From: Sedimenticola thiotaurini
Lineage (GTDB): Bacteria; Pseudomonadota; Gammaproteobacteria; Chromatiales; Chromatiaceae
Direction: 5' to 3'
NCBI GenBank assembly: GCA_011051715.1
Contig: DRKP01000129.1
Span: 1-33,150, forward strand
DNA: 33,150 nt
Positions within the stretch are counted from its first letter, which is position 1; every line of letters begins with the position of its first letter. The position numbers were made by a program, and so were the translations under genes. This document shows positions 1 through 33,150 of the stretch, in pieces. The notes beneath the pieces were generated by a model. The model did not search any database. It saw only the letters and a program-made list of their open reading frames with translations, and was not told the origin of the DNA.

Positions 1-2345
1 ACGGGACGGCCTATGCGGCGGGTGCCACGGCGACGCTGCCGGGGATCGGCACGCTGACCATGGAGGCGGACGGCACCTACAGCTTCACGCCGGTGGCGGA
101 CTACAACGGATCGGTGCCGGCGGTGAGCTACGAGGTGAGTGACGGCCAGGGGGGTGTCGACAGCTCGACCCTGCAGCTGACGGTGACGGCGGTGAACGAC
201 GCGCCGGAGGCGGTGGCGGACCTGCCGCCCGTTGCGGTGACCGTTGGTGTCAAGGACGGTGTGGATCATGGCTGGGGCGATGTCACCCTCAGCGCGGACA
301 GCGGAATTACGGGGGTTGGTGCGCATGTCTCTTTCACCGGCAGTGGAGTGGGTGTGGTCAGTTCCTCCGATAACCGCATCAACCAGATCGAACATCGCGC
401 CGACGGAAGCAGTGAAAGCCTGACCGTCGATTTCGGTCACCCGGTGCAGAGTGCATCGTTCGGCTACAACAGGCTTTTCAACAGTGGAGCCGAGCAGGGA
501 CCCAAGGCGGAACAGGGGAAGTGGGTGGCCCTGCTCGGCGGTGTCGAGGTGGCAAGCGGTTCCTTCATCGCCGATGCCGGACAGATTGCGGGTACGGTGG
601 ATATCGATACGGGTGGGCTGGCCTTCGATGCAATCCGTTTCGAGGCCATGACCTATGCCGACGGCTCGACGCTTGCCAATGACAGCTCCGACTACATGGT
701 GCGCTGGGTGGAGGCCACCGGCAGTGACAGTCGGGTCACCACTGGCGAGAACAGTCCACTGACGATCGCCCCCTCCGTATTACTGGCCAACGACAGCGAC
801 CCCGATGGCGACGCCCTTGGTGTAACTTCGGTCGCTGCCACAGCGGCCACCCAGGGGAATGTGACCCTCGATGCGTCGGGCAACGTGATCTATGATCCGG
901 GAAGCGCCTTCGATCACCTGGCCTTTGGCGAGGTGGCGACGGACACCTTCAGCTACACCATATCGGATGGAAACGGTGGTACCGACACGGCGACCGTAAC
1001 CGTCACCATCGTGGGTGAGAATGACCCTCCGGTGGCGGTCGACGACATGATCCTGACCAATATCGTCGACGGTTCGTCTGTTCCGGTCCCTGGCGATGCC
1101 CTGCTGGCCAACGACAGTGACGTGGAGGGCGACCCTCTTTCCGTCACCTCGACTTCGAATCCGGTCGAGGGGGCGCTCTCAGGAAGCGATCCGGTGGAGT
1201 TCACACCGAACTACGGGTTCGGCACCAGCGCCACGACCCTGACCGAGGCAGACCTCTACAGTGGTACCGACAGCGAAGGCAATCCACTGAACAACGATGC
1301 TTCCTCCGCCATCGAGTTTGGACGCAATCTGTTCGGTATGCCCAGTACCCAACCCGATGCCAGCGGCTATATCGAGTCCGATCATGTTGCGGATCCGTCA
1401 CTGGCCAGCGCCCGTTTCATCGGCGAGATTCGTGATCTGGCCTCCACTACCGGAGTCAACGATCAGGACTGGATCAAGGTGAGCCTGAGGGCCGGCGAGA
1501 CCATCATCCTCGATATCGATTTCGGTGACGACGGCGACCGGAACGTGGGTACGGACGACAACGATGTCGATACCGAGATCGCCCTCTACGATGCCAATGG
1601 CACACGGCTTGCCTACAACGACGACTCTGCCCCGGGTGTCGGTGGTGATGGCTCGGTGAAGAGCGGTTACCATTCCCGCTCCCTGGACTCCTTCCTCAGC
1701 CACCAGGTCGACAGCGATGGCGACTACTATATCCGCGTAGGCGCCTATGACAATTCGGCCAACGGTGTCGAAGTGGACAACGGGAATTACCAGCTGTGGA
1801 TGTCGATTCAGGATCCGCAACTGGATTCGGGCAGTTTCGAATACAGTATCAGCGATGGCAACGGTGGTATGGATACCGCGGCTGCAACGATCGAGTTCGT
1901 CGATGCCGGCCAGGTGAACGGAACCGATGCCAACGAGATCCTGGTTGGGCATGACGGGGCGGGATCGATTCTCGATGGCGGGGCCGGCGACGATGTACTC
2001 ATCGGTGGAGATGCCGCTGATGTACTGACCGGCGGATCCGGTGCGGATGTGTTCGTGGTTCAGGACAATGGCTCCGCGGTCGACCGGATCACCGACTACA
2101 ATGCCGCCGAAGGAGACGTCCTGAACCTGGCCGATCTGCTCAGTGGAACCGGGGTCAGTGATCAGAGCATTGGTGACTACGTCAAGATCGATGCCAATGG
2201 AGATCTGATGCTCGATCCGACAGGGTCCGGCACCTTCTCGAACAATCCGGCCGACGCCATCAGTCATCTCGACGGTGTCGGGGCTGGTGACACCGTCACC
2301 TTGTTGATCGACGACCAGACGGCGGTCAATCTGACCATTGGCTGA
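1..2345 (+). CDS. C-terminal part of a large RTX/cadherin-like adhesin secreted by a type I system
   Basis: This is the 3' end of a gene that begins outside the window; the frame is open from base 3, so the ATG at 60 is only an internal methionine. The roughly 780 visible residues show one end of a cadherin/VCBS-like repeat (motif YEVSDGQGG, then VNDAP). Next comes an unassigned beta-rich module (about residues 75-235), a second cadherin-like repeat (LLANDSDPDGD, then SYTISDGNGG), and a third repeat whose middle is interrupted by a bacterial pre-peptidase C-terminal-like domain (DQDWIKVSLRAGE...YYIRVGAYD). RTX calcium-binding nonapeptides follow (LDGGAGDDVLIGG, LTGGSGADVF), with a type I secretion C-terminal region ending in VNLTIG. 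Such proteins are exported in one step, fold on calcium outside the cell and act in attachment or biofilm. The TolC-like gene downstream fits. The family is clear; the ligand is unknown. Confidence 0.88.
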   Translation, partial: GTAYAAGATATLPGIGTLTMEADGTYSFTPVADYNGSVPAVSYEVSDGQGGVDSSTLQLTVTAVNDAPEAVADLPPVAVTVGVKDGVDHGWGDVTLSADSGITGVGAHVSFTGSGVGVVSSSDNRINQIEHRADGSSESLTVDFGHPVQSASFGYNRLFNSGAEQGPKAEQGKWVALLGGVEVASGSFIADAGQIAGTVDIDTGGLAFDAIRFEAMTYADGSTLANDSSDYMVRWVEATGSDSRVTTGENSPLTIAPSVLLANDSDPDGDALGVTSVAATAATQGNVTLDASGNVIYDPGSAFDHLAFGEVATDTFSYTISDGNGGTDTATVTVTIVGENDPPVAVDDMILTNIVDGSSVPVPGDALLANDSDVEGDPLSVTSTSNPVEGALSGSDPVEFTPNYGFGTSATTLTEADLYSGTDSEGNPLNNDASSAIEFGRNLFGMPSTQPDASGYIESDHVADPSLASARFIGEIRDLASTTGVNDQDWIKVSLRAGETIILDIDFGDDGDRNVGTDDNDVDTEIALYDANGTRLAYNDDSAPGVGGDGSVKSGYHSRSLDSFLSHQVDSDGDYYIRVGAYDNSANGVEVDNGNYQLWMSIQDPQLDSGSFEYSISDGNGGMDTAAATIEFVDAGQVNGTDANEILVGHDGAGSILDGGAGDDVLIGGDAADVLTGGSGADVFVVQDNGSAVDRITDYNAAEGDVLNLADLLSGTGVSDQSIGDYVKIDANGDLMLDPTGSGTFSNNPADAISHLDGVGAGDTVTLLIDDQTAVNLTIG

Positions 2346-2358
2346 CCCGCTCCAGGTT

Positions 2359-2396
2359 CGCCCCCTGCATCGTCTGCCGACTGGTGTGAGGGGGCG
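2359..2396 (+). terminator. Hairpin just after the adhesin stop codon
   Basis: An 8-bp perfect inverted repeat (CGCCCCCT at 2359-2366 and AGGGGGCG at 2389-2396) surrounds a 22-base loop and starts 14 bases after the stop codon. There is no T-run after it, so it is a weak candidate for intrinsic termination and may only protect the 3' end. Confidence 0.3.
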
Positions 2397-2461
2397 TTCA
2401 CGTCACCCCGGCCCGATCCGAATCCGGCCGCTGTCCGGGCGGCGTCGGCAACGGTGCCCCG

Positions 2462-2492
2462 GACCCTGCGTGACGGGAATCACCGCAGGGTC
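2462..2492 (+). terminator. Strong GC-rich hairpin between the adhesin and TolC-like genes
   Basis: GACCCTGCG (2462-2470) pairs perfectly with CGCAGGGTC (2484-2492). The stem can be lengthened inward by TGA/TCA with one bulged base, leaving a very small loop. It lies about 120 bases after the adhesin stop and about 100 bases before the next gene. No U-tract follows, so it could be a terminator of unusual form or an RNA-processing structure. Confidence 0.35.
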
Positions 2493-2589
2493 ACCCCGAG
2501 GTGTGCCCGGTTCTCATTCGGGTGGTACTATCGGCACCGGCGCCTGCATGCCGAAGACAGCGGCGGGCATTGCAGGTTGATTCTGGACG

Positions 2590-4047
2590 ATGGAACAGAT
2601 GGAAAAACCGGTACCCGAAATGGTTAAGAAATTGATCCTGTTCGCCTGTCTCTTCGGTGCCATGGAGACGGCCACCGCGCTCACCCTGAAGCAGGCGGTT
2701 CAGCATGCCCTGCGTACCAATCCCGAGATCCTGGCCCAGCGCAGCGAGTATCTGGCACGACAGCAGGAACTGGAGCAGGCACGGGCAGGCTATCTGCCCA
2801 GTGTCGACGTGACTGCCGGTATCGGCTTCGAACGCTCGGACAACAATGCCACCCGCCTGCTGGGCTACGACAACCGGGACCTGACCAGGAAGGAGGCCGG
2901 CATCGGGCTGAACCAGATGCTGTTCGACGGCTTTGCGGTGAAGAGCGAGGTTGAGCGGCAGCAGGCACGGATCGACTCTCAGCGGTATGCCCTGGGAGGT
3001 ACCGCGGAAAACACGGGGCTCGATGCGGTGAATGCCTACCTGAGGGTGCTCAGGGAGCAGGATCTGGTCAAGCTGTCGGAGCAGAACCTGAAGGTGCACG
3101 ACCGCATCTTCGATCAGATCCAGCTGCGCATACAGGCCGGAGTCGGCAAGAGATCGGATCTCGAGCAGATCAGGGGGAGACGCGCTTCGGCCGCCAGCAA
3201 TCTGTTGGCAGACCAGGCCAATCTGCAGGACGCGGAATCCAGCTTCCTGTCCGTGGTCGGTGATCTTCCCCGCGACCTGGAGGCGGCGGAACCGGTCGCC
3301 GATGGGCTGCCAACCAGCCTCCGGCAGGCGATCGAATTGGCGGTCGGGAATCATCCGACCCTGTTGTCCGCAAAAGCCGACGTGGAGGCGGCCAAGGCCC
3401 AGGATCGGGCGGCCCGGCACGGTTTCTATCCCAAGTTCAATCTCGAGGTTGGTGGTACCTGGAACGACGATATCGATGGCATCACCGGTCGCAACGACGA
3501 TCTCACGGCAATGGTGAGAATGCGCTACAACCTCTATGCCGGTGGCCGGGATCAGGCACGTACCCGCCAGACCACCGAACTGATCAACCAGGCCAGGGAT
3601 ATCCGTGACCGCACCCACCGTCAGGTGGTGGAGAGCATGCGCCTGGCCTGGGCCGCCTACGAGGTGACCCGCGACCAGGCGGCCTACCAGCTCCAGCACA
3701 TCGCCGCCAGCGAAAAGACCCGTGACGCCTACGTCAAGCAGTTCACCCTCGGTCAGCGCACCCTGCTCGATGTCCTGAACATGGAGAACGAACTCTACCA
3801 GGCACGGCGGGATTACGCCTCCACACGCTATGATCATATCCTGGCGCAGTACCGCATTCTGGTCGCCATGGGCGGCCTGGAACGCTATTTTTCGGTCGAT
3901 CCGATCACCGCTGTGGCAGAACGCGGGGAAGCGGCCGAGGCGTTTGAGGACGTCGCCACGGGCAGCGCCGTGGGCGACCGGATCATGCCGCTGCGGGAAC
4001 AACTCAACCGGCAGGCGCCGGCGAGTGGAGGCGGTACCGGCAATTGA
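2590..4047 (+). CDS. TolC/LapE-family outer-membrane efflux channel for type I secretion
   Basis: This 485-residue protein has the two-fold repeat of the TolC (outer-membrane efflux protein) family. Each half starts with a helix of the type LTLKQAVQHALRTNPEI (about residue 31) or LRQAIELAVGNHPTL (about residue 245), followed by long coiled-coil helices and short beta segments (VDVTAGIGFERSD, FNLEVGGTWNDD). The ending NMENELYQARRDYASTRYD and a conserved YRILVAMGGL are typical of type I secretion channels related to LapE/AggA. A signal peptide is seen from MVKKLIL to TATA, which suggests that the ATG at 2620 could be the true start; neither ATG has a good ribosome site. It would form the trimeric outer-membrane duct. 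Its position after a type I adhesin suggests that the adhesin is its cargo. The ABC exporter and adaptor are not in the window. Confidence 0.87.
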   Translation: MEQMEKPVPEMVKKLILFACLFGAMETATALTLKQAVQHALRTNPEILAQRSEYLARQQELEQARAGYLPSVDVTAGIGFERSDNNATRLLGYDNRDLTRKEAGIGLNQMLFDGFAVKSEVERQQARIDSQRYALGGTAENTGLDAVNAYLRVLREQDLVKLSEQNLKVHDRIFDQIQLRIQAGVGKRSDLEQIRGRRASAASNLLADQANLQDAESSFLSVVGDLPRDLEAAEPVADGLPTSLRQAIELAVGNHPTLLSAKADVEAAKAQDRAARHGFYPKFNLEVGGTWNDDIDGITGRNDDLTAMVRMRYNLYAGGRDQARTRQTTELINQARDIRDRTHRQVVESMRLAWAAYEVTRDQAAYQLQHIAASEKTRDAYVKQFTLGQRTLLDVLNMENELYQARRDYASTRYDHILAQYRILVAMGGLERYFSVDPITAVAERGEAAEAFEDVATGSAVGDRIMPLREQLNRQAPASGGGTGN

Positions 4048-4067
4048 AGCCATGGCCAGTGATGGCT
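4048..4067 (+). other. Small hairpin directly after the TolC-like stop codon
   Basis: AGCCAT (4048-4053) and ATGGCT (4062-4067) form a 6-bp stem with an 8-base loop starting on the base after the stop. No T-run follows. The rest of the 128-base gap before relA shows no clear promoter. Confidence 0.2.
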
Positions 4068-4175
4068 GTCCGGCAGATCGATCCACCGACCCGTTACCCA
4101 GGCTCTTGATTCATTTCAGCGGTCCCCCGGTGTCACGGCGGGCACCGCCAGCGCCCCTGTTGTTGAAATCGAACC

Positions 4176-6383
4176 ATGGTCAGTACCACCAATCACATAC
4201 CCGAGGGTGAAGCGGCCGGTGCGGAGGCGGTGGAGACCTGGCTGCGGGCACTGGGCGGGGTGCTCGACGAAGAGTCGAGGAGCAGTCTCCGGCGGGCCTG
4301 CTTCCTGCTGCTGGAGTCGTCGGCGACAGCGCAGGCGCCGACCAGCGTCGCCCTGAAGCATGCCATCGCCGTGGCCGATATCCTGGCCCGCCTGGGACTG
4401 GATCCGGAGACGATGACGGCGGCGGTTCTGCACATCGGCCGGGACGAGACCGGACTCGCCCCAGGGCTGATCGGGGAGCGCTTCGGCCCCGTGGTGAAGC
4501 GGATGGTCGACGACCTGGAGCGCCTCGGCGAGGTGTCGGCGGTCGGCAGCGGGGGTCCGCAGGAGAGCGGGGAGGAGCATATCGAGAACCTGCGGCGGAT
4601 GATGCTCGGCATCGCCGAGGATATCCGCGTGGTGCTGATCGTGCTGGCGGAGCGACTGCACGAGATGCGCATGCTGAAGCAGCGCCCGGCGGCGGTTCAG
4701 CGGCTGGTGGCGCAGGAGACCCGGGAGATCCACGCACCGCTGGCCAACCGGCTTGGTATCTGGCAGATCAAGTGGGAGCTGGAGGATCTCTGCCTGCGCT
4801 ATCTGCACCCCGACGACTACCGCCGGATCGCCAGTCGCCTGGACGGCCGCCGCGCCGACCGCGAGGCCTTCATCGCCTCGATCATCACGCTGCTGCAGGA
4901 GAAGTTCGCCGAGGCCGGGATCGAGGCCGAGATCAGCGGGCGGCCGAAACACATCTACAGTATCTGGCGCAAGATGCAGCGCAAGGGGGTGGACTTCGAC
5001 CAGATCTTCGACCTGCGCGCGCTGCGGGTGCTGGTCGACAGCGTCGCCGACTGCTACGCGGTGCTGGGCATCGTCCATGGCACCTGGCGCCACATCCCGG
5101 GGGAGTTCGACGACTACATCGCCACCCCCAAGCCCAACATGTACCGCTCCATCCATACCGCGGTGATCGGCCCCGACGAGCGGCCGCTGGAGATCCAGAT
5201 CCGCACCCGCGAGATGCACCAGCACGCCGAACTCGGCGTGGCCGCCCACTGGCGTTACAAGGAATCGGGGCGGGACGATCCCGAGTTCGAGCGCCGCATC
5301 GCCCTGATGCGCAACTGGCTGGAGAGGAAGGACGACAGCGGAGAGGATGGGGACGCCGGGATCCTCAAGGCCGGATTCGAGTCCGGCAACATCTATGTGC
5401 TGACCCCCCAGGGGCGGGTCATCGAACTGCCCCGGGGCAGTACCCCGGTGGACTTTGCCTACGCCATCCACTCCGACGTCGGGCATCACTGCCGCGGTGC
5501 CAAGGTGGACGGTCGTATCGTGCCCCTGAGCCAGCCATTGGAGAGTGGCCAGACGGTGGAGATACTGACCGTCCGTGAAGGCGGGCCGAGCCGTGACTGG
5601 CTCAGCCCCCATCTCGGATACATCCACACCAGCAGGGCCCGCAACCGCATTCGTCACTGGTTCAAGCAGCAGGACTACTCCCAGCACCTGGAGGCGGGGC
5701 GGGCGGCCCTGGAGCGGGAGATCGAGCGTCTGGGCGTGGCGCGGCCGGACCTGGAACAGGTCGCCGCCCACTTCAATTTCAGGAAAGCGGACGATCTTCT
5801 GGCAGCGGTCGGGCGGGGCGAGGTGTCGCCGGTCCAGGTGGCGGGGATGGGCGGCAGGCCGGAGACGGAGCCGCCGGGAGAGCATCGGCCGGCACCACGA
5901 CGGCCCCGCCGTCGTGCCCCGGTCAAGGGTGCGGGAGAGGTGATCGTCGAGGGTGAGGAGGCCCTGCTCACCAACATCGCGCGCTGTTGCAAGCCGGTGC
6001 CCTACGACGGGATCATCGGCTTCATCACCCGTGGCCGCGGGGTGACGGTACACCGGCGGGACTGCCCGGTGATCAGGGGGCTGAAGGAGAAGGACCGGGG
6101 GCGGCTTGTGTCGGTGGAGTGGGCGGAGCAGCCGTCCGACGCCACCTACCCGGTGGACATCCAGGTTCTGGCCGGGGATCGCAAGGGCCTGCTGCGCGAC
6201 GTCTCCGCCATCCTCACCAACGAGGAGGTGGACGTGCTCAGCGTCGCCACCCGTTCGGACCGGAAGCGGGACCAGGCCAGCATGCGCTTCACCATCGAGA
6301 TCAGCGACATGCGCCAGCTCAGCCGGATCCTGGACAAGGTGGCGCAGCTGCCGGATGTGATCCAGGTGCGGCGCCAGGTCTGA
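4176..6383 (+). CDS. relA: GTP pyrophosphokinase RelA, (p)ppGpp synthetase
   Basis: The 735-residue product makes the alarmone pppGpp from GTP and ATP when uncharged tRNA reaches the ribosome. Domain order is a pseudo-hydrolase region (about 50-170), synthetase (about 240-365), TGS (about 404-466), a Cys/His zinc-finger-like region (CC at 604-605, H626, C630) and a C-terminal ACT domain (about 660-735). The metal-binding HD pair of a working hydrolase reads HI at 86-87, so hydrolysis should be lost. The synthetase carries EFDD at 310-313, the acidic signature of RelA, where bifunctional SpoT enzymes have an RxKD motif. Length is close to the E. coli enzyme (744). The start lacks a strong ribosome site. 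A SpoT should exist elsewhere in the genome to remove ppGpp. Confidence 0.93.
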   Translation: MVSTTNHIPEGEAAGAEAVETWLRALGGVLDEESRSSLRRACFLLLESSATAQAPTSVALKHAIAVADILARLGLDPETMTAAVLHIGRDETGLAPGLIGERFGPVVKRMVDDLERLGEVSAVGSGGPQESGEEHIENLRRMMLGIAEDIRVVLIVLAERLHEMRMLKQRPAAVQRLVAQETREIHAPLANRLGIWQIKWELEDLCLRYLHPDDYRRIASRLDGRRADREAFIASIITLLQEKFAEAGIEAEISGRPKHIYSIWRKMQRKGVDFDQIFDLRALRVLVDSVADCYAVLGIVHGTWRHIPGEFDDYIATPKPNMYRSIHTAVIGPDERPLEIQIRTREMHQHAELGVAAHWRYKESGRDDPEFERRIALMRNWLERKDDSGEDGDAGILKAGFESGNIYVLTPQGRVIELPRGSTPVDFAYAIHSDVGHHCRGAKVDGRIVPLSQPLESGQTVEILTVREGGPSRDWLSPHLGYIHTSRARNRIRHWFKQQDYSQHLEAGRAALEREIERLGVARPDLEQVAAHFNFRKADDLLAAVGRGEVSPVQVAGMGGRPETEPPGEHRPAPRRPRRRAPVKGAGEVIVEGEEALLTNIARCCKPVPYDGIIGFITRGRGVTVHRRDCPVIRGLKEKDRGRLVSVEWAEQPSDATYPVDIQVLAGDRKGLLRDVSAILTNEEVDVLSVATRSDRKRDQASMRFTIEISDMRQLSRILDKVAQLPDVIQVRRQV

Positions 6384-6399
6384 ACCGGTGCAGAAACCA

Positions 6400-6429
6400 T
6401 TGCCTGAGTCCATCCCGGCAAGGTAAACT
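6400..6429 (+). promoter_or_regulatory. Candidate sigma-70 promoter upstream of ndk
   Basis: TTGCCT (6400-6405) and TAAACT (6424-6429) are spaced by 18 bases, each 4 of 6 to consensus. This would start transcription about 205 bases before ndk, giving a long leader that contains the hairpin at 6453-6483. It is the only reasonable promoter-like pair seen in the 260-base gap after relA. Confidence 0.35.
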
Positions 6430-6452
6430 AAGCCACGGTTTTTTAATGGAAA

Positions 6453-6483
6453 CCTGAAGCCGGATGGTTTTTCGGCGTTCAGG
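6453..6483 (+). other. Hairpin in the ndk leader region
   Basis: CCTGAAGCCG (6453-6462) pairs with CGGC-G-TTCAGG (6473-6483), giving ten base pairs with a single bulged G. The loop contains a short T-run. It could end the relA transcript or shape the ndk leader. Nothing else was recognised between 6484 and 6643. Confidence 0.3.
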
Positions 6484-6643
6484 ACGGAAGCGGCGGTCAC
6501 GGCATACCCGCCTCCCGGCTGGCGCGGCCCCGGGACCGGATCGGGTCCTGTGGCGCGACCGGCCCTTCACACCACACCACGTCCATTGTGCGGCATCGGT
6601 TGCGCAAGGTCTTTTTATTGTTTGAACAACCTGGAGTTTTTTG

Positions 6644-7072
6644 ATGGCCATCGAACGTACCCTCTCTATCATCAAGCCCGACGCCGTGGCAAAGAACGTG
6701 ATCGGCAGGATCTATACCCGCTTCGAGGATGCTGGCCTGCGCATCGTCGCCGCCCGCATGCTGCACCTGACCCGCGAGCAGGCCGGCGAGTTCTACGCCG
6801 TGCACAGGGAGCGCCCCTTCTACAATGACCTGGTCGACTTCATGACCTCCGGTCCGGTGATGGTGCAGGTGCTCGAGGGGGAGAATGCCATCGCCAGGAA
6901 CCGTGAAGTGATGGGGGCCACCAATCCGAAGGAGGCCGCCCCGGGCACCATCCGCGCCGATTTCGCCGAGACCGTGGACGAGAACGCGGTGCATGGTTCC
7001 GACGCACCGGAGACCGCCGCCGTCGAGATCGCCTTCTTCTTCCCGGAAGGCGTCTGCGAGCGCACCCGCTGA
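6644..7072 (+). CDS. ndk: Nucleoside diphosphate kinase
   Basis: This 142-residue cytosolic enzyme moves the gamma phosphate from ATP to other nucleoside diphosphates through a phospho-histidine. The active-site signature NAVHGSD is present with the histidine at residue 117, the same number as in E. coli, and the start [15 protein letters not shown] is typical. The ATG at 6644 has GGAG seven bases upstream; an in-frame TTG one codon earlier is ignored. It opens the block ndk-rlmN-pilW-rodZ-hisS, with rlmN beginning only seven bases after its stop. Confidence 0.97.
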
Positions 7073-7079
7073 GGCGACC

Positions 7080-8171
7080 TTGGGCACGGAACGGAAGATC
7101 AATCTGCTGGACCTGGATCGCCGGGCCATGGAGGCCCTGTTCCAGGATCTGGGCGCCAAGCCGTTCCACGGCCGCAATGTCCTGAAATGGATCCACAAGC
7201 ATGGCGTCACCGATTTCGATGCCATGACCGACCTGTCCAAGCGGCTGCGTCAGCGGCTGGCCGGGGTGGCCGAGGTCCGGGTGCCGGAGATCGTCTTCGA
7301 CCAGCCCTCCCGGGACGGCACCCACAAGTGGGTGCTGGAGCTGGAGTGCGGCAACCGCATCGAGACGGTGTACATCCCGGACGGGGAGCGGGCCACCCTC
7401 TGCGTCTCCTCCCAGGTGGGATGTTCCCTCGACTGCAGCTTCTGCTCCACCGCCCGGCAGGGTTACAACCGCAACCTGTCGGTGGGCGAGATCATCGGCC
7501 AGTTGTGGGTGGCGGCGCGGCAGCAGGGCAAGCCGGTGACCAACGTGGTGATGATGGGCATGGGCGAGCCGCTGGCCAATTTCGATGCCGTGGTCAGCGC
7601 CATGGACATCATGCAGGACGATCTCGCCTACATGCTGTCGAAATACCGCGTCACCCTCAGCACCTCGGGCATCGTGCCAGCGCTGCGGCGGCTGCGGGAG
7701 GTCAGCGACGTGAGCCTGGCGGTCTCCCTGCACGCCCCCAACGACGAGCTGCGCGACCGGCTGGTGCCGGTCAACCGCAGGTATCCGCTGGCGGAGCTGA
7801 TACCGGCATGCCGTGACTTCATCGCCGGCGACAAGAGGCGCAAGGTCACCTGGGAGTACGTCATGCTGGATGGGGTCAATGACAGCGATCGTCATGCCCG
7901 GGAGCTGATCCGGCTGCTGGAGGGGACGCCGTCCAAGCTCAACCTGATCCCCTTTAACCCGTTTCCCGGGACCGACTACCGTTGCTCGCCGCCGGAGCGG
8001 ATCGAGGCCTTCCGGCAGCGTCTGCTGCGGTCGGGTCTCATCGCCATCACCCGCAAGACCCGGGGGGACGACATCGACGCCGCCTGTGGCCAGCTGGTGG
8101 GAAGGGTGCAGAACCGGCGCCGTCGGCTGCCCGGACAGGTCGTGACCATCGAAAGGAGCGCAACGCCATGA
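7080..8171 (+). CDS. rlmN: Dual-specificity 23S rRNA/tRNA adenine-C2 methyltransferase
   Basis: RlmN is a radical-SAM enzyme that methylates A2503 of 23S rRNA and A37 of some tRNAs. The CxxxCxxC cluster motif is C115, C119 and C122. The two cysteines of the methyl-transfer mechanism correspond to C108 and C336, matching C118 and C355 of E. coli with a steady offset at the N-terminal site. The proposed start is the TTG at 7080, because GAGG sits five bases upstream and the family sequence KINLLDLDR begins right after. A longer in-frame GTG start at 6993 lies inside ndk and adds an unlikely Pro/Ser-rich tail. The gene ends in an ATGA overlap with pilW. Length is 363 residues. Confidence 0.95.
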
Positions 8172-8962
8172 GACTCGCCAGACTGACCGGCCTGCCGGGT
8201 ATCGTCCTGCTGCTGTTGGCCCTGGGTGGTTGTGCCACCACCGGCTCCAACCTGGAGGACAACACCGGTGAGCTGGGCAAGAGCGAGCAGGAGCGCACCG
8301 GTGCCGGCGACATCTATGTCAAGCTGGCGGTCGCCTATCTGCGCTCCGGCAAGCTGGACGTGGCCCTGCAGCAGGCGAAGAAGGCGGTGAAGATGGATCC
8401 CGGCAACGGTGACGCCCTCAACGTCCTGGCCCTGATCTACGAACGGCTGGGCGAGGACGGGCTGGCGGAGCGCTACTTCCAGCGCGGTGTCGCGGCTGAG
8501 CCCCACAACTCCTTCCTGCGCAATGCCTTTGGCGCCTTCCTGTGCAAGCAGGGGCGCTACCGCGAGGCGATTCCCCAGTTCGATGCGGCGCTGAAGAATC
8601 CGCTCTACCCGACCCCCGAGGTGGCGCAGGCCAATGCCGGCATCTGTTACGCCAAGATGGGCGATGCCGGTCAGGCCGAGACCTATCTGCGGGCGGCCCT
8701 GAGAAAGAACCCGCGACTGGCGCCGGCGCTGCTGGAGATGGCCAAGGTGAGCCTGGCCAAGGGTGACTATCTCTCGGCCCGGGGGTATCTGCAGCGTTAC
8801 GATGCGGTGGCGCAGCACACCGCCGAATCCCTCTGGCTGGGGGTCCAGATCGAACGCCGGATGGGCGACAAGGATGCGCTGGCCAGTTACGCCCTGCAGT
8901 TGAGAAACAAGTTTCCGGACTCACCGGAGGCCGGACTTCTGAGAGCATCGGAACAGCAATGA
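8168..8962 (+). CDS. pilW: Type IV pilus biogenesis/stability lipoprotein PilW (PilF)
   Basis: The 264-residue product is a lipoprotein made of tetratricopeptide repeats that helps the PilQ secretin assemble in the outer membrane. A lipobox (LALGGC, Cys22) follows a hydrophobic signal. TPR helices run from about residue 45 to 250 (for example [20 protein letters not shown], then [15 protein letters not shown]). The chosen ATG overlaps the rlmN stop and has AAGGAG ten bases upstream; longer in-frame starts would lie inside rlmN and destroy the signal peptide. Its place between rlmN and rodZ is the usual one in gammaproteobacteria. It implies that type IV pilus genes exist elsewhere. Confidence 0.93.
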
Positions 8963-9969
8963 GTGCAGCAGCCAACGAAGAGGTCGATGAGAGATCGGCA
9001 GTGGAAGGGCCCGGCCGGCGCCTGCGGGCCCTGCGCGAGGCCCAGGAGCTGGACCTTGCCCGGGTCGCCACCCTGCTCCATCTGAGCGTGGACAAGCTGG
9101 AGGCACTGGAGGCGGACGACTACGAGCGCCTGCCGGGATCGGTGTTCACCCAGGGCTACATCCGCAACTATGCCCGCCTGCTGGGGGTGCCGGTGGAGCC
9201 GTTGCTCAAGGCCTACCGCCAGGTGGGGGCGGACCAGGCGCCGCCGCCGACGCTGAAGGTGAGCCAGATCCAGCACGAGGTGCGCAGCAGCCATCTGCTG
9301 GTGCGACTGATGACCTGGATCATCGTCCTCGGTCTGATCGCCCTGGTGGTGGTGTGGTGGCGCGGCTACCTGCAGTGGCCGCCCGGGGTGGACCGAAGCG
9401 GCTCCCGGCTGGAGCAACCGGCATCTGCCGTCCCGCCGGCAGAAGAGGGGATGTCCGAGCCGGCTGCCGGCGGAATCGGGCCGGAGGTGCCGGAGATGGA
9501 GCCCGGTGGCGAAGCGGTGCTCAGCCTGCCGCCGTCACCGGAAGAGGAGGCGCCGGAAGGGGCGACCGGAGAGGCCGCGGTGACCGCTCCGGTCCAGGAG
9601 AGCGCGCCGCCCGCGGCACCCGGTGAGGCGCCTGACCGGGCGACGGCCGCGGCCGTCGAACCCACCCCGGAGCCCGCGCCGGCGGAACCGCCGCCGGTGG
9701 CGATTCCGGCGGATCGCGTCGTGGTCCGTTTCAATGGCACCTCCTGGACCCAGATCCGCGATGCCGACGGCCGCTCGCTGCTGATGGGCGAGATGAAGGC
9801 CGGCAGCGAGCGGGTGCTGGAGGGGCGGCCCCCCTACCAGATGGTGCTCGGCAATGCCGGTGTGGTGGAGGTGACCGTCGGTGGCAGGCGGTTCGACATC
9901 ACGCCCTTCATCCGGGGCAACGTGGCCCGTTTCAGCCTGGACCCGGCGCGGGTCGGCAGCGGCGGCTAG
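8959..9969 (+). CDS. rodZ: Cell-shape protein RodZ
   Basis: RodZ is an inner-membrane protein that links MreB filaments to the elongasome. The 336 residues show a cytoplasmic helix-turn-helix domain (about 18-85, [19 protein letters not shown]), one membrane segment (about 113-134) followed by WWRGYLQW, a long Pro/Glu/Ala-rich periplasmic linker (about 145-255), and a C-terminal beta domain of the DUF4115 type ([18 protein letters not shown] to the end). The start overlaps the pilW stop as ATGA, so translation is probably coupled. Length matches the E. coli protein (337). Confidence 0.93.
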
Positions 9970-10037
9970 ACCGGCCTGTGCCGGCCGATCCGCGCAGCCT
10001 CCCGCCCCCACCACCAGGACCGGAAGCAACGAGACAG

Positions 10038-11324
10038 ATGGCGAAGCATATTCAGGCCATTCGTGGCATGCACGACCTGCTGCCCGAGCAGAGTCCCCTG
10101 TGGCAGTTCCTCGAGGACCGGGTGCGCGGAGTGTTCGAGCGCTACGGCTACCGCGAGATCCGCACTCCGATTCTGGAGATGACGGAGCTGTTCCGGCGCT
10201 CCATCGGCGAGGTGACCGATATCGTCGAAAAGGAGATGTACACCTTCGAGGACCGCAACGGCGACAGCCTCACCCTGCGACCCGAGGGCACCGCCGGCGT
10301 GGTGCGGGCGGGGATCCAGAACGGCCTGTTCCACAACCAGACCCAGCGGCTCTGGTACCGCGGCCCCATGTTCCGCCACGAACGGCCGCAGAAGGGACGT
10401 TACCGCCAGTTCCACCAGATCGGGCTGGAAGCGTTCGGGCTGGCAGGACCGGACATCGACGTGGAGGTGATCCTGGTGACGCGGCGCCTGTGGCAGGCGC
10501 TGGGGCTGGAGGGGCTGGAGCTGCAGCTCAACACCCTCGGCACCGCCGCGGAGAGAGCGGCCTACCGGCAGCGGCTGGTAGACTACCTGGAACGGCACCG
10601 GGAACAGCTGGACGGGGAGAGCCGGCGCCGGCTGGCCACCAATCCACTGCGTATCCTGGATTCCAAGAATCCGGAGATGCAGGCCCTGATCGAGGCCGCG
10701 CCGGCCCTGATCGATCACCTGGGAGACGGGTCGCGGGCCCACTTCGACGGCCTCTGCCGGGGGCTGGACGAGGCCGGTGTGCCCTATGTGGTCAATCCAC
10801 GGCTGGTGCGCGGGCTCGACTACTATGGCCTGACCGTGTTCGAGTGGGTCACCGGGCGGCTTGGTGCCCAGGGGACGGTCTGCGCCGGCGGGCGCTACGA
10901 TGGCCTGGTGGAACAGCTGGGTGGCCGGCCGACGCCGGCGGTGGGTTTCGCCATGGGGGTGGAACGGCTGGTGGCCCTGCTGGAGGAGCAGCGTGACGGC
11001 CTGCCGCTGCGGCAGCCGGATGCCTACCTGGTGCTGATGGGTGACGAGGCCGCCCGCCGCGGCATGCAGCTGGCGGAGCAGCTGCGCGGGCAGCTGCCGG
11101 AGCTGCGGCTGATCACCCACTGTGGCGGCGGCAGTTTCAAGAGCCAGTTCAAGAGGGCGGACCGCAGTGGCGCCCGGCTGGCACTGGTGCTGGGCGAGGA
11201 CGAGCTGGCGCGGGGGGTGATCGGCATCAAGACCCTGCGGCGGGCGGGGGAACAGCAGGAGATCCCCCTGCAACGGCTGGCCGAGGCCCTGCCGGAATGG
11301 TTGCGGACGGCGGAAACGGCCTGA
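10038..11324 (+). CDS. hisS: Histidyl-tRNA synthetase
   Basis: This class II aminoacyl-tRNA synthetase of 428 residues charges tRNA-His. It begins [16 protein letters not shown], the usual family start, so the ATG at 10038 is preferred over an earlier in-frame ATG at 9978 that would add a proline-rich stretch. Visible motifs are the motif 2 region [21 protein letters not shown] (about 107-127), the histidine-binding loop RGLDYYG (258-264) and motif 3 [11 protein letters not shown] (301-311). A C-terminal anticodon-binding domain follows. In E. coli ispG precedes it; here only 68 bases separate it from rodZ. Confidence 0.96.
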
Positions 11325-11379
11325 GGCCGGCAGCCTCCGGCCGCGCACAGAGACGACGGACAGACAACGGAACGAGACG

Positions 11380-12015
11380 ATGGTGGATGTGAATCTTTCG
11401 GAAGAGGAACAGGTCGAGGCACTGAAGAAGTGGTGGAAGGAGAACGGGCGCTCGGTGGTCGGCGGTGTCGTGCTCGGGCTCGGCGCCGTATTCGGCTGGC
11501 AGGCGTGGCAGCAGCACCAGCAGTCCATCGCCGACCAGGCCTCGGTACAGTTCGAGCAGCTGAACCAGTCGCTGATCGCCGGTGTGCAGGAACCGGCGGT
11601 GAAACAGGCGGAGCAGCTGATCGGCGAATACGGCGACACCCCCTATGCGCTGTTCGCCGCCCTCGACCTGGCCCGGGTCAGGCTGGGGCAGGGGAAGCGG
11701 GACGCCGCGCTGGCGCAGCTGCAGTGGGTGGTCGATACCGCGGACGAGCCGTCGTTCCGCCAGATCGCGCGCCTGCGCATGGCCCGTATCCAGCTCGACG
11801 CTGGCAACCTGGACGCGGCCGGGGCCCTGATCGACCAGGCCGGGAACGATGCCTACCGCGGTGAGTTCGCCGAGCTGAAGGGCGACCTGGCACTGGCCCG
11901 GGGCGACCGGAAGGCGGCCGGGGCGGCCTATCGCGAGGCCCTGGCCGGGGGCGTCGGGAGTGCCAGCCTGGTGCAGATGAAGCTGGACGATCTGGCCGTG
12001 GGTCCGGAGGGCTGA
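11380..12015 (+). CDS. yfgM: YfgM-family ancillary SecYEG translocon subunit
   Basis: The 211-residue product has a short cytoplasmic start (MVDVNLSEEEQVEALKKWW), one membrane segment (about 25-45) and a periplasmic TPR-like domain. This is the YfgM arrangement; the family is reported to sit with PpiD near the Sec translocon and help exported proteins. It lies in its usual place between hisS and bamB, 55 bases after hisS and nearly touching bamB. Confidence 0.9.
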   Translation: MVDVNLSEEEQVEALKKWWKENGRSVVGGVVLGLGAVFGWQAWQQHQQSIADQASVQFEQLNQSLIAGVQEPAVKQAEQLIGEYGDTPYALFAALDLARVRLGQGKRDAALAQLQWVVDTADEPSFRQIARLRMARIQLDAGNLDAAGALIDQAGNDAYRGEFAELKGDLALARGDRKAAGAAYREALAGGVGSASLVQMKLDDLAVGPEG

Positions 12016-12028
12016 GGTGGGCCGGTCC

Positions 12029-13201
12029 ATGCGCATCCCCCTGACTCTGTTCCTGGGCCTGCTGCTCACCGGCTGCAGCAGCCTGAACCCGATCGACTGG
12101 CTGTCACCGGACGAGGTGATCAACCCGCCCAGCGAACTGGTCGATATGGAGAACCGCATCGGCATTCGCATGCTGTGGCAGACCTCGGTCGGCAACGGCG
12201 CCGAGGGACAGCTGGTGAAGCTGGCCCCCCACTACCAGGACGGGCGGCTCTACGTCGCCAGCCATGACGGTCTGGTGGAGGTCCTGGAGGCGGCCAGCGG
12301 CAGCGTGGTGTGGAAACGGGAGACCGGACTGCAGATCTCCGGCGGGCCGGGGGTTGGCGACGGACTGGTGCTGCTGGGGAGTATCGACGGTGAACTCCTG
12401 GCCCTGGACGCGGACACCGGCGAGGAGCGCTGGCGCGCCCGCGTCAGCAGCGAGGTCCTGTCGATTCCGCGCGCCGGCGAGGGCGTGGTTGTGGTCCATA
12501 CCGTCGACGGCAAGCTGTTCGGGCTGGATGCGGAGGACGGCAGCCAGCGCTGGCTCTACGACCGTTCGGTGCCGGTGCTGAGCCTGCGGGGCAGCGGCTC
12601 GCCGGTGATCAGCGACGGCATGGTCATCGCCGGTTTCGCCTCAGGCAAGCTGGTGGCGCTGAACCTGGACAGCGGCGACGTCGTCTGGGAGGTGACCGTG
12701 ACCGCTCCGCGCGGCCGCTCGGAACTCGAGCGCATGGTCGACATCGACGGCGACCCCCTGGTGGTGGACGGAGTGGTCTACGTGGCCAGCTACAACGGTG
12801 AACTGGCCGCCGTTTCCCAGGACACCGGAGTGGTGCTGTGGCGGCGGCCGATGCCGGCCTATGCCGGGGCCGCCACCGACTGGGTGGATCTCTACATCAC
12901 CGACAGCAGTGGTGAGGTCTGGGCACTGGATCCGCAGAATGGTGCGGCCCTGTGGAAGAACAAGAAACTGAAGTACCGGCGGCTGTCGGCCCCGGCGGTT
13001 CTGGGAGACTACGTGCTGGTCGGGGACTTCGAGGGCTATGTCCACTGGCTGTCGCGGGAGGATGGCCGGCTGCTGGCCCGGATCCGCGTCGGCAGTGCGC
13101 CGATCAGCAACCGGCCGCTGGTGGTGGACGACGTGGCCTATGTCTATGGCGATGGCGGCGCGCTGGCGGCGCTGGCGCCGGTCCAGGCGGAGAATCCCTG
13201 A
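12029..13201 (+). CDS. bamB: Outer-membrane assembly lipoprotein BamB
   Basis: BamB is the beta-propeller lipoprotein of the BAM complex that folds outer-membrane proteins. The signal [16 protein letters not shown] ends in a lipobox, and repeated PQQ-type blades follow (for example [69 protein letters not shown]). With the ATG at 12029 the protein has 390 residues, close to the E. coli 392. A GTG four codons earlier (12017) has a nearer ribosome site and cannot be excluded; it would not change the mature protein. Confidence 0.94.
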
Positions 13202-13227
13202 GGCCGGGCCCCGGGACGCGCGCATCC

Positions 13228-14625
13228 ATGCTGCCGGTCATCGTACTCGTGGGCCGCCCCAACGTGGGCAAGTCCACCCTGTTCAACCGCCTGACCCGCA
13301 GCCGGGATGCGCTGGTGGCCGACCAGCCCGGCCTGACCAGGGACCGCCAGTACGGTGTCGGCCGTCTGGGGCGGCGCCCCTATGTGGTGGTCGACACCGG
13401 TGGCATCAGCGGCGCAGGCGATGGTGTGGACGTGCTGATGGAACAGCAGGTCCAGGCCGCCATCGACGAGGCGGACCACATCCTGCTGCTGCTGGACGCG
13501 GGCGATGGCTGTACCGGGGGCGACGAGGAGATCGTCGCGAGGCTGCGCCGTACCGGCAAGCCCGTCACCGCGGTGGTGAACAAGAGTGAGAACCTGGACC
13601 CGGCCATGGCCCGGGCGGAGTTCCACTCCCTCGGCCTGGGTGACCCCGTGGCCATCTCCGCGGCCCACGGCCGCGGTGTCCGGCACCTGATCGAGGGGGT
13701 ACTGCAGACGCTGCCGGAGGAGTCGGCGGCCGCGGCCGCGCCGGAGCAGGAGAACGGCATCCAGATCGCCGTCGTCGGGCGGCCCAACGTGGGCAAGTCC
13801 ACCCTGGTCAACCGGATGCTCGGCGAGGAACGGGTGGTCGCCTTCGACCAGCCCGGCACCACCCGCGACAGTGTCTTCATCCCCTTCAGCCGGGACGGCA
13901 GGCCCTACACCCTGATCGATACAGCCGGCGTGCGGCGCCGGGCCCGGGTCAGCGAGGCGATCGAGAAGTTCAGCGTGATCAAGACGCTGCAGGCGATCGA
14001 GCAGGCCAACGTGGTGCTGCTGGTGCTGGACGCCCGCCAGGGGATCGGGGAACAGGACGCCACCCTGGCCGGGCACATCCTGGAGTCCGGACGGGCCCTG
14101 GTGGTGGTGGTGAACAAGTGGGACGGCCTGTCCCGGGAGCAGCGGGACCGGGTGCGTGACGAGCTGGAGCGCAAGCTGCCGTTTCTCGATTTCGCCAGCC
14201 ACCGCTTCGTGTCGGCGCTGCACGGTTCCGGCGTCGGCACCCTGTTCGAGGCGGTGGACGAGGCCTATGCCAACGCCGTACGCGATCTCTCCACACCGGA
14301 GTTGACCCGGATCCTGGAGCAGGCGGTGCAGGCGCACCAGCCACCGCTGGTGCGCGGCCGGCGCATCAAGCTGCGCTATGCCCACCAGGGCGGCCGCAAT
14401 CCGCCGATCATCGTCATCCATGGCAACCAGACCGATGCCGTGCCGGCACCCTACAAGCGTTATCTGGTGAACAGGTTTCGCCAGGTGCTGTCGCTCCAGG
14501 GCACGCCCATCCGGCTGGAGTTCAAGTCCGGCAGCAACCCCTTCAGTGGTCGCAGGAACCGGCTGACCGAGCGGCAGATCCGCAAGCGTCAGCGGCTGAA
14601 GCAGTTCGTCAGGCGCAAGAAGTAG
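13228..14625 (+). CDS. der: Ribosome-assembly GTPase Der (EngA)
   Basis: Der is needed for 50S subunit maturation. The 465 residues contain two GTPase domains, each with GRPNVGKST (9-17 and 184-192) and a DTxG motif (DTGG at 56-59, DTAG at 231-234), then a KH-like domain ending in a basic tail ([17 protein letters not shown]). The second domain has the normal base-recognition motif NKWD (296-299), but the first reads NKSE (118-121), with glutamate instead of aspartate. The start ATG at 13228 gives the family start [12 protein letters not shown]; a longer ORF running back into bamB is rejected. Confidence 0.95.
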
Positions 14626-14636
14626 CCGGTTTGGCC

Positions 14637-15848
14637 ATGGATTCGGACCACGACGCTGGATCGGCTGCTGTCGGGGAAGAGCTGAAGCGATCCGTCGATA
14701 CACGCCTGCTGGAACTTCTGTTCAGTGCCGGTCCGCGGATCATCGCCGCCTCCGTGGTGGTGGCGGCGGTGGTGGTGCTGGCGCTGCGGGCCGCGGTACC
14801 GGGCAGCTCCCTGCTGCTCTGGAGCGGGCTCTTCCTGCTGGTGCTGGTGCTGCGTTTCCTGCTGATGATCCGGTGGCGGCGGGCCGATGCCGCCGCGCGC
14901 CGCTCTCCTCACTGGCTCTGGCTCTATACCCTCGGTACCCTGGCCGCCGGCTCCCTCTGGGGGAGCGCTGTTCTGTTCCTCTCCAGCGAGATGTCGCTGA
15001 GCCACCAGCTGTTCGTGCTGGTGGCCCTGGTGGGGCTTCCCATCGCCGCCATGCCGGGGGATTCGGTGTTCATGCGGGTCTACTACGCCTTCGCCCTGCC
15101 CATCGTCGCCGGGCTGTTGTACTGGGCCCTGTTCGCCAGCCAGACCCAGCAGCTGTCGATCCACTTCTCCCTGCTGGTGGCGGCGTATGCCGCCGTGCTC
15201 TGGGTCACCGCCCACAGTTATCACGACCGGCTGCGCCAGTCGATCGAGATGGGCCTGAAGAACGAACAGCTGGTGCGCCAGCTCTCGCGCAGCAACCGAC
15301 AACTCGAACAGCTGGCCTACCTGGACCCGCTGACCGGCCTGTCCAACCGTCGCTGGTTTCAGCTGGAGGCACAGCAGGAGCTGGACCGGGGGGCGCGCAG
15401 CAATCGCAGGCTGGCGCTGCTGCTGATCGACCTGGACAACTTCAAGCAGGTCAACGATACCCTCGGTCACGAGATGGGTGACCAGCTGCTGCAGGTGACG
15501 GCCCGGCGGTTGACCGAGTCACTGCGGCACACCGACGCGCTGGCGCGCAACCTGAGCGATGCGGCCCGCTTCGGTGGCGATGAATTCACCGTGCTGCTGG
15601 AGGACGTGGACGACCGCCAGGGCGTGGAGCAGGCGGCCGCCCGGCTCATCGAGACCCTCTCCGCAACGGTGATGCTGGGGGATGTGGAGTGGCGGCCGAG
15701 CGCCAGTATCGGCATCGCCCTCTATCCGGAGCACGCCAGCAGACTGGGCGAACTGATGCGTGGCGCCGACGTGGCCATGTACATCGCCAAGAAGCGGGGC
15801 CGCAATCGCTACTGCTTCTTCGAACCGGACCGGGACGGGCTCTCCTAG
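14637..15848 (+). CDS. Membrane-anchored GGDEF diguanylate cyclase
   Basis: This 403-residue protein probably makes cyclic di-GMP. The N-terminal half has about six hydrophobic membrane segments (roughly 32-52, 57-77, 95-115, 122-141, 148-167, 174-193) with no recognised sensor name. A short coiled linker (QLVRQLSRSNRQLEQLAYLD) leads to the catalytic domain with DPLTGLSNRRWF, DLDNFKQVNDTLGH and an intact GGDEF (313-317). An RxxD inhibitory-site candidate (RHTD, 297-300) is separated from GGDEF by about six more residues than in most proteins. It begins 11 bases after der and may be read through from it. Its TAG stop shares the CTAG with the opposing gene. Confidence 0.85.
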   Translation: MDSDHDAGSAAVGEELKRSVDTRLLELLFSAGPRIIAASVVVAAVVVLALRAAVPGSSLLLWSGLFLLVLVLRFLLMIRWRRADAAARRSPHWLWLYTLGTLAAGSLWGSAVLFLSSEMSLSHQLFVLVALVGLPIAAMPGDSVFMRVYYAFALPIVAGLLYWALFASQTQQLSIHFSLLVAAYAAVLWVTAHSYHDRLRQSIEMGLKNEQLVRQLSRSNRQLEQLAYLDPLTGLSNRRWFQLEAQQELDRGARSNRRLALLLIDLDNFKQVNDTLGHEMGDQLLQVTARRLTESLRHTDALARNLSDAARFGGDEFTVLLEDVDDRQGVEQAAARLIETLSATVMLGDVEWRPSASIGIALYPEHASRLGELMRGADVAMYIAKKRGRNRYCFFEPDRDGLS

Positions 15849-17080
15849 GAGGCAGGGCGGCGGTATCTCAGCACCGCGAAGCTGACCAGGGTCAGCGTCC
15901 CCATCAGCCCGATCGAGAGTGACATGGAGAGGGGGGTGCCGTCGTGGTACTGCCCCACCAGCACGCCGACCGCGGCGGCCAGGGTCATCTGGATGAATCC
16001 GAGCAGGGCGGACGAGGTGCCGGCGATCTCCGGGAATGGTGCCAGCGCCCCCGCCATCGCCTGCGGCATGACGATGCCGGTGCCGACCATGTAGATGACA
16101 TGGGGCAGGATCACCGCCCAGACGCTGTCCACCCGCAGCAGCGCCAGCAGCGCCATCGATCCGCCGCCACCGGCCGCCAGCAGGGCGCCGGTCCCGATCA
16201 GGCGGTCGATGCCCATGCGCCGCACCAGGCGGCCGGCGATGAGGGTTCCGGCCATGAATCCGAACACGATCAGGGCGAAGAACAGGCCGTAACTCTCCTC
16301 CCGGTAACCGAAATAGTCGATGATGACGAACGGCGAACCGGACAGGAAGGAGAACAGTCCGGCGAAGACGAAACTGCAGGTGAGGGTATACCAGGGCCAG
16401 AGCCGATGGCGCAGCAACTCACCGTAGTTGTGCAGCAGCCGCCGCATGCTGGCCAGGTGGCGGCCGTCGATCAGCATCGTCTCCGGCACCTGGGTGCCGA
16501 GCAGCAGGATACCAAGGGCGGCGTAGGCCGACAGGAACAGGAAGATCGAGGCCCAGCCCAGCCAGCTGGTCATGTAACCACCGAGGATCGGGGCGATGGC
16601 GGGGGCCAGGGCCATGGCGGTGCCGATGTAGGAGAGCAGCCGGGCCGATTCGGTGGGGCCGTGGATGTCGCGGATCATGGCCCGCCCCAGCACCGGGCCG
16701 GCACTGCCCCCCAGGGCCTGCAGCAGCCGCAGCAGGGTGAGCCCGGCCATGCTGTCGGCGGTCGCGGCGCCGATGCTGCTGGCGAGGAACAGCAGCAGCC
16801 CGCCCAGCAGCACCGGCTTGCGCCCGTAGCGGTCCGACAGTGGGCCGTAGACCAGCTGGGCCAGGGCGAAACCGACAAGGAACACGCTCAGGGTCTGCTG
16901 CACCTGGTCCATGCTTGAGCCGAACTCCCGCATCAGCTGGGGAAAGGCCGGCAGGTACATGTCGGTGGCGAGCGGCCCGATGGCGACCAGCCCGGCGATG
17001 ATGGCGGTGGTCTGCAGTGATTTGGGATCGAACACGGAAAGGTCCGCCGGGCCTGGTGTGGTGGCACAGGAAGAGGGCAT
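15845..17080 (-). CDS. Bcr/CflA-family multidrug efflux MFS transporter
   Basis: This inner-membrane major facilitator protein of 411 residues has about 12 hydrophobic helices. It shows the Bcr/CflA signs IGPLATDMYLPAFPQL in helix 1, the motif A loop GPLSDRYGRKPVLLGG, and LLRLLQALGGSAGPVLGRAMIRD in helices 4-5. Members expel drugs such as bicyclomycin or sulfonamides, or small metabolites, using the proton gradient; the substrate cannot be read here. The ATG at 17080 is chosen; a TTG nine codons upstream (17107) with GGGA before it is a possible alternative. Its stop overlaps the convergent cyclase gene. Confidence 0.87.
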   Translation of the reverse strand: MPSSCATTPGPADLSVFDPKSLQTTAIIAGLVAIGPLATDMYLPAFPQLMREFGSSMDQVQQTLSVFLVGFALAQLVYGPLSDRYGRKPVLLGGLLLFLASSIGAATADSMAGLTLLRLLQALGGSAGPVLGRAMIRDIHGPTESARLLSYIGTAMALAPAIAPILGGYMTSWLGWASIFLFLSAYAALGILLLGTQVPETMLIDGRHLASMRRLLHNYGELLRHRLWPWYTLTCSFVFAGLFSFLSGSPFVIIDYFGYREESYGLFFALIVFGFMAGTLIAGRLVRRMGIDRLIGTGALLAAGGGGSMALLALLRVDSVWAVILPHVIYMVGTGIVMPQAMAGALAPFPEIAGTSSALLGFIQMTLAAAVGVLVGQYHDGTPLSMSLSIGLMGTLTLVSFAVLRYRRPAS

Positions 17081-17120
17081 TATCCGGCCTTGTCCAGGCG
17101 GTTTCAAATGAAACTTCCCG

Positions 17121-17265
17121 GCCGGTCCGACGCCCGCGCCATCCGCGCAGGAGCGCCACCGCCGGCGCGAACGGGCCGGACTGCTGTGGTGGATTGTTCG
17201 CGGCGGGGGCGCCGGTCCGACGCCCGCGCCATCCGTGTAGGAGCGCCGCCCCCGGCGCGAACGGG
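17121..17265. repeat. REP-like repeat pair between the exporter gene and xseA
   Basis: A 55-base sequence occurs at 17121-17175 and again at 17211-17265, exactly 90 bases apart and with 51 of 55 bases identical. Each copy ends in AGGAGCGCC...GGCGCGAACGGG. In the second copy GCGCCG-CCCC-CGGCGC is a perfect hairpin. Between them, TTCGCGGCGGGGGCGCC (17197-17213) is a partial inverted copy. The same core returns between guaB and guaA, so this is a genome-wide extragenic palindrome family. It sits at the end of xseA and upstream of the exporter gene on the same strand. Confidence 0.82.
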
Positions 17266-17275
17266 ACAGGGCTGG

Positions 17276-18649
17276 CTAGTGCTCCCCGCCCGCTGTCTGA
17301 TCCTCCACTCTACAGACCAGCCGCCCCCGGGCCAGCAGGGTCTCCACCCGGTCGCCGACGGAGACCATCCCGGCCGCCGTCACCACCCGCCCGTCCGCCA
17401 GCCGGCGGGTGATCGAATAACCCCGCTCCAGGGTGGCCAGGGGGCTCAGTGCCTGCAGGCTGCCGGCCCGGGCCGCCAGCCGCTGGCGGCTGCCCTGCAG
17501 CAGGCCGGTGATGGCGCGGTCCAGGCGCTGCCGCAACTGGCTGCAATGGCTGCCGGCCTGGCCGAGCCGCAACGCCGGTGACCGGGCACGCAGCCGCGTG
17601 GCCAGGAGCTCCAGACGCTGCTGCCGGTGCCGCAGCAGGCGGGTCATGGTCTGGCCCAGCCGTTGTTCCAGCTCGTCCAGTCGCTGCGCCTGCTGCAGCA
17701 GGCGGTTGCCGGGGTGGAGCCGCTGCAGGCGGTCGGCCAGATGCCCGAGCCGGGTCGCCAGCAGCGCCAGGCGCTGGTCCATCTGCCGGCGCAGGCGGCG
17801 CCGGCCCTGCTCCAGCGTCTGCCGAACCTCGTCCCGGTCGGGGCTCACCAGCTCGGCGGCCGCCGACGGTGTCGGGGCGCGCTGGTCGGCGACGAAGTCG
17901 GCGATGCTGAAATCCACCTCGTGGCCGATGGCGGAGACGATGGGAAGGCGCGACTCGTGGATCGCCCGTGCCACCCCCTCGTCGTTGAAGGCGGCCAGGT
18001 CTTCCAGCGAGCCGCCGCCGCGGGTCAGTATCAGCAGGTCGCACTCATTGCGGCGATTGGCCAGACGGATCATGTCGGCGATGGCCGCCGGTGCCTCCGC
18101 GCCCTGTACCGGTACCGGGTAGACCACTACCGGGATCGCGGGGAAGCGGCGCGCCAGTACGCTGAGCACATCGCGGATGGCGGCGCCTGTGGGGGAGGTG
18201 ATGACGCCGATCCGGCGTGGCCACGACGGCAGCGGCCTCTTGTGTCCGCTGTCGAACAGCCCCTCGTCGGCCAGCCGCTGTTTCAGCTGCTCGAACGCCT
18301 GACGCAGCGCCCCCTCTCCGGCCGGTTCCATGTGCTCGACGATGAGCTGGTACTCCCCCCGGCCCTCGTAGAGGCTGATCCGGGCCCGCAGCAGCACCCG
18401 CTGACCATCGGCGGGCTGGAAGCGCAGCCGCTGGCGGCGCATGCGGAACAGGGCGCAGCGCACCTGGGCGTGTGCGTCCTTGAGTGAAAAGTAGACATGC
18501 CCCGAGGCGGGACGGGCCAGGTTGGAGATCTCCCCCTCCACCCAGAGCAGCGGGAAGCTTCCCTCGAGGACGGCGCGCACCTCGCTGTTGAGTCGGCTGA
18601 CGGTGTATATATCACGTGAGAAAGCATCGTCAACTGATTGATCATTCAT
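17276..18649 (-). CDS. xseA: Exodeoxyribonuclease VII large subunit
   Basis: XseA, with several copies of small XseB, degrades single-stranded DNA from both ends. The 457-residue product (E. coli 456) has an N-terminal OB-fold (about 15-115, with [20 protein letters not shown]), a catalytic core with [64 protein letters not shown], a long arginine/leucine-rich coiled-coil, and a C-terminal segment LERGYSITR. The start ATG at 18649 (MNDQSVDD) gives the family length; the open frame runs much further upstream but into guaB sequence. It is divergent from guaB with about 180 bases between starts. Confidence 0.95.
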
Positions 18650-18652
18650 TGA

Positions 18653-20299
<1,647 letters not shown>

Positions 20300-20300
20300 C

Positions 20301-20510
20301 CGCCCCGTTCGCGTCGGGGGCGCCGCTCCCACACCGGCTTCGTCCCCGCAGGAGCGCCGCTCCCGGCGCGAACAGGTGGCCGCCGTGATCGATTTTTACG
20401 GCGAGGGCGCCGCTCCCACGACGGTTTTGTCCCCGCAGGAGCGCCGCCCCCGGCGCGAACGGATGGCCGCCGTGATCGATGGTTCACGGTGAGGGCACCG
20501 CTCCTGCGTG
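20301..20510. repeat. Tandem REP-like array between guaB and guaA
   Basis: Two full units and the start of a third repeat with a period of 87-88 bases; CGCCGCTCCCAC starts at 20321 and 20408, with a variant at 20496. Each full unit holds a reversed core (GGGCGCCGCTCCCAC) and a forward core (GCAGGAGCGCCGC...GGCGCGAAC), then GGCCGCCGTGATCGAT. Both cores match the family seen at 17121-17265. The inverted pairs can form long hairpins in the transcript between guaB and guaA, which may set the ratio of the two products or stabilise the guaB message. Confidence 0.83.
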
Positions 20511-20575
20511 AATCTGTCTGATATGGATTCCTGCAAACACAACCCAACGCACCGTACCGAAAAGGAACAGACGAA

Positions 20576-22153
20576 ATGTCAGCAGATATTCACGCCCACC
20601 GCATCCTGATCGTCGACTTCGGTTCCCAGTACACCCAGCTGATCGCCCGGCGGGTGCGCGAGGCCGGCGTCTACTGCGAGATCTGGCCCTACGACAACTG
20701 CGAGCAGGTGATCGACGAGCACCCGCCGGCGGGGATCATTCTCTCGGGTGGGCCGGAGTCGGTGACCGGCGCGGACACCCCCCGTGCGCCCCAGCGGGTG
20801 TTCGGGCTGGGAGTGCCGGTGCTGGGAATCTGCTATGGCATGCAGACCATGGCGGCCCAGCTCGGCGGACGTGTGGCCCCCTCCTCGGCCCATGAATACG
20901 GCTATGCCCAGGTGCGCGCCAGGGGGCATTCGCAACTGCTGCGCGACATCGAGGACCACACCAGTCCGGAGGGCTACGGCCTGCTCGATGTCTGGATGAG
21001 CCATGGTGACCGGGTGGAGGAACTGCCCCCCGGCTTCCACGTCATCGCCGAGACCGACAACGCCCCCCTGGCCGGCATGGCCGACGAGGAGCGGCGCTTC
21101 TACGGTATCCAGTTCCATCCCGAGGTGACCCATACCCGCCAGGGTCAGCGCATCATCGAACGTTTCCTGTTCCGCATCTGCGGCTGCGAGCCGCTGTGGA
21201 CCCCGGGCCAGATCATCGACGACAGCATCCACCAGGTGCGGGCACGGGTGGGGGAGGGCAAGGTGCTGCTGGGCCTCTCCGGTGGTGTCGACTCCTCGGT
21301 GGTGGCGGCGCTGCTGCACCGGGCCATCGGCGACCAGCTCACCTGTATCTTCGTCGACAACGGTCTGCTGCGGCTGCACGAGGGGGACCAGGTGATGGCC
21401 ACCTTCGCCGAGCACATGGGCGTGAAGGTGATCCGGGTGGATGCCGAGCAGCGCTTCCTCGATGCACTGAAGGGGGAGGCGGATCCGGAGAAGAAGCGCA
21501 AGATCATCGGCAACCTGTTCATCGAGATCTTCGAGGAGGAGGCCGAGAAGCTCGAGGACGTCAACTTCCTGGCCCAGGGCACTATCTATCCGGATGTGAT
21601 CGAGTCGGCCGGGGCCAAGTCGGGAAAGGCCCATGTGATCAAGTCCCACCACAACGTGGGCGGGCTGCCGGACTACATGAAGCTGGAGCTGGTGGAGCCC
21701 CTGCGCGAGCTGTTCAAGGACGAGGTGCGCAAGATCGGTGTCGAGCTGGGCCTGCCCTACGAGATGGTCTATCGCCACCCGTTCCCGGGCCCGGGCCTGG
21801 GCGTGCGCATCCTGGGTGAGGTGAAGAAGGAGTATGCCGATCTGCTGCGTGAGGCGGACCATATCTTCATCGAGGAGCTGCGCCGCGAGGGGCTCTACGA
21901 CCAGGTGAGCCAAGCCTTCGCCGTGTTCCTGCCGGTGCGCTCGGTGGGCGTGGTGGGGGATGCCCGGCGCTACGAGTACGTGGTCTCCCTGCGCGCGGTG
22001 GAGACGGTGGATTTCATGACCGCCCGCTTCGCCCACCTGCCATTCGAGTTCCTGGAGCGGGTGTCCCGCCGCATCATCAACGAAGTGGGCGGCATATCAC
22101 GGGTCGCCTACGATATCTCCAGCAAGCCGCCGGCAACGATCGAGTGGGAGTGA
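20576..22153 (+). CDS. guaA: GMP synthase (glutamine-hydrolysing)
   Basis: GuaA converts XMP to GMP using glutamine and ATP. It has 525 residues, like E. coli. The class I glutamine amidotransferase domain shows Cys86 (GICYGMQ) and His181/Glu183 (FHPEV). The ATP-pyrophosphatase P-loop is SGGVDSS (235-241), and the C-terminal dimerisation domain ends in [15 protein letters not shown] lies about ten bases before the ATG. The 3' end of this gene is duplicated at 31450-31478, so the last codons appear to belong to an integration site; the protein is nevertheless complete. Confidence 0.97.
22124..22152. repeat. Probable attL: guaA 3'-end copy of the island boundary
   Basis: These 29 bases, the last codons of guaA (KPPATIEWE), recur at 31450-31478 with 27 identities. 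The only differences are A/G at 22135 and 22139, one silent and one Ile/Val. Known islands that integrate at guaA recreate the gene end from element DNA, which would make this the left junction. Confidence 0.65.
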
Positions 22154-22210
22154 CTGGTGCTGTTTGGCACCTGCTGGTAAGGTCTGGCACTGACAGGCAT
22201 CAGAACCAGG

Positions 22211-22241
22211 GCTTCAGGATTACGCGACTGGCGTCTGAAGC
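22211..22241 (+). terminator. Weak hairpin after guaA
   Basis: GCTTCAG (22211-22217) and CTGAAGC (22235-22241) form a 7-bp stem with a 17-base loop about 60 bases after the guaA stop. No T-run follows. It is the only inverted repeat noticed between guaA and the amidohydrolase gene, where no convincing promoter was seen. Confidence 0.25.
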
Positions 22242-22316
22242 GTCGTTGACGCTGCTGAATACATATGGCCGCCTTCAGTCGGCAATTGCCGGTGTTTCGT
22301 TTCACGGGGATCAGGG

Positions 22317-24257
22317 ATGTTCAGGCTATTATCGATACTGGCCGTGACTTCAGTGCTGTCGATCGGCAGCGGCCATGCTGGAGCAGGCAAGACGGACCTT
22401 GGGGTGCAGACCCTCTATTATGGGGGCGACATCGTCACCATGGAGGGCGATGAGCCCACCTATGTGGAAGCGGTGATGGAGCGCGATGGCCGCATCATCT
22501 ACGCGGGCCCCAGAGCCTCGGCGGTGAACAACTTTGCCGGTGAGACCATCAAGGTGGACCTGCAGGGCACGACCCTGATGCCGGGCTTCATAGAACCTCA
22601 CGCCCATCCCGTTTCCATCGGCGCTTTCATCCTCGCCAACGATATCGTGGCGCCCCACGAGTGGCGCATGCCGAACGCGACCTACCCCGGTGTCAGTGGC
22701 AAGGAGAACTACCTGAAGGCGGTCAGGGCGATCATCGATTCGAAGAAGGACAAGAGTCAGACCGTACTCATCTGGGGCTACCACAAGTCCTGGCACGGTG
22801 AACTCACCCTCGAAGAGCTGGACCGGGTCACGGGCGATGTGCCCACCATCATCTGGCAGCGCTCAACTCACGAGATCTACCTGAACACGGCCTGTGCCAA
22901 GAAATACGGCGTGCACAAGGGCGATCTGTCCAGGGAGGATGACGAACAGGCGGACTGGGAGAACCTCCATTTCTGGGAGCGTGCCTACCAGATGATCAAA
23001 GGCACCAAACTGGCGCCTTTCTTTGGCGACCGCAAGATGCTCCAGCGCGGTATGGACCGCATCTCTGCAGTAATGCAGCAGAATGGCATCACCGCCATGA
23101 TGGAGCCCGGTTTCCCCACCAGCACCTTTGAGGACGAGTATCAGGTTCTCAAACAAGGCACGGAAAAGGCCAGGGCCTATACTATCTACCTGGTATCCGG
23201 ATTTCCGGAACAGTTCGTGAAGAAGCTCTCCAGCGACAAGTATGCGGCGCACATCGATGCGTTGCCAAAGAAGTACGACACCGAGTACATCAGGTTCCTG
23301 CCCAGGCAGTACAAGACTTTCGCCGACGGCGCCATCTACTCCCTTGCCCTGCAGCTGCGGGAGCCCTTCTATAACTGCAGGGAGTGCAAGTCCGAGTGGA
23401 TCATCCCGCTGAAGGAGGGCGAGGCAATCTTCGATTACTGGTGGAACAAGGGCTACAAGATTCACATCCACATCACCGGCGACAAGGCCTTTGATGCCTA
23501 CCTGGATATCGTGGAGCGGGCCATGAAGCGCAATCCGCGCACGGATCACCGCACCACCTTCCACCACGTGGGCCTGTTCGACGGTGAGCAGGCGCAGCGG
23601 GCCGCCGACCTCGGTATCGAGATCTCGGCCAACCCCTACTACCTCTGGGCGCTGGCGAACAAGTACAGTGAAACCGGCCTGGGGCCGGAACGGGCCGCCA
23701 GCATGGTGGCACTGAATGAGTTCACGAAGCGTGGGGTGCCGGTCTCCCTGCATTCGGATTTCGCCATGGCACCGGCCGATCCCCTGCTCCTCGCCTGGGT
23801 GGCATCCAACAGGATCATCGACGACGGACGCGTAATGAAGCCGGAAGAGCGCATCCCGGTCTACGACGCCATGAAGGGCATCACCATCGCCGCGGCCCGC
23901 ACCTTCGAGATGGACCATGAGATCGGTTCCATCAAGGTGGGCAAGCAGGCCAACTTCACGATCCTGGAGCAGAATCCGTTCAAGGTCGATCGGAGCCGGA
24001 TCAGGGACATCCCTGTCCTGGGTATCGTCTACAAGGGGAAGATGAAATTGAACGGGGAGAGGAAAGTGAGCGGTGATCGCGACGAGTTGGGCTGCATTCG
24101 TTCGGCCGGCTATCGCTGGTGCGAGAAGACCGGCCAGTGCGAGCGGCCCTGGCTGCTGGCGAAGCAGAAGGGTTTCGAGAACACTCCGGAAGCCTTCGGG
24201 GCCTGGTGTGACAACGTGCTCATGCGGAAGAAGGAACCGCCTCCCGGGAATCATTGA
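22317..24257 (+). CDS. Exported metal-dependent amidohydrolase (YtcJ-like) with a cysteine-rich tail
   Basis: The 646-residue product starts with a signal peptide (MFRLLSILAVTSVLSIGSGHA). It has the amidohydrolase-3 layout: a small beta domain (VQTLYYGGDIVTMEGDEPTYVEAV), the metal motif HAH (H95, H97) in GFIEPHAHP, histidines at 383 and 385 (HIHITGD) and 416-417, an aspartate in SLHSDFAMAPADP (about 481), and return of the beta domain (IGSIKVGKQANFTILEQNP). Family members hydrolyse amide or related bonds; the substrate is unknown. A tail beyond the normal fold has Cys593, Cys602, Cys608 and Cys631 (GCIRSAGYRWCEKTGQC), probably disulphide-linked in the periplasm. GGGGA lies about ten bases before the ATG. 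It is the first gene inside the guaA-flanked module. Confidence 0.85.
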   Translation: MFRLLSILAVTSVLSIGSGHAGAGKTDLGVQTLYYGGDIVTMEGDEPTYVEAVMERDGRIIYAGPRASAVNNFAGETIKVDLQGTTLMPGFIEPHAHPVSIGAFILANDIVAPHEWRMPNATYPGVSGKENYLKAVRAIIDSKKDKSQTVLIWGYHKSWHGELTLEELDRVTGDVPTIIWQRSTHEIYLNTACAKKYGVHKGDLSREDDEQADWENLHFWERAYQMIKGTKLAPFFGDRKMLQRGMDRISAVMQQNGITAMMEPGFPTSTFEDEYQVLKQGTEKARAYTIYLVSGFPEQFVKKLSSDKYAAHIDALPKKYDTEYIRFLPRQYKTFADGAIYSLALQLREPFYNCRECKSEWIIPLKEGEAIFDYWWNKGYKIHIHITGDKAFDAYLDIVERAMKRNPRTDHRTTFHHVGLFDGEQAQRAADLGIEISANPYYLWALANKYSETGLGPERAASMVALNEFTKRGVPVSLHSDFAMAPADPLLLAWVASNRIIDDGRVMKPEERIPVYDAMKGITIAAARTFEMDHEIGSIKVGKQANFTILEQNPFKVDRSRIRDIPVLGIVYKGKMKLNGERKVSGDRDELGCIRSAGYRWCEKTGQCERPWLLAKQKGFENTPEAFGAWCDNVLMRKKEPPPGNH

Positions 24258-24520
24258 TCGCCCCGACGGCCAGGCACTGCAGCCTGGGGGATGGTGCCCA
24301 TCAATGAACTGCGGCTGATGGAACCGGGCGAAGCATTCAAGTGCAGAGATATCCTTCGTCGGTCGGCTTCAGCCCGAGGGGGTGAATTGGAGCAACGCTG
24401 GATTGTCCTCCTGAAGGCCGACCCGGTCAGCATGTTCTCGGCCCCGTGCCACATGAAATAACAAGGAACTCTGAACAACAATCCGGGTATTTGACCCCGA
24501 AAATCATGGAGGAGCAGAAG

Positions 24521-25627
24521 ATGAAGAGGATCCGGCTGTCAAAATGGTTCACCGGCGCCAGCGCGGCGCTGACCCTGGTGGTGGGTGGCCTGGTGCCGCC
24601 CGCCCAGGCCTGCACCGGGCTGCGACTCACGGCGGAGGACGGTACCGTGGTCCATGCCCGTACCCTGGAGTTCGGCGTGGACCTTGGATCGGACGTCATC
24701 ATGGTGCCGCGGGGCTATGCACGCACCGGCACTGCGCCCGATGGCAGGCAGGGTATGAAGTGGAAAACCAGGTACGCAAGCCTGGGAGCCAACGGCGTGA
24801 ATCTGCCCTACATCTTCGACGGCCTCAATGAAAAGGGCCTGGCCGTGGGTACCTTCTATTTCCCCACTACTGCTGGCTACATGGACTTTGATTCAAAGGA
24901 TGTCAGCAGTACCCTTGCCCCCTGGGAAGTGGGTTCCTGGCTGCTGGAGAACTTCGCCAATGTGGAGGAGGTGAAGGCGAACATCGGAAAAGTGGTTGTG
25001 CCCGGGGTAGTGCTCGGTGCATGGGGCTTTACGCCACCGGTTCACTGGGTGGTGCATGACGCCACCGGCAGGAGTATCGTCATCGAGTACGTGGAGGGCC
25101 GGTTGAATGTGCACGACAACCCGCTGGGGATCATGTCCAACTCACCCACTTTCGATTGGCACATGACCAACCTGCGCAACTACGTGAACCTCGCCCTCAC
25201 AAACTCCCCCACACTCGAGCTCGGACCGGTGGAGCTGAAACCTCTGGGCCAGGGCGCCGGCATGCTCGGCCTTCCCGGTGACTACACCCCACCATCGCGT
25301 TTTGTGCGCATAGCCGCCTTCAGCCAGGCGGTGCTGCCGTCGAAGACCGGTTGGGACGCCGTCAAGCAGGCCTTTCATGTGCTGAATTCTTTCGACATTC
25401 CCAAGGGCGTGGCGCGGGACCGGGAGAGGGACGAGCACGGCAACATCGTGGCTGACTACACTACCTGGACCAGCGCCAACGACCTCAAGCGCAAGCGTTT
25501 CTACTTTCGCACCTATGACAACAGCCGTATCCGCATGGTGGACCTGATGCGCATGGATCTCGACGGCAAAGAGATCGTCACCATCTCCATGAAGGGCGAG
25601 GAAGAGGTGGAAGAACTCACACCCTGA
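24521..25627 (+). CDS. Exported linear amide C-N hydrolase, choloylglycine hydrolase/penicillin V acylase family
   Basis: This Ntn hydrolase has 368 residues. The signal peptide (MKRIRLSKWF...PPAQA) should be cut just before Cys31, exposing the N-terminal cysteine nucleophile CTGLRLTAEDG. The conserved arginine 16 residues later is present (HARTLEFG); the aspartate of bile-salt hydrolases is replaced by glutamate, as also happens in some Gram-negative relatives. SNSPTFDWHMTNLRNY supplies the conserved asparagine region. Members cut bile salts, penicillin V or acyl-homoserine lactones; which applies here is open. GGAGGA before the ATG at 24521 supports this start over an earlier ATG at 24446. 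The 263-base gap before it shows no clear promoter. Confidence 0.87.
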   Translation: MKRIRLSKWFTGASAALTLVVGGLVPPAQACTGLRLTAEDGTVVHARTLEFGVDLGSDVIMVPRGYARTGTAPDGRQGMKWKTRYASLGANGVNLPYIFDGLNEKGLAVGTFYFPTTAGYMDFDSKDVSSTLAPWEVGSWLLENFANVEEVKANIGKVVVPGVVLGAWGFTPPVHWVVHDATGRSIVIEYVEGRLNVHDNPLGIMSNSPTFDWHMTNLRNYVNLALTNSPTLELGPVELKPLGQGAGMLGLPGDYTPPSRFVRIAAFSQAVLPSKTGWDAVKQAFHVLNSFDIPKGVARDRERDEHGNIVADYTTWTSANDLKRKRFYFRTYDNSRIRMVDLMRMDLDGKEIVTISMKGEEEVEELTP

Positions 25628-25749
25628 ATACGGCTTGACCGCTTACAGGAGGTCTGAAGCCCAACCCTGCCGAAGTTCGGCTCAGAGGAAACCAAAAGTA
25701 TGGCGCCCACTGGCGCCTCCTCCGTCAACAGCCCGGGTTGATCCTGTGA

Positions 25750-26262
25750 TGGCAATGCCCTGGCGGAGACGAACAATGGCCAGGGAAGGGGAACAGGCAA
25801 CTGGATTTCTCCTTCGGCTCGACCCAGTACCTGGTCGGCGATGCCGATATCGATGTCACGGCCCAAGGCGTACGCGTGGACGGCAGGTTTGATCGCAATT
25901 GCATTCTGTTCCCCGGTGGCAACGCGCGCTGCCATATCGGGACGCCCTATCATGACGGCACTGTCCAGGTTGTCCTCGAACCTCTCGATCTCGTCACCAG
26001 GACAGCGGTATCGGTGCCGGGACCAGGTGTCAATCCGGTGCCCTTCCTCGGTATCTTCGTGTCGAACAGCGACCACCGGGCCCTGGTCACGCCCGCCTCG
26101 TTGCCCGGGAGTCGTGTGCCAGCGGCTGGTCTGTCGTGGGGGCCTGTCTGCCTGATCCCAGGAATCATCAGTTCCGGTGACGGGGCAGCCATGATTCAGG
26201 CGCAGCCGGAATGCATCATGACGATGGACCGGATTGGCCCCGGCTGTTGGGAAAACAGGTGA
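25750..26262 (+). pseudogene. Unrecognised open frame, probably a gene remnant
   Basis: The frame is open from 25750 and reads like coding sequence with C or G in many third positions (QLDFSFGSTQYLVGDADID, then TVQVVLEPLDLVTRTAVSV), ending GPGCWENR at 26262. No ATG with a ribosome site opens it; a GTG at 25876 with AAGG nine bases before is the only weak choice, and it would drop the coding-like first part. The frame is preceded by a stop at 25747-25749. No family was recognised. It may be the 3' part of a gene whose beginning was lost after the Ntn hydrolase gene. An opposite-strand ORF over the same stretch looks like a shadow. Confidence 0.35.
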
Positions 26263-26684
26263 AGTTTCGGCGGCATCGGTGGCCACACGGGCACGATTCA
26301 GGCCCACGCACCGGCAAACAGGCGTTTCATTCACGGTCCCCGGTGGTTGCATCTGGACTTGGGAAAACAGGGCGATTATTCTTTCAACGCCCGGCTCCAC
26401 AGAGCAAGGGCAGCAGTTTTTTCGCCTGAGGTAGGTGATGCCCAACCGGGCCATCGAGCTGTCGGGAAAAACCTGGTTTTCCATCAGGTAGATGGCCCCG
26501 GAACCGGGCTACAGCGGGTCTACCCGATTCAGCCATGCTTTCCGCAGCATGACCGGGCCGGCCGCCAGTACCTGCCGGGAGAAGACCCGGCAGTTCCAGG
26601 GAGAGGGCGCTCGAGCGCGCCCTGAGCCAGTTGCCCTTCGATTGGCGGGGCCGCTGAGTTCACCGATACTTAAGGAGTGAGTAC
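26263..26684. other. Apparently non-coding or decayed stretch
   Basis: No gene was recognised in these 422 bases. A short frame at 26234-26434 ends in QQFFRLR and could continue the previous remnant after a frameshift. A 13-base direct repeat TTGGGAAAACAGG occurs at 26247 and 26359. A GC-rich hairpin, AGGGCGC (26604-26610) with GCGCCCT (26617-26623), lies about 60 bases before the next start-like site. Confidence 0.4.
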
Positions 26685-27122
26685 ATGAAGTCGAGATTCA
26701 CCATCCTCCCGCTGGCGCTGCCCCCGATGTTACTGTGGGGCCTGCCACTGACAAGCCCAAGGGTATCCAGCGGATCGCGCTGCAGCCCTGTCCCTGTCCC
26801 CTGGTGCCGAAGGAGACCGCCCGCCGTCAGATGACCAATACGCTGGTGGACAAGGCGCCTGGACGAGCGCCCATGAACCGGTTCGCCCACGTGCGGGAGT
26901 TTTCCTCGGCGGACTTCCCCGAGTTGGTTTGCCCCCAGTTTCGACCTCTTCTGTTTGCGCCGTGTGGCCATCGCCCTGGTTGGGGGGCGCCAATACCTCT
27001 GCGCAGGGGGGCTATCCCCTCGATCTCACCGACAGCGAGAGCAAGTACCCCGGGATGGCAGGAAATATGTCATCCATTCAAGGAAGGAAGAGATCCCGCC
27101 GGTGGTGCAACCTGTGCAATGA
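26685..27122 (+). pseudogene. Frameshifted gene remnant with intact ribosome site and signal-like start
   Basis: AAGGAG seven bases before the ATG at 26685 is an excellent ribosome site, and the first residues (MKSRFTILPLALPPMLLWGLP) resemble a signal peptide. The frame then stops at 26829-26831 and again shortly after. A neighbouring frame is open across the middle (KGIQRIALQPCPCPLVPKE, then MNRFAHVREFSSADFPELV), and the first frame reopens near 26943 (FDLFCLRRVAIALVGG) and ends DGRKYVIHSRKEEIPPVVQPVQ at 27122. Two compensating frameshifts in one old gene would explain this. The family is not recognised. It lies 28 bases before the next gene and may once have been in its operon. Confidence 0.4.
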
Positions 27123-27150
27123 ACCCCAGCCTTTCATGGAGAAACAAGTT

Positions 27151-28593
27151 GTGAAGAGAATACAAGCATTGTTGGCTGGCCTGCTGCTGCTGGCCGGAAG
27201 CCCGGGGGCTTCAGCAGAGGAGCCGCTGGGCGGCAGACCGCCGGCGGAGATGAAGCCGGCCATCGAAGACTACAGCCAAACGCTTAAGTACCGGCGTGCC
27301 TTCGAGGTGGCCACCTGGGCCATGCCGGCAGTGGGCATCTACGGTTTTCGCCGCGCCACCGAGGCGGTGGGCGGCAGCGACAACACCATCCTCGTCTGGT
27401 CGAAGGTGGCAGGGCCCAACGCCGAGCTGCTCACCGCCAATGACACCACGCCCTACATCCTGGCCATGTCCGACCTGCGCAAGGGGCCGGTGGTGCTGGA
27501 GGTGCCGGCCGCCACCGACAGGGCCCTGCTCTATGGCCAGATCGTGGATATGTGGCAGTTCGCCATCGCCGACGTGGGGCCGGTGGGGGCCGATGAGGGC
27601 AAGGGGGGCAAATATCTCTTCCTGCCGCCAGGGTACAAGGGCAGGGTTCCCGAGGGCTACCTGGTGATGAAGAGCCCGAGCAACCGCATCTACCTGGCCT
27701 TTCGCTCGGTGCGCAAACCCGGCTCCGGCGCCACCCTGGAGGACGCCTACGACTATGCCCGTAAGCTGAAGATGTACTACCTGGACGATCCCAGGCCCAC
27801 AAGCTACATCGACCCCTCGGACATGCGCTTCCCGTCGCTCCCGCCCTACGACGAGACCCTGTTCCGGGACATACAGGAGATCTTCGATGGCGAGCCGGTG
27901 AAGCCCCAGGACAAGGTTATGATGGGCTACCTCGAGTCCCTGGGTCTGGAGCCCGGCAAGCCCTTTGCGCCGGATGAGAAGACGCGCAGGCTGCTGCGCC
28001 AGGCAGCGGCTGATTTCTATTTCTACATGCAGCACCGCCTCACCTTCCAGAAGAAGGAGAAGTATTATTGGCCCAACCGGCACTGGCAGGACGTGCTCAC
28101 GCCGGATCGAAACGGCTACTTCTCCTTTGTCTACGACGATTCCATCGACCTGGACGAGCGTGCCGAGCGCTACTTCTTCGCGACCTATTATCCGCGCAAG
28201 TACTACGAGAAGCCGGCCAACATCTATCTGTTCGCCAAGGTGGACGCCAATGGCAAGCCGCTGGAGGCGGGGAGGAACTACAAGCTCACCATTCCGCCCA
28301 ACATGCCGGTGACCCAGTTCTGGTCGCTCATCATTTACGACGGCGCCACCTGGGCCTTCATCTACACGCCGCAGAAGAAGGTGGGCATCTCCTCTTACGA
28401 CCTGGACAAGCTGCGGAAGAACCCGGACGGCAGTATCACCCTCTACTTCGGCCCCGAGCCGCCCGACGGGCTGGAGAGCAACTGGATCCCCACCGGCGGC
28501 AAGACGCCGGCGCCGGGCCTGCGCTTCTACGGCGCCAAGCAGGAGATCATCGACCGCAGCTTCGTCATGCCCGACGTGGAGCCTTCGGATTGA
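27151..28593 (+). CDS. Exported DUF1254/DUF1214 protein, copy 1
   Basis: The product has 480 residues with a signal peptide (MKRIQALLAGLLLLAGSPGASA). The DUF1254 part (about 35-190) includes NDTTPYILAMSDLRKGPVVLEVP and KYLFLPPGYKG. The DUF1214 part near the C-terminus has NYKLTIPPNMPVTQFWSLIIYD and LESNWIPT. These paired domains form exported proteins of unknown biochemical role. The GTG at 27151 is preferred because GGAG lies nine bases upstream and the signal peptide starts there; an ATG at 27136 is the alternative. A strong hairpin follows the stop by five bases. It is related to the next two genes but longer in sequence distance than neighbouring duplicates would be, so the copies are old. 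Confidence 0.85.
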   Translation: MKRIQALLAGLLLLAGSPGASAEEPLGGRPPAEMKPAIEDYSQTLKYRRAFEVATWAMPAVGIYGFRRATEAVGGSDNTILVWSKVAGPNAELLTANDTTPYILAMSDLRKGPVVLEVPAATDRALLYGQIVDMWQFAIADVGPVGADEGKGGKYLFLPPGYKGRVPEGYLVMKSPSNRIYLAFRSVRKPGSGATLEDAYDYARKLKMYYLDDPRPTSYIDPSDMRFPSLPPYDETLFRDIQEIFDGEPVKPQDKVMMGYLESLGLEPGKPFAPDEKTRRLLRQAAADFYFYMQHRLTFQKKEKYYWPNRHWQDVLTPDRNGYFSFVYDDSIDLDERAERYFFATYYPRKYYEKPANIYLFAKVDANGKPLEAGRNYKLTIPPNMPVTQFWSLIIYDGATWAFIYTPQKKVGISSYDLDKLRKNPDGSITLYFGPEPPDGLESNWIPTGGKTPAPGLRFYGAKQEIIDRSFVMPDVEPSD

Positions 28594-28598
28594 ACCCA

Positions 28599-28627
28599 GG
28601 GGAAGTCTGAAAAACTCAGACTTCCCC
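28599..28627 (+). terminator. Perfect 12-bp hairpin after DUF1254 copy 1
   Basis: GGGGAAGTCTGA (28599-28610) and TCAGACTTCCCC (28616-28627) pair perfectly around the loop AAAAC, five bases after the stop codon. No T-run follows, so it might be a Rho-aided end, a block to 3' decay, or a partial terminator within the operon. Confidence 0.55.
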
Positions 28628-28646
28628 CGGTACAGGGATGTGCCGG

Positions 28647-28677
28647 CAAATTCGATCGCTCTCAGCGATTGAATTTG
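28647..28677 (+). other. 14-bp hairpin with three-base loop
   Basis: CAAATTCGATCGCT (28647-28660) and AGCGATTGAATTTG (28664-28677) pair along 14 positions, with a single G-T wobble, around the loop CTC. It is the second of three stable structures in the same 180-base gap. Confidence 0.5.
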
Positions 28678-28690
28678 TAGCAAGCCGCAA

Positions 28691-28711
28691 GCCGCAAACC
28701 GCGTTTGCGGC
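28691..28711 (+). other. 8-bp GC-rich hairpin, third in the series
   Basis: GCCGCAAA (28691-28698) and TTTGCGGC (28704-28711) pair perfectly around CCGCG. Just before it, GCAAGCC is repeated in tandem. The next gene has AAGGAG at 28759-28764. Confidence 0.45.
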
Positions 28712-28775
28712 GCGGCGCGCCTGATAAAGCCAGGGATGGCTATTGCCAGGCCTTCCATAAGGAGATCGAGGAACC

Positions 28776-30356
28776 ATGAAAAGAACAGCCTGCTTCGCCC
28801 TGGCCACCCTGCTGGCCACCGGCTCCGGCTCGGCGGCCACCCAGGGTTACAACACCGGCATCCCCAGGAGCATTCTCACGCCAAACCGCCTGGAAACGCC
28901 CCTGGGGGATTTCGAGCTGTACGACGGCATTCCCACCAGGGAATCGGCGGACCGGGCCTACGACGGGCTCTATTTCCTCCGCGCCGTGGACACCTTCCTC
29001 AACTTCCAGTCGGCGGTCTCCATTGAGGCGCTGCGCCGCGGCCAGGCCTCCATCGGTGCCAATACCTCCAACAAGGTCATCGTCTTTGACCAGTTGATGG
29101 ACTCCAGGCCGCTGTTCCTAACCGGCAATACGGACACCGTCTATGCCCTGGCCATGCTCGACCTGGAGAAGGATGGTCCCACGCTGATCGAGATTCCCAA
29201 GGGGGCCGGGCCAGGCACCCTGGACGATGCCTTCCAACGCTTTGTGGTGGACATGGGGACGCCCGGTCCGGACGCGGGCAAGGGTGGTACCTACCTCATC
29301 CTGCCGCCCGATTACCAGGGTGAGCTGAAGCCCACCCCCAATACCCGCAAGGACCCACGAACAACCCGGGTGAAGATCGGTGGGAAGGAGCGGGAGGTCT
29401 GGATCGCCCGCTCGCCCAGCTACGTGAACTGGCTGATCCTGCGCGGCTTTCTGGTGGACGGCAAGCCCGATGCCGCCGTGAAGATGTGGCGCACCGGCCT
29501 GAAGATCTATCCCCTGGCCAAGGCCGACCAGCCGCCCAAGATGGTCTACATCAACGGTTCGCGCAAGGCCTTCAACACCGTTCTTCCCACCGACGAGAGC
29601 TATTTCGACTATCTCTGGCAGGTGATTCAGAAAGAGCCCATCGGCTTCATCGATCCCGAGCTGCGGGGCATGGCCGGCGCCATCGGCATCGTCAAGGGTC
29701 AGCCCTTTCAGCCCACGCAGCGGCAGAAGAAGATCCTGGCCCAGGCGGTGGACTTCGGTAATGCTGCCTCCCGCACCCTGGCCTTCCGGCCGGCCGATCC
29801 ACGCGCCCGGATCTTCGAGGATCGACACTGGTACCTGGCCTTCGTGGGCAAGGACTACCGCTGGCTCGACGGCGACGGCCGCCGGGGACGCAATCTGGAC
29901 GCCCGTACCGCCTTCTATTACATCGGCACCGTGAACACCCCGGCCATGGCCGTCGAGATTCCCGGCGCGGGCTCCAACTACGGCATGGCCTTCACCGATG
30001 CCGAGGGCAGGGCCCTGCGCGGTGAGAAACTCTACCGGCTGCACCTGCCTGCCGATGTGCCGGCCAGGGAGTTCTGGTCGGTGGTGCTCTATGATCCCCA
30101 GACCCGCTCCCAACTCCAGACCAGCCAGCCCTTTCCCAGCATCAACAGCCAGCGGGACAAGGGGCGGTTGCAGTACAACGCCGACGGCTCCATCGATCTC
30201 TATTTCTCCCCCGAGCCGCCCAGAGAAAGGGAGAGCAACTGGATCCAGACCGTGCCGGGCAAGTCCTGGTTCGCGGTACTGCGGCTCTACGGGCCGCTGG
30301 AACCCTGGTTCGAGAAGCGCTGGAAGCCAAGTGACATCAAGGCTGTGAACGAATGA
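28776..30356 (+). CDS. Exported DUF1254/DUF1214 protein, copy 2
   Basis: This 526-residue protein is the longest of the three paralogues. It has a signal peptide (MKRTACFALATLLATGSGSA), the DUF1254 region with GNTDTVYALAMLDLEKDGP and TYLILPPDYQG, a middle insertion relative to copy 1 (about 185-260), and the DUF1214 region LYRLHLPADVPAREFWSVVLYD followed by ESNWIQT. AAGGAG lies 11 bases before the ATG. Its TGA overlaps an ATG of the next gene. No catalytic motif stands out, and function is unknown; the shared periplasmic location with two hydrolases suggests a joint pathway, but that is inference. Confidence 0.86.
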   Translation: MKRTACFALATLLATGSGSAATQGYNTGIPRSILTPNRLETPLGDFELYDGIPTRESADRAYDGLYFLRAVDTFLNFQSAVSIEALRRGQASIGANTSNKVIVFDQLMDSRPLFLTGNTDTVYALAMLDLEKDGPTLIEIPKGAGPGTLDDAFQRFVVDMGTPGPDAGKGGTYLILPPDYQGELKPTPNTRKDPRTTRVKIGGKEREVWIARSPSYVNWLILRGFLVDGKPDAAVKMWRTGLKIYPLAKADQPPKMVYINGSRKAFNTVLPTDESYFDYLWQVIQKEPIGFIDPELRGMAGAIGIVKGQPFQPTQRQKKILAQAVDFGNAASRTLAFRPADPRARIFEDRHWYLAFVGKDYRWLDGDGRRGRNLDARTAFYYIGTVNTPAMAVEIPGAGSNYGMAFTDAEGRALRGEKLYRLHLPADVPAREFWSVVLYDPQTRSQLQTSQPFPSINSQRDKGRLQYNADGSIDLYFSPEPPRERESNWIQTVPGKSWFAVLRLYGPLEPWFEKRWKPSDIKAVNE

Positions 30357-30373
30357 CAACGAGGAAATTCAAG

Positions 30374-31444
30374 ATGAAACGGAAACTGCTCACAGGCGCG
30401 ATGCTCGCGCTTACCTTTACCACTGGTATGACCCAGGCCGCCGAGTGCCAGAAACGCTTCTACGCTCCAAACTGGGATCACCAGCCGCCGGTGGTGGATG
30501 CCTTCAACTACGTGCGGGCGGAGACCGACCTCCAGTTCAGGGGTTACGCTGATAAGTACGACGCCTTTGGCAAATTCGCCCACAGCCGCAGGCCCTACGA
30601 CGTAAACAAGCAGGTGACCCAGAGCGGCAACCGGGATACCCTCTACTCCTTTGGCGTATTCGACCTGTCGAAGTCTCCGCTCACCGTCACCCTGCCGGAC
30701 ACCGGTGACCGTTACATGTCCCTGATGCTGGTCTCCCAGGACCACGACATTTATCCCGCATACTATGCACCGGGCAAGTGGACCTTCACCCAGGAGAAGG
30801 TCGGCACCCGTTACGTCATGTTCGGCATTCGCATCTTCGCCAATCCCAACGATCCGAAGGACATAGAGGCGGCACACCGCCTCCAGGACCAGGTGAAGGT
30901 GGAGCAGCAGAACAAGGGCGACCTTTCCGGTATCCCCGAGTGGGACGAGCAGCAGATGATGGCTCTGCGCAAGTCCTACAACGAGGTCGGAAGCACCCTT
31001 TCGGACAGCTCCACCTTCTTTGGCGTCAAGTGCGACCGCTCCTACCTGGAGAACGCCATGGGGGTGGCGGTGGGCTGGGGCGGCCTGCAGCGCCAGGATG
31101 CCCTCTATCTGCCGCGCCAGGTTCCGAAGAATGACGGCAAGACCGCGTATGTGCTCACCGTGCCCAAGGAGGTGCCCATCCAGGAGAAGGGCTTCTGGTC
31201 GGTCACCGTCTACAACAGGGACCGCTTCATGGAGCCCAACGAGTTTAACGCCTACTCCTTCAACAACGTCACCGCGCAGAAGAACCAGGACGGCTCGGTG
31301 ACCATCCACTTCGGCGGTGACCCCAAGGCGAAGAATTTTCTGCCCATCTTCCCCGGCTGGGTCTACATCGTGCGGCTCTACCGTCCGGGCAGGGAGATAC
31401 TCGGTGGGGAGTGGAAATTTCCTGAGCCCCGGGAAGCAAGATAG
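30374..31444 (+). CDS. Exported DUF1254/DUF1214-type protein, copy 3 (short form)
   Basis: The product has 356 residues from the ATG at 30374, which has GAGG nine bases upstream and begins a clean signal peptide (MKRKLLTGAMLALTFTTGMTQA). An ATG at 30353 overlapping the previous stop is possible but would put seven polar residues in front of the signal. It shares GNRDTLYSFGVFDLSKSP and FWSVTVYN with the other two copies, but lacks their ESNW motif and ends in NFLPIFPGWVYIVRLYRPG. The stop lies only five bases before the second guaA-end copy, so this is the last gene of the module. Confidence 0.82.
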   Translation: MKRKLLTGAMLALTFTTGMTQAAECQKRFYAPNWDHQPPVVDAFNYVRAETDLQFRGYADKYDAFGKFAHSRRPYDVNKQVTQSGNRDTLYSFGVFDLSKSPLTVTLPDTGDRYMSLMLVSQDHDIYPAYYAPGKWTFTQEKVGTRYVMFGIRIFANPNDPKDIEAAHRLQDQVKVEQQNKGDLSGIPEWDEQQMMALRKSYNEVGSTLSDSSTFFGVKCDRSYLENAMGVAVGWGGLQRQDALYLPRQVPKNDGKTAYVLTVPKEVPIQEKGFWSVTVYNRDRFMEPNEFNAYSFNNVTAQKNQDGSVTIHFGGDPKAKNFLPIFPGWVYIVRLYRPGREILGGEWKFPEPREAR

Positions 31445-31449
31445 GCAGG

Positions 31450-31478
31450 AAGCCGCCGGCGACGGTCGAGTGGGAGTG
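31450..31478. repeat. Probable attR: second copy of the guaA 3' end
   Basis: The 29 bases match 22124-22152 at 27 positions, and matching extends three of four bases further left. Read in the guaA frame they give KPPATVEWE, but the stop codon is replaced by TGG, so the frame runs on into unrelated sequence. No other part of guaA is present here. This is what an attachment-site duplication would leave at the right end of an island. Confidence 0.65.
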
Positions 31479-31514
31479 GGTGGAATCCGAGACTCGAAGA
31501 TTCGCTTCCCGGCA

Positions 31515-31539
31515 CCGGGACACAACTGCCCGGTCCCGG
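31515..31539. terminator. Hairpin beyond the right boundary
   Basis: CCGGGAC (31515-31521) and GTCCCGG (31533-31539) form a 7-bp stem with an 11-base loop. If the module was inserted at guaA, this stretch was once directly downstream of guaA and could be its original terminator. It could also end the leftward HAD transcript. Nothing else was recognised between 31540 and 31718. Confidence 0.3.
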
Positions 31540-31718
31540 CGGCATGTTCCAGCAATCTGTGACGAGGTGGAGGATCGACGGCTCTTCCGATCGTTTTGGT
31601 GGGGAAGATCGTCGCACCGACCTCATCGGTATGGATGACCAGCTGTATTCAGGCAAACGGCCCCAGGGACCGGGCCCTGCTCCATGGAGTGTGGGGCCGA
31701 CTCGGGAAGTGTTGCCGC

Positions 31719-32561
31719 TCAGCCGTTCCCGAGCCAGTTCCGCACAACCGGCTCGAAATGGGCCAGTCCCTCCAGTACACCTGCCGCGTAGTTGCCGTTC
31801 ATGCCGAGGAAACCGCCGCGCGCGGGGTACAGACGAGGGGCGATTCCCATTCCGCGAGCCGCACGCAGCGCTTCTTCCCGAACCTCCCTGCGGGCATTGC
31901 GGACAAGTACTGCCCGCAGGCCGGAGGTCAGCACCGGCAGGTCGTTTCCGCTGTCACCGGCAAATACCGTGTTGCCCGTGGCAAACCCCTTGTGCGCCAT
32001 GAGGAAGCGGATGGCATGGTACTTGGTAGCGCGTCGGGGAAGTACATCGAGCAGCCCAATATGACGGGCTTCGTCGATGCTCCAGATCAGACTGGCGCGT
32101 ATGTGCAGTGATTTCAGGCGGGCTTCCATCTCCGCCAGCAGTGCATCGTGGTCGATGCCCGCCGGGGCGTAGTAGCTCAGTTTGAAGGTGTTCTGCTTTT
32201 CCGGTTCCTGCAGGGTCAGATCGCCGATATCCTGGAATAGGGCGGCCAGCTCGTCGTGACGGCGACCGGCCCAGTCCGGGGCGATCTCCTCCTCCCAGGC
32301 GCTCCAGGCCCGCCATTCCTCGCCATGGATTTCATACAGGGTGGTGCCGACGTCCCCGATCGCGTAATCGGGAACCGGCAGGTCGTGGTCCTCTATTGCC
32401 TCCAGCAGCAGTCCCTTGTGGCGGCCGCTGACATAGGCCAGGGTGAGTTCCGGGCGTTGAACCAGCTTGCGGAACAGGGGGCGCGCCTGGGGGGATTCCG
32501 CCTGCGGGCCATTGGGCAGCAGCGTACGATCCAGGTCGCAGCACAGCAGAAGTTCAGTCAC
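31719..32561 (-). CDS. HAD-superfamily sugar-phosphate phosphatase (sucrose-phosphatase/Cof-like)
   Basis: The 280-residue cytosolic enzyme has the four HAD motifs: DLDRT (nucleophile Asp9, acid Asp11), VSGR (Ser45), Lys180 in RRATKYHAI, and AGDSGNDLPVL (Asp203, Asp207). The C2-type cap with IGDVGTTLYE and the sequence order suit the sucrose-6-phosphate phosphatase group, though other sugar phosphates are possible. It starts at GTG 32561 with GGAG eight bases upstream. That GTGA overlaps the stop of a short frame just upstream, a sign of old translational coupling with a carbohydrate gene. Confidence 0.8.
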   Translation of the reverse strand: MTELLLCCDLDRTLLPNGPQAESPQARPLFRKLVQRPELTLAYVSGRHKGLLLEAIEDHDLPVPDYAIGDVGTTLYEIHGEEWRAWSAWEEEIAPDWAGRRHDELAALFQDIGDLTLQEPEKQNTFKLSYYAPAGIDHDALLAEMEARLKSLHIRASLIWSIDEARHIGLLDVLPRRATKYHAIRFLMAHKGFATGNTVFAGDSGNDLPVLTSGLRAVLVRNARREVREEALRAARGMGIAPRLYPARGGFLGMNGNYAAGVLEGLAHFEPVVRNWLGNG

Positions 32562-32860
32562 GACGATCGCTCCGCAGCAGCGGTGTGCCCTCCAGCGCGT
32601 GATGCCCGGTCACGGCGGCGGCGTTCCAGCCCTGGTGTGCGGGTGCCGCCGGCGGCGAACCTGCGTTCGTGTACGTACTCCGGAAGACTCCACGGTTCGC
32701 CATCCATGTCGGGCGGGCCATCGCCGTTGTCGAACCAGGAGTTGTCGCGCTGCGAGGGGCTGGCGAGGAATCCGTCCCCGGTGTTGCAGGCATGGAGCAG
32801 GGCCAGCGCACACCGGTAGCCTTGGTCGAAGAGGGCCAGATCCGGTCTCCCTCCGTTCAT
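32554..32860 (-). pseudogene. Remnant of a carbohydrate-active gene, probably a truncated and frameshifted glycoside hydrolase
   Basis: Reading leftward from 32860 the frame gives NGGRPDLALFDQGYRCALA, then HACNTGDGFLASPSQRDN. This resembles the start of bacterial invertase- or glucoamylase-like hydrolases found beside sucrose-phosphate genes. It goes on to GEPWSLPEYVHERRFAAGG and then turns into arginine-rich sequence. The frame shifted by one (ending at 32554) reads WNAAAVTGHHALEGTPLLR, a more natural ending for such an enzyme. The open frame begins only at about 32881, so the catalytic middle is missing. The family assignment is tentative. Confidence 0.4.
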
Positions 32861-32881
32861 GATGCCGATCTCACCACCGGG

Positions 32882-33150
32882 TCATGGTCCGGTTCCTGTG
32901 CCGGGGGAGGGCGGCAAGTGGTACATCGGCAGGATCGGGACAGGGTGCAGCATGGCGGGTACCTCGACTCCTGAGTGTGGTGCCAGCCAGCCCTGTGCCG
33001 ACCCGGCCATGAAGTGTTCCGATGGTTGCGGACACCGAACGGAAAATATTAACCCGGCAACCTAATATATCGTGTTCAGCCGTGCTGTGCGCGTTCGCGG
33101 CAAGGCGTCGAAACGCCGCTGTAGCACTTCTACAGCCAGTTTCGACAACG
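32882..33150. other. Intergenic sequence to the window end
   Basis: No gene was recognised in these 269 bases. An AT-rich patch at about 33043-33075 may hold a promoter for the leftward genes, but no well-spaced pair was found. A strong palindrome lies at 33107-33146. Confidence 0.4.
33107..33146. repeat. Nested palindrome at the window end
   Basis: GTCGAAAC (33107-33114) pairs with GTTTCGAC (33139-33146). Inside it GCTGTAG (33118-33124) pairs with CTACAGC (33130-33136) around CACTT. The two perfect stems are joined by a small GCC/CA internal loop. It could be a bidirectional terminator or another extragenic repeat family; the sequence core differs from the REP-like elements above. Confidence 0.5.

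Follow-up and report, generated by a model that had tools for sequence, protein, structure and literature searches.

The block at positions 25628-27122 of the window is very probably a scar of neutral decay at the join of two cargo pieces of a presumed island at the guaA site, the right-hand piece deriving from an operon with the order outer-membrane-like protein, AraC-family regulator, A, B, C and D, in which A to D are DUF1254/DUF1214 genes. The window is the whole of a 33,150-nucleotide contig (C129) from a draft genome of Sedimenticola thiotaurini in 194 contigs, and it was compared with 194 genomes of the family, among which the source genus is represented by one genome. A first-pass annotation, made from the letters alone, had described a decayed block between an Ntn hydrolase gene and the first DUF1254 gene, and both of the objects that it placed there, an open frame without a start and a gene start that breaks and later reopens, are indeed present. 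The translated search that it had proposed found related proteins, namely a DUF1254 gene and IS91-type transposases, rather than drawing a blank in every frame. Sequence comparison further showed that the block is a series of remnants from several genes and not a single broken gene; the decay is real and ordinary in kind. Pfam recognized no family at an E value of 1 in eight open frames of the block, and within its own genome the block DNA matched only itself and 10 segments of 18 to 45 bp, without a second copy.

The gene start that breaks and reopens is shown by comparison with intact relatives to be a lost DUF1254 paralogue, gene A (26685-27122, plus strand), of which 438 bp of about 1.4 kb are left; the right-hand end assigned to the block, 27122, is the stop codon of A itself. 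As the annotation had it, the ATG at 26685 has a ribosome site (GGAG) just upstream and opens a signal-like sequence, MKSRFTILPLALPPMLLWGL, that breaks about 50 codons in, the stop coming after 49 codons; the frame reopens toward its end, where it reads ...DGRKYVIHSRKEEIPPVVQPVQ before the stop at 27122. The frame 26681-27151 had matches in 10 of the 194 family genomes at an E value of 0.01, its own included, and the best match in another genome was an uninterrupted 492-codon frame in G140 (64% over 67 aa; E 4.8e-19 for one genome), a Sedimenticola sp. MAG (T2_metabat1_scaf2bin.270) that carries the gene on contig JALXAM010000076 (C76). The intact A protein of G140 is 466 aa long from its ATG and carries both DUF1254 and DUF1214. 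At the DNA level, the window and G140 are 72% identical over 538 bp (26433-26944), from the tail of the regulator gene into A, 83% identical over 142 bp (26968-27105) and then 89% identical from 27096 into B, and it follows from the breaks in this alignment that two stretches of intact A are absent, 684 bp net in the middle of the gene and 261 bp near its end. In intact A, the only two copies of the 7-bp sequence CCGGTGG flank the 261 bp, and the remnant retains one of them (27099-27105, plus strand), a pattern that slippage at short repeats would produce. The frame of the remnant is additionally broken by small frameshifting indels. Both ends of the remnant are thus homologous to an intact DUF1254/DUF1214 gene in the same operon position, and A does not qualify as a working member of that family: no open frame of A matches PF06863 or PF06742 above the cut-off, and PF06863 is matched in the genome solely by B, C and D. 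A promoter scan of 26600-27250 returned no match on the plus strand and one on the minus strand, an uninformative result.

Upstream of A, the alignment to G140 continues into the end of its AraC gene, and positions 26405-26608 (plus strand) are shown by homology to be what is left of an AraC-family regulator gene, from its C-terminal DNA-binding part. About the last 70 codons persist, interrupted by two in-frame TAG codons, and the first 80% or so of the gene is absent from the block. The remnant is 51% identical to residues 268-336 of this intact relative (L029, 10510-11523), in which Pfam finds HTH_18 at residues 251-327 and an arabinose-binding domain. The only other match to this regulator in the window's genome (34% over residues 185-327, on contig C111) is distant and was not taken as an orthologue. 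The earlier estimate that the module had lost two genes is therefore right in number, the two being the regulator and A, but not in identity, since the AraC remnant had been overlooked and the start-less frame that was counted in its place is not a module gene.

The three DUF1254/DUF1214 genes that follow on the plus strand, B (27151-28593), C (28776-30356) and D (30353-31444), are intact. In C76 of G140, the order is outer-membrane-like gene, AraC, A, B, C and D, all uninterrupted, and B, C and D are about 89% identical to those of the window at the nucleotide level and 89-91% at the amino acid level. The label "outer-membrane-like" was given from the sequence; Pfam assigns no family. Compared with their counterparts in G140, the window's regulator gene and A have decayed where they stood, and the outer-membrane-like gene has probably been lost from the genome altogether: the protein found no match there, in a search run without a positive control, though tblastn does find it in other loci. 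Because G140 and the window's genome are both drafts, some such absences may be gaps. G140 has a second copy of the operon (L084; JALXAM010000065, 1-3565), consisting of the outer-membrane-like gene, AraC, B and C, and since AraC there runs straight to B, A appears to be dispensable in that copy. The L084 contig has much lower coverage, and it perhaps comes from a second strain binned together with the first. The AraC genes of the two G140 copies are 17% apart and the adjoining B genes 6%, a disparity that suggests that parts of the operon may have different histories. G189 has A, AraC, D and part of B, in that order. A search of plasmids with gene B matched 254 records, all at less than 60% identity (best, 56.5%, from Sinorhizobium fredii), and there is therefore no close plasmid source among them. 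A MAG labelled Sulfurovum (L087; JALTVI010000066), a lineage that we take to be a distant one, carries the genes in the reversed order D-C-B at 64-73% amino acid identity, which may reflect either transfer or mis-binning. The intergenic element between B and C (28598-28765) folds into a row of strong hairpins (z -9.2) without a convincing match in Rfam. Two copies of it, 82-85% identical, occur in the vicinity of the G140 DUF1254 operon, and one of these follows D. An Rfam candidate for gyrA RNA in 25500-28900 (E value threshold, 0.1) scored 21.4 of 45 bits, far below the cut-off, and was rejected. The opening lines of abstracts on DUF1254, DUF1214 and VPA0735 name no function, though one may exist elsewhere in print.

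The substitution pattern of the remnants differs from that of the intact genes. Against G140, with columns within 3 of a gap excluded, divergence in B, C and D is 6-7% at codon position 1, 4-5% at position 2 and 20-24% at position 3, while the corresponding values are 20, 25 and 26% for the 5' part of A and 24, 27 and 27% for the AraC tail. The 3' part of A gives 12, 22 and 29% (5, 9 and 12 changes of about 42 positions each), an uneven distribution that counts against the preferred account. The third position takes 66% of the substitutions in B, C and D together (290/442), compared with 40% in A (34/86; Fisher p 1e-5) and 35% in the AraC tail (16/46; p 8e-5). For reference, divergence between the two intact AraC genes of G140 is 10, 8 and 35% at the three positions. 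Judged by these patterns, the remnants have drifted under little or no constraint, and B, C and D have not.

The other object described in the block is the stop-to-stop frame 25750-26262 (plus strand, 170 codons). To call it a frame without a start was fair, because the first possible start, a GTG at 25876, comes 42 codons in and the first ATG only at 26191. As a single lost gene of the module it does not hold up, and the related idea that it is the front of a split module gene was likewise rejected, because it matches an IS91-type transposase and the end of a FadL protein instead. Most likely, by these homologies, it is a chance fusion of two dead pieces, a FadL-type C terminus and part of an IS91/ISCR-type transposase. 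The front of the frame, to about 25929, aligns with the extreme C terminus of FadL-type proteins at 35% identity over 60 aa, so that 25768-25929 (plus strand) would be the last 50 or so codons of a FadL/TodX-type outer-membrane protein gene. Codons 25750-25890 scored z values of 7.4 and 12.3 against shuffles with two FadL proteins, none of 1000 shuffles doing as well for either, and two swapped controls gave noise-level scores; because Pfam does not report this piece, we regard it as only probable. The middle of the frame matches IS91-type transposases (best, 52% over 80 aa; E 4.2e-18 for one genome), and the frame as a whole found matches in 34 of the 194 genomes at an E value of 0.01, its own included, a few weaker ones falling outside the transposase part. 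Positions 25897-26103 (plus strand) are shown by this homology to be an IS91/ISCR-type transposase remnant: the 69 codons are 49% identical to residues 344-412 of a 503-aa relative, L012, and are the sole match to L012 in the genome. L012 carries Y2_Tnp according to Pfam, with PF04986 above the cut-off, and falls below both NCBIfam cut-offs (NF033538 and NF052416), ISCR clade Ia being its best NCBIfam model. A search of the window's genome with PF04986 gave no match and is uninformative, since control genomes were likewise silent. With residues 344-412 of 503 remaining, the transposase is far from complete, and the piece is not a working element. It is followed at 26099-26381 (plus strand) by sequence that also trails a transposase piece in another genome, G050 (71% over 286 bp), where about 275 bp that are absent from the window separate the two.

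The two intact plus-strand genes to the left of the block encode an amidohydrolase (Amidohydro_3; 22317-24257), 92% identical at the nucleotide level to that of G083 over the available part, and a choloylglycine-hydrolase-family (CBAH, Ntn) protein (24521-25627), 91% identical to those of G083 and G110. At the amino acid level, the Ntn hydrolase is 93% identical to its relatives in G083 and G110 and 76% identical to that in G166; these are the three closest loci, which were read, from matches in 26 of the 194 genomes at an E value of 1e-20, its own included. DNA homology with G083, which also covers the end of the amidohydrolase gene, stops at 25628 and that with G110 at 25718, and homology with the DUF1254 relative starts at 26433. 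No DUF1254 match occurs in these three loci within the stretches compared, the distance covered being limited by contig ends about 6.6 kb (G110) and 7.9 kb (G166) past the hydrolase, and no hydrolase, FadL or transposase match occurs in the 11 loci compared for gene B, which extend at most 6 kb on either side. The Ntn hydrolase, which had been drawn as part of the module, thus probably stands outside the DUF1254 gene set as far as these neighbourhoods indicate.

The ends of the stretch 22142-31475 suggest that a genomic island lies there, inserted behind guaA. The guaA 3' end (22120-22157, plus strand) forms the left member of a 38-bp direct repeat and contains GAGTGGGA at 22142-22149. An imperfect copy, the presumed right attachment site (31446-31483, plus strand), lies directly behind the stop codon of D (31444), is identical at 33 of 38 positions and contains GAGTGGGA at 31468-31475. 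In the available text of PMC9376610, GAGTGGGA is the core at which GIsul2 enters guaA. The left arm of the presumed island spans 22154-22262. A Pfam scan confined to the eight block frames and to the five intact genes between 22.3 and 31.4 kb revealed no integrase, and no relative was found with an empty guaA site joined to the window's right flank. Because of these two negative results and the 5 mismatches in the right repeat, we infer the island rather than assert it. None of the loci compared, among them the guaA loci of G140, G166 and G076, convincingly matches the right flank; its tblastx matches, short and scattered among the matches listed, were not used. Farther to the left, repeats of 55-82 nt that are presumably REP-like occur at 17121-17265 and 20312-20480, one pair on each side of the xseA-guaB pair.

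Three other accounts of the block deserve consideration. That two genes of one Ntn-hydrolase/DUF1254 module, the start-less frame among them, simply decayed in place would suit the arrangement of the intact genes on one strand with short gaps and the fact that A truly is a lost DUF1254 gene. It is nevertheless very unlikely, given that the start-less frame resolves into transposase and FadL pieces, that the hydrolase is found in none of the 11 B loci and that DUF1254 is found in none of the three closest hydrolase loci, within the stretches compared. Still less credible is the proposal that the organism has whole copies of A and its neighbour and that the breaks come from assembly or sequencing errors. 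The genome is a draft in 194 contigs and several small indels occur within A, but errors of this kind would have to account for the 684 bp net and 261 bp missing from A, read errors would not make the remnants diverge at all codon positions, and the block has no second genomic copy to confuse an assembly, only the matches of 18-45 bp. Because the substitutions in the remnants, unlike those in B, C and D, are spread over all codon positions, long neutral decay is to be preferred to assembly error.

It is also possible, if rather unlikely, that there is no island, the resemblance of 31446-31483 to the guaA end being a local duplication or chance and the cargo pieces having met by ordinary rearrangement. 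The failure to find an integrase and the lack of a convincing match for the right flank, even at the guaA loci of the three genomes named above, would fit such an origin. However, 200 simulations based on the dinucleotide frequencies of the window gave a best repeat score of 26/38, compared with the 33/38 observed, and the GAGTGGGA core described for guaA entry in the available text of PMC9376610 occurs in each of the two copies, its one other occurrence in the window being within D. Moreover, over the 123 bp of 22140-22262 the window shares 90% identity with the end of guaA and the DNA behind it in G189, where guaA itself is only 78% identical. Finally, third-position divergence from the nearest relatives is 16-22% for the cargo genes, whereas for guaA and guaB it is 30-51% against the same six genomes (27% for one partial guaB overlap); of the two sets, the genes between the repeats stand closer to genes of other genera.

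Under the preferred reading, a scar between two cargo pieces of a guaA-site island, the right piece would descend from an operon for an outer-membrane-like protein, AraC, A, B, C and D whose 5' part was lost, which removed the outer-membrane-like gene and all but the last fifth of the regulator gene and left the regulator end abutting IS91/ISCR-type debris and, probably, FadL debris. A would have lost its function through the 684-bp net loss in mid-gene, the 261-bp loss between 7-bp direct repeats and small indels, while B, C and D remained intact. The left piece, with the amidohydrolase and Ntn hydrolase genes, would come from a different neighbourhood. The IS91-type element may have made the join, a role suggested by its position, and an integrase may have brought the stretch in at guaA; the order of these events is likewise our reconstruction. 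More speculatively, guaA-site islands might form a family of their own within this bacterial family and carry DUF1254 operons and hydrolases from one genus to another, with IS91/ISCR-type elements uniting cargo of different origin and the regulator and A then being shed while B, C and D are kept, although we think this unlikely. The block is of interest mainly for redrawing the module. The original gene set is corrected to outer-membrane-like protein, AraC, A, B, C and D, as in the Sedimenticola MAG, and the Ntn hydrolase and the start-less frame should be omitted when the DUF1254 system is rebuilt. The codon-position data suggest that the loss of A and the local regulator is compatible with B, C and D keeping the bias of selected genes, which would make these three the operon's kept core.

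Several known systems can be compared with the window. Its likeness to IS91/ISCR rolling-circle transposases (PF04986, NF033538 and NF052416) consists of the 69 codons at 49% identity to a relative that matches these models, about one seventh of a transposase gene. GIsul2-type islands at the guaA 3' end, as described in the available text of PMC9376610, share with the presumed island the guaA-end direct repeats, GAGTGGGA at both ends and an ISCR-type relic inside. They differ in that no island-borne integrase was found here and the cargo consists of amidohydrolase, Ntn hydrolase and DUF1254 genes, and we have not filed the presumed island as a member of the type. Among DUF1254/DUF1214 proteins (PF06863/PF06742) of solved structure, which include VPA0106 (3u07) and VPA0735 (2p3y and 3vb9), 3u07 is matched by the intact form of A with an E value of 6.7e-29, and intact A has both domains; the A of the window aligns to the two ends, lacks the middle, has a broken frame and contains no frame that Pfam recognizes. 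A further parallel is the Sedimenticola MAG operon (JALXAM010000076), where the genes are whole and include the outer-membrane-like one, where the stretches read contain no match to the Ntn hydrolase, and where B, C and D lie in the same order at about 89% nucleotide identity with intact orthologues of AraC and A directly upstream.
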